Notes under the pieces: generated by a model
The model's input: the letters and a program-made list of their open reading frames with translations, nothing else
Told to the model about the DNA's origin: nothing
The model's database searches: none
Assembly: GCA_023475225.1 (NCBI GenBank)
Contig: JAMCVK010000034.1
Location: 1-64,000 of the forward strand
Direction of reading: 5' to 3'
Length of the DNA: 64,000 bases
Origin: Chloroflexota bacterium
GTDB lineage: Bacteria; Chloroflexota; UBA6077; FW602-bin22; JAMCVK01
Shown: positions 1 to 64,000 of the stretch, one piece after another
How positions within the stretch are numbered: the stretch's first letter is position 1
Layout of the letters: each line of letters opens with the position of its first letter
Position numbers and translations under genes: made by a program

Positions 1-34
1 AGGCTCTCTTTTTGACCAGTCCTGGGGCAAGAAG

Positions 35-91
35 TTATCCACATGTGGATACCCCTCCCCCATACCCCCTCCCCACTACTACTTATCAACA
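35..91. promoter_or_regulatory. Cluster of DnaA-box-like sequences
   Basis: Positions 35-43 read TTATCCACA, an exact match to the DnaA box consensus TTATNCACA. It is followed directly by its inverted copy at 44-52, which has one mismatch at the last base. A third site at 83-91 (TTATCAACA) differs from the consensus by one base. C-rich tracts lie between them. Three boxes could belong to an origin or to a DnaA-controlled promoter upstream of coaX. The window edge hides what lies to the left, so the role is open. Confidence 0.4.
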
Positions 92-136
92 TCCTCTAAC
101 TGTCACGGAGGCATCTGAACGCAATCACGAACACCT

Positions 137-166
137 TTGGCTAAAGGTGAACGGTCGTGATACAAT
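137..166 (+). promoter_or_regulatory. Putative promoter of coaX-coaBC
   Basis: A -35-like TTGGCT at 137-142 and a -10-like TACAAT at 161-166 are separated by 18 bases. The -10 is preceded by TGA, making an extended -10 element. Transcription would begin near 173, leaving a leader of about 26 bases before the coaX start at 199. Confidence 0.55.
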
Positions 167-184
167 AGGACTATCTCAGTACAC

Positions 185-201
185 GGAGGAGAGCCTCCAT
201 G
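185..201 (+). promoter_or_regulatory. coaX ribosome binding site inside a small hairpin
   Basis: The Shine-Dalgarno GGAGG at 185-189 is followed by AGAG and then its exact complement CCTCC at 194-198, immediately before the ATG at 199. The ribosome binding site can therefore fold into a 5-bp hairpin touching the start codon. This could lower or regulate translation of coaX. The pairing is seen; the effect is inferred. Confidence 0.45.
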
Positions 202-981
202 CTCTTGGCTATTGACATAGGTAATACGAACATTGTCTTGGGCGTATACGAAGGCAGTGAGCTGCTAGCCCATTGGCGGATAGCCACTGAAGTGCATAAA
301 TTGGCCGATGAATACGCTATGCTTTTAGGGGACCTCTTCGCCTATGCTGGACTGGATATGAAGGCGGTGAACGCCGTCGTCGTTTCCAGCGTAGTACCAC
401 CCTTAACCACCACCTTTCATGACCTCTCCCAACGCTACTTGGGTGTAGGGCCGCTTGTAGTCGGTCCGGGTATTAAGACTGGTGTGCGGATCGTCTCTGA
501 AAACCCCAAGGAGGTCGGCGCTGATCGCATCGTCAATGCCCTTGCGGCCCATAGGTTATATGGTGGTCCAGCCATAATCATCGATTTTGGTACAGCTACT
601 ACCTTCGATGCCATATCCAGGCAAGGAGATTATCTTGGTGGAGCCATCGCCCCAGGGATCACCATCTCTTCGGAATCTCTTTTTCTCCACACAGCCAAAC
701 TGCCACGCGTGGAACTGGTACGGCCGAAGACGGCGATCGGTCGTAACACTGTTGCCAGCATGCAGTCGGGCATCATTTTCGGTTATGTTGGTCTTGTCGA
801 GGGACTAATTTACCGCTTCCGACAGGAATTGGGGGAATGCCGTGTTATCGCCACCGGGGGACTAGCAGAGATAATCGCCAAAGAAACACCGCTGATCCAG
901 ATCGTCGATCCCCTCCTGACCCTGGAGGGGATGCGTCTAATCTACGAGTTTAACAAGGAGAGCGATGATGCTGACCAGTAA
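199..981 (+). CDS. coaX: Type III pantothenate kinase CoaX
   Basis: Phosphorylates pantothenate to 4'-phosphopantothenate, the first step of coenzyme A synthesis, in the cytoplasm. The 260-residue protein has the normal length of the type III family and its ASKHA-fold motifs: the N-terminal phosphate loop DIGNTN (residues 6-11), GADR (107-110) and DFGTATTFD (129-137). The ATG at 199 has a GGAGG ribosome site 9 bases upstream. The 3' end overlaps coaBC, which carries out the next two steps, so the two genes form a translationally coupled unit. The ECF transporter genes that follow may supply its substrate. Identification is firm. Confidence 0.95.
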   Translation: MLLAIDIGNTNIVLGVYEGSELLAHWRIATEVHKLADEYAMLLGDLFAYAGLDMKAVNAVVVSSVVPPLTTTFHDLSQRYLGVGPLVVGPGIKTGVRIVSENPKEVGADRIVNALAAHRLYGGPAIIIDFGTATTFDAISRQGDYLGGAIAPGITISSESLFLHTAKLPRVELVRPKTAIGRNTVASMQSGIIFGYVGLVEGLIYRFRQELGECRVIATGGLAEIIAKETPLIQIVDPLLTLEGMRLIYEFNKESDDADQ

Positions 982-2161
982 GAATATCATCTTAGGGGTA
1001 ACAGGGGGCATTGCCGCCTATAAGGCGGCCGAATTGGCCAGCATGCTGACCCAAGCCGGAGCGATGGTCGATGTGATCATGACCGAGGCGGCAACACGAT
1101 TTATCACTCCCCTCACCTTTCAAACGCTTACACGCCGCCCAGTCATCATTGAGATGTTTCGTCTCCTTGAAGAGACCAAAATCGCCCATGTCTCCCTTGC
1201 TGAACGAGCTGATTTGATCGCTATTGTTCCAGCCACAGCTAATACCATCGCGAAGATCGCCTGTGGCCTGGCCGATGATATGCTTTCAGCTACTATTCTA
1301 GCCACGCAAGCACCGGTGGTTATTGCCCCAGCGATGAACGATGGAATGTATAGCAATCCAATCACTCAAGAGAACTTAGCCAGGTTGCGCGCCCGTGGAA
1401 TGACGATCGTTGAACCTGTTTATGGACGCCTGGCCTCTGGACGAATAGGCAAAGGACGACTAGCCAAGCCCCATGCTATCTTCGGCACAATCAGACAGGT
1501 CCTGGGGCAGCATGGTCAGCTGGCTGGTAAAAGAGCGGTAATAACGGCGGGAGGAACGCAGGAACCCATCGATCCGGTGCGTTTCATCAGCAATCGCTCC
1601 TCAGGCAAGATGGGTTATGCCCTGGCTGAAGCGCTACGTGATCGAGGGGCCAAGGTGACCCTTATTTCAGCGCCTACGGCGCTGCCGGTGCCAGTAGGTG
1701 TCGAACTCGTCCAAGTCACGACCGCTCTTGAGATGAAGTCCGCCGTGGAGGAAGCCTTGAGCGCGGCTGATATTTTAATTATGGCTGCGGCTGTTGCCGA
1801 TTATCGCCCTGAACGGTCAGCTCCCCAAAAAATGAAGAGGGTAGGCCACGAGATCACCCTGAAATTGGTTGAAAATCCCGATATTTTAGCTGGAGCGGCC
1901 GATAAACCAGTCTTTAAGGTCGGGTTTGCCGCCGAAAGCGAAAACCTGATCGCTAACGCCAGAGAAAAGTTAATCAGAAAACGCCTAAATCTTGTTGTGG
2001 CTAACGACATCTCCTCTGGAGAGGGAGGCTTTGGCAGCGATTTCAACAAGGTGACCCTTGTTGAGCCCGGCGATGGCTTGACCGAGCTACCACTTCTACC
2101 AAAGAGTGAAGTGGCAGAAAAGATCGTCGATAAGATTGTTGCAATGATTGGCCTCGCCTGA
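965..2161 (+). CDS. coaBC: Bifunctional phosphopantothenoylcysteine decarboxylase / phosphopantothenate-cysteine ligase
   Basis: Joins phosphopantothenate to cysteine and decarboxylates the product to 4'-phosphopantetheine. The N-terminal half (to about residue 180) is the FMN-dependent CoaC decarboxylase, with the catalytic histidine in AHVSLAERAD (His75) and the PAMN motif (122-125). The C-terminal half is the CoaB ligase, beginning at the glycine-rich AGGTQEPIDPVRF (about 195-207). The 398-residue length is typical. ATG codons occur at 965 and 968; the AAGGAG at 955-960 is better spaced for 968. The gene overlaps the end of coaX by 14-17 bases. The -35 and extended -10 of the next promoter lie in its last codons. 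Confidence 0.95.
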   Translation: MMLTSKNIILGVTGGIAAYKAAELASMLTQAGAMVDVIMTEAATRFITPLTFQTLTRRPVIIEMFRLLEETKIAHVSLAERADLIAIVPATANTIAKIACGLADDMLSATILATQAPVVIAPAMNDGMYSNPITQENLARLRARGMTIVEPVYGRLASGRIGKGRLAKPHAIFGTIRQVLGQHGQLAGKRAVITAGGTQEPIDPVRFISNRSSGKMGYALAEALRDRGAKVTLISAPTALPVPVGVELVQVTTALEMKSAVEEALSAADILIMAAAVADYRPERSAPQKMKRVGHEITLKLVENPDILAGAADKPVFKVGFAAESENLIANAREKLIRKRLNLVVANDISSGEGGFGSDFNKVTLVEPGDGLTELPLLPKSEVAEKIVDKIVAMIGLA

Positions 2162-2167
2162 TATAAT
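2139..2167 (+). promoter_or_regulatory. Promoter of the ECF transporter operon
   Basis: TTGCAA at 2139-2144 and TATAAT at 2162-2167 are separated by exactly 17 bases, and TGA at 2159-2161 (the coaBC stop codon) makes an extended -10. Transcription should start near 2174, so the ecf mRNA carries an untranslated leader of about 205 bases. This is one of the best promoter matches in the window. Confidence 0.75.
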
Positions 2168-2173
2168 ATTGAT

Positions 2174-2379
2174 TGGCAACCGACCAATAGGGCGGTGAGC
2201 AAGCACAAGGCCTAGCCTGCGGGCTGGCTCTCAAAAGAGATACGGCAAGGCTCGCTTGGATCGGAGACGACCGAGACGGCTCAGAAAAGAGCGCGGCGAA
2301 GATAAGACCGCGCTGAGTAAGCAATAAATGATGCCTTCTTGGGTATGCCCCGAGAAGGCATTTTCATTTTGAGGACTCT
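2174..2379 (+). promoter_or_regulatory. Structured 5' leader of the ecf operon (riboswitch or attenuator candidate)
   Basis: No gene lies between coaBC and ecfA1. The leader contains several hairpins: ATTGG/CCAAT near 2171-2187, AGCC/GGCT near 2213-2224, TCGG/CCGA near 2260-2275, and a 7-bp AGCGCGG/CCGCGCT stem near 2288-2313. They are followed by a terminator at 2331-2370 that ends 9 bases before the ecfA1 start. A long structured leader ending in a terminator is the architecture of a transcription-attenuating riboswitch. I do not recognise the class. It is not a TPP or T-box element as far as I can judge. The context of CoA genes suggests a pantothenate- or CoA-related signal, which is inference. 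Confidence 0.45.
2331..2370 (+). terminator. Intrinsic terminator in the ecf leader
   Basis: ATGCCTTCT at 2331-2339 pairs with AGAAGGCAT at 2353-2361, extended inward by a GGG/CCC block, and is followed by TTTTCATTTT. The ecf promoter lies upstream and ecfA1 directly downstream, so it would stop transcription before the operon unless refolded. Confidence 0.7.
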
Positions 2380-3249
2380 ATGTATAGACCATTGATCACC
2401 CTGGAGAACATAAGTTTTATTTATAACCATAAGGCGAAAAACCCCATTACCGCCTTGACCGACATCAACCTGAGGGTTGAGCAAGGCGAGTACGTGTCCG
2501 TCGTTGGAGCGAATGGCTCTGGTAAATCGACCCTGGCCAAACATCTTAATGCTCTGTTGCTGCCCACAAGCGGTGACGTTTGGATTAAGGGGATGAACAC
2601 AAAGGATCACTCCCAGACAAGGCTGATTCGCCAGACGGTAGGGATGGTCTTCCAAAACCCGGATAATCAGCTGGTGGCCACCACTGTTGAGGAGGATATC
2701 GCTTTCGGCCCGGAGAACCTGGGGATACCAAGCGATGAGATCAGAAGAGGGGTCGACCTGGCTTTGCAGACAGTCGGTATGTCGTCTTTCTGCACCCGTG
2801 CCCCCCACCTCCTCTCCGGTGGTGAGAAGCAACGCGTAGCCATCGCCGGTGTGATAGCCATGAATGCAGAGTGCCTCGTTCTGGACGAGGCCACAGCTAT
2901 GCTGGACCCCATCGGCCGAGAGGAGGTACTGCAAATGTTACACCGCTTAAATGGCCAGGGCATCACGATCTTTATGATCACCCATCTGATGCAAGAGGCA
3001 GCCCAGGCACACCGTATCCTGGTCATGGCCAACGGTCGGATAGTGCTGGATGGCTCCCCGCGGCAGGTCTTCCCTCAGGTCGCCAGGCTGCAAAATTGGC
3101 AACTAGATGCCCCGCCGCTAACCAATTTAGCGTATCGGCTAAATCAGCGGCAGCCAGGCTTCTCCGTTGGGATTCTCAGCGTCGCTGAAATGGTCGCAGA
3201 GATAGAAAGAGCGGCCAAGGAAAGCAAACAGGTGAGAGTGTGGACGTAA
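2380..3249 (+). CDS. ecfA1: ECF transporter ATP-binding protein EcfA1
   Basis: One of the two ATPases that power an energy-coupling-factor vitamin importer. The 289-residue sequence has a Walker A GANGSGKST (43-51), the Q-loop VFQNPDNQ (90-97), the signature LSGGEKQR (145-152) and the Walker B LVLDE (166-170), followed by the D-loop. FQNPDNQ is typical of EcfA rather than of other ABC ATPases. The ATG at 2380 is preceded by GAGG. The 3' end overlaps ecfA2 by 10 bases. Expression probably depends on the terminator-bearing leader upstream. Confidence 0.92.
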   Translation: MYRPLITLENISFIYNHKAKNPITALTDINLRVEQGEYVSVVGANGSGKSTLAKHLNALLLPTSGDVWIKGMNTKDHSQTRLIRQTVGMVFQNPDNQLVATTVEEDIAFGPENLGIPSDEIRRGVDLALQTVGMSSFCTRAPHLLSGGEKQRVAIAGVIAMNAECLVLDEATAMLDPIGREEVLQMLHRLNGQGITIFMITHLMQEAAQAHRILVMANGRIVLDGSPRQVFPQVARLQNWQLDAPPLTNLAYRLNQRQPGFSVGILSVAEMVAEIERAAKESKQVRVWT

Positions 3250-4118
3250 ATACCCTCATAAGAGTCGAAGGTTTATGGCATACCTATCTAGCCGGAACGC
3301 CACTGGAAACGGTGGCCCTGCGCGGTGTAGATATGGAGGTCAAACGGGGCGAAGCCGTCGGATTAATCGGCCCCACCGGCTCCGGAAAATCAACATTGGT
3401 GCAACACTTCAATGGACTCCTGCGCCCACAGCGAGGCAAGGTGTACGTTGATGGACAAGATCTTGGGGCCGAAGATATTGACCTCAGGGCCATTCGGCGC
3501 AAGGTAGGACTCATTTTTCAATATCCAGAACAACAACTCTTCGAAACTATGGCTGGCGATGATGTAGCTTTTGGGCCGCGTAATCTCGGGCTCAGCCAGG
3601 AACTGATCCGTCAAAGTGTGAGGGAGGCGATGGAGCTGGTGGGATTAAACTTCGAGCAGTTCAAAGACCGCTATACCTTCTCTCTCAGCAGTGGTGAGAT
3701 GCGCCGCCTGGCTATCGCTGGGGTCCTTGCTCTTCAACCAGAGGTGCTGGTTATGGATGAACCGACGATGGGTCTTGACCCACAAGGACGGAATCAGCTA
3801 CTGACGATGGTCAAGTCTTTCCAGAGGGAGCGTGGGATTACGGTCATCCTGGTCTCTCATGATATGGAAGAGGTGGCCGAGCTGGTTGACCACATCTACG
3901 TTATCGTCGAGGGGCGTACGGTCCTGCATGGCCCACCGCGCCAGGTCTTCTCCCAGGCGAGAAGGCTGCGTTCCTGGGGATTAACCATCCCCCAGGTCAC
4001 AGCTGTATTTCAAGAACTACGAAGCCGTGGTGAACCGGTACGAACTGACATCATAACCATAGACGAGGCGGAAAGGGAGATATGGAGAATTTTGAATTCC
4101 TGCGGAACGTCACCATAG
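3240..4118 (+). CDS. ecfA2: ECF transporter ATP-binding protein EcfA2
   Basis: Second ATPase of the energy-coupling module, pairing with EcfA1 and docking on EcfT. It has Walker A GPTGSGKST (44-52), the Q-loop FQYPEQQLF (93-101) and Walker B VLVMDEP (169-175). The signature motif reads LSSGE (149-153) where LSGGE is usual, a mild substitution. Translation starts at GTG 3240 inside the end of ecfA1, and the 3' end overlaps ecfT by 37 bases, so the proteins are probably made in fixed ratio. The 292-residue length is normal. Confidence 0.92.
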   Translation: MDVNTLIRVEGLWHTYLAGTPLETVALRGVDMEVKRGEAVGLIGPTGSGKSTLVQHFNGLLRPQRGKVYVDGQDLGAEDIDLRAIRRKVGLIFQYPEQQLFETMAGDDVAFGPRNLGLSQELIRQSVREAMELVGLNFEQFKDRYTFSLSSGEMRRLAIAGVLALQPEVLVMDEPTMGLDPQGRNQLLTMVKSFQRERGITVILVSHDMEEVAELVDHIYVIVEGRTVLHGPPRQVFSQARRLRSWGLTIPQVTAVFQELRSRGEPVRTDIITIDEAEREIWRILNSCGTSP

Positions 4119-4930
4119 GACAATACCTACCAGGGCATTCGTTGATCCACCGTCTGGATCCCAGGACAAAGATCTTAGGGACGATCCTGTTAATCGGTAT
4201 AATCACCTTCAGTGGTTCCTATACAGGTAACGTCATCCTGCTCGCTACTATCCTCGCCCTGTTGTTCATCTCTGGCGTATCAGTTAGTTACGCACTTCAG
4301 GGATTGCGTCCGGCCCTGCCATTCATTATCGTTTTAGCTACACTCCAGCTCCTTTTTTACGGCAACTACCCAGCACCAAGCGACCAGGCGCAAACGCTGT
4401 GGCACTGGAGCATTGTTCACATAACCTCAACCAGTATTCAAATAGCCGTGGTCTCCCTGTTCAGATTATCAGAGCTGTTCTTGCTCATCAGCTTGCTCAC
4501 CTTTACAACAACCGCCACCGAACTCACCTATGGGGTGGAGAGCTTACTGCGCCCCTTCACTCGCCTCGGCTTCCCAGCCCATGAGTTGGCTATGATCATT
4601 ACCATCGCCCTTCGTTTCGTGCCTACTCTAGCGGAAGAACTGGAGAGAATTATGAAAGCCCAAGCCTCACGAGGAGCCGACTTCTCCCCAAAAGGCCAAC
4701 TTCGCTTCGTAAAACAAACAAAACAAATGATCCCCCTGCTGATTCCTTTATTCATCAATGCCTTCCGCCGGGCCGAAGAATTAATCGTGGCCATGGAAGC
4801 GCGTTGTTACGCCGGTGGAAGGGGTAGAACTAATCTAAAACATCTTCAAGCATCAAGGTTGGATTATTGGGCTATCCTTGGCCTGGGCCTCTACGCCCTG
4901 GCCATGGGTATATATAAATTTTCTTGGTAA
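4082..4930 (+). CDS. ecfT: ECF transporter transmembrane subunit EcfT
   Basis: Membrane scaffold that couples ATP hydrolysis by EcfA1/A2 to the substrate-binding S component. The protein has 282 residues and about six hydrophobic segments. It carries the two Ala-Arg-Gly-type coupling motifs expected in EcfT: ASRGAD (195-200) and the related AMEARCY (237-243), which insert into the ATPase grooves. The N-terminus with HRLDPRTK (23-30) is family-typical and supports the ATG at 4082, which has GGGAG just upstream although it overlaps ecfA2. It is followed after 12 bases by the S-component gene. Confidence 0.92.
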   Translation: MENFEFLRNVTIGQYLPGHSLIHRLDPRTKILGTILLIGIITFSGSYTGNVILLATILALLFISGVSVSYALQGLRPALPFIIVLATLQLLFYGNYPAPSDQAQTLWHWSIVHITSTSIQIAVVSLFRLSELFLLISLLTFTTTATELTYGVESLLRPFTRLGFPAHELAMIITIALRFVPTLAEELERIMKAQASRGADFSPKGQLRFVKQTKQMIPLLIPLFINAFRRAEELIVAMEARCYAGGRGRTNLKHLQASRLDYWAILGLGLYALAMGIYKFSW

Positions 4931-4942
4931 GGAGGAAAAGTG

Positions 4943-5479
4943 ATGACTCTGACCGTCAGGAGAATCGTTGTCGCTGGCATTTTGGCCGGCATCGTCATCC
5001 TGCTGGGATCCACCCAATGGGGGTTCATCCCTGTCCCTACCCCGGCTCAACGGGCCACAATCCTGCATATACCGGCCATCATTGGTGGCATTATGGAAGG
5101 GTGGCTGGTAGGGGCCATTATTGGCACTATCTTCGGCATCTTCAGCTTCCTGACCTCTCCCAACCCTATATTTAAAGACCCCTTTGTATCAATCTTACCT
5201 CGCATTTTCATTGGGATCACAGCCTATCTTGCTTACGCTCCGCTGCGCCGCTTGAATCAACCGCTGGCCCTGGGCGTAGCGGCAGCTGTGGGGACGCTCA
5301 CGAACACTATCCTGGTCCTGACCATGGCCGTGGTGCGTGGCTATATGCCCCCTTCCGTCGCCCTGGCCGTCGGTATAACTCACGGTATACCTGAGGTGGT
5401 TGTAGCTATCATCGTCGTCGTGGCTGTGGGGCTGGCCTTGATGGGAGTAGAACTAGGCACCCGTCGGTCCCGGTTATAA
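4943..5479 (+). CDS. ECF transporter S component, possibly pantothenate-specific
   Basis: Substrate-binding membrane subunit of the ECF importer, about 178 residues with five or six hydrophobic segments. The segments around HIPAIIGGIMEGWLVGAIIG and DPFVSILPRIFIG are typical of ECF S components (PF12822). Specificity cannot be read from the sequence. Because the operon directly follows coaX-coaBC, pantothenate or a precursor is the best guess (PanT-like); folate or another vitamin is possible. ATG 4943 is preferred over GTG 4940 because GGAGG at 4931 is then 7 bases upstream. It is the last gene of the operon. Confidence 0.8.
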   Translation: MTLTVRRIVVAGILAGIVILLGSTQWGFIPVPTPAQRATILHIPAIIGGIMEGWLVGAIIGTIFGIFSFLTSPNPIFKDPFVSILPRIFIGITAYLAYAPLRRLNQPLALGVAAAVGTLTNTILVLTMAVVRGYMPPSVALAVGITHGIPEVVVAIIVVVAVGLALMGVELGTRRSRL

Positions 5480-5494
5480 GAGGGGCTCGCAAGA

Positions 5495-5550
5495 TTGTCA
5501 GGCCTCCACCCTAATGCTAGAATACTCTGGCGTCAAGGAGGGTGGAGGCC
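5495..5550 (+). promoter_or_regulatory. Promoter of the glycosyltransferase operon, overlapped by an 11-bp inverted repeat
   Basis: TTGTCA (5495-5500) and TAGAAT (5518-5523) are separated by 17 bases, and TGC before the -10 makes it extended. GGCCTCCACCC at 5501-5511, in the promoter spacer, is repeated exactly inverted at 5540-5550, which abuts the GTG start at 5551 and covers part of the Shine-Dalgarno AAGGAGG (5535-5541). One arm lies before the likely transcription start near 5530, so the repeat is more likely a DNA operator than an RNA hairpin. Confidence 0.6.
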
Positions 5551-8500
5551 GTGGCCAGTCTCACTATCGGACATACGTTGCGGGGGAAGGGCCATTCTAT
5601 AGCCCTTCTCGGCATATTGATCCTGGCGGCCGCCTTCCGCTACTTTGGGGTCAACTGGGATCAGTCGCAGCATATGCATCCCGATGAGCGCCAAATTACG
5701 ATGGTAGCGCTGAATCTGTCGCTGCCGTGGCCACCGAATTGGAGCAACCTGGTTGACCCGCATCTCAGTACGCTTAACCCCCACTTCTTCGCTTATGGAT
5801 CGTTCCCTATTTATTTGCTGCGCCTCATCGCCCTCATCGCTTCCCTGGCCAATCCGAATCTCGATAGCTATAACTATTTGAACCTTGTAGGACGTTTCAT
5901 CTCAGCCTCCTTTGATCTGGGGATCATCCTCGTCTCCTACCGCCTGGCCACCATAGTGTACGGTAGAAGTGTAGCTTTACTCTCGGCAGCCTTCATCGCC
6001 CTCACCGTTTTCCATATCCAGGCCGCTCATTTCTACGCGGTTGATACCCTACTCACCTTCTTTGTTCTCCTCTCCTTGCTTGCTGCTTTACACGTGTTGC
6101 GACGTCCAACTATATCGAACTCCATTTTTGCCGGCAGCAGCGTAGGATTAGCCTTGGCCTGTAAGGTGAGCGCCTTGCCGATTATAGTGCCACTGGTTGG
6201 AGCCTTTTTATTAGCGTCACCACCCCAGCACGCTGAAGACCTCTCACAGAGGAGGCCCTCTCTTCCTTATTTGTGGCATAAGATAGCCCTCTTGTCCTTA
6301 GCCCTCACCTCAACCGTGGTCGTCTTCTTCATCACGCAACCATATGCCCTTCTCGATTGGACTAGTTATCTCTCTGATGTAATCTACCAGAACAATATGG
6401 TGAGAGGCATCATCGACTTACCCTACACACGACAATATGTGGGCACCATATCTTATCTATATTTCTTGACAAACCTTACCATATGGGGTATGGGGCCGCT
6501 GCTTGGATCAGTGGCGGTGGCTGGAACCATACTGGTGATCGTCAGAGGACTTCGCCAACCACGGCAGGAGGAGTGGCTACTGCTGGCTTGGGTAATCCCC
6601 TATTTCCTGATCACCGGCAGCTTCTACGCCAAGTTTATGCGTTATCTACTGCCCATCATGCCCCTGCTTTCCATTTACGGCGCCGCTGCTTTACTCTGGT
6701 TGCGAGACAGGCTAAAGCGACAGAATCCACCACTGATGCTAATGGTTAATGCATTCATAGCCAGCGTCGTTTTGGCCTCACTGTTTTATAGCCTCGCTTT
6801 TGTCAGCATCTACAGCCGTCCCTTGACCCGGGTAACTGCCTCCCGCTGGATATATGAACATATACCCCCGGGATCGATCCTTTCCTACGAACATTGGGAT
6901 GATCGTTTGCCTTTCGATCTTGTAGTTGATGGGAAACATAGAGCGTCGAACGAATATAAATTCCTGGAAATGCCTCTTTACGAGAAGGACGATCAGGCTA
7001 AGTTGTATCTCATCATCCGCAATTTGGGCCAGAGCGATTATATCGTGTTTTCAAGTAACCGGCTGTATGGCTCGATACCAAAGTCCCCAGAACGCTATCC
7101 ACTTACGACTCGTTTCTATGAGTTGCTCTTTGATGAGAAGCTTGGTTATCACCTCAAGAAGGTATTCACTTCGTATCCGGGGCTGTTCGGCCTCCAGCTT
7201 GTAGACGATTGGGCAGATGAGAGCTTCACTGTCTATGATCATCCAAAGGTATTAATTTTTGAGAGAACTAAGATGTTATCTGATGAGGAGTTGCGTGAAG
7301 CGTTCGCGCCTGTCCTGATGAAGATGGATGCAGAGCTCTCCGGAAAGAAGCAGGGGCTGTTATTAACACCTGCTCAACTGAAAACCATCTCTACGGGTGG
7401 AACTTATTACAAAATCTTCGACCGGAATGGACTGGAGAATAAGCTGCCCATACTTATCTGGGCGGTGATGATCGAGGTTATCGGTGTGGCCATGCTGCCT
7501 CTAGCTCTGGCTGTCTTCCCCAACTTATCGGATGGTGGTTATCCCTTCACCAAAACGATCGGTCTCCTTATCCTCTCCTGGCTGACCTGGATAAGCGTTA
7601 GCCTTGGGGTATGGCCAAATACTAGAGGGACGGTATTCGCCATATTCATAATTCTAACGATAACCGGCGGCTGTCTTGGTTATATGAGGCGACAAGCGCT
7701 CATCTCTTTTTGGCGCACAAAGCGAGGATTAATTCTCGGGTACGAGGCCATCTTCTGGATAGCCTTTTCCCTGTTCGTTCTTATCCGTCTGGCCAACCCC
7801 GATCTCTGGCACCCCTACCGCGGTGGGGAAAAGCCGATGGATCTGGCTTATCTTATAGCGACGATCAAGAGTGCCTCTTTCCCTCCCTACGATCCCTGGT
7901 TTGCTGGCGGCTATATGAACTACTACTACTTTGGGCAGATCATCGTCGCCACTCTCATCAAGCTATCAGGTATCATCCCCACCACAGCCTTTAATTTGGT
8001 CATACCCACCCTTTTTGCCCTAACATTTAGTGGGACTTTTTCGCTTGGCTATAATATCAGTGCAGGTTGGATCAGGGCTGGCAGGATACCCACCTTTCTC
8101 AGTGGACTTGCCGCCGCCATCTTCGCTACCAGCATAGGCAACCTGGGCGGTGCCCTCCAAATCATCGCTCAAGTAGCCCATCTTGGTGGAGGACATGGCG
8201 GGGAGCCACTCAGTGCAATGGTGAATCACGTCCTGATCGGTGCCTGGCGACTCCTCAGCGGAGTAGTGCCCTTCTCCATCCCTCCTGATTGGTACTGGGT
8301 TAGCAGTCGCATCTATCCTGGGGCAACAGTAAATGAGTTTCCCCTTTTTACCTTTCTTTTTGCTGATCTCCATGCCCATCTGATTGCCTTGCCCTTCACA
8401 ATCCTCCTCCTGGGACTGGTCCTCAATCTCGTCAAGGGATGCACAAGGGGGTCGGCTACATCGGCACAACGAGCTTCCATTTCAATCATATCTGGGCAAC

Positions 8501-9783
8501 TGCCTCTCTTGGGAATCTTGAGCCTAACTTTAGGGGGTCTCTTCATCACCAACTCCTGGGATTTCCCCACTTATCTGCTCATCAGCGGCGTGGGCCTTCT
8601 TACCTGCTGGTTCGCAGGAGCCAGAGGTGGCCTGCGCAGCCTGAGCGTGATTACTGCTCAAATAGGGGCCATCACTTTGGGCAGTGTCTTACTCTACTGG
8701 CCATTCCATCGCAGTTACCAGCAATTCTACTTCGGGCTCACGCGCTGGAATGAACCCACCGATCCACGGCTCTACCTCGTTATTCATGGTCTTTTCCTCT
8801 TCATCATCGGCAGCTATTTATTGCTGAGGTTGGCCTTAAATTCAGTGTCCAGAAAGACTATACCTGTTTGGGAAATTGTTTTAGCCAGCGTTGTGGCCGT
8901 GCCCCTGGTTCTTCTGCAGCAGACTTTGATCGGGCTATTATCCTTCTTGCTCATTCTGACTCTTATTTTGGCCGTGCAGCGCAATAAGCCTGAGGAACAA
9001 TTCGTACTGATAATGATCGGAACTGGGCTCGTGCTCAGCATCTTTTGTGAACTGTATGCCATCAAGGGTGACATCGGGAGGATGAACACCGTCTTTAAGC
9101 TCTACCTACAGGTATGGATACTATGGGCCGTGGCCAGTGGTGCCTGCGTGATGTTTTTGTTCCGGGCTCTCCCCCACTCCTTCTCCTTGCGCCTCCCCTG
9201 GTTCGTCGGATTGGGGATTCTTCTCCTCGCCAGTCTTGTCTATCCACCGCTCGGCACCTGGTCCCGCTTGCATGACCGCTTCAATACAGCTATCGGATTG
9301 ACCCTGGATGGCACGGTGTTCATGCGCCACGCTGTTTATCACGATGAGAGAGGGACGATGTGCCTGCATCGCGACCTGGAAGCCATCACCTGGATTCAGG
9401 ATCATATTTCTGGCACCCCGGTCATTCTGGAAGGACACACCCCTGTGTACCGCTGGGGTGGGCGTGTCTCTATATATACGGGCTTACCGACGGTGCTTGG
9501 TTGGGATTGGCATCAGAGACAGCAACGCTGGGGTTACCAATGGATGATCGATGAGCGCCTGCAGGATATTCAGACCATGTACTCAAGTATCTCACCGGAA
9601 CAAACGCTGCCCTTGCTTGATAAATACGATATCCATTACATTTATGTGGGTGATCTGGAGAGAAACTATTATCCGCAGGCTGGGCTACGTAAGTTTGATC
9701 TGATGGTAGGCAAACAACTGGACCTGGTCTATAATCGAGATGGAGTCAAGATTTATAAGGTTAGGGATCGGGATTGGCGCTGA
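5551..9783 (+). CDS. Giant membrane glycosyltransferase: GT-C/PMT_2-type domain fused to DUF2298 (YYY) domain
   Basis: A 1410-residue polytopic membrane protein with two halves. The N-terminal half (about 1-560) looks like an ArnT/PMT-type GT-C glycosyltransferase, with the acidic motif HPDE at residues 43-46 in the first loop and repeated membrane spans. The C-terminal half (about 640-1400) is a DUF2298 domain, with the namesake YYYFG near residue 790 and a DLHAH motif near 940. GT-C enzymes move sugars from polyprenyl-phosphate donors outside the membrane; the acceptor here is unknown. GTG 5551 is chosen over GTG 5542 because AAGGAGG at 5535-5541 directly abuts the latter. It is the first gene of a five-gene operon. 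Confidence 0.8.
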   Translation: MASLTIGHTLRGKGHSIALLGILILAAAFRYFGVNWDQSQHMHPDERQITMVALNLSLPWPPNWSNLVDPHLSTLNPHFFAYGSFPIYLLRLIALIASLANPNLDSYNYLNLVGRFISASFDLGIILVSYRLATIVYGRSVALLSAAFIALTVFHIQAAHFYAVDTLLTFFVLLSLLAALHVLRRPTISNSIFAGSSVGLALACKVSALPIIVPLVGAFLLASPPQHAEDLSQRRPSLPYLWHKIALLSLALTSTVVVFFITQPYALLDWTSYLSDVIYQNNMVRGIIDLPYTRQYVGTISYLYFLTNLTIWGMGPLLGSVAVAGTILVIVRGLRQPRQEEWLLLAWVIPYFLITGSFYAKFMRYLLPIMPLLSIYGAAALLWLRDRLKRQNPPLMLMVNAFIASVVLASLFYSLAFVSIYSRPLTRVTASRWIYEHIPPGSILSYEHWDDRLPFDLVVDGKHRASNEYKFLEMPLYEKDDQAKLYLIIRNLGQSDYIVFSSNRLYGSIPKSPERYPLTTRFYELLFDEKLGYHLKKVFTSYPGLFGLQLVDDWADESFTVYDHPKVLIFERTKMLSDEELREAFAPVLMKMDAELSGKKQGLLLTPAQLKTISTGGTYYKIFDRNGLENKLPILIWAVMIEVIGVAMLPLALAVFPNLSDGGYPFTKTIGLLILSWLTWISVSLGVWPNTRGTVFAIFIILTITGGCLGYMRRQALISFWRTKRGLILGYEAIFWIAFSLFVLIRLANPDLWHPYRGGEKPMDLAYLIATIKSASFPPYDPWFAGGYMNYYYFGQIIVATLIKLSGIIPTTAFNLVIPTLFALTFSGTFSLGYNISAGWIRAGRIPTFLSGLAAAIFATSIGNLGGALQIIAQVAHLGGGHGGEPLSAMVNHVLIGAWRLLSGVVPFSIPPDWYWVSSRIYPGATVNEFPLFTFLFADLHAHLIALPFTILLLGLVLNLVKGCTRGSATSAQRASISIISGQLPLLGILSLTLGGLFITNSWDFPTYLLISGVGLLTCWFAGARGGLRSLSVITAQIGAITLGSVLLYWPFHRSYQQFYFGLTRWNEPTDPRLYLVIHGLFLFIIGSYLLLRLALNSVSRKTIPVWEIVLASVVAVPLVLLQQTLIGLLSFLLILTLILAVQRNKPEEQFVLIMIGTGLVLSIFCELYAIKGDIGRMNTVFKLYLQVWILWAVASGACVMFLFRALPHSFSLRLPWFVGLGILLLASLVYPPLGTWSRLHDRFNTAIGLTLDGTVFMRHAVYHDERGTMCLHRDLEAITWIQDHISGTPVILEGHTPVYRWGGRVSIYTGLPTVLGWDWHQRQQRWGYQWMIDERLQDIQTMYSSISPEQTLPLLDKYDIHYIYVGDLERNYYPQAGLRKFDLMVGKQLDLVYNRDGVKIYKVRDRDWR

Positions 9784-12278
9784 TGGCCGATTGGGAAGGG
9801 ATTGGCATCTGGTTTCTCACCGTCCAGTTTGTCGGACTGGCTGTTTTACCTCTCTCCTTAAGGCTTTTTCGCAATCTACCCGATAAGGGCTACACCTTAG
9901 CCAAACCGCTGGGGATACTCCTCTCAGCATACATCTTATGGTTGGGAGCCACCTTCGGTATCCTGGATAATACCCGGCGAACTATCATCTTTCTGGTCAT
10001 CGCCATTGGGCTCGTCTGCTGGTGGCCAGCGGTGACTCGTAGGGAACTAATTACATTTTGGTCAAACAGGCGCTGGATCATCGCTAGTACAGAAATCCTG
10101 TTCTTCATAGCCTTAGTAGGCTGGGCGATGATTCGTTCCTTCGATCCGGCAATAGCGGCCACCGAGAAGCCGATGGAGTTTACCTATCTGAACGCTATCC
10201 TCAGAAGTGAACGTTTCCCTCCCCACGATCCCTGGCTTTCTGGTCACCCCATTAGCTACTATTACTTTGGTTATGTGATGATGGCCATGCTCACCAGGCT
10301 TGCCTCCATACCATCAAGCGTCTCCTTCAACCTCTCCATCGCTCTTCTCTTTGCCTTAACAGTCGGTGGGTCTTTCTCATTAGCCTACAACCTGGCGAGG
10401 GCTTTCAAAGAGGATAGAGGCGCTCAAAACGATGTGGGGGACAATTCTCTAGGACCTATTGGTTGCGGGCTATTGGCTGCCCTGTTTGTGGCCATCTTGG
10501 GCAATCTGGAGGGAGTCGTCGAAATACTGAACTCCCACGGATGGCTCTCCCTCGAAGCGTGGCGTTGGCTACAGATCAAGGACCTCCCCCGACCATACAT
10601 CAGCGCCTCCTGGCTGCCCTCGGACTGGCTCTGGTGGTGGCGTGCCTCCCGTGTCATAGGCACTTTTGATCCAGTGAGCGGCATCAGCTATGACTACACC
10701 ATCAATGAGTCCCCCTTTTTCAGCTTTTTGTTAGGCGACCTCCATCCGCATGTCCTATCTTTACCCTTCACTCTGATGGGCATCAGTCTGGCCTTTAATC
10801 TATACCGCTCAAGAGGTGAGGTGACGCTAGCCGGGTTGTGCCACCAATCGCTGGCTCTGTTCCTTATCGCCCTCTGCCTGGGTGGGCTTGCCTTTTTGAA
10901 CACCTGGGACTTACCCACCTATCTCTTCCTCATAACTTTATCCTTCGTTGCTCTTCAATATAGACAGCAACGCCGATTTGACCGCACTCTGGTTAAGAAC
11001 AGCCTCATCTTCGGTGCTATCCTACTTCTCCTGAGCATCGTTCTATACACACTATTCTACTTCACCTTTCAATCACAGGCGTCTGGCATAGGTATCGTCG
11101 GGATACATACCAAGCTGCGGCACTTCCTGCTCTTTTGGGGACCATTGCTCCTTCCAGCGCTTTCCTTCTTGGTCATAAATTGGTGTCAACGTCTATTCGG
11201 CTTGGCCAAATCGGAGGAGATGGGAATTAAGCGGGGGATGACCTTGTCTACCCTCGGACATTCACCTCTTGAGAGTCGATCTATATTATTCTGGGGCAGC
11301 ACTGCCTTGATAGTGCTGCTTCTGATTCTCCTTGGCGCTCCCGTTTTAGGGGTGATCTATCCATTGCTGATCGGCACAATTAACCTCACAATACGCCTAT
11401 GGAATACTCGCCAGAGCGATCCCTCAACGGGCATCACCCCGTTGGGCAACGTTGATGGGCAGGTTGTCATACGTCCAATGGGCAATGGTCCTGACGAGGG
11501 GGGACGATCGCTACCAGCTACCGGTTTTGTCTTGCTCATGCTGGGCACCGGAATGCTCCTCATCTTTGGCTGTGAACTGCTCTTCGTGCGGGATCTCTTT
11601 GGCAACCGGATGAATACCGTCTTTAAGCTTTACTACCAGTCCTGGCTACTGCTGGCGATCGTTGCTGCCTTCGCTCTATACCAACTTTCAACCCTAATAC
11701 ACATATCCCTTCATTTAGCCAAAAGATTAGCGGTGCTCCTATTGCTGGCCTTGAACCTCATCGTGCTGATGGCCGGCTTCGTCTATCCACTGGCAGCTAC
11801 CATTTCCAAGTCCAACGGCTTCCTTGGCCATCCTACCCTGGACGGGCTTTCCTACTTGGCCCAGACGCAACCAGAGGAGTACCAGGCCATCACCTGGCTG
11901 AACGATCATATTAGCGGCGCCCCAGTCATTCTGGAGGCTGCCGGCCCATCGTTTAGTCTTTACGCTCGTGTCTCGGCCAATACAGGACTACCAACGGTGC
12001 TCGGTTGGGAATTCCATGAGGCTCAATGGCGCGGATCGCTGGCCGAGGTGACCAGCCGCAAGAGCGATGTCGAGACGATTTACCGAACTATGGATCAGGC
12101 GCTGGCCAAGACGCTTCTAAAGAAGTACAACGTTAAGTACGTCTATGTCGGGCAGCTGGAACGCCAGACCTATGCGTCAGCCGGCCCTAGAGCACTGGAG
12201 AAATTCGATGCTTTTATGGACATAGTTTACAAGAATCCAGCCGTGACTATTTACCACGTCAAGGATGACCACGAATGA
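9783..12278 (+). CDS. DUF2298 (Chlor_Arch_YYY) membrane protein, putative glycosyltransferase
   Basis: A polytopic membrane protein of about 831 residues, homologous to the C-terminal half of the preceding gene. It has the YYYFG motif near residue 160, DLHPH near 318, and the conserved segment NRMNTVFKLYYQSW that also occurs in the upstream protein as GRMNTVFKLYLQVW. The start is most likely ATG 9783, which overlaps the previous stop as TGATG; a TTG at 9774 is possible. DUF2298 proteins are associated with GT-C-type enzymes, but their reaction is not established to my knowledge. Confidence 0.8.
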   Translation: MADWEGIGIWFLTVQFVGLAVLPLSLRLFRNLPDKGYTLAKPLGILLSAYILWLGATFGILDNTRRTIIFLVIAIGLVCWWPAVTRRELITFWSNRRWIIASTEILFFIALVGWAMIRSFDPAIAATEKPMEFTYLNAILRSERFPPHDPWLSGHPISYYYFGYVMMAMLTRLASIPSSVSFNLSIALLFALTVGGSFSLAYNLARAFKEDRGAQNDVGDNSLGPIGCGLLAALFVAILGNLEGVVEILNSHGWLSLEAWRWLQIKDLPRPYISASWLPSDWLWWWRASRVIGTFDPVSGISYDYTINESPFFSFLLGDLHPHVLSLPFTLMGISLAFNLYRSRGEVTLAGLCHQSLALFLIALCLGGLAFLNTWDLPTYLFLITLSFVALQYRQQRRFDRTLVKNSLIFGAILLLLSIVLYTLFYFTFQSQASGIGIVGIHTKLRHFLLFWGPLLLPALSFLVINWCQRLFGLAKSEEMGIKRGMTLSTLGHSPLESRSILFWGSTALIVLLLILLGAPVLGVIYPLLIGTINLTIRLWNTRQSDPSTGITPLGNVDGQVVIRPMGNGPDEGGRSLPATGFVLLMLGTGMLLIFGCELLFVRDLFGNRMNTVFKLYYQSWLLLAIVAAFALYQLSTLIHISLHLAKRLAVLLLLALNLIVLMAGFVYPLAATISKSNGFLGHPTLDGLSYLAQTQPEEYQAITWLNDHISGAPVILEAAGPSFSLYARVSANTGLPTVLGWEFHEAQWRGSLAEVTSRKSDVETIYRTMDQALAKTLLKKYNVKYVYVGQLERQTYASAGPRALEKFDAFMDIVYKNPAVTIYHVKDDHE

Positions 12279-13999
12279 CTGAAGAGAGCACCTTACCTAA
12301 GCGAGTACAGCTTGATCTCAGTCTGGAGATGGTATTCTATCTAGTCATCCTTTCTATGGCCGCCTTGCTACGATTCTGGGGGCTTGGTTCCTGGCCCCTG
12401 AGTCCAACAGAAGGAGACCTATCCTTCCAAGCGTGGTCTCTATATCGTGGACATGCGGCCCTTATGGAGCGATCGCCACTTCTAATTTACGCCCAGGCCC
12501 TAATTTTCTTCCTTTTTGGAGCGAACGATGCCAGTGCCCGTGTGGGAACAGCCATGGCCGGTACGGCTCTGGTAATGCTGCCTTATTTATGGCGTGACTA
12601 CCTGGGCAGAGTGGGGGCCTTGCTTGCTTCCCTACTTATGGCTCTATCGCCCATATCCCTCTATTACTCTCGCCAAGCTGTGCCAGAGGTTCTGGCCGCC
12701 TTTCTCACCTTACTCCTGGTCATCTGTCTATCTCGTTACCTTCGAGATAAGACCTCACAATGGCTTTGGTTAAGCGCCATAGCTGCTGGGTCACTTGTGG
12801 CGGTAGGCCCCTCAGGCTACAACAGCCTTATCGTTCTGGTCGTTTCTGGAATTGGACTTTGGGCATCGGCTCGCCTTCCCTGGATGAAGACAGCCCGGAC
12901 AGGTACCGCTAGTCTTTTGGAAAGTGCCATACCTCTGACCAGAGAGCAGGCTAGCAAATGGCTTCTCCTGAGCGGTGGATCATTATGCCTGGTAATCACT
13001 GGGGGCTTATCAAATCTTCACGGGGTACAGGAAGGGCTGATCGATCCCTTGGGCACCTGGCTTGTTTCAATCAGTTCAGGAAACTTTTTCTCTCTTCAAC
13101 CAGTCGCCCTGTTAGCCTTGTTAGGCTATGAAACTTTGGCTTCGGTCTTCGGGGGTGCGACTATTATATGGCGATCTAGCCGTGATCTCCTTCTCGCCTT
13201 CCTCGTTTGGTGGACAGTTACTAGCTTCATCCTGATGTTAGCCTTTGGGCAGGTCAGCCTTCTCTTCCTAGTGTTACTACCTCTATTGCTCCTGGCATCG
13301 GTGACCCTGAGCCGCTTAATCTCCGAGCTCAGACCCTATCTAGTGCTCTCAAGGGTTGCCTTGTTCCTGCTCCTGCTTCTACCACCGCTATTATTGGTAT
13401 GGTTCGCCCTGAACCATTTCACCTTACCCGGACAAAGGCTCGGCTGGGAAATCATCCTCGCCATATTAGGTTTGTTGATGGCCGCGATCGGACTGGCCTG
13501 GTGGTGGTTCAAGGAAGAAATAGTGCCACTCGGTGGATTACTGTTGTTTGGTCTCCTGTTCACCCTGCATATCCATCACTCCCTCGGTCTCAACACCCAA
13601 CCAACTGCGGCAACAAGCACCCTTTTGACTAGACGGGTGACGTCCCAGGATGTCAGAGCCCTCACAAGGCAGACGGATGATGTCCTTGCGGCGGCACCAG
13701 CAGGCATGGCCGTCTCAATTATCGTGGACACAACTTATAAGGAACCCTTGCAATGGTATTTACGCGATTACAAAGGGGTCATCTTCGCCACAAAGCCTGT
13801 AGGGGACAAGGCTTATGTTATCATTGTGCCCGCTGGCGTCGGTTCGCCCCAAGGCCACTATTGGGGGCAACAATATCAGTTGAGCGAATCCCAGAAGATA
13901 TCATCTCTGGAATTTAGGCGCTTATGGCGCTGGTGGATGTATCAGGAGCCACTCTGGCCGGAAAAATATGACAATGTCGTCCTTTGGGTAAAAGTATAG
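12275..13999 (+). CDS. Membrane glycosyltransferase-like protein related to TIGR03663
   Basis: A 574-residue polytopic protein starting at an ATGA overlap with the previous stop. Its N-terminal 300 residues resemble those of the following gene (compare ALSPISLYYSRQ here with ALSPSILYYSRS there), and both have a WYLRDYKN/G-like segment near the C-terminus. The following protein carries HHDES in the first loop, but the equivalent stretch here reads SPTEGD, so the usual acidic catalytic motif is altered. It may be a partner subunit or an inactive paralogue rather than an enzyme. Its function is unknown. Confidence 0.7.
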   Translation: MTEESTLPKRVQLDLSLEMVFYLVILSMAALLRFWGLGSWPLSPTEGDLSFQAWSLYRGHAALMERSPLLIYAQALIFFLFGANDASARVGTAMAGTALVMLPYLWRDYLGRVGALLASLLMALSPISLYYSRQAVPEVLAAFLTLLLVICLSRYLRDKTSQWLWLSAIAAGSLVAVGPSGYNSLIVLVVSGIGLWASARLPWMKTARTGTASLLESAIPLTREQASKWLLLSGGSLCLVITGGLSNLHGVQEGLIDPLGTWLVSISSGNFFSLQPVALLALLGYETLASVFGGATIIWRSSRDLLLAFLVWWTVTSFILMLAFGQVSLLFLVLLPLLLLASVTLSRLISELRPYLVLSRVALFLLLLLPPLLLVWFALNHFTLPGQRLGWEIILAILGLLMAAIGLAWWWFKEEIVPLGGLLLFGLLFTLHIHHSLGLNTQPTAATSTLLTRRVTSQDVRALTRQTDDVLAAAPAGMAVSIIVDTTYKEPLQWYLRDYKGVIFATKPVGDKAYVIIVPAGVGSPQGHYWGQQYQLSESQKISSLEFRRLWRWWMYQEPLWPEKYDNVVLWVKV

Positions 14000-14035
14000 G
14001 AATCAAAGAGCGTCGTTGGGGGTTTGTAATAAAGT

Positions 14036-17000
14036 ATGGCTAAACAGGCGCCGCGCACCACGCTCAAGGATAGCATTTTAGATAGACGAGCCTTGCCGCT
14101 CATACCCTGGAGTTGGGAAACTTTTCTTTATGTGGCCATTTTGCTCCTAGCTGCCATCGTGCGCTTTTGGGATCTTGGCTCGCGAGTATTGCATCACGAT
14201 GAAAGCATCCACGCGGCCTATTCCTGGTATCTTTTCAACGGGATGGGATACAAACATGACCCGATGTTTCATGGCCCATTTCTCTACTATGCGACGGCCC
14301 TGATCTATTTTCTTTTTGGAGTATCCGACTACACGGCCCGTGTTGCTCCAGCTTTCAGCGGAGTGGTTCTCGTCGGCTTACCTTATCTCCTGCGAGACAG
14401 ATTAGGCCGGACTGGCGCGCTAGTAGCGGCGTTCCTGCTGGCGCTTTCGCCATCCATCCTTTATTACTCCCGTTCCTTGCGGCACGACATCTTTGCGGCC
14501 ACCGCCACCCTCTCGTTAATGATATGTCTATGGCGCTACGTTGATGACAGACGACCGTTATGGCTGTACTTGGCGACCATATCCCTAGCCATCTCGTTTG
14601 CCAGTCATGAGCTAACTTATATCAGTGTCTTCATTCTGGGCAGTTTTTTGCTCCTGGTGGCCGGACCAACGCTGGTGACAGCCTTGGTGAGGGGCAAGCG
14701 TTCCCTTCTTTCACCCTATGCCGACTTTCTTATCCTGTTATCCGCTCTGATGGTCCCCCTTGGCACACCAACCGTGCTCTTAATCCAGCGTCGGATTGCT
14801 CCCACCACTGACGCCAATACTCTCTTGGCCATCACATTTTTCGTGCTTCTGTCCCTCGCATTCATTTTGGGGCTTTGGTGGAATAGGCGCATCTTCGGAC
14901 GATGTGCGATCATCTTCTGGGTGATCTTTGCCCTGCTCTTCTCTAGTCTCTTCGTAAATCCGCCGGGTTTAATTTCCGGAGCTATCGGGTCATTGCAGTA
15001 CTGGCTTAGCCAACAGGGTGTACGTCGGGGGGGACAGCCCTGGTTCTATTACTTGCTACTCCTGCCTCTATACGAATTCGTCCCCCTTCTATTCGGACTC
15101 ACTGGAATCCTTTTGGCCATAGCGCGTCTTCCGATCACGCTGGTTCGCTGGCTTCAAAGGAGTCATCGTGAGCCCTTAACGCCCCTGCCCCAAGCCGAAA
15201 TAACCGATAGCACCTCAGGGTATAACCTGTTCAGATGGTTCTTAGTTTACTGGTTTGTGTTGAGCCTGGTGATTTATAGCTGGGCGGGCGAGAAGATGCC
15301 CTGGCTGGTCATTCACATAACCATCCCTTTGGTGCTGCTGGCCGCCGACTTCGTTGGCCATATCTTGGAGACCACACCGTGGAAAGAAGCCGTAGCCAGG
15401 GGTGGTGTACTGCTTTCCATCGGTCTAATGTTGTTCATTTTCGCCCTACTCGGACTAGGAGGAGCGATACCACCAGCCTTATCACTGGCCCAACCGCTCC
15501 AAACGCTGCGTCAAACATTTCAATGCTTGGCCATCCTTCTTGTCGTAGCTATACTGGTGGGAGGTGTTGTTTATTACTGGGTGAAAATAGGCCATGCGAT
15601 CGCCTGGCGCATAACAGCTCTGACCGTTCTAGCTATCCTTATGGCCTTCTCAATCCGGGCCAGCTGGCAACTGAACTATTATCACGGCGATATTCCGGTG
15701 GAGATGCTCGTTTATACGCAGAGTTCACCCGATATCGCCAAGGTGATGCGAGAGATCAAACGAGTCTCCTTCAGAACGGGGACGGATACCGACATCGTAA
15801 TAGCTTACGATAACGATGTATCCTGGCCATTTGAGTGGTACTTGCGCGACTATAAGAATCGAAACTATTACGGAAACGACCCTCGCCTAATCCGCCCAGG
15901 AGCTCCCATCGTTCTTACCGGCTTCGAGAGCGGTCACGACGGTGCAGTAAGAGCCCAATTGGGGAACGCATATGTGGGGCAGAGATATAAGTTGCGCTGG
16001 TGGTTTCCCGAGGATTATCGCGAGTTGACCCCAGAATTGATCTGGCGAGGACTCGGCGATGCTACCGCCCATCAAAGGGTCTGGCGCTATTTCCTGTATC
16101 GGGAGACGTTCAGTCCCCTTGGCTCACTCGATTTTATGATGTACGAACGGCGGGACCTGGCCACTGGGCCATGGGTGGCTGCGCAGGCCGCCAAGGGAGA
16201 GGTGAGCAGTATCCAGCACTGGGGCAGTCGAGGAAAGGGACTGTCCCAATTCGACGAGCCGAAAGGTATCACTGTCGCCCTGGATGGCAGCATTTACGTC
16301 GTCGATTCTCGAAACGCCCGAATACAAAAATTCGATAAACAGGGCCATTTCGTCTTGATGTGGGGTAGTCCTGGTGGGGCAGTGGGACAGTTCAATGAAC
16401 CGTGGGGCATCGCCGTTAACCAAGCCGGTAATGTATTCGTGGCTGATACCTGGAATCATCGGATTCAGAAGTTTGATGGCCTTGGTCGCTTCCTCGCCGT
16501 CTGGGGACATTATGGAAATGTCAAGGATGGAAGCGGTGAGCCGGGCACGTTTTATGGACCTCGTGGCATCGCCATTGATGCTATGGGCAACGTCTATGTT
16601 ACCGATACCGGCAACAATCGCATTCAAAAGTTCGATAATACAGGAAAATATCTCACTCAATACGGGACACAGGGGACGGACGATGGACAATTTAACGAGC
16701 CGGTAGGGATCGCTATAGACGCTGGTGGTAACATACTGATAGCAGATACCTGGAACCGACGCATCCAAAAATTTGATCGAAACTTCAATCTGCTTGCCAA
16801 ATGGCCCGTAATTGGCTGGGCAGGCGAATCGGTCCTGAATAAGCCCTATCTGGCAACCGACAGATTTGGCGCTGTTTATGTTACAGATCCTGAAGGATGT
16901 CAGGTGTTAAAATTCGATCCTAACGGTAGACTATTGGCCGATTGGGGCAAACCTGGTGAGGATGCGACGTACCTCAGAATCCCCACCGGCATCGCCATTG

Positions 17001-17071
17001 ATGCACAGGGCAGTATTTTCATCGCCGACAGCCTGAATCATCGTATCCTGAAATTCGCTCCGGTACCTTGA
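14036..17071 (+). CDS. TIGR03663-family (Agl23-like) membrane protein with C-terminal NHL beta-propeller
   Basis: A 1011-residue protein. Residues 1-670 form a polytopic glycosyltransferase-like domain of the TIGR03663 family, with HHDES at 53-57, a GPFLYY segment and about a dozen membrane spans. From about residue 737 there are six NHL repeats of the form GIAID..GNVYVTDT.NNRIQKFD, which should fold as an extracytoplasmic six-bladed propeller. Related proteins have been linked to flippase or oligosaccharide functions in archaeal glycosylation. The propeller may bind the acceptor polymer or protein; that is inference. A 36-base gap separates it from the previous gene. Confidence 0.82.
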   Translation: MAKQAPRTTLKDSILDRRALPLIPWSWETFLYVAILLLAAIVRFWDLGSRVLHHDESIHAAYSWYLFNGMGYKHDPMFHGPFLYYATALIYFLFGVSDYTARVAPAFSGVVLVGLPYLLRDRLGRTGALVAAFLLALSPSILYYSRSLRHDIFAATATLSLMICLWRYVDDRRPLWLYLATISLAISFASHELTYISVFILGSFLLLVAGPTLVTALVRGKRSLLSPYADFLILLSALMVPLGTPTVLLIQRRIAPTTDANTLLAITFFVLLSLAFILGLWWNRRIFGRCAIIFWVIFALLFSSLFVNPPGLISGAIGSLQYWLSQQGVRRGGQPWFYYLLLLPLYEFVPLLFGLTGILLAIARLPITLVRWLQRSHREPLTPLPQAEITDSTSGYNLFRWFLVYWFVLSLVIYSWAGEKMPWLVIHITIPLVLLAADFVGHILETTPWKEAVARGGVLLSIGLMLFIFALLGLGGAIPPALSLAQPLQTLRQTFQCLAILLVVAILVGGVVYYWVKIGHAIAWRITALTVLAILMAFSIRASWQLNYYHGDIPVEMLVYTQSSPDIAKVMREIKRVSFRTGTDTDIVIAYDNDVSWPFEWYLRDYKNRNYYGNDPRLIRPGAPIVLTGFESGHDGAVRAQLGNAYVGQRYKLRWWFPEDYRELTPELIWRGLGDATAHQRVWRYFLYRETFSPLGSLDFMMYERRDLATGPWVAAQAAKGEVSSIQHWGSRGKGLSQFDEPKGITVALDGSIYVVDSRNARIQKFDKQGHFVLMWGSPGGAVGQFNEPWGIAVNQAGNVFVADTWNHRIQKFDGLGRFLAVWGHYGNVKDGSGEPGTFYGPRGIAIDAMGNVYVTDTGNNRIQKFDNTGKYLTQYGTQGTDDGQFNEPVGIAIDAGGNILIADTWNRRIQKFDRNFNLLAKWPVIGWAGESVLNKPYLATDRFGAVYVTDPEGCQVLKFDPNGRLLADWGKPGEDATYLRIPTGIAIDAQGSIFIADSLNHRILKFAPVP

Positions 17072-18117
17072 CGCTTAAAACCTGGGTTACGGCGCGGGGG
17101 AATCTTTACATAACGAGTTTAGCGTTGGCTAGGAAATGGCTGTTTTGGCTGGGGCTGCTGATCAGTCTCCTTTTCCTTTGGTGGGCTATCCAACAAGCCA
17201 CCGATCTAGTGAAGGTAGGGAAATGGCTCCGCCAGGCTAACTATCTCTATTTGATCCCGGCCTTATTGGTCTATTTTGTTGGTGTCTACCTGCGCGCCTT
17301 GCGTTGGCGTTTCCTTTTAGAGCCAATACAAACAATAGAGGTGAGACAGCTATTTCCGATAGTGGTGATGGGCTATATGGCTAACAACGTATTACCCGCC
17401 CGGATGGGAGAGCTTTTCCGGGCATACATTCTGGGCGAGTACCGGATGGTGAGCAAGAGTGCTATCTTGGCCACGATCGTTATTGAAAGGGTCTTTGATG
17501 TTATTGCCCTGATTGTTTTTATCTTGATCGTTTCTTTAGCTATGCCAATGGAACAGGAGTTGCAGCGGATACTCTATTTCGTGGCTCTGCTTTTGGCTTG
17601 CCTCAGCATCCTTCTCTTGAGTATGGTCTTATGGCCCCAATTGACTCTAAAGACATCCGATCTTGTATTGCGTATTCTGCCTCCACAGCTAAGCAGTCGG
17701 CTCGCTGGGATCCTGACCTCATTCCTGGCTGGCCTGCAGGTATTGCAGAGTGGTAAGCTATTATTGCTGGGACTTGGATCGTCGCTTGCTGTTTGGCTCT
17801 GTGAGGCTTCGATGTACTACACGATTATGTTCGCCTTCAATCTATCGTTGCCCTTTAGCGCCTCATTGCTGGCGACAGCCGTAGCTAATCTTGGCACCAT
17901 CGTTCCCTCATCCCCCGGCTACGTCGGTACCTTCGATGCTCTCACCGTATTCACCCTTAAACTTTTCGGCGCTGATCCCAACGTAGCCTTGGGCTATACC
18001 GTTGTCCTGCACGCCGCACTTCTCATTCCCATTACCTTGCTCGGTTTCTACTATCTGTGGAGATATAGCCTTTCGCTTCGGGCCATTGAAAGACAAGAGG
18101 AAGACTTGAAGCTTTAG
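17068..18117 (+). CDS. Lysylphosphatidylglycerol synthase TM-region family protein (flippase-like)
   Basis: A 349-residue membrane protein with about eight spans. The segment MGYMANNVLPARMGELFRA is the hallmark of the PF03706 (LPG_synthase_TM, UPF0104) family. Members of this family, without the catalytic domain of MprF, are thought to flip lipids or glycolipids. Translation probably starts at TTG 17068 in a TTGA overlap with the stop of the NHL protein, so it belongs to the glycosyltransferase operon and may move the lipid-linked sugar used there. The exact substrate is unknown. Confidence 0.82.
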   Translation: MTLKTWVTARGNLYITSLALARKWLFWLGLLISLLFLWWAIQQATDLVKVGKWLRQANYLYLIPALLVYFVGVYLRALRWRFLLEPIQTIEVRQLFPIVVMGYMANNVLPARMGELFRAYILGEYRMVSKSAILATIVIERVFDVIALIVFILIVSLAMPMEQELQRILYFVALLLACLSILLLSMVLWPQLTLKTSDLVLRILPPQLSSRLAGILTSFLAGLQVLQSGKLLLLGLGSSLAVWLCEASMYYTIMFAFNLSLPFSASLLATAVANLGTIVPSSPGYVGTFDALTVFTLKLFGADPNVALGYTVVLHAALLIPITLLGFYYLWRYSLSLRAIERQEEDLKL

Positions 18118-18122
18118 GTGAG

Positions 18123-18671
18123 CTAGCCATCGGCCCGTTCCGCTGCCAGCGGTTGCTGCTGAAGCAGTCTCTCTAACATGGCGATCTGTTGCTGCTGTAG
18201 CGCCACCAGATCCTGCCATTGCTTCTCACGTAGCAGATCCATCTTTGCGTGCAGCTGTTCAATCTCGATCTCAGCCTTGAGATTTACTTCATAATCATGC
18301 TCAGCCCGCAAACGATCCTTCGCCTCCTGGCGATTCTGACTCATCATAATCACTGGGGCCTGGATACCGGCTAAGAGCGAGAGGAAGAGGTTGAGCAGGA
18401 TAAAGGGGTAGGGGTCCCATGGCCTGACTACCACTTCTACTACGTTAATGATTATCCAAATCATGACCAGCGCCAGGAAGCTGAGGATGAGGCCCCAGCT
18501 ACCAGCGAGATCGGCTAAACGGTCAGCCATCCTTTCCCCGAAGGTCAACGACTCTTCATGGAGCACATTGATATTCTGAGAAATATGCTTCCGACGTTGG
18601 ATTTTATCGAGGACGCGTTTTTCACACGCCGCTATTCGGCTGAGCTCGTCCTTGATTGTGTCCTTTGCCAC
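18123..18671 (-). CDS. DUF1003 membrane protein
   Basis: A 182-residue protein of the DUF1003 family. An N-terminal soluble part is followed by two membrane helices (about 55-75 and 88-110, around WIIINVVE and PFILLNLFLSLLAGIQAPVI), and then a long charged helix (120-175) likely to form a coiled coil, rich in Gln. GTG 18671 is preceded by a strong GGAGGGAGG. Its biological role is not known. It is convergent with the flippase-like gene, whose stop is only 5 bases away. Confidence 0.8.
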   Translation of the reverse strand: MAKDTIKDELSRIAACEKRVLDKIQRRKHISQNINVLHEESLTFGERMADRLADLAGSWGLILSFLALVMIWIIINVVEVVVRPWDPYPFILLNLFLSLLAGIQAPVIMMSQNRQEAKDRLRAEHDYEVNLKAEIEIEQLHAKMDLLREKQWQDLVALQQQQIAMLERLLQQQPLAAERADG

Positions 18672-18767
18672 GGGCTACCTCCCTCCTTATGCTGTCTAAC
18701 TTATTAAAATGTCCCTCCCAAACGAGAATGGTCGCCCTTCTCCACCAGGTTGCTTATTTTGGGGATC

Positions 18768-19046
18768 TTACAGTTCAGCCCCACACTGTCCACAGAACTT
18801 ATTCCCTGGCTGATTGGTAGCTCCACATTTGGGGCAGGAGACCCCTGCCTTCTCTTTAGTCTCGCTTTCCGACACCTCCATAGTCTTTGACAACTCTTGA
18901 GTCAGCTCACTTGAGGCTTTCCTGAACTCCCTGATGCTCCTTCCCAAAGCACTCCCTATCTCGGGCAATTTCCCCGGACCAAAAACGATCAGGGCAATGA
19001 TCAGAATCAAGATGATCTCTGCTGGTCCCATTCCGAAAAACTCCAT
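18768..19046 (-). CDS. tatA: TatA/TatE-like translocase subunit with C-terminal zinc ribbon
   Basis: A 92-residue protein. The N-terminal half is a twin-arginine-translocase TatA subunit: a membrane helix (about 9-25), the FGPGKLPEIG hinge (22-31) and an amphipathic helix (32-50). The C-terminal end has two CxxC pairs, CPKC and CGQC, spaced as in double zinc ribbons, and finishes in CGAEL. The zinc ribbon is not part of ordinary TatA and may be a regulatory or docking module. A second, plain tatA lies at 26322-26510. An alternative start is the ATG six codons in. Confidence 0.85.
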   Translation of the reverse strand: MEFFGMGPAEIILILIIALIVFGPGKLPEIGSALGRSIREFRKASSELTQELSKTMEVSESETKEKAGVSCPKCGATNQPGNKFCGQCGAEL

Positions 19047-19105
19047 CTCCTTTCACCATCCTCTCTGTGTGCCAGGTCTTATGATAGATAAGAGTACAGA
19101 TAATA

Positions 19106-19930
19106 TCAAGCGAGGAGAAGTCTCCCACCGACAAATATTAACGCCACTGAAAGGAAGCGCACGATTGATCTCCCACGAAGCCGCTGCGAGATGGCTGCTC
19201 CGGCCTGAGCGCCGGCTACTGCCCCTGTTCCCATCAGAACGGCCGGGGTATACAATACGTGCCTCAACCCCAGGTGGAATAACGAGCCCGCGCCAGCCGA
19301 GATGGCCAGGATAAAGTGGGAGGTAGCTGTGGCTACATGAGCAGGAAAGGAAAAAAGGTGTACCAAAGCTGGCACATGGATGATGCCTCCGCCTATGCCA
19401 AGGATACTGGAGAAAAAGCCGACAAAGAAGCTCATGATGACCCCATTACGTTCGTTAAAAGCATAGGTGAAGACGTCTCCCCTCGCATCCACGAGGATAC
19501 GATGGGTGTGGTTCACCGAAAGTGGTGATTCTCCCTCCGAGGCATCGTTTTCTTTCACCGCTGCCTCAGGTCTCATCAGGAGAAAGAGAGCAATGATGAT
19601 CAGTAACAGGCCGAAGATGAGGTTAAATACCCCTGAACTGAGATATGACGACAGATAGGCACCGATAGCGGCCCCAGGCAGGGTAGCCAGGGCAAACTTG
19701 AATCCGCTATGATAGTCTACCCTCCTCTGCCTGGCGTAGGATATAGTTCCTGATAAGGCATTGAGCATAACCACGCACAGAGAGGTACCGACTGCTTGCT
19801 GAGGTGTAGAATGGTAAACAAGGAGCATCGCTGGCACGATAAGAAACCCACCACCGGCTCCGACCAGAGTGCCGTAGGCACCTACGGCGAGCCCGAAGGC
19901 AATCGTCCCTATCATCCACGCTATGTCCAT
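19106..19930 (-). CDS. TauE/SafE (TSUP) family membrane permease
   Basis: A 274-residue polytopic protein with the TauE/SafE pattern: the N-terminal GAGGGFLIVPAMLL (about 25-38) and its internal repeat GIGGGIIHVPALVHL near residue 178. Members export sulfite, sulfoacetate or other organosulfur anions, and the specificity here is unknown. The start codon overlaps the stop of lgt (TAATG), with GGAGG upstream, so the two genes are coupled. About eight membrane spans are visible. Confidence 0.85.
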   Translation of the reverse strand: MDIAWMIGTIAFGLAVGAYGTLVGAGGGFLIVPAMLLVYHSTPQQAVGTSLCVVMLNALSGTISYARQRRVDYHSGFKFALATLPGAAIGAYLSSYLSSGVFNLIFGLLLIIIALFLLMRPEAAVKENDASEGESPLSVNHTHRILVDARGDVFTYAFNERNGVIMSFFVGFFSSILGIGGGIIHVPALVHLFSFPAHVATATSHFILAISAGAGSLFHLGLRHVLYTPAVLMGTGAVAGAQAGAAISQRLRGRSIVRFLSVALIFVGGRLLLA

Positions 19931-20694
19931 TAAAGCCTCCCCAATTTAATAGTCGTCTCCTTGCGGTATTGGCGATAACGCCAAACCAGCAACAACAATC
20001 CTAAGGTTAACCCAGCCATCCCAGCCAGCTGGGCCCAGCGTAAGCCATATATGACGATATCTGTATCAGCTCGCAAAGAATCAAGTGTAATTCGCACCGT
20101 GGAGTACGAGATGATATAGAGCAGAAAGAGGAACCCCTCGAAGGGCTTACGCCGACGAAGGGACCACAGGAGGCCAAAGATGGCCAGGTCGGCGAGGAAT
20201 TCGTAAATCTGCACTGGTTGTCGCCACCGACCCGCTAAGTAGATCGACCAGGGAAGATTAGCTGGCACGCCGTAACTACAGCCATTGAGCGTACAACCGA
20301 TGCGTCCTATAGCCTGTCCGAGAATGAGCCCCAGAGCACCTACATCCGCAAAGCGCCAGAAGTCCAAATGGTGGGTTTTGGTATACCAAACGGTTACGAT
20401 GATACCACCTAATACCACCCCCTGGATGGCCAGTCCGCCATTCCAGATAGCTAATATTTCCCAGGGATGATCCTGGTAGAGCGTAGACCACTCATTAGCT
20501 ACGTGCCACAGCCGTGCCCCCACTATGCCGGCGATAACCGCGTAAAGGGCAAAATCGAGAATAGTCGTTTGCAATAACCCGACCCTTTTTCCCTCCCGTA
20601 GAGCCACAAACGTGCCCAAAATTATCCCCAACATAATCATTACCCCATAGGAGCGAATGACCAGGGGGCCATACTCGAAGAGCAGTGGATACAT
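19930..20694 (-). CDS. lgt: Prolipoprotein diacylglyceryl transferase, variant
   Basis: Transfers diacylglycerol from phosphatidylglycerol to the lipobox cysteine of prolipoproteins at the cytoplasmic membrane. The 254-residue protein has seven hydrophobic segments and family features: GARLWHV, WNGGLAIQG (E. coli has a histidine where Q occurs) and the signature region GRIGCTLNGCSYG, where the common form is GRxGNFxNGExxG. The Arg and second Asn are kept and two positions are Cys, a variant I have seen in other bacterial Lgt proteins. GGAGG precedes ATG 20694. It is the only lipoprotein-maturation gene in the window. Confidence 0.85.
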   Translation of the reverse strand: MYPLLFEYGPLVIRSYGVMIMLGIILGTFVALREGKRVGLLQTTILDFALYAVIAGIVGARLWHVANEWSTLYQDHPWEILAIWNGGLAIQGVVLGGIIVTVWYTKTHHLDFWRFADVGALGLILGQAIGRIGCTLNGCSYGVPANLPWSIYLAGRWRQPVQIYEFLADLAIFGLLWSLRRRKPFEGFLFLLYIISYSTVRITLDSLRADTDIVIYGLRWAQLAGMAGLTLGLLLLVWRYRQYRKETTIKLGRL

Positions 20695-20717
20695 AACTTA
20701 CCTCCACTAGAGATTTA

Positions 20718-21491
20718 TCAAAAGTTGGCTGAGATTATCTGCCCAGCACTGTTTCTGGGCAGCTCGATGGAATAAAGATACCTATCGCCACGAATGAGGC
20801 TTTGACGCCATTCCACGGGAAGCCTTTCCGACCAAGCCAAGCGCTCGACGAAGAACGCAGCCGAACCTCTGGACATACGCAGCAGGCGGGCTTCATGGGT
20901 TCTCACCACTACTGGTTTGATGAGTTCCCTGGCCGAGGTCACCGAGAGCCCATATTTCGTTTCTAACAGGTCGTATAGGGAGGCGATGCGCAAGTCCTCC
21001 TCCAGGATTCCAGGAACAAGGGCAGTGGGTAGGTGGGTTATTTCAAGAATGAGTGGTTCTTCTTCAGCAAAACGGAGCCTTTTGACTCGGGTAATCGCCT
21101 CTCCCGGTTCGAGCTGCAGCTTTTCTCGTACCTCTTCGGAGGGAGGAACAATACTGGCTTCCAATACCTCTGACCGAGGGGATAAGCCTTTCTCCTGCAT
21201 CTCGTGAGCGAAGCTGTAGAAGCCGGCCAGACTTTGCTCGATAAGGCGGGGCTTAGTGACATAGGTACCTCGGCCCCGATGACGTTCCAGTAACCCCTCC
21301 CTCACCAGGCGGTCTATAGCCTGTCTCGTTGTATAGCGACTAAGGCCGTATTGCTTAGCCAACTCCATCTCTGGGGGAATAGGTCGGCCGATAGGAAATC
21401 TCCCACGGGTGATCTCCTCCCGTAATATTTGCTCCAACTGATAATAGAGCGGAGTAGGTATGCTCTTGTTGATGCGAGAGAGTCGTTCCAT
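20718..21491 (-). CDS. GntR/HutC-family transcriptional regulator
   Basis: DNA-binding regulator with an N-terminal winged helix (PTPLYYQLEQILREEI... RLVREGLLERHRGRGTYV) and a C-terminal UTRA effector domain (about residues 90-245). The frame is open to 21599, but the promoter and operator found at 21505-21556 place transcription initiation near 21521. ATG 21491 (MERLSRINKS, 257 residues) is therefore the best start. Its ligand is unknown. HutC relatives respond to sugars, amino acids or alkylphosphonates. It probably represses its own gene and perhaps the neighbouring YfhO-like gene. Confidence 0.87.
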   Translation of the reverse strand: MERLSRINKSIPTPLYYQLEQILREEITRGRFPIGRPIPPEMELAKQYGLSRYTTRQAIDRLVREGLLERHRGRGTYVTKPRLIEQSLAGFYSFAHEMQEKGLSPRSEVLEASIVPPSEEVREKLQLEPGEAITRVKRLRFAEEEPLILEITHLPTALVPGILEEDLRIASLYDLLETKYGLSVTSARELIKPVVVRTHEARLLRMSRGSAAFFVERLAWSERLPVEWRQSLIRGDRYLYSIELPRNSAGQIISANF

Positions 21492-21504
21492 AGTTAGCTG
21501 CTCA

Positions 21505-21556
21505 TATATGTCCAGATGTCCGTACATATAATACCACAAATGGGCATTTTGGGCAA
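21505..21556 (-). promoter_or_regulatory. Promoter and palindromic operator of the GntR gene
   Basis: On the minus strand, TTGCCC (21551-21556) and TATTAT (21528-21533) are separated by 17 bases with a TGG extended -10. TATATGT at 21505-21511 and its exact inverted copy ACATATA at 21524-21530 flank 12 bases. The palindrome therefore covers the likely transcription start and overlaps the -10, as expected for GntR autorepression. Confidence 0.6.
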
Positions 21557-21592
21557 GTTCCGAAGGATGGGAATGAGGGAGTGACCCGCTCA

Positions 21593-21620
21593 TTGACATC
21601 TACTACGAAGGCGGTAAAAT
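21593..21620 (+). promoter_or_regulatory. Promoter of the YfhO-like gene
   Basis: TTGACA (21593-21598), a perfect -35, and TAAAAT (21615-21620) are separated by 16 bases. It faces away from the GntR promoter and would give a leader of about 80 bases before the start at 21709. Confidence 0.6.
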
Positions 21621-21708
21621 AGCCCAGGCAGCATGGCCGTGAGAAGCACGGTGACCACTGACACGACTCGCTCCTGGAATAAACATCAGGGGTTTGTGAT
21701 TTAGATTC

Positions 21709-24084
21709 ATGTCTACCTTTGTCTTAGTCACAATAGTGCTGATACTTGTCGCTGCTTTCCACCAGCTCTACCACCAGCGGCGCATTGCAGAGCCGTACCA
21801 CCGTGACCTACTGGCGGTCTGTTTTCTGGTCCTGCTGGTCGTGGGGTTCTTCTGGCGACCGATTTTCAAACAAGGGGTATGGATTCCAGCAGGCGGCGGT
21901 GATCTCGCCTCAATGATCTATCCTAACTACCGCCTCGCGTCGGAGAGCTTCAAGCAAGGGGTGTTCCCACTGTGGAACCCTTACCTGGCCTGCGGTTCAC
22001 CCTTCGTTGGCGACATTCAAGCCGGTATCTTTTACCCGGTTAACTTGGCGGTCATGCTGTTAGCTCCTGAACTCACATACTCTTTAGTGGAGATGCTCGT
22101 CTACCTTCATTTCTTCCTCAGCGGCCTGTTCACCTACATTATGATGCGCCATCTTTTCAGCGGCCCCAGTCAGGTTGGCAGGCTGGCTTCGTTGACCGCT
22201 GCGGTAGCTTTTATGTTCTCTGACGTCTTCATCGTGCATATCGGAAATCTGAACTTAATCGCTGTCGCTGCCTGGTTGCCACTGGTCTTTTTATTGATAT
22301 ATCGCGCCTTCGCCGATCAACGTTTTGACCTTGCCATCGTCGGCGGACTCATCACCGGCATAGCCTTCCTGGCAGGACATATCCAATCCTTCCTGTACAT
22401 TATCTTCGCCATCAGCCTTTATGCTCTGTTCCATTTTTATACGAGCATAAGCGCCAGGAAACCGGTTAAGGAGGCTATGACGATAGCCGTCATCTTCACC
22501 GTGTTCGCCGTGACGTCTTTGGGGGCGAGCGCAGTTTTGCTGCTCCCTTCCTACGAACTGAGCCGTCAAGCAGTCCGTTCGGAAGTGTCCTACGCAGCTT
22601 CCACGGCCTACTCGCTGCCGCCGTCACAGCTTATCAGCCTTATCGTGCCAGGCTTCTTCGGCAGAGGGCCGAGCGCCTACTGGGGGCAATGGCTGCGGAC
22701 TGAAACAGGCTACATCGGCATTCTCCCCCTGCTTGCGGCCGCACTGGCCCTAAGTCTGCGGCGAGAGCGCATCATCTACTTTCTTGGCGGGCTAGCGGCT
22801 CTAACCTTGCTACTCGCTATGGGTGGAGCTACTGCGCTTCATGGATGGATCTACCAGTTATTGCCCGGCTTCAATATCATCCGGGCGCCGGCTCGATTCG
22901 TGCTACTCTTTGATTTTGCCATAGCAGCGCTGGCAGGACTTGGCATTGACACGCTTCTTCGGCCAATGCGCCGTCGTGAGCGCACCATCCTGGCTACCTT
23001 CTCGCGCCTTTTGTTGATCGTCCTCGGCGCAGCGATGTTCCTAGCTTCGATTCTGCTGGTCATACTTGGGCTTTACAGAGACAACATAGCCCTACCCAGG
23101 GTGACCGGAATGGTCGAGGGATGGGTATTATTCACCATCTTGCTGGCTGCTAGCCTTACACTGTTGCTCATGCGGCGATACCGGCGCGCTAGAACGGCTA
23201 TTCTGGGGACAGCAGCCCTGGCCATTGTGGCGCTCGACTTGATCTCCAATGGGTTCAACCTGGAAATATCGACCACAGACCCGACGAGAGGGTTCCAGCA
23301 TCCCGAAATCATCCAGTTTCTGAAAAGCGATCATTCCTTCTACCGGGTCGATAGCGACACCGGCATATGGGGCGACTGGCAGCCAAACACCACAACCCTC
23401 AACGGCATATTCGACGTGATGGGAGGAATACATCCTCTAGAACTGGCCGATTTCCGTAGCTATTGGAATGCGCTCGGCAGCCGCTCAACACCTCTCTATG
23501 ATCTGTTCAATGTTAAATACATCATCGGCCACAAAAATGTGCCGCTTGATTGGGATAAATTCGCCCTTGTCTTCGCTGGCGATCCCAATCTAAACGTCTA
23601 TGTAAATAAGAAAGTGATGCCTCGGGCCTTCGTCGTCCACAAAGCGCTGATTCAACCTGATCACGCCGCTGTTTTGCGCCAGATTCAGCCCCCTGGGTTT
23701 GATCCATCAAGAGCCGTGCTGCTTGAATCAGGCATGCCTATCTCACTTGCACCCACAAAGCCATCCTTTGCTCACATCACACGCTATTCCCAGAACGAAA
23801 TTACGGTTCGAGTGGAGGCGACAGCGCGTGGTTACCTCGTGCTCAGCGAGGTATATTACGATGGCTGGCGGGCCTATGTTGATGGCGAGGCCAGGCCCGT
23901 CCTCAGAGCCGACTATCTCTTCCGGGCGATCGCGGTTGATGAGGGTGAGCACGAGGTCAGGCTGGTCTTCGAGCCGAGCTCCTTTAGTATGGGATTGCTG
24001 ATAACCAAGCTGACCTGGACACTCGCCCTAGCTGCTCTGGCTGGACTATTCATCTGGCGAAGATTCAGACGCTACTTAGCCTAA
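21709..24084 (+). CDS. YfhO-family membrane protein
   Basis: A 791-residue polytopic protein. A first loop (residues 50-110) contains GGDLASMIYPNY and WNPYLACGSPFVGDIQAG, characteristic of the YfhO family; about 12 membrane spans follow, then an extracytoplasmic domain, and a last span near 770. YfhO proteins are GT-C-like and have been linked to glycosylation of lipoteichoic acid in firmicutes. Here the acceptor is unknown. Its presence next to lgt and downstream of the other membrane glycosyltransferases suggests cell-surface polymer work. The start lacks a good ribosome site. Confidence 0.85.
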   Translation: MSTFVLVTIVLILVAAFHQLYHQRRIAEPYHRDLLAVCFLVLLVVGFFWRPIFKQGVWIPAGGGDLASMIYPNYRLASESFKQGVFPLWNPYLACGSPFVGDIQAGIFYPVNLAVMLLAPELTYSLVEMLVYLHFFLSGLFTYIMMRHLFSGPSQVGRLASLTAAVAFMFSDVFIVHIGNLNLIAVAAWLPLVFLLIYRAFADQRFDLAIVGGLITGIAFLAGHIQSFLYIIFAISLYALFHFYTSISARKPVKEAMTIAVIFTVFAVTSLGASAVLLLPSYELSRQAVRSEVSYAASTAYSLPPSQLISLIVPGFFGRGPSAYWGQWLRTETGYIGILPLLAAALALSLRRERIIYFLGGLAALTLLLAMGGATALHGWIYQLLPGFNIIRAPARFVLLFDFAIAALAGLGIDTLLRPMRRRERTILATFSRLLLIVLGAAMFLASILLVILGLYRDNIALPRVTGMVEGWVLFTILLAASLTLLLMRRYRRARTAILGTAALAIVALDLISNGFNLEISTTDPTRGFQHPEIIQFLKSDHSFYRVDSDTGIWGDWQPNTTTLNGIFDVMGGIHPLELADFRSYWNALGSRSTPLYDLFNVKYIIGHKNVPLDWDKFALVFAGDPNLNVYVNKKVMPRAFVVHKALIQPDHAAVLRQIQPPGFDPSRAVLLESGMPISLAPTKPSFAHITRYSQNEITVRVEATARGYLVLSEVYYDGWRAYVDGEARPVLRADYLFRAIAVDEGEHEVRLVFEPSSFSMGLLITKLTWTLALAALAGLFIWRRFRRYLA

Positions 24085-24099
24085 TCTCCAGGGGGCCTC

Positions 24100-25386
24100 T
24101 TACTCCTCTGGCCAATCCAACATTTGGACGTGTACCCGGTCTCCACAGCGAACTCTGGAAATATCTTCTGGAATTATGACCAAGCCATTAGCCCGCAGCA
24201 TCGAGGTCAAAACGCCAGAGCCCTGGGGGCCAGTAAGAGTGGCATAATATTGGCCATCGCGATTGGTCACCTTAGCCCGGAGAAACACCCGCCGACCATC
24301 AGGGTTCTCCGCAGACCCATCCAAGATAGCCTCGACCTCGGGCTTACGCAATCTGATAAGCCCTCGCATCTTTAGGATAGCCGGACGAGCAAATTGTTCG
24401 AAAGCAACCATAGCTGACACCGGATTACCCGGAAGACCGAGATGAGGGACTCCCTTGATGTGTCCAAAGGCCAAGGGCTTTCCCGGCTTCATGCGTACGC
24501 GCCAAAAGGAAAGATCTCCTTGGGTCGAGAGCACCTCCCTAACCAAGTCGCGGTCACCGACGGAGACGCCGGCGGTAGTGATGAGGAGATCAGCGGTCGT
24601 CGCCAGGTCGATCTTTCGCCTGATGTCCTCAGCGCAATCCCTCGCTGTGCCCAACAGGATAGGAATCCCCCCAGCACGTTGCACTTGAGCAGCAATAGCA
24701 TAGCTATTGCTATTATAGATTTTACCGAGAGGAAGTGCCTTTCCCACCTCAGTCAGCTCGTCACCCGTAGCCAGAATGGCTACCTTAGGACGCCTGATAA
24801 CAGTTACCTCTGCCCGTCCCAGCGAGGCCAGCACACCTATCTCCGCTGGTCCAAGGAGACAGCCTCTCTGCAGAACTATCTCACCTCGTCGAATATCCTC
24901 CGCTGCCGGACGAATGTTCGCCCCGATCTCAACTTCTTGCTCGATATTGACTAGCGTATCGCTTTCGACCATCTGAAGAGTGAAGCCTGACTTTTGGTCA
25001 GTGGACAGGCATGAGGGAATAGACAGGGGTTTGATCCCCCTGGTAAATTCTACTGGTATAACCGCATCGGCCCCTGGGGGTATCGGTGCCCCAGTCATTA
25101 TCTTAACCGCTGTCCCTGGTTCAACCCTCAGCCTGGGCAGCTCACCAGCTGGCAAATGACCAATGACGCGGAGCACCTTGGGTGTCTGTGGCGTGGCTCC
25201 CACGGTGTCGGCCGCTCGCAGCGCGTAACCGTCCATGCCCGAATTGTCTAGAGGAGGAATATCGATATCGGACTGGGCATCCTCCGCTAATACTTGTTCG
25301 AGCGCCTCCAAGATTGGCTTGCTTTCAGGAGGCATGACCGGAATCTGCTCAAGAATATGATGGACGGCTTCATCAACACTGAGCAT
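24100..25386 (-). CDS. moeA: Molybdopterin molybdotransferase MoeA
   Basis: Inserts molybdate into adenylated molybdopterin to make the active cofactor. The 428-residue protein shows the MoeA domain order: N-terminal DNSGMDGYALRA (about 47-58), the PPGADAVIPVE loop near 120, the MoCF-binding region with ATGDEL, TTAGVSVGDRD, KPGKPLAFG and GLPGNPVSA (about 225-345), and the C-terminal beta barrel. It overlaps the upstream fdhD by 14 bases. This pairing shows that the organism makes a molybdenum- or tungsten-dependent formate dehydrogenase or a similar enzyme. Confidence 0.93.
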   Translation of the reverse strand: MLSVDEAVHHILEQIPVMPPESKPILEALEQVLAEDAQSDIDIPPLDNSGMDGYALRAADTVGATPQTPKVLRVIGHLPAGELPRLRVEPGTAVKIMTGAPIPPGADAVIPVEFTRGIKPLSIPSCLSTDQKSGFTLQMVESDTLVNIEQEVEIGANIRPAAEDIRRGEIVLQRGCLLGPAEIGVLASLGRAEVTVIRRPKVAILATGDELTEVGKALPLGKIYNSNSYAIAAQVQRAGGIPILLGTARDCAEDIRRKIDLATTADLLITTAGVSVGDRDLVREVLSTQGDLSFWRVRMKPGKPLAFGHIKGVPHLGLPGNPVSAMVAFEQFARPAILKMRGLIRLRKPEVEAILDGSAENPDGRRVFLRAKVTNRDGQYYATLTGPQGSGVLTSMLRANGLVIIPEDISRVRCGDRVHVQMLDWPEE

Positions 25387-26203
25387 TTATGCTATCCCTC
25401 TTAAACCCAGAGCCCACCTTTGCCCCCTCCTCTATCCCCCTTATTCGCCAGGGGTGGGTGTAAACATTCATGGTCCGACCCCGGACATATCCAATCAGCG
25501 TAATCTGCGATCGCCCTGCGATATCTACAGCCAGGTCGGTAGGGGAGGTGCGTGAGGCCATTACGGCCACGCCCATCCTTATCCCTTTTAAGACCATCTC
25601 TGAAGAGACACGGCCAGTAGTTAAGATTACCCTACCGTTAGTTTGGGTCTGGGTCAAAAGGCATTCTCCGTAAATCTTATCCAGGGTGTTATGGCGACCA
25701 ACATCCTCTGCTAAGATGAGTATCGTCTCACCATCGCTTAACGCTGAGGCATGTAATCCCCCACTCTGCTGGTAATTTAGAGACATCCTCCCTACATCCT
25801 TCATCAGCTTATAGACTTGTTCGGCCTCGACTCGGAGGGACGAATCAACTACCGGTAAGGTTAAGCCAGGCAAGGAGAAGGTCGTCCCTTCACCACAACC
25901 GGAGGTGCGGATCCATCTGCGCGGTATACGACTTGCATCCCAACCGCGTAATCTCACTTCTGCTAGACCGTCCTCGACGCAAATATGCATCATTTCGATG
26001 TCTTGGACATCATCGAGCAATCCTTCCAAAGAGAGGAATCCAACTACAAGGCAATTCAATTTAGGAGGGCTACAGAGGAGCGTAACTAGCTCTGTCCCAT
26101 TAACAGAGATAGTCAATGGAATCTCACGTACTATGGGGTGAGCGGCCGCTTGTGTGAAGGGCCCACAGTAACGTATGTAGTGGAACAGCTTCGGTTCCAG
26201 CAT
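25373..26203 (-). CDS. fdhD: Formate dehydrogenase accessory sulfurtransferase FdhD
   Basis: Delivers sulfur to the molybdenum cofactor of formate dehydrogenase. The 276-residue protein has the family landmarks RTSGCGEG (99-106), EDVGRHNTLDKIYG and RVSSEMVLK, and a C-terminal GYVRGRTMNVYTHP. The reactive cysteine loop reads GCGEG, so only the first cysteine (Cys103) of the CxxC found in E. coli is present. It overlaps moeA, which follows, and both are near a small tatA, consistent with export of a folded molybdoenzyme by the Tat route. Confidence 0.92.
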   Translation of the reverse strand: MLEPKLFHYIRYCGPFTQAAAHPIVREIPLTISVNGTELVTLLCSPPKLNCLVVGFLSLEGLLDDVQDIEMMHICVEDGLAEVRLRGWDASRIPRRWIRTSGCGEGTTFSLPGLTLPVVDSSLRVEAEQVYKLMKDVGRMSLNYQQSGGLHASALSDGETILILAEDVGRHNTLDKIYGECLLTQTQTNGRVILTTGRVSSEMVLKGIRMGVAVMASRTSPTDLAVDIAGRSQITLIGYVRGRTMNVYTHPWRIRGIEEGAKVGSGFKRDSINAQC

Positions 26204-26321
26204 AGAAGACCTATCCTCGGATGAGAACCATCCAGCTAGTAAAGCACTTAGCGGCTAACAGCTTATTCCAGTTGGATAGCACTGCTGATGCAACCAGCAG
26301 AGCCTTACACGTTGGACTCAG

Positions 26322-26510
26322 TTAGGAGCTCGCCTTCCCGGCTGTATCGTTCTTTTCCTCCTTCGATGTTCCCTCATCCCGCACAGACCCACGGAATTCT
26401 CGGATTCCCTTACCTAGAGCCGCCCCTATCTCCGGCAACCGACCAGCGCCGAAGATAACAAGGATGATAAAGAAGATGATCAGTAGCTCTGGTACACCAA
26501 TACTAGGCAT
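26322..26510 (-). CDS. tatA: Sec-independent translocase subunit TatA/TatE
   Basis: A 62-residue TatA: membrane helix (about 5-20), the [10 protein letters not shown] hinge, and a short amphipathic helix with a charged tail. GGAGG lies 8 bases before ATG 26510. It has its own promoter (26597-26625) and lies 118 bases upstream of fdhD. No gene is visible in 26204-26321. It is the second TatA-type gene in the window and lacks the zinc ribbon of the first. Confidence 0.9.
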
Positions 26511-26596
26511 TCGATGGCCTCCTTTAAAAAATTATCGCTTTTACGGTCGACTTCTGGCATAGTGGGTGCCCTTGCCTGCACCCCGGCCTCAGGCAA

Positions 26597-26625
26597 AGTG
26601 TAACAAAAATAGTTGCTTGCTGCAA
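26597..26625 (-). promoter_or_regulatory. Promoter of tatA (26510)
   Basis: On the minus strand, TTGCAG (26620-26625) and TACACT (26597-26602) are separated by 17 bases, with TGT before the -10 forming an extended element. It probably serves tatA and may read on into fdhD-moeA. Confidence 0.55.
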
Positions 26626-26644
26626 ATCAAATGGCGATGCGTGG

Positions 26645-26674
26645 TGGACGAACTATTTAGGGATAAGGTAAAAT
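26645..26674 (+). promoter_or_regulatory. Possible promoter of the SAM hydrolase gene
   Basis: TGGACG (26645-26650) and TAAAAT (26669-26674) are separated by 18 bases. The -35 is weak. The divergent tatA promoter lies only 20 bases away. Confidence 0.35.
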
Positions 26675-26754
26675 GATACTCAATTGATGTCAAAAGAAAT
26701 AACGCCGAATTCAAACGTGCCTTGAGGTGTAGCGCTACCCAGAAAGGTCAACCG

Positions 26755-27594
26755 ATGCGCGCATTGTTTACACTCACTACCGATTTTGGGCTGGACGATG
26801 CCTATGTCGGAATAATGAAAGGGGTTATCCTCAGCCTTAATCCCGATGCTGTTATCGTTGATCTTTGTCATAGTGTCGCTCCCCAGGATATCAGCGCGGC
26901 GGCTTATATCATCAGCAGTGCCTACGCCTATTTTCCTCCAGGAACGATCCACGTCGTAGTCGTAGACCCAGGCGTCGGCAGCGCCAGACGGGGCATAATC
27001 GTTCAAATGGTTGGGGCCATCTTCGTTGCTCCGGACAATGGTGTTCTAAGTTACGTTTTTGATGAAGCATCTTTGACACAGGAGCAGACTTTACTCACAC
27101 CCGGCGAAGCAGCGGTCTACCCTCCACCTACGATCACCGTTATCAGTAATCGTTCCTATTGGCTACCTTCAGTCAGCCAGACGTTCCACGGTCGAGACAT
27201 CTTCGCTCCTGTCGCCGCCCATCTTTCGCTTGGTGTGCCAGCTGCAGCCTTTGGCGAGCCTGCCTCAGAGGTCGTACTCCTTCCCCGCTTCAGACCGGTA
27301 CGATGTCCAGATGGCTCCCTGATAGGACACGTCATCCACATCGACCGTTTTGGTAACGCCATAACCGACGTGCGGTCGCAAGATATCGGCGCACTGGATG
27401 AACAAATAGAGATCGAGGTGAAGGGACAGCGCATCGCTGGGCTCTCTCCCTACTATGCCGCTGGCCGGGGGCTTCTTGCTCTAGTCGGTAGCTCCGATCG
27501 GGTAGAGATCGCCCTGGCCGATGGCAATGCTGCGGCTGCGCTCAATCTTAAACGCGGAGATGAGCTCATCGTCCGGTCTCGGACTGCGCGATAA
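26755..27594 (+). CDS. SAM hydroxide adenosyltransferase (DUF62 family)
   Basis: Relative of SAM-dependent chlorinase/fluorinase that hydrolyses S-adenosylmethionine to adenosine and methionine. It begins LFTLTTDFGLDDAYVGIMKG, the family's N-terminal SAM-binding stretch, and contains VVVDPGVGSARRG near residue 75, a central D-rich loop, and HIDRFGNAITD in the C-terminal domain. ATG 26755 (279 residues) follows AGAAAGGT and is preferred over an ATG 11 codons upstream that lacks a ribosome site. The physiological role of the hydrolases is unclear. Neighbours give no hint. Confidence 0.87.
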   Translation: MRALFTLTTDFGLDDAYVGIMKGVILSLNPDAVIVDLCHSVAPQDISAAAYIISSAYAYFPPGTIHVVVVDPGVGSARRGIIVQMVGAIFVAPDNGVLSYVFDEASLTQEQTLLTPGEAAVYPPPTITVISNRSYWLPSVSQTFHGRDIFAPVAAHLSLGVPAAAFGEPASEVVLLPRFRPVRCPDGSLIGHVIHIDRFGNAITDVRSQDIGALDEQIEIEVKGQRIAGLSPYYAAGRGLLALVGSSDRVEIALADGNAAAALNLKRGDELIVRSRTAR

Positions 27595-27655
27595 AGGAGG
27601 GGGTATCAGCTGATGTTTTCGTCCTCGCCTCCTCGAAAGGTGAACAGCAACCAAC

Positions 27656-29038
27656 CTATGGGCCTCCAACTATTGGCTGTAAGCCGGCTATGGCCTGGGT
27701 CAGCCAGGAGATCAGCGGCGCCGGGTATAGTCCTAATATTAGGTTGGTCAATCCCAGAATGAGGATCGGGAGGAACAACCAGCGATATCCTATCACGGTT
27801 ATGCTGCTCACCCTTGAAGATATCTGATAGAAGTAACGGACGAAGGCGAGAAAAAGGACGACGCTGGCCAACAATAAACCAACGGTAAAATAACCGCTAT
27901 AGGCCAACGCTGCCTCGTAGATCATCCATTTCCCCACAAATCCGCTAAATGGTGGCACACCAACCAGGCTCAAGGCACCAACACCAAGGCCAATATACAT
28001 CAACACCATCCGCCCAGGGACATCGGTCAACGCCGCCCCGTCTTTCTTCGCTATCCGCCCCAAGACAGCGGCACATATAAAAAGTAGAGCCAAACTGAGA
28101 GGGTGGTTGATGGTGGTGAAGATGGCACCAATCAACCCAAGCTTAGAAAATGTCGCTAGTCCGACTAAAATACTACCAAGGTTGCTGATGCTCGCATAGG
28201 CGAGAAGTCGTCTCAGATCTGTCTGAGAGAGCGCCAACAAGGCCCCAACAAGGGCAGCTATCGTCCCTCCCGCGCTAAGAACGGTTAGATTGTGCGTATC
28301 AGATAACAACCAAGGAAAGTGCTGTTGGGTCCTAAGGAATAGCCCGATAACAACTATGCTGTTGACGCTGGTTAAAAAGCCCACAGTCAATGGTGATGTC
28401 TGCTTCGCCAGCGATGGTAACCAAAAGTGCAAAGGGAAGGCGGCAATGAGGATACCAGTAGCTAAGGTCAAGAAGGCGGTGATTAACCTAGCGACGCTCT
28501 CCTCCCGATTCGTTTGGTAAACGTCAGCCAAGACAAATACAAGGAATAGACACGCGCAGGCCAGAGTGATAGCTACCAGGTACCTGAGAGCCGCTTGAAC
28601 CTGTTCGGGGCGTTCGGCGTGATAGGCGGCCAAAAGTGCACCTGTAGTAGCCGCTGCCTGGACGAAAAGCCAGTCCAGCAGTATGTTTCGCTGAACCAGT
28701 AAAGCAGCGGCCAAAAACCCTAACATAACCAGGGCGGCCGGCAAAGAGAATCTCTCCTCTTTTAGATGCCAGGCCGTATAAAAGAATAAGCCGGACACAA
28801 GTAAGGCTGTGAGCAACAGTAGCCTGGAAAGGGCATCTAACCCGAGCTCATAGCCGAGAATGTTAGACACGCCAGTTAGGCTGATCCCGAGGGTCAGGTA
28901 AGCTGCCACTACAGTAACAGCCACACTGAATGGCCCTTGGAGCCTTTTTAAGCGGCCGAACGGCTGCAATGTTCCTCCTGTGGCTAAAGGCAGAGCAATT
29001 ATGAGGAGACTATGCGGCAATTCATTCAAAATTTTCAA
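27656..29038 (-). CDS. NuoN/MrpD-like proton-channel subunit, key residues altered
   Basis: A 460-residue protein with about 14 hydrophobic segments, homologous to the antiporter-like subunits of complex I and Mrp antiporters (PF00361). The region FPLHFWLPSL, equivalent to KxGxxPFHxWLPD of active subunits, has lost the lysine just upstream, and the fifth-helix glutamate also seems replaced (LFVQAAAT). The helix-12 lysine is kept in FVGKWMIYEAAL. It overlaps the preceding gene by 4 bases. With its two neighbours it forms a membrane arm without visible hydrogenase or NADH-dehydrogenase subunits. Confidence 0.8.
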   Translation of the reverse strand: MKILNELPHSLLIIALPLATGGTLQPFGRLKRLQGPFSVAVTVVAAYLTLGISLTGVSNILGYELGLDALSRLLLLTALLVSGLFFYTAWHLKEERFSLPAALVMLGFLAAALLVQRNILLDWLFVQAAATTGALLAAYHAERPEQVQAALRYLVAITLACACLFLVFVLADVYQTNREESVARLITAFLTLATGILIAAFPLHFWLPSLAKQTSPLTVGFLTSVNSIVVIGLFLRTQQHFPWLLSDTHNLTVLSAGGTIAALVGALLALSQTDLRRLLAYASISNLGSILVGLATFSKLGLIGAIFTTINHPLSLALLFICAAVLGRIAKKDGAALTDVPGRMVLMYIGLGVGALSLVGVPPFSGFVGKWMIYEAALAYSGYFTVGLLLASVVLFLAFVRYFYQISSRVSSITVIGYRWLFLPILILGLTNLILGLYPAPLISWLTQAIAGLQPIVGGP

Positions 29039-29730
29039 ACACCATCTGTAGCGACCTCTTCGCCTTCTAGATCTGATACCATCGCTATCCGGAAAACAGC
29101 AAGCGCCTCCCGAACAGACAAGTAGGCGAAGGCTAGGCTGAGATAAACCAGCAAAATAGTACTGAGCAATAGGTAACCTTGCTCCAGACGTATCGCTAAA
29201 ACGCTGTAGAGCAGGTCAGCCCCTCCGATAATAACCATAGCCGCAAAGCCAGTCTTCAGTGATTCTCTGCTCAGCAGGATGGTCAACAATCCGCTCACCA
29301 GTAACCAATACCAGGAAAAATTCAGGGGAACAAGACTGGATCCAGGAGTGCCGAGGGGAACGGCCATAGCCAATCCGTAGGCGATCGTACCAGCCAAGGC
29401 AGCGGTCATCAGCACAAACGGATAATTCGCTATCACCTCCCTTCGCTCGATTACAAAATCATGGCTGCTAGCCTTCCCGGCCTTTCCTGATACTTGTTCT
29501 TCCAATCGTTGGTTAAGGTTTTGGACAATAAACCCGGTCAGTGCTAGAACGCCGGTCACAGTCGCTCCTGCGATGAGCTTCACCAACGCTAAGTGTGGCC
29601 CAGCTGTCTGCCAAAACAACAAGGCTATTCCGAGATAGATTAAGGCCAGGGACAGGCTTAGAATAAGCCATCCTCTAGCCACCATCAGGCAGGTAGCAGC
29701 AAAGATCAATAATACGACGATCAGCACCAT
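29035..29730 (-). CDS. Membrane subunit resembling MbhD/MrpB plus NuoK-like domains
   Basis: A 231-residue protein with about seven hydrophobic segments. The N-terminal 75 residues (LALIYLGIALLFWQ and LALVKLIAGATVTGVLALTGF) resemble MbhD/DUF4040-type subunits of Mrp antiporters and membrane-bound hydrogenases. The rest could be a NuoJ/K-like small subunit. It sits between two antiporter-like subunits, so it is likely part of the same complex. The family assignment is by pattern only. Confidence 0.6.
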   Translation of the reverse strand: MVLIVVLLIFAATCLMVARGWLILSLSLALIYLGIALLFWQTAGPHLALVKLIAGATVTGVLALTGFIVQNLNQRLEEQVSGKAGKASSHDFVIERREVIANYPFVLMTAALAGTIAYGLAMAVPLGTPGSSLVPLNFSWYWLLVSGLLTILLSRESLKTGFAAMVIIGGADLLYSVLAIRLEQGYLLLSTILLVYLSLAFAYLSVREALAVFRIAMVSDLEGEEVATDGV

Positions 29731-29750
29731 CGCTAACCCCAGCGTGATAT

Positions 29751-31559
29751 TTAGCTCATCATTATGAGAACAACGGCTGTAGAGGCGAAGAACATAACCA
29801 TCAAATAATAACGCTCCTCAAGAACAGCCGTTAGGCGTCCAACGGAAAACCCCAGAAGAATAAGTGGAGCCTGCAACATCTGGTAAAATCGATCCACCTG
29901 AACGAACTCACCAAGGAGGACGATAGGATGGGGCAATGCGGCCTTCGTCGCCAGGGTTGAGTCAGGTGCTGCTGGTTCTATATCGCGCAGCACTGTTGCT
30001 TTAGCCTTTGGCAAAGGATAAGAACGAAAGGCCCACCAATACGAGGCGATCATCAGCATAAGGGATGTTGCACCTATCCATGGGGCTAGAGACATAGCAC
30101 TAAAAGGGGGCATCGCTATCCTGTAGGTTCCCTCAAACAATGTAGCTACTGTAGGGCCCAGCAGGTAATGAGTGGTCGCCCGAGGGGCAAGCCCTAAAAT
30201 TAGGGATGCCAGCAGAAGTGCGGTGCTTACGGCCGACACCACTTTTCTATCGCCCAATATTCTCTCTGCGGGCTTGCTATCGAGAGGCCAAAATGTCTCA
30301 TCGACAAACTGCAGATAGCCGGCCAGCACAAGTGCCCCTGCACCGATCCAGATGGGCAGTAAAGGCCAATATCCAGCTTGCACGGCGGTGGTATACAGAA
30401 GCCATTTCCCAGCAAAGCTGGCGAATGGTGGCAAGCCCAGGAGAGAGACTATGCCCCCTCCCAGCAAAAAACGGGTCATTGGCCGCCTGACCACCCTAAG
30501 GCTAGTAACCCCACCGTTGTCCTCAGCGGAATAGCCATTGATCAAAAGGTAGAGTGCTGCCTTGGAGAGAGAGTAGCCAAAAAGGATCAGAAACCCGCTA
30601 CTGAGCGCCGCTGGAGTGCCGATCCCCAAGGCCACCACAATGTATCCGACCTCGGTCATCGTCGAATAGAAAAAGGGATGATCTCTTTTCCTCGATGAGT
30701 AGATGGCCAGGGAGCCCAGGGCTATGCTGAGACTACCAATAACGATAAGAGCTGTTTTGACCTCCAGCGGGAGGGAGCCTCCACTAAAGGTGTAGAGACG
30801 AGCTATAGCATAAATCCCAGCGCTGGCCAGACAGACGTCATAAAGCCCGCCCACCTTAAGTGTTGACCATGGGAAATTGAGCCAGTTGTGAAATGGATAC
30901 TGGGCTGCCTTGGCTATAGCGGCAACCGTAATCAACAACAGGAGGGGAGCTGTAGCAGATTGGGGAGAGATCGCCGAGTACAGAAATGTCCCCCCGTTAG
31001 CCCAAGCCAGCCAAAGGATTGCGGCCAAAAGCCCGTAACCAGTGATGTGCATCACCACTAAGGCTCTGGCTGTCCCTTGCCCGGCTCCGATGGTGCGCAG
31101 CAATAGGTATGTAATGATCGTCGTAGTCTCCCAACTGAGATAAATAATAAGCAGGTTATTGCTCATAACCAGGTTAAGAAAAGCGGCCAATAGGACTAGC
31201 ACTAGTGCATAAAAGTGCCCTGCTTCGTTAAAGGGCAGGATGGAGCGTTCCAGGCTGGCTAATAGCAAAGATGAGCCAACCATCAGGATCAAGGCGGCGA
31301 AGATGAGGGAAAGGACATCAAGATGATAGGACAGATCCACCGGAAACGGTGTCAGCTGGGCCCAGGTGGCGAGCGTCGCCTCTATTGGTGTCTCGTACAC
31401 AACAGGATATAGCCTCACCAGGGCAAGGAGAGCAAATACGCTGGCTAGGAAGGACAGGCATCTCAGGTCCTGGGGACGGGCGACCTTTTGCAACGAGAGC
31501 ACCATGATGGACCCGATTAGGAGCGAAATTACAGGAACAAGGGGTGCTAAGCCGGTCAA
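29751..31559 (-). CDS. NuoL/MrpA-like proton-conducting membrane subunit
   Basis: A 602-residue protein with about 15 hydrophobic segments. It has the conserved fifth-helix glutamate (IYLSWETTTIITYL), the seventh-helix lysine before PFHNWL (AIAKAAQYPFHNWL), a histidine-containing helix 8 (DHPFFYSTMTEVGY) and the helix-12 lysine in FAGKWLLY, so it looks able to conduct protons. It is the first gene of a three-gene operon. No redox subunits are adjacent, so the partner may be encoded elsewhere or the unit may be an Mrp-like antiporter. Confidence 0.82.
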   Translation of the reverse strand: MTGLAPLVPVISLLIGSIMVLSLQKVARPQDLRCLSFLASVFALLALVRLYPVVYETPIEATLATWAQLTPFPVDLSYHLDVLSLIFAALILMVGSSLLLASLERSILPFNEAGHFYALVLVLLAAFLNLVMSNNLLIIYLSWETTTIITYLLLRTIGAGQGTARALVVMHITGYGLLAAILWLAWANGGTFLYSAISPQSATAPLLLLITVAAIAKAAQYPFHNWLNFPWSTLKVGGLYDVCLASAGIYAIARLYTFSGGSLPLEVKTALIVIGSLSIALGSLAIYSSRKRDHPFFYSTMTEVGYIVVALGIGTPAALSSGFLILFGYSLSKAALYLLINGYSAEDNGGVTSLRVVRRPMTRFLLGGGIVSLLGLPPFASFAGKWLLYTTAVQAGYWPLLPIWIGAGALVLAGYLQFVDETFWPLDSKPAERILGDRKVVSAVSTALLLASLILGLAPRATTHYLLGPTVATLFEGTYRIAMPPFSAMSLAPWIGATSLMLMIASYWWAFRSYPLPKAKATVLRDIEPAAPDSTLATKAALPHPIVLLGEFVQVDRFYQMLQAPLILLGFSVGRLTAVLEERYYLMVMFFASTAVVLIMMS

Positions 31560-31648
31560 ACCCGTCCTCCACTACCCGGATTTAGCCAAAGTCATATTGT
31601 GCTTCCCCCATGGCCATTTTTGCGAGATGACCTACCAGCTGCTTGCCG

Positions 31649-31678
31649 AGTATAACACATCCTTGAAAATCTTTCCAA
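31649..31678 (-). promoter_or_regulatory. Promoter of the NuoL/NuoN-like operon
   Basis: On the minus strand, TTGGAA (31673-31678) and TATACT (31649-31654) are separated by 18 bases. The first gene begins about 90 bases downstream. Confidence 0.55.
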
Positions 31679-31696
31679 TCCCGATCCCACCGACTA

Positions 31697-31705
31697 TGAT
31701 ATAAT
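31697..31705 (+). promoter_or_regulatory. Extended -10 promoter of the CNNM-prs-secA run
   Basis: TGATATAAT is an ideal extended -10 element. No good -35 lies at the usual distance, which extended -10 promoters can tolerate. The leader to the start at 31904 would be about 190 bases, with no obvious structure. Confidence 0.5.
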
Positions 31706-31903
31706 ATGACTAGGGCTGCCAGGGTGCCCCAGGAGGTTGTCATAATAAAGTGGAAGAGGCACCGTTATGGTTTGAACCAAATGGTCGCCGCTACATTAGG
31801 ATGGACCATTGATAAACGCCCTCATTTCAAATCCTTCGACACTATAAGGGGTCAATGGCATGATAAATTGAATGACCCGGTTAGATAATCGTTTGGGCAG
31901 CGT

Positions 31904-33160
31904 ATGGAAAGCGTTAACAGATTATATTTAATTCTGTTTCTAATTTCCCTTGGGGCATCGGCCTTCTTCTGTAGCGCTGAGACGGCTTTCATTGGCGTGC
32001 AGAAGCTTCGTCTCAAGCACCTCATACACACCAATCACCCTAAAGCTGGAATAGTGGCTAGGATTGTGGAGCAGCCGGAGAAGTTCCTGTCTACTGTCCT
32101 TCTGTGTATTAATTTCTTTGAGACAGCCGTCGCTACCCTAGGCACCGTAATCGCTATATCTCTGTGGGGTGAGAACTTAGGCGCAGCTATAGCCACTATT
32201 GTCGTCACAATACTAACCTTGGTTTTTGCCGAGCTCATTCCCAAAAGCTTAGCCGCCCGCTATGGGGAGAAAATAGCTTTGCTCTATGCCGTACCCATAG
32301 AATTTATCTCGACCATCCTTTATCCATTCGTCTACGTTCTGAACCGCATTGGTATAGGATTTACCAAACTGGCTGGGGAAAGTGCTGAACCAAGGCCAAC
32401 GATTAGCCAGGAGGAGTTTCGCACAGCTATTACCATAGGGGAGGCTGAAGGCGTGTGGGAGGAGGATGAGGCTGAGATGCTGCACAAAGTGTTCAAATTC
32501 GGCGATCGGCTTGTCCGCGAGGTGATGGTCCCGCGGACGGAGATCAAGGGGATACCTGCAACGAGCAACCTGGCTGAGTTCCTCCAGCTGTTCGCCGAGT
32601 CGAGACATAGTCGATTCCCTATATTTGAGGAAAACCTCGATACGATTGTGGGTGTGCTAGCGATTAAGGATGTTCTTCTTAATTTGGCAACGAAGTGTAA
32701 CCCAGTGGAAACCCCGGTTACAGCGTTGTCTCGCCCGGTCATGTTTGTCCCAGAGACGAAACAGGTAGGCGATCTCTTTTATGAGATGCAGAATCAGCAG
32801 TCTCAAATGGCTATCGTCATCGATGAGTATGGAGGAACTGCTGGATTGGTGACCATAGAGAATCTAGTTGAGGAGATAGTTGGCGAGCTACACGATGAAT
32901 TGACTATAACACCGCCAGCGGTCCAAGTCATCGATGAACAGACATTATCTATAGAAGCGCAAATGACTATTGAGGAGGTCAATGAATTACTGAATATCAC
33001 CATACCTAGCGGCGATTACGAGACCCTGGCTGGATTCCTCCTGAGTGAGCTCGGTCACATTCCTAAGATAGGTGAACACATCGACTTTAACGGCTTCACG
33101 ATGAGGATAGCCGAAATGGATGGGGTGCGGATTAAGCGGGTTGAGGTCAGATGTCCCTGA
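31904..33160 (+). CDS. CNNM / CorC (HlyC) family membrane protein with CBS domains
   Basis: A 418-residue protein with the standard three-part layout. A DUF21/CNNM membrane domain (1-190) contains SAEAFIG-like SAETAFIGVQKLRLKHL and ELIPKSLA. A pair of CBS domains (about 205-335) follows, with VMVPRTEIKGIPA and IVIDEYGGTAGLVT. A C-terminal CorC_HlyC domain (345-418) completes it. Members are implicated in magnesium or other divalent metal efflux and resistance; the haemolysin label is historical. It is 30 bases before prs and probably co-transcribed. Confidence 0.9.
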   Translation: MESVNRLYLILFLISLGASAFFCSAETAFIGVQKLRLKHLIHTNHPKAGIVARIVEQPEKFLSTVLLCINFFETAVATLGTVIAISLWGENLGAAIATIVVTILTLVFAELIPKSLAARYGEKIALLYAVPIEFISTILYPFVYVLNRIGIGFTKLAGESAEPRPTISQEEFRTAITIGEAEGVWEEDEAEMLHKVFKFGDRLVREVMVPRTEIKGIPATSNLAEFLQLFAESRHSRFPIFEENLDTIVGVLAIKDVLLNLATKCNPVETPVTALSRPVMFVPETKQVGDLFYEMQNQQSQMAIVIDEYGGTAGLVTIENLVEEIVGELHDELTITPPAVQVIDEQTLSIEAQMTIEEVNELLNITIPSGDYETLAGFLLSELGHIPKIGEHIDFNGFTMRIAEMDGVRIKRVEVRCP

Positions 33161-33190
33161 TGCGCCATATACTGAGATGGGAGGCAAAGC

Positions 33191-34135
33191 GTGTTTGGAA
33201 AGCTAAGTATCTTTAGCGGTAATGCTAACCCTGATTTGGCCAAGGCAATTTGTCAACATATTGGGGTACCGTTGGGTAATGCCGATGTCTTCGAGTTCTC
33301 CAATGAGAATATCTTCGTGAAGATCAACGATGTCGTGCGAGAACAAGACGTCTTTGTCATCCAACCAACCTGCTCACCAGTGAACCAGAGCATAATGGAA
33401 TTATTAATTATGATCGATGCCTTAAAGCGAGCCTCTGCGGCTCGCATTACGGCCGTCGTTCCGTATTACGGTTATAGTCGAACGGATAAAAAAGACCAAC
33501 CGCGTGTGCCGATCACAGCGCGCCTAATCGCTGACCTGATCACGGTGGCTGGAGCTAATCGATTGCTGACAATGGACCTACACGCTGGACAGATTCAAGG
33601 CTTCTTTAGTATTCCCGTAGATGAGCTTACAGCCTTTTTCACCTTCGTTCGATATTTTATGGAAAAGCCACTAGAAGATGTCATCATTGTCTCACCTGAT
33701 CTCGGCAGTGCCAAAAGAGGACGTAATTTCGCCGAGAGGCTCAACGCTCCCTTAGCCGTCATTGAGAAACGGCGCCTAGGAAACCAGTCAAGGAGTGAGA
33801 TACTGAATATTATTGGTGATGTGGCCCATAAACGAGCGGTTATTATCGATGATGAAGTAGATACGGCCGGCTCATTGATGGACGCCGAAAAGGTCCTCCT
33901 AGAAGCCGGGGCCTTGGAGATATACGCCTGCTGCACGCACGCGGTGCTCTCTGGCCCAGCTATCGAGAACCTCCGTTCCAGTACTATTAAGGAGCTAGTT
34001 ACGACGGATACTATTCCTCTTCAGCCACATAAGTGCTTAGACAAGATTCGCGTTTTATCTGTAGCCCCCTTGTTTGCCGAGACTATCCAGCGCATTCACG
34101 GCGGAGGCTCGGTGGGAGAGCTATTTCATCTGTAG
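33191..34135 (+). CDS. prs: Ribose-phosphate pyrophosphokinase
   Basis: Makes PRPP from ribose 5-phosphate and ATP for nucleotide, histidine and tryptophan synthesis. The 314-residue protein has the class I signature: the N-terminal LSIFSGNANPDLA, PYYGYSRTDKKDQPR (about 94-108), MDLHAGQIQGFF (about 129-140), and the PRPP-binding loop IDDEVDTAGSLMDA (about 216-229). Translation starts at GTG 33191 with GGGAGG upstream. It lies 12 bases before secA. Confidence 0.95.
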   Translation: MFGKLSIFSGNANPDLAKAICQHIGVPLGNADVFEFSNENIFVKINDVVREQDVFVIQPTCSPVNQSIMELLIMIDALKRASAARITAVVPYYGYSRTDKKDQPRVPITARLIADLITVAGANRLLTMDLHAGQIQGFFSIPVDELTAFFTFVRYFMEKPLEDVIIVSPDLGSAKRGRNFAERLNAPLAVIEKRRLGNQSRSEILNIIGDVAHKRAVIIDDEVDTAGSLMDAEKVLLEAGALEIYACCTHAVLSGPAIENLRSSTIKELVTTDTIPLQPHKCLDKIRVLSVAPLFAETIQRIHGGGSVGELFHL

Positions 34136-34147
34136 AAGGTTGGGACT

Positions 34148-36847
34148 ATGTTCAAATGGCTGACTAAATTGGCTGGAGATGCCAGCGAAAGGGAACTCCA
34201 TAAGCTCGAACCTGTCGTCCAGCAGATTAATGCTTTAGAAAGCGAGTTCAAGCGTCTCTCCGATGAGGAGTTACGGGATAAGACGACCACCCTGCGGGGA
34301 CGCTACTTGGCCGGGGAATCATTAGATAGCCTGCTGCCTGAAGCCTTCGCTGCGGTGCGCGAGGCTTCCCGTCGCACTACCAGAATGCGGCACTTCGATG
34401 TACAGCTTATCGGTGGGATTGTTCTTCATCAAGGCAAAATCGCTGAAATGAAAACTGGCGAAGGCAAGACACTCGTAGCCACCTTGCCCCTCTATTTGAA
34501 TGCCCTGCCTGGCGAGGGGGCTCATTTGGTGACTGTTAACGACTACTTAGCCAAACGGGATACGCAATGGATGGGGCCCATCTACCATCTGCTCGGGTTA
34601 AGTGTCGGTGTGATTCAGCACGAAAGTGCTTTCCTTTATGACCCCACTTATATAGCCAGCGATCCCCGTCTCCATCACCTGCGGCCGGTTGAGAGGCGTG
34701 AGGCTTACCTGGCTGATATCACCTATGGTACCAATAATGAGTTCGGCTTCGATTACCTGCGTGACAATATGGTCCTCGATCTCAGCCAATGTGTTCAGCG
34801 CCAGCTGAATTATGCAATAGTCGATGAGGTTGACAATATACTTATCGATGAGGCCCGCACACCCTTAATCATTTCCGGTCAGGCTGAGGAATCAACCGAT
34901 AAGTATTACCTTTTTGCCCGCCTCGTGCCTCGCTTACAACGGGAGATAGACCTCACCATCGATGAGAAGATCAAGGTTGTAATGCTTACAGAGGAGGGAA
35001 TCGCCAAGGTAGAACGATGGCTCGGCCTCAAGAACCTTTACGACCCTCAAAATTATGAGCTCACACACTATCTGGAACAAGCCCTTAAAGCTCAGTTCAT
35101 CTTTAAGCGTGATCGCGACTATGTGCTAGTGAAAGATGGACGTGTCATTGATCACCATGACCGTGACGCAGAGGTAGTAATTGTAGATGAGTTCACCGGA
35201 CGATTGATGTTTGGTCGCCGCTTCAGCGAGGGGCTGCATCAGGCTATCGAAGCGAAGGAGAACGTGCGTATCCAACGTGAAAGTCAAACGTTCGCTACGA
35301 TCACTTTCCAGAATTATTTCCGAGTGTACGAGAAGCTGGCCGGTATGACCGGCACCGCAGCCACCGAGCAGGAGGAATTTCATAAGATATATGGACTGGA
35401 GGTGATTGTTGTTCCTACAAATAAGCCCATGATTCGGGTGGATAATCCGGATCAAGTATATAAAAGTGAGGAGGCGAAATTCCATGCTGTCGTAAATGAG
35501 ATCGAAGAACTTTACAATCTCAGCCGCCCTGTTCTCGTCGGTACTGTTTCCATAGAGAAATCAGAGTACCTGAGTCAATTACTCAGCCACAAAGGCATCC
35601 CTCATCAAGTGTTAAATGCCAAGCATCATGAGAAAGAAGCTGCCATCATCGCCCAAGCTGGCCACTCTAAAACAGTGACCATCGCCACCAACATGGCCGG
35701 GCGAGGCGTAGATATCCTTTTGGGCGGTAATCCGGCTGGCATCGCGGCTGATATCCTGCGACGACAGGGACGCGATATTCATACCGCCTCTCCTGAAGAG
35801 ATGGCCGCGGCGCAGGAGGAGGCAGAGCGAATCTGCGCCCTTGATCGAGAAAAAGTGCTTCAGCTTAGCGGGCTACATATCATTGGAACTGAGCGGCACG
35901 AAGCACGGCGTATCGATAATCAGCTTCGTGGCCGTTCTGGACGACAAGGCGACCCTGGTTCCTCACGGTTCTATGTGTCGTTGGAGGACGAGCTGATGCG
36001 ACGCTTTGGAGGAAGTAACATTGCTGGACTCATGGATCGTTTTGGCTTGCAGGATGACGTGCCAATCGAACATCATTTGGTCTCGAAAGCAATCGAAAAC
36101 GCGCAGACCAAGGTGGAGGGGTACAACTTTGATATTCGAAAACACGTGGTTGAATACGACGACGTAATGAACAAACAGCGTGAGGTCATCTACGGTGACC
36201 GGCGCAAGATCCTCAGTCAGTCTGACTCCAAGCCGCTCGTACAACGGATGATCGCCGCCGAGATTGAGCAACTGGCGGACACTTATGTTAGAAATACCCA
36301 TCCTGATGAACAGGATGTCCAAGCCCTTGTAACTGCTGTGGGAAGTATCTTCCCCTTGCCAGCTTCCTTTGACCCTACCCACCTAGAATCGCTCAGCCCG
36401 GATAGGGTAGAGCAGATTTTACAAGAAATGGCTATTCAAGCCTATGATAAGAAAGAACAACAAATTGGCAGTGAGACGGCGCGTCAACTGGAACGTCTCG
36501 TCGTGTTGCACGTCATTGATCACCTCTGGGTACAGCATCTCACAGCTATCGAAGACTTGCGAGAGGGCATAGGTCTGCGTGCTTATGGACAACGAGACCC
36601 TCTCGTTGAATATAAGGCTGAAGCTCACCGGATGTTCCAGGATCTGCTGGCCAATATCCAACGGGATATAGTTCATACCATTTATCACGTTACCTTGCAA
36701 AAAGAAGCCCCACGGCCATCGATGCGAAGCAATCGAGAGGAAATAAGTAGTCAACGTGAGCCGGTCAGGGCCGGGCATAAGATTGGACGCAACGATCCCT
36801 GTCCATGCGGCAGTGGCAAGAAATACAAGAAATGCCACGGACGTTAG
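34148..36847 (+). CDS. secA: Preprotein translocase ATPase SecA
   Basis: Motor ATPase that pushes unfolded preproteins through SecYEG. The 899-residue protein has Walker A MKTGEGKT (near 101-108), the DEAD-type box [16 protein letters not shown], a preprotein cross-linking domain, the NBD2 motifs ([21 protein letters not shown]), and helical wing and scaffold domains. It ends in the zinc-binding C-terminus [14 protein letters not shown], which binds SecB or lipids in other bacteria. The ATG at 34148 follows AAGG. The full length and all motifs are present. Confidence 0.97.
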
Positions 36848-36902
36848 CTTTCCTGCAGGGCATATGATAGTGAATACGATCTTTTTTGAGGAGTTACCGC
36901 CG

Positions 36903-37856
36903 ATGCAAGAGGTACAAAACGTCGCTGAGAAAGTGATTAGTAATGTCGAAAAGGTGATCGTAGGGAAGCACCAGGAGATAGAACTGACGCTCATTGCTTT
37001 GATCTGCCAGGGACATGTATTGATCGAAGATGTTCCAGGCGTGGGTAAGACTGTCTTGGCCAAGGCTATCGCTAAGTCCATCGGTTGTACCTTCCGACGG
37101 ATCCAATTTACGCCAGACCTGCTCCCCAGCGATGTCACCGGCGTATCGGTCTTCAACCAAAAGACCTCTGATTTTGAATTCCGACCCGGCCCAGTGATAG
37201 CCCAAATTGTGTTGGCTGACGAAATCAATCGGGCCACACCTAAGACACAATCCGCCCTTCTCGAATGCATGGAGGAACATCAAATAACGGCAGATGGAGT
37301 CACCCGGGCTATGCCCTTACCTTTTCTCGTCCTGGCAACGCAGAACCCGATCGAGTATGAAGGCACATTTCCTCTACCGGAGGCGCAGCTCGATCGCTTC
37401 TTGATGCGTATCACCTTGGGATATCCTTCTAAACAAGATGAGATCGCCATTTTAGATCGACAGAAGGTTATCCATCCCTTGGAAAAGATAGGGCAGGTTA
37501 TCGAGATCTCTGATCTGCTGAGTATTCAAGAAGTCATTCGTCGCACCATCTATGTTGATCCCCTGGTTCGCGAATATATCGTTTCCATCGTTTCGGCGAC
37601 CAGGCACCATCCAGAGGTATACCTTGGAGCCAGTCCCCGCGGTTCGTTAGCCCTGTTCCGCACTGGGCAGGCGCTGGCCACCATACGCGGGCGTGACTAC
37701 GTTATTCCGGATGATATCAAGATGTTAGCTGAGCCGACCCTGGCGCATCGCTTGATCGTCAGCCCCTCAGCCAGGATAAAGAGTGTAGATTCAAAGTCCA
37801 TCATCCATGAGATTCTGGATATGATTCCTGTGCCTGGGGCCCGCATCCGTTCCTGA
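36903..37856 (+). CDS. MoxR-family AAA+ ATPase
   Basis: AAA+ chaperone-like ATPase that works with the DUF58 and transglutaminase proteins encoded next. It has Walker [15 protein letters not shown], Walker [20 protein letters not shown], the sensor [18 protein letters not shown] and an arginine finger region [12 protein letters not shown] 36903 is favoured because GAGGAG at 36888-36893 stands 9 bases upstream; ATG 36864 and an upstream extension into secA lack this. The protein is then 317 residues, normal for MoxR. It forms an operon with the next two genes. Confidence 0.92.
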
Positions 37857-37872
37857 ATAGCGAGGTGCTAAA

Positions 37873-39120
37873 CTGAACGCGTTTAAGGCCTTTACGGCTG
37901 CGATCGTCGTCTTAGTCATCGGGATCGGGAGCAACTTTGAGCTCCTCTATCATCTTGGTTACGCTGTCTTAGCTATCCTCGCCCTTACCTTTGCCTGGAG
38001 CTGGTTCAATACCTTATGGCTAGGGATCGAGCGATGGACGCCAACAACGCGGGCCCAGGTGGGTCAGGAGATGGAAGAGCGCTTTAGCCTTGAAAATATG
38101 GCCATCCTTCCCAAACTCTGGGTAGAGATAAAAGACCACTCCACCCTGCCTCAACATCAGGTGAGTCGGGTATTCAACTTACCGCCCAAGACAAGGAAGG
38201 CATGGACGGTGCGAACCACTTGTACGCAGCGTGGAAAATACACGCTCGGCCCCTTGAGCATTGTTGGCGGCGACCCCTTCGGACTCTTCAAGAAAGTCCG
38301 TCTCATCAACGAACAACGGATGTTCATTGTCTATCCGGGCATAGTCGATTTGCCTCACTTCAGCATCCCCGGTGGGGAGTTGATGGGAGGAATAACCGTA
38401 CGTGAGCACAGCTACGAAGTGACCCCCAACGCCTCAAGCATTCGTGAATATAGACCAGAGGATAGCTTCAATCGCATTCACTGGCCTTCAACGGCCCGAA
38501 TGGGCCGTCTGATGACGAAGGAATTTGACTTCGACCCTTACTCCGATATCTGGATAATCCTAGACATGCAAGCTAGGGTACAGGTGGGAAGTGGTATGGA
38601 GAGCACAGAAGAGGTAGGGGTCACAGCAGCGGCCTCAATCGCAAACCACTTTCTATTATCCCATCGCTCGGTTGGTTTCGTCTCCTACGCTGATCAGCAT
38701 CGAATCATTCCTGCTGATCGTGGCTCTCGTCAACTGTTGAAAATACTGGAAGAACTGGCCGTCATTAAGGGTATCGGTTGGATTCCCATCTCTCAGGTCA
38801 TCGCCACTGAGTCTAAGCGGTTTGGACGACGGTCAACATTGATCACTATTACACCCTCTTTAAACGAGGCTTGGCCAAACACCCTCAGAGAGGTAGCCAG
38901 ACAGGGCGTCAAGGCCGTGGCTATCCTGCTGGAACCAAGCACTTTTGGGAGCAAGGAAAGCGCTCTTCTTACCATTGGTGCCCTGGCCGCAGCCGAGATT
39001 CCCACCTTCCTGATCAAGAAAGGTGACGCTTTAGACAAGGCTCTCACTGGATATAGTCGTACCCTCGTCCGTTTCTATGGAAGGGAAGGGGGCTATGGGC
39101 ATAATACCGCTCCGGCATAG
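37873..39120 (+). CDS. DUF58 protein, probably starting at CTG
   Basis: Conserved partner of MoxR ATPases. The first ATG in frame is 38059, but the frame stays open upstream to a stop at 37858. It encodes two membrane helices (FTAAIVVLVIGIGSNFELLY and the following HLGYAVLAILALTFAW) that every DUF58 protein of this type should have. The only plausible start for this is CTG 37873, with GAGGTG at 37862-37867 five bases upstream. The core motif YRPEDSFNRIHWPSTARMG and the vWA-like C-terminal part are normal. The protein would have 415 residues. An undetected frameshift is the alternative. Confidence 0.82.
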   Translation: MNAFKAFTAAIVVLVIGIGSNFELLYHLGYAVLAILALTFAWSWFNTLWLGIERWTPTTRAQVGQEMEERFSLENMAILPKLWVEIKDHSTLPQHQVSRVFNLPPKTRKAWTVRTTCTQRGKYTLGPLSIVGGDPFGLFKKVRLINEQRMFIVYPGIVDLPHFSIPGGELMGGITVREHSYEVTPNASSIREYRPEDSFNRIHWPSTARMGRLMTKEFDFDPYSDIWIILDMQARVQVGSGMESTEEVGVTAAASIANHFLLSHRSVGFVSYADQHRIIPADRGSRQLLKILEELAVIKGIGWIPISQVIATESKRFGRRSTLITITPSLNEAWPNTLREVARQGVKAVAILLEPSTFGSKESALLTIGALAAAEIPTFLIKKGDALDKALTGYSRTLVRFYGREGGYGHNTAPA

Positions 39121-41362
39121 ATTCGCTTTGGTCGTCTCCCACCTGAGCCCCCAGGAGGGTTGGTTCACCTTCATTATCCTATGCCTGGTCGTTCTCAGCG
39201 CCATCTGGTCGGTTCAAGCTGCCAGTTGGGTCGATCACCTGGATAAACTGACCTGGATTGGACTACTAGCCCTATTTTGTGGTCTGGTATTTGCCAAGAC
39301 ACGCCTTCCCTCATGGTCGCTTCACGCCTGGGCCTTCGTCTTCGGTCCAGCGGCTATCGTCTACACTATTCTTACAACTCTACCTCAAGGAGTGACTTCG
39401 AAGGGACTAGCTGAGCTGTGGAACAGGCTAAGCACGTGGGCGGAGACTACTCGGGCTGGCGGTATCGGTACTGACAACCTGCTCTTCCTCCTCCTGCTGG
39501 CCAGCATCGTCTGGATCATCGGCTACCTGAGTGCTTGGTCTGTTTTTCGATCTCACGGCCCCTGGTTGGCGATGGTAGCCAGCGGGAGCGGCCTGGTGGT
39601 CAACCTCTCCTATGCGCCCGATCTGACTAGATACTTTTTCCTCTATCTTTTCAGCGCCATCCTACTGTTGGTACGCCTTAATACTTTTCACCAAGAGCAG
39701 GTCTGGAAGTCCAGCGGCGTCAAATATCATCCCGGCTTGTGTTGGCATTTGTTTAGAACAAGCCTGGTCGTATCCTGCATACTGGTCCCCATCGCCTGGT
39801 TGTTACCCACGGCTATCACTAGCCAACAGATCGCCGAGAGATGGACAGAGATAAGCCGTCCTTGGATTGATGCCCAGGCCGAATTTAACCGCCTTTTTGG
39901 GGGACTAAAATCCAGACAGCAACAGATGATTAGCGGATTTGGGCGAACACTGCCTTTGAAGAGTTTTGTTAGTTTAGGCAACGAGGTAATAATGAACGTT
40001 TCCTCGCCTGAGCCACATTTCTGGCGCGGCATGACCTATGAGGTATATACAGGGCAGGGCTGGTTGGCCGCTGATACTACGTCCTCTTTCCTGACCTCTG
40101 GTGATCAGCGCCTAGCTGCAGGAATGACCTATGAGCTGCGCCGGGAGATCACCCAGACGGCGAAGGTCCTCGAACCCCGCGCTGACCTGATCTTCGCCGC
40201 CGGTCAGGTGAAGCGTATCAGCATTCCTGTTCTGGCTGAAGTGAGCCGGACGCAAGGGGAATCAGCAGAGAAACCCGTTGAGTCTCTTGCTCTCCATTCA
40301 GCACTAGTACTTAGTCGGGGCCAGGAGTATACCGTCGTTTCCTCCGTGTCCATGGCTGATGTGAATTCACTGCGTCAAGCAGGAGATGATTATCCGGAAT
40401 GGTCAAGGCGCTACTTACAGTTACCATCTGCCTTGCCTAATCGAGTCAAGAGACTGAGCCAGGATCTGACCAGAAATTACGGCAATGCCTATGATAAGGC
40501 AGCAGCGATCGAGCAATACCTGCGTAAGTTCACTTATAGCGAGAGTGTGCCACTGCCTCCTCCCCGCAGGGACAGCGTAGACTTCTTTCTTTTCGATTCA
40601 GAGAGGGGTTACTGCGACTACTTTGCTTCCGCCATGGCCGTTATGCTCCGCTCCATAGGCATCCCGGCCAGGGTCGTCTCTGGCTATATCTCAGGCAATT
40701 ACGACGCCGAGCGTGGCGTTTATGTGGTGACTGATTCGGCTGCTCACTCCCGCGTGGAGGTTTTCTTTCCCAAGTATGGTTGGATAGAATTTGAGCCGAC
40801 GCCCTATCGGCCGGCCATCGCTCGGTCTGAAGAGCCCCTTGAATCTATGGGGGCCATAGACGAAGGAATGTTTGAGGAAGAGTTCCTTCTCGACGAGTTT
40901 GGTGGAGTGGGCACTTTTGGGGGTAAAAGCCTCTCTGATACCAGCGACCTGAGTAAGAGGTTACTGAAGGTTAGCACCATCCTTACAGTGTTTTCCTCTG
41001 CTATCGGCGTGGCCATCCTTGTCTTATTCTACCTCTGGCGGCGTAACCTTAATCACCTCTCAACCGTGGAGGCTGCTTACGCCAGGGTCTGCCAATTGTC
41101 TGACTGGCTGCGGGTCAAATCGCCTCCATCGTATACTCCCCTCGAGTATACACAATACCTCGCTAGTTTTGCTCCTGCCGTGGGCAAGCAGCTCAGATTC
41201 ATTGCCGAGACTTATGTGCGACTACGCTTTGGACGACACCAGCCAAGTCCAGCCGATGAAGGGCGGCTGTCCTCCGCCTGGCATGAGATAAGAGAGAAGA
41301 TGATTCTGGCTCGTATCCGTGCTCTATGGCCCTACCATAAGCGATCACCCTCTGGCCGGTAA
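39095..41362 (+). CDS. Transglutaminase-like membrane protein (TgpA/DUF3488 type)
   Basis: Third member of the MoxR-DUF58-transglutaminase set. N-terminal membrane spans (to about residue 245) are followed by an extracytoplasmic transglutaminase core with its cysteine in GYCDYFASAMAVMLRS, the histidine in SAAHSRVEVFF and an acidic residue in WIEFEPTP. A further membrane span lies near 640-660, followed by a cytoplasmic DUF4129-like tail. The tail motif YTPLEYTQYLA fits that family. ATG 39095 has GGGAAGGGGG just upstream; ATG 39077 would add six residues. It overlaps the DUF58 gene. The role may be cross-linking or cleaving cell-surface proteins. Confidence 0.87.
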   Translation: MGIIPLRHRFALVVSHLSPQEGWFTFIILCLVVLSAIWSVQAASWVDHLDKLTWIGLLALFCGLVFAKTRLPSWSLHAWAFVFGPAAIVYTILTTLPQGVTSKGLAELWNRLSTWAETTRAGGIGTDNLLFLLLLASIVWIIGYLSAWSVFRSHGPWLAMVASGSGLVVNLSYAPDLTRYFFLYLFSAILLLVRLNTFHQEQVWKSSGVKYHPGLCWHLFRTSLVVSCILVPIAWLLPTAITSQQIAERWTEISRPWIDAQAEFNRLFGGLKSRQQQMISGFGRTLPLKSFVSLGNEVIMNVSSPEPHFWRGMTYEVYTGQGWLAADTTSSFLTSGDQRLAAGMTYELRREITQTAKVLEPRADLIFAAGQVKRISIPVLAEVSRTQGESAEKPVESLALHSALVLSRGQEYTVVSSVSMADVNSLRQAGDDYPEWSRRYLQLPSALPNRVKRLSQDLTRNYGNAYDKAAAIEQYLRKFTYSESVPLPPPRRDSVDFFLFDSERGYCDYFASAMAVMLRSIGIPARVVSGYISGNYDAERGVYVVTDSAAHSRVEVFFPKYGWIEFEPTPYRPAIARSEEPLESMGAIDEGMFEEEFLLDEFGGVGTFGGKSLSDTSDLSKRLLKVSTILTVFSSAIGVAILVLFYLWRRNLNHLSTVEAAYARVCQLSDWLRVKSPPSYTPLEYTQYLASFAPAVGKQLRFIAETYVRLRFGRHQPSPADEGRLSSAWHEIREKMILARIRALWPYHKRSPSGR

Positions 41363-41437
41363 GTGCGCTGGCAATTCCTGGGAGATTCTTCCCATTCGAG
41401 GGCAATCCACTCACTTCGACCAGTAACAAGACCAAGG

Positions 41438-42655
41438 CTACTTAATTGGCCGTTGCGAACCCTTGTCCACCGCCCTGCTTATTCTCTCTTTGAGGCTATC
41501 AAGCCAAAATTCGCCTTTCAGTGGAGGCTTCCCTGGAGCAGATTTAGCCCTATCGGCGATCGCTTCTGAGCGTCTGGCCCGTCGGGCCTGAATAGATGGC
41601 GACCGCTCCCAGAAGAGGTGAAACATCGCATAGATTACAGCCACTACTGGAATGCCGAAGATCGCCCCAGCTAAACCGGCCACCCGCACTCCAAGAAGGA
41701 TGGCCAAAAAAACTAGCAAAGGATGCATCCCCACGCTCTCGCTCATCACCTTGGGGGCAATGATGTTGAAGACGATTTGTTGCAGAACAAATAATCCCAC
41801 GAATACTAAAAGAACTTTAGCTAAGGAAAGTTGAAATAGAGCGATGAGGAGCGGGGGGATGATCGCCAGGATCGGCCCCAAAAAAGGAATGATCATCACG
41901 ATGGCGGCAAAGATACTGGCGACTAGAACATAGCCAAGGCCGGCCAGCCACATAATCAGCGCCGTTCCTAGCCCATAAATCACCGATTGAATCATCTGGC
42001 CACGGATAAAGCCCCCAAAGGTGCGATCGATGCTGGTGGATAGGAAGTGAACCTCATCCTGATACCGCTCTGGCACCAGGTCGAGAACTTGCTCAGCGAT
42101 CGCGTCGCCATCGAGTGTGATGTAAAAGGACAAGACTAAAACGATGATCATCCCCAAGATAAGTGAGGCCAATCCAGTGATTAGGGTGAGGGCATTCTGC
42201 ACCAGCGCTGTACCTAGTCGCTCGACACGGTTCATCAGATCTTGCGTAGGCCAGATTTTAGCTAGGTCAAGGTCTATATTATACCTGTGCAATTCGGACT
42301 GGAGGGGAATGATCCACTTCGTCAGGCGTTCAGCGTAGTCTGGTAGATTCGTGCCAAGTTGGGTCAACTGCAGGGCGATAACCGGTACGATGAGAATCAT
42401 AACCGATACCAAAGTCAGGATGAGCCCAACGTAGACGATAATAACGGCCACCGCCCGTGATAGCCTCAAGTATCGGCAAGGAAAGCTCACCAGAGGCTTT
42501 AAGACAAAAGACAGCAACCAGGCGAGGAAGAAAAGCATAATGATGTCTGCGATCCACATAACAAGGGCCCAGAATTGGCTAGCCAGGAATATTGCTGCAG
42601 AGATAACAAGGAGAATGATTAGAGCCTTTAGCCAAGGATTCTGTTCCATAACCAT
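41438..42655 (-). CDS. AI-2E family (PerM/TqsA-like) transporter
   Basis: A 405-residue membrane protein with the AI-2E exporter layout: N-terminal spans, a central amphipathic region (residues 75-200) and C-terminal spans with GFIRGQMIQSVIYG, PFLGPILAIIPPLLIAL and an ending IFGIPVVAVIYAMF. Family members export autoinducer-2 or act as sodium/proton antiporters, so substrate assignment is uncertain. It converges with the transglutaminase gene and diverges from recJ. Confidence 0.87.
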   Translation of the reverse strand: MVMEQNPWLKALIILLVISAAIFLASQFWALVMWIADIIMLFFLAWLLSFVLKPLVSFPCRYLRLSRAVAVIIVYVGLILTLVSVMILIVPVIALQLTQLGTNLPDYAERLTKWIIPLQSELHRYNIDLDLAKIWPTQDLMNRVERLGTALVQNALTLITGLASLILGMIIVLVLSFYITLDGDAIAEQVLDLVPERYQDEVHFLSTSIDRTFGGFIRGQMIQSVIYGLGTALIMWLAGLGYVLVASIFAAIVMIIPFLGPILAIIPPLLIALFQLSLAKVLLVFVGLFVLQQIVFNIIAPKVMSESVGMHPLLVFLAILLGVRVAGLAGAIFGIPVVAVIYAMFHLFWERSPSIQARRARRSEAIADRAKSAPGKPPLKGEFWLDSLKERISRAVDKGSQRPIK

Positions 42656-42770
42656 CTATCTATCTCCGGTAGCCATAGACAGGAAAAGTCATCTTTGTCC
42701 GACTCTTATTGTACCGCAAAGCTTCTCTCAAGAATAGTCAAGTTTCCTTTACTCCCTGGAGTATGCTACA

Positions 42771-44567
42771 ATGCGCCTAGATTTCCGCAGCGAAAAATAC
42801 TTTGCCTGGAGTCGGAGGTTGAAACACTCTGCCAAGAGATGGGATTTGGCTCCCTCGGCACCTTCTGCGTACAGGTGCGCCTTGTCCCAGCTCTCCCCTA
42901 TCATCGTCCAGCTTCTATATAATCGTGGGCTACGCGATCCATCCGAAGCAGCCCTATTCCTCAACGGTAGACATAGTCATCCGGATGACCCTTCTTTGAT
43001 AGCTGGGATGAGCGAAGCCATAGACCGTATCCTTATAGCTAGACAACGAAATGAGGTTGTGGCCATCTATGGTGACTTCGATGCTGATGGCGTAACTGCT
43101 GCTGCCTTACTCACTGAGGTACTCACGGCCGTCGGAATGAGGATCATACCATACATTCCCAACAGGATGACGGAGGGTTATGGCTTAAACTGTGCGGCTA
43201 TACAGGGGCTGGCTGAACAAGGGGTACAACTAATCATTACTACTGATTGCGGGATCGGCAATGCTGGGGAGATCGAGTACGCCGCGACTCTGGGTCTTGA
43301 CATAATCATTACCGACCATCATGAAGTCCTTGGTTCACTTCCTAAGGCAGCGGCCATCGTGAATCCAAGGCGATCGACCTGCCCTTATCCTTTTAAGCAG
43401 CTGGCGGCCGTCGGCGTGGCCTTCAAACTAGCTCAGGCGCTGTTTCAACAGGCACCCTCTGGCGATGGTCGGTCTTCGGCTGAAGTAGAGCAAGATCTAC
43501 TGGACCTGGTGGCCCTAGGTACCGTAACCGATCTCGCTCCTTTGTTAGGGGAGAATCACACCCTTGTGCGACAAGGGTTAGCGAAGATAAATGAAGCCAA
43601 ACGGCCGGGCGTTGCAGCGATGTTGAATCAGGCCGGAATTTCGCCAGGGAGGGTCACCTCTTCGACGATCAGTTATATACTTGGACCACGTTTGAACTCA
43701 GCTGGTCGGTTGCACGATGCCACTATCAGCTACCAGCTACTGGTGACTCGCTCTAAGAGTCAGGCCGAGCAGTTGGCTATATATCTTGAGAGGGCGAACC
43801 AGGAGAGACAGCGCCTGATGGAGGAGTCCCTAAATCGGGCCAGGGAAGAGATCATCACCCAAGGACAACCCACGAACCTTCTGATCATCTCTGGCACCGA
43901 ATATCCAGCTGGCATTGTCGGTTTAGTCGCTGGAAAATTGATGGAAGAATTCTATCGCCCAGCACTAGTCGTAGAGATAGGGAACGAGCATAGCAAAGGA
44001 TCAGCCCGTAGTATCGCTGAATTCAACATCACCGAGGCTCTCGATGCTTGCCAAGACCTCTTGTCCCGCTACGGGGGACACGCCCAAGCCGCCGGATTTA
44101 CGATCTCCAACGTGAACTTTGAGGCGTTTAAGGAACGACTCTACCAAATAGCCGAAGATAAACTTAAGGAAGTAGATTTGCAGCCAAGAATAACGATTGA
44201 TTGCGAGGTGGCCCTGCCGGAATTGACCTGGAACCTATATAAAGAAATAAGCAAGATGTCTCCCTTTGGCTACGGCAATCCAGCACCCTGTTTCTTGACC
44301 AGGGGGGTAAGAGTCGTAGAAAGTCGGGTACTAAGACCGGAATATCCCGGACATCTAAAGTTGAAGCTCCACGATGGCTATCGTTACTGGAATGGGGTCA
44401 GCTTCGGGATGGGTGAGTTGGCCGACCGCCTGCCAGGCATAATCGATATTGTCTACAGCCTACAGGGTAACGAGAGAAATGGATTAACGGCCCTGGAACT
44501 CAACATAAAGGGCATATGCCCTCATGAGGCCAGTGGCTCGGTGAAGATAAATCCATCAGGTAAGTAG
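42771..44567 (+). CDS. recJ: Single-stranded-DNA-specific exonuclease RecJ
   Basis: 5'-to-3' single-strand exonuclease for recombination and mismatch repair. The frame gives 598 residues with DHH motifs YGDFDADGVTAAALL, the eponymous ITDHHEVLG, TVTDLAPLLGEN, and a DHHA1 domain with RYGGHAQAAGFTI. The ATG at 42771 overlaps a possible -10 (TACAAT), and conserved RecJ sequence starts only around KRWDLAP. A TTG start at 42819 with GGAG seven bases upstream is therefore a real alternative. The gene ends at the strong terminator 44568-44600. Confidence 0.93.
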   Translation: MRLDFRSEKYFAWSRRLKHSAKRWDLAPSAPSAYRCALSQLSPIIVQLLYNRGLRDPSEAALFLNGRHSHPDDPSLIAGMSEAIDRILIARQRNEVVAIYGDFDADGVTAAALLTEVLTAVGMRIIPYIPNRMTEGYGLNCAAIQGLAEQGVQLIITTDCGIGNAGEIEYAATLGLDIIITDHHEVLGSLPKAAAIVNPRRSTCPYPFKQLAAVGVAFKLAQALFQQAPSGDGRSSAEVEQDLLDLVALGTVTDLAPLLGENHTLVRQGLAKINEAKRPGVAAMLNQAGISPGRVTSSTISYILGPRLNSAGRLHDATISYQLLVTRSKSQAEQLAIYLERANQERQRLMEESLNRAREEIITQGQPTNLLIISGTEYPAGIVGLVAGKLMEEFYRPALVVEIGNEHSKGSARSIAEFNITEALDACQDLLSRYGGHAQAAGFTISNVNFEAFKERLYQIAEDKLKEVDLQPRITIDCEVALPELTWNLYKEISKMSPFGYGNPAPCFLTRGVRVVESRVLRPEYPGHLKLKLHDGYRYWNGVSFGMGELADRLPGIIDIVYSLQGNERNGLTALELNIKGICPHEASGSVKINPSGK

Positions 44568-44600
44568 TAATAAACCTCTGCGCTGGGCAGAGGTTTATTA
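44568..44600. terminator. Perfect 14-bp hairpin after recJ
   Basis: TAATAAACCTCTGC (44568-44581) is exactly complementary to 44587-44600 with a 5-base loop. T- and A-rich ends make it a bidirectional intrinsic terminator serving recJ and, from the other side, the minus-strand genes of the following block. The putative attachment repeat begins two bases further on. Confidence 0.8.
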
Positions 44601-44601
44601 T

Positions 44602-44612
44602 TGGTGGAGATG
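44602..44612 (+). repeat. Putative distal attachment-site repeat
   Basis: Eleven bases identical to the 3' end of the tmRNA gene (46996-47006), in the same orientation, placed just after the recJ terminator. An exact 11-mer match at this spot is unlikely by chance within a few kilobases. Confidence 0.45.
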
Positions 44613-44658
44613 CGTGGACGATATTAAGAACTTTCTGCCTATCGTTTAGCCTCGCCAA

Positions 44659-45492
44659 CTAGTCTAGGAACGAGCACAGCAAATTTCGCTGAAGATACAC
44701 ATGCTTGCAACTCCCGTTGTCCAACCAGTAAATCTCATGGCCTTCGCCTGCTAAGCCTCGACAGCGGACACACAGAGGAGACAGCCTATTGGACCCTGGC
44801 CGAACCCAGAGCGCGACACCCAGGACATTGGAGCGGCTTGCCATATCCTGGGCAAAGAATTTGATCCAAGACTGTAGCAAAGGAACGTGATAGACATGAG
44901 CTACCCAAATGCCTGTGACCTCGGGAGGTAACTGGCTATTACCCTTGCCCCTAAGCGCACGGAGGCGTTTGGGTTCCTCTCTCCTCTGATCCGCGAGTGC
45001 TATGCTCACGTCTGGGCTCTTCACCAACCATTCATTAGGCAGCACCCGAGGCAGCCACACCTCGCCATAGATTTCTTGGCCTTCCAAGTCTATGCTGAAA
45101 TCCGACTCTTCTGTGCCAACTGGTAATTGAGGTCGGATCTCTTTTAGCAATTCTAACCCCGCGATCCAGGCAAGGGTCTTGATCTCAACCACCGTGCTGT
45201 AGAACTGCTCCAAATTCTTGGAACGAACGCCGGGGCCCAGCTTGCTAAACCCAGGCAGGAGGGATATAGTGTCTAAGTACCTGTCGAGTTTCCCCAGTTT
45301 CGCTTTGGTATCCTCTTCAGAGTCTGCTCTCGTTAAGTTGTTGAGTCAGGGCTGCTGGAAGCCCCGTTTCGCATCTTTGGCAATATAGCTAGCTGTCCAA
45401 AACCGAGACAGAGACGGTAGGCTCGCTATGAATGTCGCGATCTCCTTAGGAGTCATTGCACGGTGCTCGTATGGTTTCACAAATGCTTGCAA
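44659..45492 (-). pseudogene. Unrecognised gene interrupted by an in-frame TGA
   Basis: A single reading frame runs from TTG 45492 (GGAA upstream; GTG 45480 and ATG 45456 are alternatives) to 44659, broken only by TGA at 45346-45348. Both sides look protein-like: ...KEIATFIASLPSLSRFW before, DRYLDTISLLPGFSKLG and VVEIKTLAWIAGLELLKEI after. A shorter TTG-started product from 45213 (184 residues) is possible. The C-terminal part has cysteines in LCVRCRGLAG and NGSCKHVYL. I recognise no family. A CGA-to-TGA change would explain the stop; a sequencing error is equally possible. It lies inside the putative island. Confidence 0.6.
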
Positions 45493-45731
45493 GCTGGTGG
45501 GGTTTCCTGGACACTACTCGAACCTTCTGCGGCCTGACCTGGTGCCTAAGCTACAGCAACTCCTAGCCTCTCTTCCCACCAGGAGTCCCTAAAGTGCTTG
45601 GTAAATCAACCAGAACCTAGCCGTTCTATGAAGCCGCCATGGGGTTGCTTGTGCGGCTGTACTGACCACCATCCAGAATGCGATTGAAATAGCTGTCATG
45701 GCGCTGACAGCTCTCGCTATTGGTACCCGCT
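45493..45731. other. 239 bases without a recognisable gene
   Basis: Stops occur in every frame at short intervals and no ribosome site, promoter or strong hairpin stands out. It separates the interrupted gene from the 167-residue gene and may be eroded coding sequence of the putative island. Confidence 0.5.
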
Positions 45732-46235
45732 CTACTTTTGGAGTTCAGCCTGGTACTCCTGAGCAGAGATTCGGTAGTGCCTAACCAGTCTCCAGCCAAT
45801 GGCTCCCATATCGTCTAGCACACGGGCAAATGCCTTACTGGATGACATCATTTCATCAGCGGAGGGCGCTTCGCGATCTCTTCTACTTCGGAATGCTTGT
45901 GCCGCTGCACCCAGAAGACGCAATTGATTAAGTTGATGTCGAAGAGCTTCCTCTAGTTTCTTTTGGAATTCCAGCATAACCATGGCCCCGTGGTTGTCCC
46001 TTAGGATAGGCCAGAATCGAGAGTCACTAGTCTCGCGCTGCACCTCGTCGAACACTGCTAGAGCTGCCAATCGGGCCTTTTCAAATTCCTCCGATTGCAT
46101 ACCCAAGGGTTGTACAGCTATGGTGAGCCTCATTGCATCCGTCACTTTGTCAATCCTTGCTATGGCGCGATACCAACGATTCAGCAACGCAAGGACCTTC
46201 TCTCGTTCATCAGGGTCTACTGTTCGTCGGAACAT
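45732..46235 (-). CDS. Hypothetical helical protein
   Basis: Not recognised. A 167-residue soluble protein, predicted mostly helical and rich in charged residues, Ala and Leu, without signal peptide, membrane span or cysteine motif. It starts at ATG 46235 with GGAGG five bases upstream, a good translation signal. Blocks such as EREKVLALLNRWYRAIARID and LRHQLNQLRLLGAAAQAF suggest coiled or bundled helices. It lies between two other unknown genes in the putative ssrA-linked island, probably in one operon with them. Confidence 0.65.
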   Translation of the reverse strand: MFRRTVDPDEREKVLALLNRWYRAIARIDKVTDAMRLTIAVQPLGMQSEEFEKARLAALAVFDEVQRETSDSRFWPILRDNHGAMVMLEFQKKLEEALRHQLNQLRLLGAAAQAFRSRRDREAPSADEMMSSSKAFARVLDDMGAIGWRLVRHYRISAQEYQAELQK

Positions 46236-46361
46236 GGCAGCCTCCTAAGCTGAGATGCATGTAGGCTAGCAATCGGAAAAGAAGGCCCCCGATGATCTGA
46301 CAATTCCACGAAGAAGCACGAGATCTGTGCTTTGACGATACGCCTTCTGTCAAGGATCGCT

Positions 46362-46958
46362 CTATCGTGCGTTGCGCCAAACGTCTTCAATGTCAGGGCG
46401 AATCCAGGACCTGTCTAGCACGAATCGTGTGATCATCAACGCCACGGTTAGCCTCCTGACCAGATCGTCATCGTCGCCAGATAGTCGGGTGATGTTTCCT
46501 ACAAATCTCCCAATGGCGTTGTCATCTCTATACGGCCAAGATTGTCCTTTCGAGCCTATAAGCTGCTTGCACTCTGCGTACTCCAACTCCGCCGCATTAA
46601 GATTGTGCAGCAGTTCTTCCTTCATCCGTTGTTTCCATCCTTCAACGTCGAACTGTTGGTCAGCCTGGGACGCATCCCATAACGCGTCCACTGTGGTATC
46701 TATTGTATAGAGAGTGACACGATCCTGCAGCTGAGCCCTGAAACCTGGTCCGCCTATCTCAAATGCCCAACGGCTGACGAGGTGGCATAGCAAACCCAAC
46801 ACCTCAGTGTGGACTTTCCACTTTGTCCTGGAGTCACTGATACCAAGACTTTCTGATAAAAGATTGACTAAAACCACCGCCGATGCTGGGACCTTGATCA
46901 ACAGCGCTGATCCTGCCTCCGCTGCTTTCTGTTCTTTTGATTTCCCAAACAAGGGCAT
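46362..46958 (-). CDS. Hypothetical protein
   Basis: Not recognised. 198 residues, soluble, largely helical. The N-terminus MPLFGKSKEQKAAEAG is basic and short; later parts include WKVHTEVLGLLCHLVSRWAF and an acidic GDDDDLVRRLTVALMITRF. No catalytic motif is evident. ATG 46958 is preceded by GGGAG. It begins only 37 bases from the 3' end of the tmRNA gene on the same strand and is the first gene of the putative island. Read-through from ssrA could transcribe it, since no terminator is visible between them. Confidence 0.65.
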   Translation of the reverse strand: MPLFGKSKEQKAAEAGSALLIKVPASAVVLVNLLSESLGISDSRTKWKVHTEVLGLLCHLVSRWAFEIGGPGFRAQLQDRVTLYTIDTTVDALWDASQADQQFDVEGWKQRMKEELLHNLNAAELEYAECKQLIGSKGQSWPYRDDNAIGRFVGNITRLSGDDDDLVRRLTVALMITRFVLDRSWIRPDIEDVWRNAR

Positions 46959-46995
46959 GTTTGCGACTCCCTGTCCACCTTTTATCTTATCTTGA

Positions 46996-47006
46996 TGGTG
47001 GAGATG
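46996..47006 (+). repeat. Attachment-site repeat at the ssrA 3' end
   Basis: TGGTGGAGATG, the acceptor-stem and CCA end of the tmRNA gene, duplicated at 44602-44612. tmRNA 3' ends are frequent integrase targets. Confidence 0.45.
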
Positions 47007-47348
47007 GGGGGAATCGAACCCCCGTCCAGAGAATTCAACTAGGAATCTACTACAAGCTTATTCGGCGTTTTGATTCTCATGTGCACCAGCACTGCCGACC
47101 GAGCTGATGCCCACCAGTCGATAATTCTTAAGTGACCCCTATCGACGTCCGGATCGCTGCACTCTGACATTACGGCGTCCAATCCCGCCCATCAGAGCGA
47201 GGCTAGATTGGACGTAGCTGCTTACTTAAGCGGCTAGAGCGTAAGAAATGTTGCCAGTTACTGGCTTGCCACTTGTTTAACGAGAGAGCTAGTGGCACCT
47301 CGGCTTGCAACTCCTAGCCTTCCTTCCCTGTCGAAGCCTGGCATCCCC
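46996..47348 (-). ncRNA. ssrA: Transfer-messenger RNA (tmRNA)
   Basis: Rescues stalled ribosomes with SmpB. The 5' end reads GGGGATGCCAGGCTTCGAC, typical of tmRNA, and GGGGAT pairs with ATCTCC just before the genomically encoded 3' ACCA. The T-arm (GGGGGTTCGATTCCCCC) is intact. The mRNA-like part ends in a frame coding ...NISYALAA followed by TAA; the full open stretch from a GGC resume codon would be GKPVTGNISYALAA. The tag start is inferred. The gene begins 5 bases after the smpB stop codon. Confidence 0.95.
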
Positions 47349-47353
47349 CTAAG

Positions 47354-47824
47354 TCATCGAGAGCTAGGCTCTCGCCGCAGCGCCCTTTGCATCTGGCGTC
47401 GCGCTTCCCTTTCAGCTATCGCCTCCCGCTTATCATATTGCTTCTTGCCTCGACCTACACCTAACTCGATCTTTATCAGGTTCCCTTTGAGATAAACACG
47501 CAAAGGGATTAGCGTCAGGCCTCTCTCTTGAATCCGGCGAGCCAGGTAATTGAGCTCCTGACGGTTCAAGAGCAGCTTCCGTTGACGCTTGGGCTCCTGA
47601 TTTTCATGGCTAGCCGAGGCATACGTCCCGATATGGACGTTAACGAGCCACGCCTCGCCGTTCTCTATTCGGACATACCCATCTTGCAGGCTTACCTTAG
47701 CGGCCCGTACAGATTTCACCTCACTGCCGCTAAGCACCAGCCCCGCTTCGTAGGTCTCCTCGATAAAGTAATCGTGGTAAGCCCGCCGGTTGGTGGCCAC
47801 TACGCGCTCATTACTTACTACCAT
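47354..47824 (-). CDS. smpB: SsrA-binding protein SmpB
   Basis: Binds tmRNA and brings it to stalled ribosomes for trans-translation. The 156-residue protein has the family motifs NRRAYHDYFIEETYEAGLVL (about 12-31), GSEVKSVR, ENGEAWLVNVHI and the basic C-terminal tail with GVGRGKKQYDKR. ATG 47824 overlaps the end of the disrupted hotdog gene upstream by 14 bases. tmRNA itself starts 5 bases after the stop, so both could come from one transcript, or the ssrA promoter may lie inside smpB. Confidence 0.96.
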   Translation of the reverse strand: MVVSNERVVATNRRAYHDYFIEETYEAGLVLSGSEVKSVRAAKVSLQDGYVRIENGEAWLVNVHIGTYASASHENQEPKRQRKLLLNRQELNYLARRIQERGLTLIPLRVYLKGNLIKIELGVGRGKKQYDKREAIAEREARRQMQRALRREPSSR

Positions 47825-48259
47825 AATTATAGCACAAAATTAAGTTGAATTCATCATCATCGTCGCGCCGGGGCGCCAACATAAACCTGGCCTTTGCCTG
47901 AGCAACGATAGCGCCATGCTCATCCTTGATCGTCGCTTCGCCTTCCACCATCCGATTGCGCCTACCTAGCACTCGTCCCTCAATCAACAGAGGGCGACCG
48001 GTACGGGGCGGTGGAGACGAGTGGTCAATTCGCCGGTTACAGCCATGCCAAACTTATGGGCGATAGCGTAGGTCACTGCCTCATCGAGGAGGGTGGCCAC
48101 CAGTCCACCATGCATGATACCCTGGTAACCCTGATGCTGGCGTTGAGGAGTGAAGATTGTGGCCACACCATCGCTGACCGGTTGGAAGTTGAGATGTAAA
48201 CCGATTGGGTTATGGGGACCACAGGCAAAACACCAACCATCGTTGACGTACGGCATCAA
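47811..48259 (-). pseudogene. PaaI/YbgC-like hotdog thioesterase, frameshifted
   Basis: The first frame encodes a hotdog-fold acyl-CoA thioesterase: CFACGPHNPIGLHL (about 10-23), the catalytic-region HGGLVATLLDEA (about 50-61) and TTRLHRPVPV, then ends early at 47984. The missing C-terminal strand continues in the next frame (RPLLIEGRVLGRRNRMVEGEA ... QAKARFM) to a stop at 47811 that overlaps smpB by 14 bases. A small indel near 48000 therefore breaks the gene. The downstream frame is still clean, so the lesion is recent, a sequencing error, or a programmed shift (less likely). It overlaps the ctpA stop by 4 bases. Confidence 0.7.
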
Positions 48260-49473
48260 TTCCCGCTCTCCACCCTTTGTTTCAGATAACTGATTGCTCT
48301 TTGCAGTTGAGGATCACGTCCCATCTTGATATCATCCTCAGTCATCTTCACCGTAATATCAGGGGTCAATCCCTTCTGATGGATATTTTGCTCCTTGGGT
48401 GTCCACCAACGGGCTGTAGTGATGCGCACACTAGAAGTGTCGCTTAGCCCATAGATGCTCTGGACCGTATCTTTGCCAAAGGTATTCTCGCCTATAAGAA
48501 TCGCTCGACCACTGTCCTGAAGGGCCCCAGCCACGATCTCTGAAGCACTAGCCGAGCCCTTATTGACAAGCACGACCATAGGTAAATCCGTTACCTTTCC
48601 ATATTTCCCGACATGAAGAGGCTCTTTCTTACCGCTTTTATCCTGCTGGTAGAGCACTATCCCTTGGGGCATAAATTGACTGGCGACCTCGACGGCCGTG
48701 GGCAGTAATCCCCCGGCATTATTCCGCAAATCGAGGATGAGAGCCTTTGGCTGGCTTTCAGTGAGATTATCAAGAGCCCGGCTTAGGTCCATACTTACCG
48801 GGGCAGCGAAGCTAATCAGCTTTACATAAGCAATATGGGGCTCCTCCAGCCGGTATTTGACGCCCGCTATCTTGATTTCATCCCGGAGGAGGTCCATTTC
48901 GATGGGCTCTGGCTCGCCCTCCCGCATGATGGCGAGATGCACCTTCGTCCCTTTTGGGCCTCGGATCAGGCGTACAATCTCAAGAATGGACATTCTGCTC
49001 ACATCTTTGCCATCGACCCTGATAATTACGTCCCCAGGGCGGAGGCCAGCCCTTTCAGCGGGGGAATTCTCCAGTGGGGCAACGATAGTGACCTTCTTAT
49101 CCTTCAATTCGATGGTCACACCGATTCCCTCAAAAGTCCCCCGCATATCCTCCTCCACCATACGGGTGTGTTCTGGGCTAGCGAAGATAGTGTAAGGATC
49201 ATCCAGGGCCTCCAGCATGCCTCGAATCGATCCATAGGTTATCTTCTTGGGATCAAGAGCTGATCGATTGTAGAAGTCCTTTTCGACCAGTTGCCAGACC
49301 TCCCAGAACACCTTAAAACCTTCTGGCTCGCGACCAGTAAGGCCTATGATTGCCTCGCTAGGTCTGGTGGCCGCCACCCCGTATTGCCCGTAGGTGTAAC
49401 CAGCAAAGAAGGCACCGGCCACTACGGCCAATGCCAGCACCACGATCAAGGCCAATTTTGCTATCTTAGGCAT
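48256..49473 (-). CDS. ctpA: Carboxy-terminal processing protease, S41 family
   Basis: Periplasm-side serine protease that trims C-termini. The 405-residue protein has an N-terminal membrane anchor (about 5-27), a PDZ domain (about 95-180, with GIGVTIELKDKKV and RPGDVIIRVDGKDV), and the S41 catalytic region with LDLRNNAGGLL, the nucleophile serine in GSASASEIVAGAL and the lysine in NTFGKDTVQ. It is first in a minus-strand group with the hotdog gene, smpB and ssrA. Confidence 0.93.
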   Translation of the reverse strand: MPKIAKLALIVVLALAVVAGAFFAGYTYGQYGVAATRPSEAIIGLTGREPEGFKVFWEVWQLVEKDFYNRSALDPKKITYGSIRGMLEALDDPYTIFASPEHTRMVEEDMRGTFEGIGVTIELKDKKVTIVAPLENSPAERAGLRPGDVIIRVDGKDVSRMSILEIVRLIRGPKGTKVHLAIMREGEPEPIEMDLLRDEIKIAGVKYRLEEPHIAYVKLISFAAPVSMDLSRALDNLTESQPKALILDLRNNAGGLLPTAVEVASQFMPQGIVLYQQDKSGKKEPLHVGKYGKVTDLPMVVLVNKGSASASEIVAGALQDSGRAILIGENTFGKDTVQSIYGLSDTSSVRITTARWWTPKEQNIHQKGLTPDITVKMTEDDIKMGRDPQLQRAISYLKQRVESGN

Positions 49474-49571
49474 ATCTTATCCTTAACATCTGACTTTGAG
49501 CGTTGATCATTCCCGATGTCAGCGTCTCTCACAGCTGTCATTGTACCATCCTGCAACCAGCACCTGCAAGG

Positions 49572-49600
49572 TTGCCTTGCCTCTCGGGATATGGTATACT
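49572..49600 (+). promoter_or_regulatory. Promoter of the tyrosine recombinase gene
   Basis: TTGCCT (49572-49577) and TATACT (49595-49600) are separated by 17 bases, with TGG before the -10 (extended). Transcription would begin near 49607, directly at the palindromes that follow. Confidence 0.65.
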
Positions 49601-49608
49601 GATGCTAA

Positions 49609-49643
49609 ATATAATGATAATTATATCTATCATAGATAGGAGG
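49609..49643 (+). promoter_or_regulatory. Tandem palindromes over the recombinase leader and ribosome site
   Basis: ATATAAT-GATA-ATTATAT (49609-49626) is a perfect 7-bp inverted repeat and CTATC-ATA-GATAG (49627-49639) directly follows as a perfect 5-bp one. The second overlaps the start of the AGGAGG ribosome site (49638-49643), 8 bases before ATG 49652. Placement at the transcription start suggests operators or a core recombination site. Confidence 0.5.
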
Positions 49644-49651
49644 ATTCTTCG

Positions 49652-50662
49652 ATGACTACCGAGTCCCCAGCCTACCCCACTATCACCGAGGCTATCCAGT
49701 TATTCAGGCAATCCATCGCTGGCAAATCTCAGAAGACCATCCAAACCTATACCACCGCCCTCAACCGCCTTCAGGAGTATTTGAATCAGCAAACACCCGA
49801 TAATTTGCACACCGCCGAACTGCCAGCTGATCTCCTCGAAGATTTCTACCTCTGGTTAATAAAAACTTATGGCCGAGATCAACGTTTCACTGTGGCCACC
49901 TATGTGGCCGGTGTGCGGGCCTTCGTTCGCTTCCTGTCTCGTCGCAACCTCTTGCCCGCTGGACTCTCCTTTGAACAGATGAGAGATAACCTACGAGAAG
50001 TAATGGGTAAATCTGGTTATAAGACCCCTCGGGTGGACAAGGGGCTTCCACTTCTCGTAGTTTATGTCAACAATTTGCCCGTTCCCGGCAAGCCGCCCAA
50101 GCGCCTCGAAATTTTGCGTGACAAGGCCATCGTTAATACCCTCTATTCTACGGGGATGCGCCGTGGTGAAGTCTCTTCGCTAAATCGTGAAGACTTAGAT
50201 GATGGACGGTCAACGCAGGCCATAATTACAGGTAAGGGACACAAGGAACGTGTCGTCTTCTTCGATAACCCAACCCTAGAAGTTATACGGACCTATCTCG
50301 CCGCTCGTAATGACCGTTACTCTCCTCTTTTCATTCGCCACGATAAGGGCCGTGGGAAACCGAAGAAGAATGGCACCAACTTTCGACTCTCGCCTCAATC
50401 TATCTGGCAGACAGTCAAACGCTACGCCCATCTTGCAGGCGTTAATGTCAGCACCCACGATTTTCGCCATACTAAGGCTAGTGTTATGTTAAACAAGGGA
50501 GCCAAACTCTCCGAGGTTCAAGATATCCTTGGCCACGCCTCACCAGAGACCACCAAGAAGATCTACGCTCACTACGAGATATCCCATCTCAGACAAGCCT
50601 TCGACCGTTATAGTATCTCAGCAACCGAACTGGCTGCCGAGATCGAAAAGGGGAGGGGCTAA
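49652..50662 (+). CDS. Tyrosine recombinase / site-specific integrase
   Basis: A 336-residue recombinase with an N-terminal SAM-like core-binding domain (about 8-110) and a C-terminal catalytic domain. The catalytic set is visible: Arg in STGMRRGEVSSL, Lys in GKGHKERVVFF, His and Arg in THDFRHTKAS, His in LGHASPETT and the nucleophile Tyr in KKIYAHYE. Length and layout resemble XerC/XerD-like and phage integrases. It is a single plus-strand gene between minus-strand operons, with its own promoter. Whether it moves the ssrA-linked block at 44.6-47 kb is unknown. Confidence 0.9.
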   Translation: MTTESPAYPTITEAIQLFRQSIAGKSQKTIQTYTTALNRLQEYLNQQTPDNLHTAELPADLLEDFYLWLIKTYGRDQRFTVATYVAGVRAFVRFLSRRNLLPAGLSFEQMRDNLREVMGKSGYKTPRVDKGLPLLVVYVNNLPVPGKPPKRLEILRDKAIVNTLYSTGMRRGEVSSLNREDLDDGRSTQAIITGKGHKERVVFFDNPTLEVIRTYLAARNDRYSPLFIRHDKGRGKPKKNGTNFRLSPQSIWQTVKRYAHLAGVNVSTHDFRHTKASVMLNKGAKLSEVQDILGHASPETTKKIYAHYEISHLRQAFDRYSISATELAAEIEKGRG

Positions 50663-50699
50663 GATCTTAAGACAGAAAAGTGGCCATCCTCAAATGTCG

Positions 50700-52037
50700 C
50701 TAGCGAACGATATACGGTTTAAAGAGAGGCAATAATCGTGAGGGTAGAAGACCGCTCAGACGGGTGCCTTTCGGAGTGTATTCTTCTTCTGTTACACTCC
50801 CCTTTTGATGAAACAAGGAAACAAGGTTCTGAGCATCATAGGGCAACATTATCGTCACCTTCAGCGAGGCTTGCATCAGGAGCATCTCCACCCTCGCTAG
50901 CAGCTCAAGTATGCCCCATCCTCGAAGGGACGAGAGAAGCACGACGTTACGTTCCCCCATCTCAAGCCGACTGGCTAGAGGGGAGGCTAGACGCCGCGCC
51001 AGGGATATAGATTCTTTCCCTGAGCTATTATCCGCCAGCAGCTTGTCGATCTTGTTCAGAACCAGAATGCTTGGCTTATCAGCCAAGTCAAGCTCAGACA
51101 GCAGCGCTTTAACCGTCTCCTTTTGAGCCAGGGCCCTTGATTGCATTATGTCAACAATGTGAATCAAGGCATCAGCGCTATGGAGCTCCTCCAGTGTGGC
51201 TCTAAAAGCAGCCACCACTGTTGGCGGCAGCTTTTGGATGAAACCTACCGTATCAGTCAACAATACCTCGCGTCCACTTGGCAAGCGAATGCGCCGCGTC
51301 GTTGGGTCAAGGGTAGCAAATAACCGATCCTCAACGAACACCCCAGCATCGGTAAGTGCATTGAGCAAAGTTGACTTGCCAGCATTTGTATACCCCACCA
51401 AAGATACTACCGGTAACCCTTCTTGCGACCTCCGCTGACGATACAGAGCCCGGTGCTTCCGTACATCCTCAATCTCCCGTCTCAAGTCACGGATACGCTC
51501 CCTAACCCGACGACGATCGACCTCCAACTGTGTCTCGCCCGGACCCCCCCGTGCCCCAATGCCACCCATCTGTCTGGATAGATGGGTCCACCTTCCAGTT
51601 AGGCGGGGCAAGAGGTATTGATATTGCGCCAGCTCTACTTGCAAACGCCCTTCATGGGTGCGGGCACGGTGGGCAAAAATGTCGAGAATGAGGCCAGTGT
51701 GGTCTATAACCTTGAGACCGAGCGTCTCTTCCAGGTTTCTCTGCTGCGACGGGGAGAGCTCACCATCAAAAATAAGGAAATCGTATTGCAGACGATTCTT
51801 CAGAATACGTAGCTCTTCTACCTTGCCCTTGCCTATATAGTAAGTCGGGTTGGGAGCTCGTAACCTCTGTATGGTGCTGCCGACTACTTCGGCACCAGCC
51901 GTGATGGCCAACTCCCTCAATTCCTCTATTGAATCGGTTGTTGACCACTGCCCTTGTTCTTCAGCCAGCTCCACACCGACCAGAAAGGCCCTCTCAATCG
52001 GTCGGTTAGTCGATGATAGGTCTTGATTCCGGCTAAT
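50700..52037 (-). CDS. hflX: GTPase HflX, non-standard start codon likely
   Basis: Ribosome-associated GTPase that rescues or splits stalled or hibernating ribosomes. It has the N-terminal HflX domain, the glycine-rich linker SRQMGGIGARGGPGE, and G motifs GYTNAGKST, DTVGFIQKL and LNKIDKL. The first normal start, GTG 51974, would cut off PIERAFLVGVEL, the conserved first strand. The frame is open to a stop just beyond 52037, where ATT 52035-52037 stands 10 bases after GGAGGAG (52048-52054). I therefore place the start there tentatively. The alternative is a 424-residue protein from 51974. Confidence 0.9.
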   Translation of the reverse strand: MSRNQDLSSTNRPIERAFLVGVELAEEQGQWSTTDSIEELRELAITAGAEVVGSTIQRLRAPNPTYYIGKGKVEELRILKNRLQYDFLIFDGELSPSQQRNLEETLGLKVIDHTGLILDIFAHRARTHEGRLQVELAQYQYLLPRLTGRWTHLSRQMGGIGARGGPGETQLEVDRRRVRERIRDLRREIEDVRKHRALYRQRRSQEGLPVVSLVGYTNAGKSTLLNALTDAGVFVEDRLFATLDPTTRRIRLPSGREVLLTDTVGFIQKLPPTVVAAFRATLEELHSADALIHIVDIMQSRALAQKETVKALLSELDLADKPSILVLNKIDKLLADNSSGKESISLARRLASPLASRLEMGERNVVLLSSLRGWGILELLARVEMLLMQASLKVTIMLPYDAQNLVSLFHQKGSVTEEEYTPKGTRLSGLLPSRLLPLFKPYIVR

Positions 52038-52119
52038 AGATTATCTACTCCTCCCAATAGCTAACAAATCGCCAGATGATTCCCTTTCAAAATAATCATA
52101 GTCCGTTCTGTAAGGCTAG

Positions 52120-53070
52120 TCAAATAGACCCCGTACCGCTCAGAAAGGCACGGGTAAGGCGGTAAGCTGCGGAAGCCGCCTCGGGTCCTTGCTCAAGCCA
52201 GCGAATCTTAGGGTCACTTAGGCGAAACCACATATACTGTTGGCGAGCAAGGCGATGTGTCTGGTACTTAATCATTTTGATGGCCTCATCCAGGCCGATC
52301 TCACCCCGCAGGTATGAGCCAATCTGCTTGTAGCCCAGACCACTCATCGCCGGCAGCTCATAGCCATAACTCATTGCTACGAGACGCTTAACCTCCTCGA
52401 CTAGCCCTCGGGCAATCATTCGGTCGACCCTCGCATCTATACGATGGTATAGTTCCTCCCGCGGCATGGTCAGACCAATCATCAGTACGCGGTAGCGTGA
52501 TCCATCAGCTCGTTGAAGATGGGAGATGGGCTGTCCGGTCAGATGATACACCTCCAAGGCGCGAATTATGCGTCGCAGGTTCTGTGGATCTATCTTAGCG
52601 GCAGCTGCCGGGTCTACTCTTGATAACTCTTGATAGAGTGCTTCAGGGCCACAGGTTCTGGCCTTCTCTTCCAACTCGGCACGCACCTTGGGGTTGGGGG
52701 CAACGTGGGGGATCTGCAAACCCTCGACCACTGCCCGGACGTATAGCCCTGTGCCGCCAACCAACAGAGGAACACACCCATGCTTGATGATCCCATCTAT
52801 ACAATGTAAGGCTTCCTCCTGGTACATTGCTAGGGTATAGATCTCATCTGGGTCTACAATGTCAATTAGATGGTGAGGTACACGGGCCTGATCTTCTAAG
52901 GTGGGCTTGGCCGTACCAATATCCATGTAGCGGTAGATTTGACGTGAGTCAGCAGAGACTATTTCGGCGTTTAATCCTGGGGCCAGTGATATAGCCAGTT
53001 CACTCTTCCCCACACCGGTCGGCCCAACTAAAGCGATCAATTCTGGCCCAGACGTAGCCTGCCCCAGCAT
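52120..53070 (-). CDS. miaA: tRNA dimethylallyltransferase MiaA
   Basis: Adds a dimethylallyl group to A37 of tRNAs that read UNN codons. The 316-residue protein has the P-loop GPTGVGKSELA (about 16-26), SADSRQIYRYMDIGTAKP (about 39-56), VGGTGLYVRA and a C-terminal GLGYKQIGSYLRGE followed by QTHRLARQQYMWFR. It follows thiE by about 50 bases and precedes hflX on the same strand, as in several other bacteria. Confidence 0.95.
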   Translation of the reverse strand: MLGQATSGPELIALVGPTGVGKSELAISLAPGLNAEIVSADSRQIYRYMDIGTAKPTLEDQARVPHHLIDIVDPDEIYTLAMYQEEALHCIDGIIKHGCVPLLVGGTGLYVRAVVEGLQIPHVAPNPKVRAELEEKARTCGPEALYQELSRVDPAAAAKIDPQNLRRIIRALEVYHLTGQPISHLQRADGSRYRVLMIGLTMPREELYHRIDARVDRMIARGLVEEVKRLVAMSYGYELPAMSGLGYKQIGSYLRGEIGLDEAIKMIKYQTHRLARQQYMWFRLSDPKIRWLEQGPEAASAAYRLTRAFLSGTGSI

Positions 53071-53118
53071 CCTCTAGCCTCCCGTCTTTCTCTTGAGACA
53101 GCTACAAAATGACCACAG

Positions 53119-53766
53119 TTATCCTGAGCGAAGTTTCAACGCTGCGGTTATAGCCTGACGCAATCGGTAGGAAGCCTCTCTGACATCCGAGGCACTTACC
53201 ACGGCTGAAATGACTGCTACCCCATCGGCCCCGGAAATGATCACTTCTAAGACATTATTTGCATTGATGCCCCCGATGGCCACTACCGGTATGCGGACGG
53301 CCCGCTTAACCTCTTTGATCAAAGCAGGGCCCGTTGGCTCGCCGGCGTCATCTTTGCTGATCGTAGCGAAGATAGAGCCAACGCTGACGTAATCGGCCCC
53401 CTCCCTTTCTGCTTGCAAGGCTTCGGCCACATAGCCAACAGATATTCCGATGAGGCGATCTTCGCCCAGGATTTTCCGGGCCAACCCGGCTGGAAGGTCA
53501 TCCTGTCCTAGATGCACACCATCGGCCTCCAGGGCCAGGGCTACGTCTGCGCGGTCATTTACGATGAAGAGCATCCCTGCCCGATGGGTAACCTGCCGTA
53601 TTTCCTGTCCAACCTTTAGTAATTGCCGTGTGGTAAATTCCTTACCACGCAACTGGATGGCCGTAGCACCGCCAGCGATGGCCTCCCGCGCCACCTCCAC
53701 CAGGCTACGACCACGAGAGAATCTGCTATCTAGTATGACTTGTAATTCTAAACTTCCTCTCATCAA
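53119..53766 (-). CDS. thiE: Thiamine-phosphate synthase ThiE
   Basis: Joins HMP pyrophosphate and thiazole phosphate into thiamine phosphate. The 215-residue TIM-barrel protein shows QLRGKEFTTRQLL (about 37-49), LFIVNDRADVALALEADGVHLGQDDLP (seen in pieces: NDRADVAL, GVHLGQDDLP), ISVGYVAEA, YVSVGSIFATISK and VAIGGINANN. It overlaps the upstream DUF6775-like gene by 4 bases and is controlled with thiC and thi4 by the TPP riboswitch, if no terminator intervenes. Confidence 0.95.
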   Translation of the reverse strand: MMRGSLELQVILDSRFSRGRSLVEVAREAIAGGATAIQLRGKEFTTRQLLKVGQEIRQVTHRAGMLFIVNDRADVALALEADGVHLGQDDLPAGLARKILGEDRLIGISVGYVAEALQAEREGADYVSVGSIFATISKDDAGEPTGPALIKEVKRAVRIPVVAIGGINANNVLEVIISGADGVAVISAVVSASDVREASYRLRQAITAALKLRSG

Positions 53767-54590
53767 CTTAGCAGTGCCTCGAGCATTCTTTCATGGGCTG
53801 GGCAAAGATCGTATGGATTTTCCACCTGAGACCGGATAACCTCTTCTTGCCAATGGGCGTTGTATAGCCTACAGCTCTTATCCGTGCAAAAGGGTTCACC
53901 CGTCAGCTGGTGCATCAGGGCTTGCAGCACATAGCCCTTCATCACCCTTGTCATTCGCTCATCGTTATAGTCGATGAAACGACCCCGGAAATTACCTTTT
54001 AAGCCAACCTCTGCCGCGTCGTACATTCCAAGGGCAGTATATTGTTGCTTAAGGAGATAGTACTCCCTCGGTTTTGCCGGAGCCTCGACGATACCGGTGG
54101 TGGAGATAAGCGAGGGCTTATTGTATATACTCACGCGGGCGTGGTAGCGTCGATCGTGCTCGTCCCAGGTGCCGAATAGCTGATTCGTGAACACGATATG
54201 CACCTGGTTCAGCGCGCATTCTTCTGGAGGGAGTAATCCTTGCAGTATCCCACTCAAGACGAAACCGTCATAGAGGATCCCAGCAACTCTCTTGTTCTGG
54301 TTCTCCAGTCGCCGTCGTTCGTATCCAATCTCACCCTTCAGTGGAACGAAGAGGTCATTTAGAGGAGCACCAAGTTTTCTCACCTTTGCCCTGGCCAATT
54401 CCTCGGCCAGGTGAGACATTTTCTCCTCTCTTCCCCTTCTCTCAAGCCGGGCAAGATGGAAGGTAATAAAGTTTTCCCTGACCTCGATTTGGCTCGATGG
54501 TAGCTTGTCCTTGATATAGTTAGTGATGCCTCCGAGATCTAGGGTAGGCGTCGCCGCTTCGTCGTAAAGGTAAATGAACAAAGATAGCAC
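53763..54590 (-). CDS. DUF6775-like protein in the thiamine operon
   Basis: A 275-residue soluble protein with no signal peptide. The C-terminal part FCTDKSCRLYNAHWQEEV with a CX4C pair resembles the zinc region of archaemetzincin-type metallopeptidases, but the HExxH motif is not present, so protease activity is doubtful. I match it to the DUF6775 'putative metallopeptidase' group, known from archaea and Chloroflexota. The position between thi4 and thiE, overlapping thiE by 4 bases, suggests a role in thiamine synthesis or salvage. That is inference. Confidence 0.6.
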   Translation of the reverse strand: MLSLFIYLYDEAATPTLDLGGITNYIKDKLPSSQIEVRENFITFHLARLERRGREEKMSHLAEELARAKVRKLGAPLNDLFVPLKGEIGYERRRLENQNKRVAGILYDGFVLSGILQGLLPPEECALNQVHIVFTNQLFGTWDEHDRRYHARVSIYNKPSLISTTGIVEAPAKPREYYLLKQQYTALGMYDAAEVGLKGNFRGRFIDYNDERMTRVMKGYVLQALMHQLTGEPFCTDKSCRLYNAHWQEEVIRSQVENPYDLCPAHERMLEALLS

Positions 54591-54613
54591 GTTATTTATG
54601 TCAAGTATTATGC

Positions 54614-54648
54614 TTGTCCGCCAGGTCGGACTCCGACCTGGCGGACAA
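54614..54648. repeat. Perfect 17-bp palindrome between thi4 and the DUF6775 gene
   Basis: TTGTCCGCCAGGTCGGA (54614-54630) is followed after one base by its exact reverse complement (54632-54648). Such long, nearly loopless palindromes are often dispersed repeats (REP-like). It could also cut or stabilise the thi mRNA between the two genes. There is no T-tract, so it is not a standard terminator. Confidence 0.75.
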
Positions 54649-54657
54649 AGCCCTCCC

Positions 54658-55452
54658 TTAAGCGACTGTGATCCCTTCCAGAATACCCATTACTACCTCG
54701 GCGGCTCGCTTGCCAGAGAGCAGCATGGCCCCGAAGGTCGGGCCCATACGGGGCAGTCCGTACGTGGTAGACACGGCCATTCCAGCCACCACAAGCCCAG
54801 GATGCACCTCTCCGGTATGCTCGACGACCAGATCCTCCGACATTTCTACCCACATAGCCCCAAAACCAACGGTACGAGTGAGCCCACGCTCCTCGAGGCG
54901 ACGAACCACACAAGCATCATGCCCTGTAGCATCAATGACAACCTTCGCTTCTAGAGCCACCGGATCAACACAGGTGATCTCTCGAGGCAAGGCCGCAATA
55001 GGTGTCCAGTTCACGACGACGCCCGCAACACGGTTCCCCTCCCGCAGAACAATATCATCGAAGATGGTCATATTAGCGAACTTCACGCCCGCATCACAGG
55101 CCGCCGCAATGAGCTTCGAGCAGGCATGGGGACCGTCAGCTACATACAGACCTTCGACGGCCTCTTCATAGGGCACACCGAGCTCATCGAGCATGGTCTC
55201 GGCCGGAGCACGCAGGGTAACTTTGTTCATAAGGTAGCCACCGATCCAGAAGCCGCCCCCTAGGTAGTTGTTTCGTTCAACGATCAACACCTTAAGCCTT
55301 CGCGCCGCCAGCTCCTTGCCAGCTACCAAGCCGCTGGGGCCGGCCCCAACAATGATGACATCACTATCAGCGTATTGCTCGAATTGACGGAGAAAGCTAC
55401 TTACGATGGCCCTGGTGACATCCTTTTCCGCAACCGAATGAAACAATGGCAT
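54658..55452 (-). CDS. thi4: Thi4-type thiazole synthase (sulfide-dependent ADP-thiazole synthase)
   Basis: Makes the thiazole moiety of thiamine from NAD and glycine. The 264-residue FAD/NAD-fold protein has [18 protein letters not shown] (about 32-49), the [18 protein letters not shown] region, IDATGHDA, and the C-terminal [18 protein letters not shown]. In yeast Thi4 a cysteine donates the sulfur. Here that segment ([14 protein letters not shown]) lacks the FCAKR context, so it is likely the catalytic sulfide-using type found in anaerobic archaea. A Cys does occur four residues after GHD begins. It follows thiC by 32 bases. Confidence 0.92.
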
Positions 55453-55484
55453 TTTTCATATCTCCTTTCTAATTTATGGTGCAT

Positions 55485-56783
55485 TTAGCACCTTATTTTC
55501 TCCACCCCAAGGGTAGCACTGACCAACTTCATGGCGCAGAACTGTCCGCACATACTACATACCTCCTGATCGTGCAGCCGATGCATTTCTCTTAGATGAC
55601 GGGGTCTCACTGGGTCGATAGCCAGGGCTATCTGCCGCTCCCAATCAAGCGCTTTACGCGCGCGAGACATCTGGAGATCCCAATCGCTGGCACCTCTCAC
55701 GCCCTTGACGATATCAGCTGCGTGAGCGGCAATGCGGGCCGCAATAACCCCCTCACGCACATCATCGACATTCGGCAAGCCCAGATGTTCCGCCGGCGTA
55801 ACGTAACACAAGAAGTCAGCCCCACTGGCCGCGGCGATCGCTCCCCCTATGGCCGCTGTAATATGATCGTAGCCTGGGGCTACATCGGTTACTAGAGGGC
55901 CAAGAACGTAGAATGGTGCGCCCTTACAGATGCGCTTCTGCAATTGCACATTTGCCGCAATCTGATCAAGTGGCACATGGCCTGGACCTTCGACCATCGC
56001 CTGGACATTCGCCTTTCTGGCTCGCTCAACTAATTCTCCCAAGATGATTAACTCCTGGGTTTGGGCTCGATCCGTAGCATCAGCCAAACAGCCGGGACGA
56101 AGTCCGTCCCCCAGGCTAAGGGTAACATCATAGCGATAGGCTATCTCCAACAAGCGATCATACTCTTCAAAGAGGGGATTTTCTCTTTCATGGTAAAGCA
56201 TCCATCCCACCAGAAAAGCACCACCGCGTGAGACGATATCGGCCACACGCCCCTCGGACTTAAGCCGTCTGATCGTCTCTTGGGTGACACCACAGTGAAC
56301 CGTTATGAAATCGACGCCATCGCGTGCCTGTCTTTCAATGGTATCAAAGAGGCCATCAACTGTCATCGCGACGATCGTGCCCTGGTCATTGATAGCCTCG
56401 ATGGCAGCCTGATAGATGGGGACGGTTCCTACCGGCTTATTAAAAAGGCCCAACACACCGCGCCGTGTAGCATCAATATCACCACCCGTGCTCAGATCCA
56501 TAACAGTATCGGCTCCAGCCTCAGCCGCTGCCCGCACCTTCTCCAGCTCCGGCTCCATCTCGGGGTAATCTGAGGAGGTACCGATATTGGCATTGATCTT
56601 TGTTCGTAAGCCCTTGCCGATACCCAGCGGTAGCAAGCCCTTATGATTGACATTGCAAGGGATGACTATCATTCCCTCAGCCATACCCTGTTGGATAACT
56701 TCAACAGCAACACCCTCATCCTCAGCCACCATTCGCGTCGCCGCCGTTATCTCTCCCCGCCGTGCCATCTCTATCTGTGTCAT
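55485..56783 (-). CDS. thiC: Phosphomethylpyrimidine synthase ThiC
   Basis: Radical-SAM enzyme that converts aminoimidazole ribotide to hydroxymethylpyrimidine phosphate. The 432-residue protein has the C-terminal cluster motif [11 protein letters not shown] (the CX2CX4C of ThiC), and family stretches such as [44 protein letters not shown] and [13 protein letters not shown]. It is the short, non-proteobacterial form. It is first in the thiamine operon and lies directly downstream of the TPP riboswitch and terminator. Confidence 0.96.
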
Positions 56784-56858
56784 AAGCTCCCTCCATACAA
56801 AGGCAAGCGCAATATCACTTATCCACCATCGTTCTCTTTGAGCAGCTTCTTTCCAGCC

Positions 56859-56892
56859 AAAAGAAAATCGCCTTGCCAGACGGGAAGGCGAT
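56859..56892 (-). terminator. Terminator governed by the TPP riboswitch
   Basis: On the minus strand ATCGCCTT (56885-56892) pairs with AAGGCGAT (56867-56874), followed by TTTCTTTT. It lies between the riboswitch and thiC, so ligand binding probably stops transcription here. Confidence 0.8.
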
Positions 56893-56916
56893 AATCAGGA
56901 ACTGTAATCCTTAATT

Positions 56917-57001
56917 CCGCTTCCCTACGCTGGCATTACCCAGATCAGGTTCTAAGGGTCGGTGGACAGTGCACGCTCTCAGCCGTCAAGCTCCCCTAGC
57001 G
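56917..57001 (-). promoter_or_regulatory. TPP riboswitch (THI element)
   Basis: The minus strand carries the conserved thi-box parts in order: CTAGGGGAGC, GGCTGAGAG, ACCCTTAGAACCTGATCTGGGTAATGCCAGCG (in pieces ACCTGATC and GGTAATGCCAGCG), and AGGGAAGC. It precedes thiC and controls the thi operon in response to thiamine diphosphate, most likely by the terminator just downstream. Confidence 0.95.
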
Positions 57002-57021
57002 GTCTCTTCACTTTGTACATA

Positions 57022-57050
57022 ATTATACTAGATTAAATCAACCAAAGCAA
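57022..57050 (-). promoter_or_regulatory. Promoter of the thiamine operon
   Basis: On the minus strand TTGCTT (57045-57050) and TATAAT (57022-57027) are separated by 17 bases. Transcription would start near 57015, just before the riboswitch. Confidence 0.75.
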
Positions 57051-57064
57051 ATAAAATTGAAATC

Positions 57065-57095
57065 TTCAAAATGAGTCTCTACTTTATGTTAAAAT
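57065..57095 (+). promoter_or_regulatory. Possible promoter of mnmE
   Basis: TAAAAT (57090-57095) preceded by TGT forms an extended -10; TTCAAA (57065-57070) is a weak -35 at 19 bases. Confidence 0.45.
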
Positions 57096-57152
57096 CAAAA
57101 ATGTTTTGGGTTAGTCATAACTCATCACTACTAGATATGGACAAGAGTGGCA

Positions 57153-58517
57153 ATGCTTAGCGATACTATTGCTGCTATCTCCACGCCGATCGGGGAATCA
57201 GGTATCGGCATTATCCGTATCAGCGGACCCGACGCCCTGCGCATCCTTCGTGACCTATTCGTCCCTAAACGTAGAATTGATATTTTACCGTACCATCTGC
57301 GCTATGGCCACATAGTCGATTCAGCCACAAGGGAGACGATCGATGAGGTGCTGGCAATCTACATGCCAGCACCTTACACCTATACCCGTGAGGACATCGT
57401 CGAGATCAACTGTCACGGTGGCCCTGTACCACTCCAAAGCATCCTTACGCTGGTACTGCATTGTGGAGCACGCTTAGCCAAGCCTGGCGAATTCACCTTA
57501 AGGGCATTCCTCAATGGGCGCATCGACCTGGCTCAATCTGAGTCGGTGATGGATATCGTACGCGCCAAGACGGCTGCTAGCCTACGCGTGGCCGTTGGCC
57601 AGCTCGGAGGGCACCTCTCCAAGGAGATTCGGTCGCTTCGTCAACAGATTATGAATCTCCTGGCCTACCTTACGGCCACCATCGACTTCGCCGAGGATGA
57701 AATTCCCGAACAGGATGCGGAAACGCCTCTGAAGCAGATTCAACAACGTTTAGAGGAGCTACTTAAGAATGCTGATGTCGGAATGGTCTACCGCCAGGGG
57801 GTTCGAACAGTCATCATCGGCCGCCCTAATGTGGGCAAATCGAGTATCTTAAATGCTCTCTTGCGAGAGAGCCGGGCCATCGTCACGCCCATACCAGGTA
57901 CGACTAGAGACACTTTGGAAGAGGTGATCAATCTACGCGGGCTACCTGTGGTCTTGGTAGATACGGCTGGCCTCACGGCCACTGATGATCTCGTAGAACG
58001 TTTGGGGGTAGAGCGCAGTCGCAAAGCCATAGCCCAGGCTGATCTGGTATTACTGATTATAGATGGCAGCGTTCCCCTCCAATCTTACGATCGGGAGATC
58101 GTTTCCACCTTGGAAGATAAACCGGCTATCATCGTTCTGAATAAATCAGATTTGCCGCTGGCCATCAATTTGGCCGAGATAGAGGCGCTACTACCTACGT
58201 TTCCCAAAGTGCACATTTCGGCGCTAACCGGTCAGGGTTTGGCCGACCTAGAAACAGCGATCATCGAGGCCATCTTTGCTGGTAGAGTAGTGACCTCTGA
58301 CACCCTCCTCATCAGCAACCCGCGCCACAAAGATGTCCTCTATCGCGTGGAGAGACACTTGTGCGCCGCCCTAGATGGGCTAACAGCAGGGCTACCGGCC
58401 GACTTCATCGCTATTGACCTCACGGCAGCAGCTAACGCCCTGGGAGAGATCACCGGCGAAACAGTAACTGATGACCTCCTGGAGACCATTTTCAGCCATT
58501 TTTGCATTGGAAAGTAG
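57153..58517 (+). CDS. mnmE: tRNA modification GTPase MnmE
   Basis: With MnmG, modifies the wobble uridine of several tRNAs (cmnm5U/nm5U). It starts MLSDTIAAISTPIGESGIG, has the folate-binding N-terminal domain (to about 120), a helical domain, and an inserted G domain with GRPNVGKSSILNALL, DTAGLT and LNKSDLP. It ends in the obligatory FCIGK whose cysteine is conserved. ATG 57153 is preferred to GTG 57147, two codons upstream. It has 454 residues, normal length. Confidence 0.95.
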   Translation: MLSDTIAAISTPIGESGIGIIRISGPDALRILRDLFVPKRRIDILPYHLRYGHIVDSATRETIDEVLAIYMPAPYTYTREDIVEINCHGGPVPLQSILTLVLHCGARLAKPGEFTLRAFLNGRIDLAQSESVMDIVRAKTAASLRVAVGQLGGHLSKEIRSLRQQIMNLLAYLTATIDFAEDEIPEQDAETPLKQIQQRLEELLKNADVGMVYRQGVRTVIIGRPNVGKSSILNALLRESRAIVTPIPGTTRDTLEEVINLRGLPVVLVDTAGLTATDDLVERLGVERSRKAIAQADLVLLIIDGSVPLQSYDREIVSTLEDKPAIIVLNKSDLPLAINLAEIEALLPTFPKVHISALTGQGLADLETAIIEAIFAGRVVTSDTLLISNPRHKDVLYRVERHLCAALDGLTAGLPADFIAIDLTAAANALGEITGETVTDDLLETIFSHFCIGK

Positions 58518-58530
58518 TTGATATAGCCAT

Positions 58531-59490
58531 CTAACGTTCCTTCGGCCGCTTTGATGATGGATGCTTTCCGCCCAAGAACATATGCCGCATCTGCTCGCCA
58601 GGGCTGAGCGTCTCTGCCACACCTGGCCATTCCTCAGATTTACTGCTTTGCCACTTATCGCGTGCCTCTTTTGCCTCTTGAAAGACCATCTCTAGTCTCT
58701 CATCACCGCTGGCGATCAACTGGCGCATATCCTCCAATTCGTGAAGGAAGGTCTCCATCCAGCGTAGCAGGCCGTCACGATTCGTCAAGCAGATATCACG
58801 GTACATTATGGGATCACCGCTGGCCAGACGTGAGGCATCATGGAAGCCACCGGCCGCCAGACGGCTGATCTCACGCCAAGCCGGACTATGAGCCGTTGTG
58901 TTGACTAAAGCGGTGGAGAGGATAAACGGCAGATGACTGATAGCTGCCACGAAGCTGTCGTGCTCAACCGGATCGATGAAATAAGGCTTGGCTCCAATGG
59001 CAGAAACCAAGTTGGCCACAAGACTGACGGCCTCGGCAGTCGCCCCAGGGGAGGGAAGCAGACAATAGGTACAGCCGATGAATAGGTCCGGATCTGCCGC
59101 GGCTATACCTGAAACTTCCTTGCCAGCCATCGGATGACCACCAACGAAGCTCACTCCTTCCGGTAGCATCTCGTCAGCCCAAGCCAATACTTGCTGTTTT
59201 GTGCTAGCCGTATCCGTAACTACACAGCCCCTAGGCAGATAGGTGGCGATATCTCGCAGTGTATCCTTAACGGCCCCCACGGGTGTAGCGATGATGACTA
59301 AAGTGGCCTTGGATACAGCCGCAGGAAGGTTCCATTCGGCTTTATCAATGGCTCCTCGCTTGCGCGCTTCAGCAGCCGTACCAGGATCTAAATCATGGCC
59401 AATGATTTCATACCCCAACTTAGTTCGTTGTAAAGCCAACCCCAAGGAACCGCCAATTAAGCCCAACCCAATTATAGTGATGTGCGCCAT
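58531..59490 (-). CDS. tyrA: Prephenate dehydrogenase
   Basis: NAD(P)-dependent oxidative decarboxylation of prephenate (or arogenate) for tyrosine synthesis. The 319-residue protein has the Rossmann motif IIGLGLIGGSLGLAL (5-19), TDTASTK (about 92-98), GGHPMAGKEVSG (about 116-127) and HDSFVAAISHLPF (about 188-200). No ACT or chorismate mutase domain is attached. It converges on mnmE with a 13-base gap. Confidence 0.92.
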   Translation of the reverse strand: MAHITIIGLGLIGGSLGLALQRTKLGYEIIGHDLDPGTAAEARKRGAIDKAEWNLPAAVSKATLVIIATPVGAVKDTLRDIATYLPRGCVVTDTASTKQQVLAWADEMLPEGVSFVGGHPMAGKEVSGIAAADPDLFIGCTYCLLPSPGATAEAVSLVANLVSAIGAKPYFIDPVEHDSFVAAISHLPFILSTALVNTTAHSPAWREISRLAAGGFHDASRLASGDPIMYRDICLTNRDGLLRWMETFLHELEDMRQLIASGDERLEMVFQEAKEARDKWQSSKSEEWPGVAETLSPGEQMRHMFLGGKHPSSKRPKER

Positions 59491-59558
59491 ATCGTACCTC
59501 TTTCAAAGGACCCTACACCCCGAGCCAAGATCAGCGAAATAAAGGAAATCACACGTCT

Positions 59559-60059
59559 TCAATTCTCCCAATCAGCCTGATAAAGCAACACAGCCATCTC
59601 GTCAGATGGATGAGGCTGATCATGCTGGGAGATAAGGCTGATAACCCGTGACGAACAGCCGGCTTGTCTAGCCATTTCTGCACCAATGCGGGCGTGATGC
59701 TCATGCACATAGAAACAATAGCGCCAACTATCCCTCTTATTTGAAGCGATTCTAGCCAGCATCCTCGCATTCAGCCCTTCAAGCAAGACTATAGCCCCAC
59801 GGATCCGCAAGCCAAAACGCGCCTCCACCTTGCCGACATCATGCAACAGAGCAGCTCTCAATAAATCCTGACTCTCCTGACCCTGACGACGCAAATGCGA
59901 GAAGACATCGACGCAGTGTCGTTGATCAGCCAGCTCCATGCGTTCAAAGAGCGCCCGCTCCCCCACATTGAGATACCTCACCAAAACGGCCCTGTCCTCT
60001 GCCCCAATACTAGCTCGCCAGGCAGAGAGAAATTGCCTAAGGCGATGTCCGATCCTCAT
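59559..60059 (-). CDS. HD-domain phosphohydrolase-like protein
   Basis: A 166-residue protein with the HD-domain metal-binding pattern: DQRHCVDVFSHL (about 45-56, first histidine), LLHDVGKVEAR (about 70-80, HD pair) and a later YVHEHHARIGAE (about 117-128). HD proteins hydrolyse nucleotides or phosphoesters; the substrate is unknown. It lies between the M50 protease and tyrA on the same strand and is probably co-transcribed. Confidence 0.8.
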   Translation of the reverse strand: MRIGHRLRQFLSAWRASIGAEDRAVLVRYLNVGERALFERMELADQRHCVDVFSHLRRQGQESQDLLRAALLHDVGKVEARFGLRIRGAIVLLEGLNARMLARIASNKRDSWRYCFYVHEHHARIGAEMARQAGCSSRVISLISQHDQPHPSDEMAVLLYQADWEN

Positions 60060-60075
60060 CTTTTAAAGACTACCA

Positions 60076-60702
60076 TTATCCAAGCACAGCGTGCAACAAT
60101 AGCTGTGAGGCCGGTTCGAGCACGTGTCCGATAAGGCCAAGCCTGGTATAGGCATCAAGGAGGATTAACAGCAGCAGCAGACCGGGACCGTACGCCTCAT
60201 ATCGAGAGAGAAGATAAGCCTGACGAGTGGGAAGAAGTCCCAGAAGTACCTTGAAGCCATCTAAGGGTGGAATAGGAATCAAGTTGAAGATGGCAATAAC
60301 GATATTAACGAAAACGATGTAATATAACAAGTACATCAGGAAGGTGTAGGACAACAAAAAGTAGAACAGGTCAAAACGCAAAGGTATGGCAAAGATGACG
60401 GCCGTGGCCAGGTTAGACGCCGGGCCGGCTAGCGAGACTACAGCCATCCCTGTCTTTGGACCGTTACGGAGGTTATAAGGATTGACCGGCACCGGTTTGC
60501 CCCAACCGATACCAAAGCCAGCGATAGCTGTCATTATCATCATGAGGGTTCCTAAGGGATCGAGATGAGCAAGAGGGTTAAGAGTCAGACGACCCTGATA
60601 TTTAGCTGTGGGATCTCCCAGGTTGTACGCCATCCAGGCATGACAGGCCTCATGGACCGAGATAGCCACTAAGAGAGCAATAACTATGTATAGAAGTGAC
60701 AT
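60076..60702 (-). CDS. Site-2 protease family (M50) membrane metalloprotease
   Basis: A 208-residue membrane protein with about five spans. The zinc motif HEACHAW (HExxH, about 17-23) and the distal NLIPIPPLDGFKVLLG (metal ligand Asp, about 142-157) identify the short S2P/FtsH-associated subgroup of M50. This family cleaves proteins within the membrane; the substrate is unknown. It is followed by the HD gene 16 bases downstream. Confidence 0.88.
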   Translation of the reverse strand: MSLLYIVIALLVAISVHEACHAWMAYNLGDPTAKYQGRLTLNPLAHLDPLGTLMMIMTAIAGFGIGWGKPVPVNPYNLRNGPKTGMAVVSLAGPASNLATAVIFAIPLRFDLFYFLLSYTFLMYLLYYIVFVNIVIAIFNLIPIPPLDGFKVLLGLLPTRQAYLLSRYEAYGPGLLLLLILLDAYTRLGLIGHVLEPASQLLLHAVLG

Positions 60703-60803
60703 TCCTTTTCACCATAACTCAACCTGATCGGCGGGCATATCAGCGATACTGGCTCCAGCGGGGCATCAGAAGCGAGCGGTGTTCGCCTTATAGGTCTTAA
60801 TTC

Positions 60804-61415
60804 TCAAGGGCTTGGCCCACCCACAGTGAAGTTGAGAGTATAAACGAGGCGACCATCTTCCAGGACCTCTATCTTATAGCTACCTGTAGGAAGCTTATGG
60901 TCAGCATTATAGTTGCCGTAACCAGTAGCGCTGCCGAAGGGGGAGGCATTGTACGTTTTGCTCACTAGCTCTTTCCCCTGCATGTCCACCAGGCGAGCAG
61001 TGTACTTGGCCTTACTGCCTCTCGGAGCCGATACCCAAACCTCAATGTCATCCAAAGTAGAGAAACTGGTTTCGGGCGGTCCACCTGGTTGCTTTATTAG
61101 TGTCACGGTGACCCCCGTCGCACTGGGAGTTCCTGAAGCAGGCGGGCCGAACCCTGGCGGACCACCCTCAGGTGGGAAGGGTGATCCTGGTGGGCCTCCT
61201 CCAGGCAATATCCCAGGTGGAAAGGCAGAAAAAATTTGCTTAATCTCTGAGCTAATAGTCTTCCCTAGATCCGCCAAGCCGCCCACTGCGGCCTGGGGTA
61301 CACCCGAGACGAGACCGACAACGAGCAGGGCCGCGATCAGGCTGAAGGTAGCAAACCACGCCCCCAAACAACCGAGGCATCCACCAAAGAAGGCTTTCAG
61401 CGCGTACCTTAGCAA
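60804..61415 (-). CDS. Membrane-anchored protein with Pro/Gly-rich linker
   Basis: Not a family I recognise. 203 residues starting at TTG 61415 with GAGAGGAG upstream. An N-terminal membrane segment (about 11-42, FGGCLGCLGAWFATFSL and following) is followed by a Pro/Gly-rich linker (65-95, repeats of GGPPG and PPEGG). A C-terminal domain of about 100 residues follows, ending GSYKIEVLEDGRLVYTLNF, probably a beta-sandwich exposed outside the cell. It has its own promoter and may be a surface protein. Confidence 0.75.
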   Translation of the reverse strand: MLRYALKAFFGGCLGCLGAWFATFSLIAALLVVGLVSGVPQAAVGGLADLGKTISSEIKQIFSAFPPGILPGGGPPGSPFPPEGGPPGFGPPASGTPSATGVTVTLIKQPGGPPETSFSTLDDIEVWVSAPRGSKAKYTARLVDMQGKELVSKTYNASPFGSATGYGNYNADHKLPTGSYKIEVLEDGRLVYTLNFTVGGPSP

Positions 61416-61482
61416 CCTCTTCTCCTCTCAGAGCCGAGCTGGTCAATAAAAGGAACCCCTCAGCGCCCGACTACTGCTACTC

Positions 61483-61511
61483 ATCCTACTAGATGCATAG
61501 ACGTATGTCAA
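61483..61511 (-). promoter_or_regulatory. Promoter of the Pro/Gly-rich protein gene
   Basis: On the minus strand TTGACA (61506-61511), a perfect -35, and TAGGAT (61483-61488) are separated by 17 bases. Confidence 0.65.
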
Positions 61512-61547
61512 CATCCCGAATATGGCTCACAATTGTTACTGCAATGA

Positions 61548-61607
61548 GGTTCGGTAACATCCATTCCGAGGCAGCGTTTACTATTCGATAACACTGTCTA
61601 CCGAACC
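61548..61607. repeat. Inverted repeat GGTTCGGTA / TACCGAACC
   Basis: The 9-bp arms at 61548-61556 and 61599-61607 are exact inverse copies with 42 bases between them, lying between two divergent promoters. They could be paired operator sites for one regulator. Confidence 0.45.
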
Positions 61608-61638
61608 ATCACGTATCCTCTGCTGTGGCCTGAATAGT

Positions 61639-61680
61639 GGACAGCCTAGTCTCTCTGATAGTATAAATAGTAGTATAATG
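61639..61680 (+). promoter_or_regulatory. Promoter of the tandem FAD oxidoreductases
   Basis: TGGACA (61639-61644) and TATAAA (61663-61668) are separated by 18 bases. A second ideal -10, TATAAT, lies at 61675-61680. The leader to ATG 61812 would be about 130 bases. Confidence 0.5.
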
Positions 61681-61811
61681 ATAATGAGTTGAGAGTTGTG
61701 TAGGGATGGCGCAACCTCGATGCATGTTGCTTCGCCCAATGCCGCTCCTTTGGTGGGGCACGGTGGGTATGCTGATCCTGCAACATGAACAAGTGATAGA
61801 GGATAGGGCCA

Positions 61812-63185
61812 ATGCCAGAGAAAGATTACTTGCCCTTAAAAGATGGATCCCACATCGCCATAGTGGGGGGTGGGCCGGCGGGAGCCCTCTTCGCCCACGC
61901 TCTCCTTAGGAATGCCCAACACTGTGGACTCAATCTGCATGTCACTATCTTTGACGGCAAGTCGTTTGGCTCAGCTATTGGCTGTAATATGTGTGCCGGG
62001 GTGATCGCTAAAAGCTTTGCTGAGAACCTGCGGAACATCGGCCTCCATTTGCCCAACAATGTGGTCCAACGCTATATTCAAGGTTACTGGCTGGAAACAA
62101 AGGTGGGTGCTCTTTATCTACACCGCCCCTACGAGAGTGAGGGCATCCTCACTGTCTTCCGTGCCAACGGGCCCAGAGGCTCCTCCTACCGAGAAAACGT
62201 CAGCTTCGATGATTACCTCCTATCCTGTGTGGAGAAACAGGGTGTAACAATTGTGCCCCAATATGTGACGGAGATCCGTTTACCACCACGACGAGGCTTG
62301 CCTGCCCAGGTCATCTATGGATACGGATCAAACCTAAAAACATGCGAAGCTGATCTGGTTGTGGGAGCCTTTGGGTTAAATAGTCGAATGGTTCATTATG
62401 TCGAGAACCTGGGCTTCGGCTATAAACCGCCGGCTACGATGCGCAGCGTACAAGCCGAACTACCCCTTGGAGAGGAGTACATCCAACGATCGTTCGGTAA
62501 CGCCATCTGGGTGTATGGCCTAAGCCTGCCAGGAATAAAATTCGCTGCCCTCACACCCAAGTATGAATACCTTACAGTAACGCTAATAGGAGAGAATGTC
62601 ACCAAGCAGGATATTGCCGTTCTCCTGGACCACCCCATCGTGCGCAAACGATTTCCCGCTGATTGGCAGACGCCTCAGTCCTATTGCCATTGTAGCCCCC
62701 GTGTTTCGGCCTCCGCTGCTCGCCGCCCCTTCACCGACCGCTTCGTCATCATTGGCGAAGCCGGCGACTCCCGATTGTATAAGAACGGACTAGAGTCAGC
62801 CTACGTTACCGCTTGCGCTGCCGCGGCAACAACGGTGCATTACGGTGTCTCTGCCCATGCCTTTGAGAGATACTATTACCCAACCTGTCGAAGCATCGTG
62901 AGAGATAGCAGGTATGGACAGCTGCTCTTCTGGATCAATGATAGGGTCTTTTCCTACAACCTGACGGCCAGAGCTCTCATCGAGGCTGCCCGTCGTGAGC
63001 AAACCCAATATCCGGCCGATATGCGGGTGATCAACCAGGTACTCTGGGATACACTTACCGGAGACCGGCCCTATAAAGATATTTTTATTGACTCTCTGAA
63101 TCCTCGTTTTCAATTCCGCTTTCTGGCCCAAGTAGCCCGCAACCTTTATCGAAAAAAGGATGTAGAGGTCACCCGTGAGTGGTAA
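61812..63185 (+). CDS. FAD-dependent oxidoreductase, geranylgeranyl reductase-like
   Basis: A 457-residue flavoprotein with the N-terminal dinucleotide motif IAIVGGGPAGALFAHALL (15-32), a cysteine-containing loop GCNMCAGVI (about 57-65), and VVGAFGLNSRMV (about 183-194), followed by a GD-type FAD motif near FVIIGEAGDSRLYKNGLESA. This pattern fits the geranylgeranyl reductase group, which hydrogenates isoprenoid chains or reduces related lipids and quinones. The substrate is unknown. It is the first of two tandem paralogues; GTG of the next gene lies within its last codons. Confidence 0.8.
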   Translation: MPEKDYLPLKDGSHIAIVGGGPAGALFAHALLRNAQHCGLNLHVTIFDGKSFGSAIGCNMCAGVIAKSFAENLRNIGLHLPNNVVQRYIQGYWLETKVGALYLHRPYESEGILTVFRANGPRGSSYRENVSFDDYLLSCVEKQGVTIVPQYVTEIRLPPRRGLPAQVIYGYGSNLKTCEADLVVGAFGLNSRMVHYVENLGFGYKPPATMRSVQAELPLGEEYIQRSFGNAIWVYGLSLPGIKFAALTPKYEYLTVTLIGENVTKQDIAVLLDHPIVRKRFPADWQTPQSYCHCSPRVSASAARRPFTDRFVIIGEAGDSRLYKNGLESAYVTACAAAATTVHYGVSAHAFERYYYPTCRSIVRDSRYGQLLFWINDRVFSYNLTARALIEAARREQTQYPADMRVINQVLWDTLTGDRPYKDIFIDSLNPRFQFRFLAQVARNLYRKKDVEVTREW

Positions 63186-64000
63186 TTTGGGACCATTACA
63201 AGACGGACAAACCGTTGTCATCATTGGTGGCGGTCCTGCCGGAACAAGCTGTGGACTCACCCTGATGCGCCTGGCTAAAGAAAAAGGACGATCTATCAGG
63301 GTAATCCTCTTCGAACCCAAAGACTTTACCACAGAGGGTAATGTTTGCGTTGGTGTGCTCTCGCCCCCCTTTCAAACCCTCCTGGGGGAGCTCGGACTGC
63401 AATTATTCCCGGAAATGATCCAGCGCCAAATCAGCGGCTACATGCTTCAGACCGCTCATCAGACACTATACCTTCCACAGGACCCAGCAGAAGGTGAGCC
63501 CACGCTGGTCGTTGATCGGGGTGGGTTTGACGCCTTCCTGCTTGAGAGCACCAAGGCACAAGGGGTAACGGTCTATGATGATACCGTTGTTGATCTCAGG
63601 GCTGCAGCCGATGGGGTTCTGGTGATCAGCAGTGGCGGGCTAAGAATCATAGCTGATGTCGTAGTAGGAGCCTTTGGGCTCGACCGCTATGCGCTCTCTA
63701 TTTTTGAATCTGAGGTGGGTTTTCAACGCCCGGGGGCGACAAAATCCATCCTCACAGAGATCCCTCTTTCCCCAGAGATCATCGACAAGCAGCTAAATAA
63801 CACTATGCACGCCATCCTTCAGACGCCGCAACCAAGGATTGAGTTTGGCGCACTTACCCCAAAACGTACATCGGTGGCCATCAATATAGCCGGGGATGAT
63901 ATCGAAGAAGCTGATATGCAGCATTTCCTAATTTTCCTGAAGGATATGGGGCTGCTGGCCAACGTCTCATCTGCCCTACCATTCCAATATGCTAGCTTCC
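63175..64000 (+). CDS. Second FAD-dependent oxidoreductase, cut by the window edge
   Basis: An uninterrupted frame from GTG 63175 to the window end (about 275 residues seen) overlaps the previous gene by 11 bases. It has the FAD motif VVIIGGGPAGTSCGLTLM (18-35), a cysteine loop NVCVGVLSPP and VVVGAFGLDRYALS, each matching the same place in the preceding protein. It is clearly a diverged tandem copy. An alternative later start is unlikely because the FAD motif is at the N-terminus. The C-terminal part lies outside the window. Confidence 0.85.
   Translation, partial: MSGNLGPLQDGQTVVIIGGGPAGTSCGLTLMRLAKEKGRSIRVILFEPKDFTTEGNVCVGVLSPPFQTLLGELGLQLFPEMIQRQISGYMLQTAHQTLYLPQDPAEGEPTLVVDRGGFDAFLLESTKAQGVTVYDDTVVDLRAAADGVLVISSGGLRIIADVVVGAFGLDRYALSIFESEVGFQRPGATKSILTEIPLSPEIIDKQLNNTMHAILQTPQPRIEFGALTPKRTSVAINIAGDDIEEADMQHFLIFLKDMGLLANVSSALPFQYASF

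Follow-up and report, generated by a model that had tools for sequence, protein, structure and literature searches.

A probable integrase-less remnant of an integrated element at the tmRNA gene of a Chloroflexota bacterium

A 2.4-kb segment lying directly downstream of ssrA, the tmRNA gene, in the genome of a Chloroflexota bacterium is very probably what remains of an element that entered by site-specific integration at the acceptor-stem (3') end of that gene and has since lost its integrase. The segment lies in a window of 64,000 nucleotides, which is the whole stretch of DNA analysed here, and its features are collected in Table 1. Judged by its anatomy, it is best read as an integrase-less remnant of the cis-mobilizable-element type. 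The insertion would have followed the common route that targets tRNA and tmRNA genes, and the event itself is ordinary and of a known kind; only the cargo is unfamiliar. The first-pass annotation of this DNA had proposed an undescribed mini-island inserted at the tmRNA gene by an integrative element. A displaced repeat, a displaced terminator, comparison with relatives and atypical codon use now back the proposed site-specific insertion into the ssrA 3' end. An active integrative element is not supported, as the insert contains no integrase, and 'undescribed' does not hold for the kind, since ssrA islands lacking integration modules have already been reported (PMC3146451) and tmRNA is the tDNA target most enriched in Islander (PMC4383910).

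Table 1. Features of the insert and its flanks (window coordinates)
Feature	Coordinates	Strand	Evidence or remark
Symmetrical terminator, 14-bp perfect hairpin; serves recJ and, before insertion, probably ssrA	44568..44600		Inverted repeat; 1 nt after distal repeat
Displaced repeat copy, far end of insert	44602..44612	-	Likely remnant of original ssrA end
Inserted segment between repeat copies, 2,383 bp	44613..46995		Flanking exact repeats, displaced terminator, atypical codon use
P3, cargo ORF 3, 265 codons	44659..45456	-	Coding score 0.51, borderline; one in-frame TGA at 45346-45348
P167, cargo ORF 2, 167 aa, intact, no family	45732..46235	-	Coding score 0.91
P198, cargo ORF 1, 198 aa, intact, no family	46362..46958	-	Coding score 0.85; start 38 nt past tmRNA
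Repeat copy in ssrA 3' end	46996..47006	-	Acceptor-stem 3' strand + ACCA
ssrA (tmRNA), integration target, regenerated	46996..47348	-	ARAGORN; Rfam RF00023, 176.6 bits

The segment is bounded by an 11-bp exact direct repeat, TGGTGGAGATG, placed by the first-pass annotation at the 3' end of ssrA and at a distal point. It is confirmed to occur in exactly two copies in the 64-kb window, against 0.04 matches expected by chance, and none of the shuffled sequences contained two. Read on the minus strand as CATCTCCACCA, it corresponds to the end of the tmRNA itself. Similarity between the two copies reaches 15 of 17 nt, the exact part being 11 nt, and an extended motif, TCCNCNCATCTCCACCA, matches at these two places only, with 0 matches expected. 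When 11-mers were drawn from the window at random, 31 of 20,000 had a second copy in the next 2.5 kb downstream. The window has a complete tmRNA gene followed downstream by a displaced 3' fragment in the same orientation, as a tDNA (here ssrA) island should, and the fragment fits the T/acceptor-stem junction subsite of the Islander scheme. Misassembly at the repeat is unlikely because 11 bp is shorter than the k-mers usual in assemblers. Two further resemblances to tmRNA were put down to chance: a scrap at 45556-45577 (20 of 22 nt), which has no RNA family match, and, at another ssrA locus (L061), a second occurrence of the tmRNA end, 596 nt past the gene and beyond a proper terminator. Elsewhere in the window, a TPP riboswitch was recognized on the minus strand (56905-57007, 74.5 bits).

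The main new evidence for insertion is the displaced terminator. Relatives from the same class were gathered via their tmRNA genes, giving 20 usable tmRNA ends. For a perfect hairpin of 7 bp or more whose start is no further than 12 nt from the tmRNA end, the count is 13 of 20 (1.9% of random positions); for hairpins of 9 bp or more it is 12 (0.16% of random positions). The window's own ssrA has no perfect hairpin of at least 7 bp within 12 nt of its end, whilst a perfect hairpin of 14 bp begins 1 nt past the distal repeat. The missing hairpin alone is not diagnostic, because seven of the 20 ends from the class likewise have no nearby hairpin under these criteria. When the insert is removed in silico, the resulting junction, CCCATCTCCACCA^ATAATAAACCTCTGCCCAGCGCAGAGGTTTATTA, is that of an ordinary ssrA and its terminator, the latter common to the convergent recJ gene; the predicted empty site would have ssrA followed directly by AATAATAAACCTCTGC and recJ. 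The distal copy had been described as lying just past the recJ terminator, a position that stands; to this can be added that only 1 nt separates it from a symmetrical terminator fit for both recJ and the ancestral ssrA. Within the comparison set, the source genome is the sole member of its genus and family. The recJ loci of the order carry no tmRNA in their flanks of ~1.5 kb, and the stretches taken around ssrA gave no recJ match. One bin among the genomes compared (G006) holds two different full-length tmRNA genes (L060, L071), possibly through contamination.

The insert holds three frames, all on the strand of ssrA. A classifier based on codon position, with a cross-validated sensitivity of 0.94 and specificity of 0.93, scores P198 and P167 as coding and leaves P3 borderline, and P167 is preceded by AGGAGG five bases upstream of its ATG. 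Frame length alone is weak evidence of coding, because the longest open frame in the insert, at 228 codons, lies only at the 99th percentile of Markov-simulated sequence. In synonymous codon use, P198 and P167 score under all 45 host genes of the window and P3 under all but one of them, whilst the GC content of the insert is host-like, a combination consistent with foreign DNA that either arrived long ago or derives from a host whose GC content was similar. That the three genes, two intact and the third with a TGA, belong to no assignable family was borne out by searches of Pfam, NCBIfam, PHROGs and PADLOC, none of which gave a significant match; no PADLOC defence model was matched, P3 being represented there by its 184-aa C-terminal part. 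The two alignment-free structural models of cargo proteins, with mean pLDDT values of 48 and 35, were too poor for a fold search, the first being a single-sequence model of P198 that is all-helical and unreliable.

Relatives of the cargo were equally elusive. The other 12 genomes of the order lack P198, and no convincing relative of P198, P167 or P3 was found in 400 genomes of the phylum, in viral contigs, or in phages and plasmids; P198 and P3 had none in the genome collection either, in a scan sensitive to close relatives only. Weak matches to P198 and P3 within the phylum were attributed to chance, as the loci concerned (L076 and L079, L077 being left aside) carry other genes, by eye glyoxalase-like and dehydrogenase-like, and the weak matches to P167 (E ~0.005 per genome) are at chance level over 400 phylum genomes. 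The defence or regulatory role suggested for the cargo draws no support from family matches or relatives, and such a function is neither supported nor excluded; most likely, these are dispensable accessory genes.

Domain and repeat searches of the insert revealed no integrase, no transposase and no inverted repeats. The one tyrosine recombinase of the window (49652-50662), Xer-like and under the NCBIfam cut-offs, was considered as the element's own integrase and rejected, as its orthologs adjoin ctpA-smpB-ssrA in several families of the class, among them genomes with a normal ssrA terminator. The hflX-recombinase-ctpA-smpB-ssrA neighbourhood recurs, in part or whole, across several families, and the gene is therefore a conserved chromosomal one. 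Other Pfam tyrosine recombinases of the genome lie on other contigs, and among the matches listed for the class genomes no integrase lies directly behind ssrA. Two side observations concern the recombinases of this genome. At L085:8278-10998 (G000:C15), two tyrosine-recombinase genes are adjacent on the same strand, with a neighbour that by eye has a DnaA-like C-terminal stretch. At L086:3428-10795 (G000:C25), an element of ~7.2 kb, carrying a tyrosine integrase and a D5-type primase-helicase, lies between two copies of tRNA-Arg(TCG), of which the integrase-side copy has altered T and acceptor arms and the far copy is intact, an arrangement that resembles the rarer 5'-fragment type of tDNA island.

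Several described systems provide parallels. Dehalococcoides islands lie between ssrA and a 20-bp repeat, occur in tandem arrays and are integrated by the serine recombinase DsiB, the crossover being placed by inference in the T-loop. An integration module is missing from 15 of these islands, which were proposed to be cis-mobilizable elements (PMC3146451). The present insert resembles these in its boundaries, with ssrA at one end and a displaced direct repeat of the ssrA 3' end at the other, in having no integrase and in carrying accessory cargo. It differs in being single, in its 11-nt exact acceptor-stem repeat and in cargo without a recognized family, and no DsiB-like serine recombinase domain, the module found adjacent to attL in the Dehalococcoides type, is present within it. 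CIMEs, which derive from ICEs and IMEs, keep att-like ends but have no genes for integration or transfer (PMC5704250). The insert has this same anatomy, with two att-like ends and no such genes between them, and on these grounds it may descend from an ICE or IME; no relative of the cargo and no helper element was found in the collections searched. As in the islands catalogued by Islander, where tmRNA is the most enriched tDNA target (PMC4383910), a regenerated tmRNA gene and a displaced 3' fragment stand in the expected order and orientation. However, Islander accepts an island only if it contains an integrase gene (PMC4383910), and the present insert, which holds none, would be filtered out.

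Other explanations of the segment have to be weighed against this reading. The case against insertion is that the repeat is short (11 nt exact, 15/17 overall) and the GC content host-like. On that view the three genes would be native neighbours and the repeat a coincidence, which is also in keeping with the comparison having offered no empty-site genome, the genome standing alone in its genus and family, and with a recJ-ssrA adjacency that is not conserved in the order, leaving the ancestral layout uncertain. Such a coincidence is nevertheless very unlikely: recurrence of an 11-mer within 2.5 kb is rare, this repeat lies precisely at the end of the tmRNA, and the hairpin terminator that ought to follow ssrA is instead found 1 nt beyond the distal copy. 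Direct repeats of ~11 bp also flank some transposons, and the repeat could in principle be a target duplication of 11 bp. However, the segment has neither the terminal inverted repeats nor the transposase domain of a transposon or insertion sequence, is present as a single genomic copy, and has a repeat that coincides with the end of the tmRNA; a transposon origin is exceedingly improbable.

A different possibility is that the unit never possessed an integrase and is a natural minimal cargo cassette, inserted in trans by the ssrA-specific recombinase of another element. The insert is small, gene-dense and free of any integrase trace, and a second integrase-less insert is known from the class. 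In a genome of another family (G026:C5; L066/L088), ssrA (396877-397231) is followed by an insert of 584 bp that closes with an exact 20-nt copy of the tmRNA end and contains an 85-aa reverse frame with no Pfam match. This insert is separate from and independent of the one in the window and, as one case, suggests that integration at ssrA has taken place on more than one occasion in the class. Against insertion in trans, no helper with a matching end was found, the stretches examined around the genome's other tyrosine recombinases containing no exact copy of CATCTCCACCA, and deletion of an integrase is the commoner route (PMC5704250). We regard a cassette of this kind as unlikely. A broader proposal, that a family of tiny cargo-only cassettes within this class docks at ssrA as a common site, has no promoters of its own, is transcribed from smpB-ssrA and borrows a recombinase from elsewhere, possibly the Xer-like gene syntenic with ctpA-smpB-ssrA, is very improbable.

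Under the preferred reading, that of an integrated element that lost its integrase, the element would have entered ssrA at its acceptor end by site-specific recombination, presumably recombinase-mediated. The element's attP would have held the last nucleotides of the tmRNA, restoring ssrA, and the original 3' fragment, still joined to the original terminator, would have moved 2.4 kb downstream. Later loss of the integrase would have left the segment immobile or at best cis-mobilizable, and P3, with its one nonsense codon, appears to be decaying. The smpB-ssrA transcript would extend at its 3' end into the cargo, running through P198, P167 and P3 to the old terminator. This is the simplest arrangement because the cargo lies on the ssrA strand, begins just past the tmRNA and ends at the old terminator; in addition, smpB ends 5 nt upstream of ssrA and no minus-strand terminator was found within the insert. 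A promoter scan of the region, which also missed the ssrA promoter, cannot support read-through, and it is from the gene arrangement that the cargo is probably read through from smpB-ssrA.

The two intact cargo proteins would be of importance only if some function could be assigned to them. The insert itself adds another bacterial group to those with integrase-less ssrA inserts and illustrates what island finders that require an integrase will miss. It also offers a clean case in which an insertion is legible from what it displaced, the target's own terminator, even without an empty-site genome.
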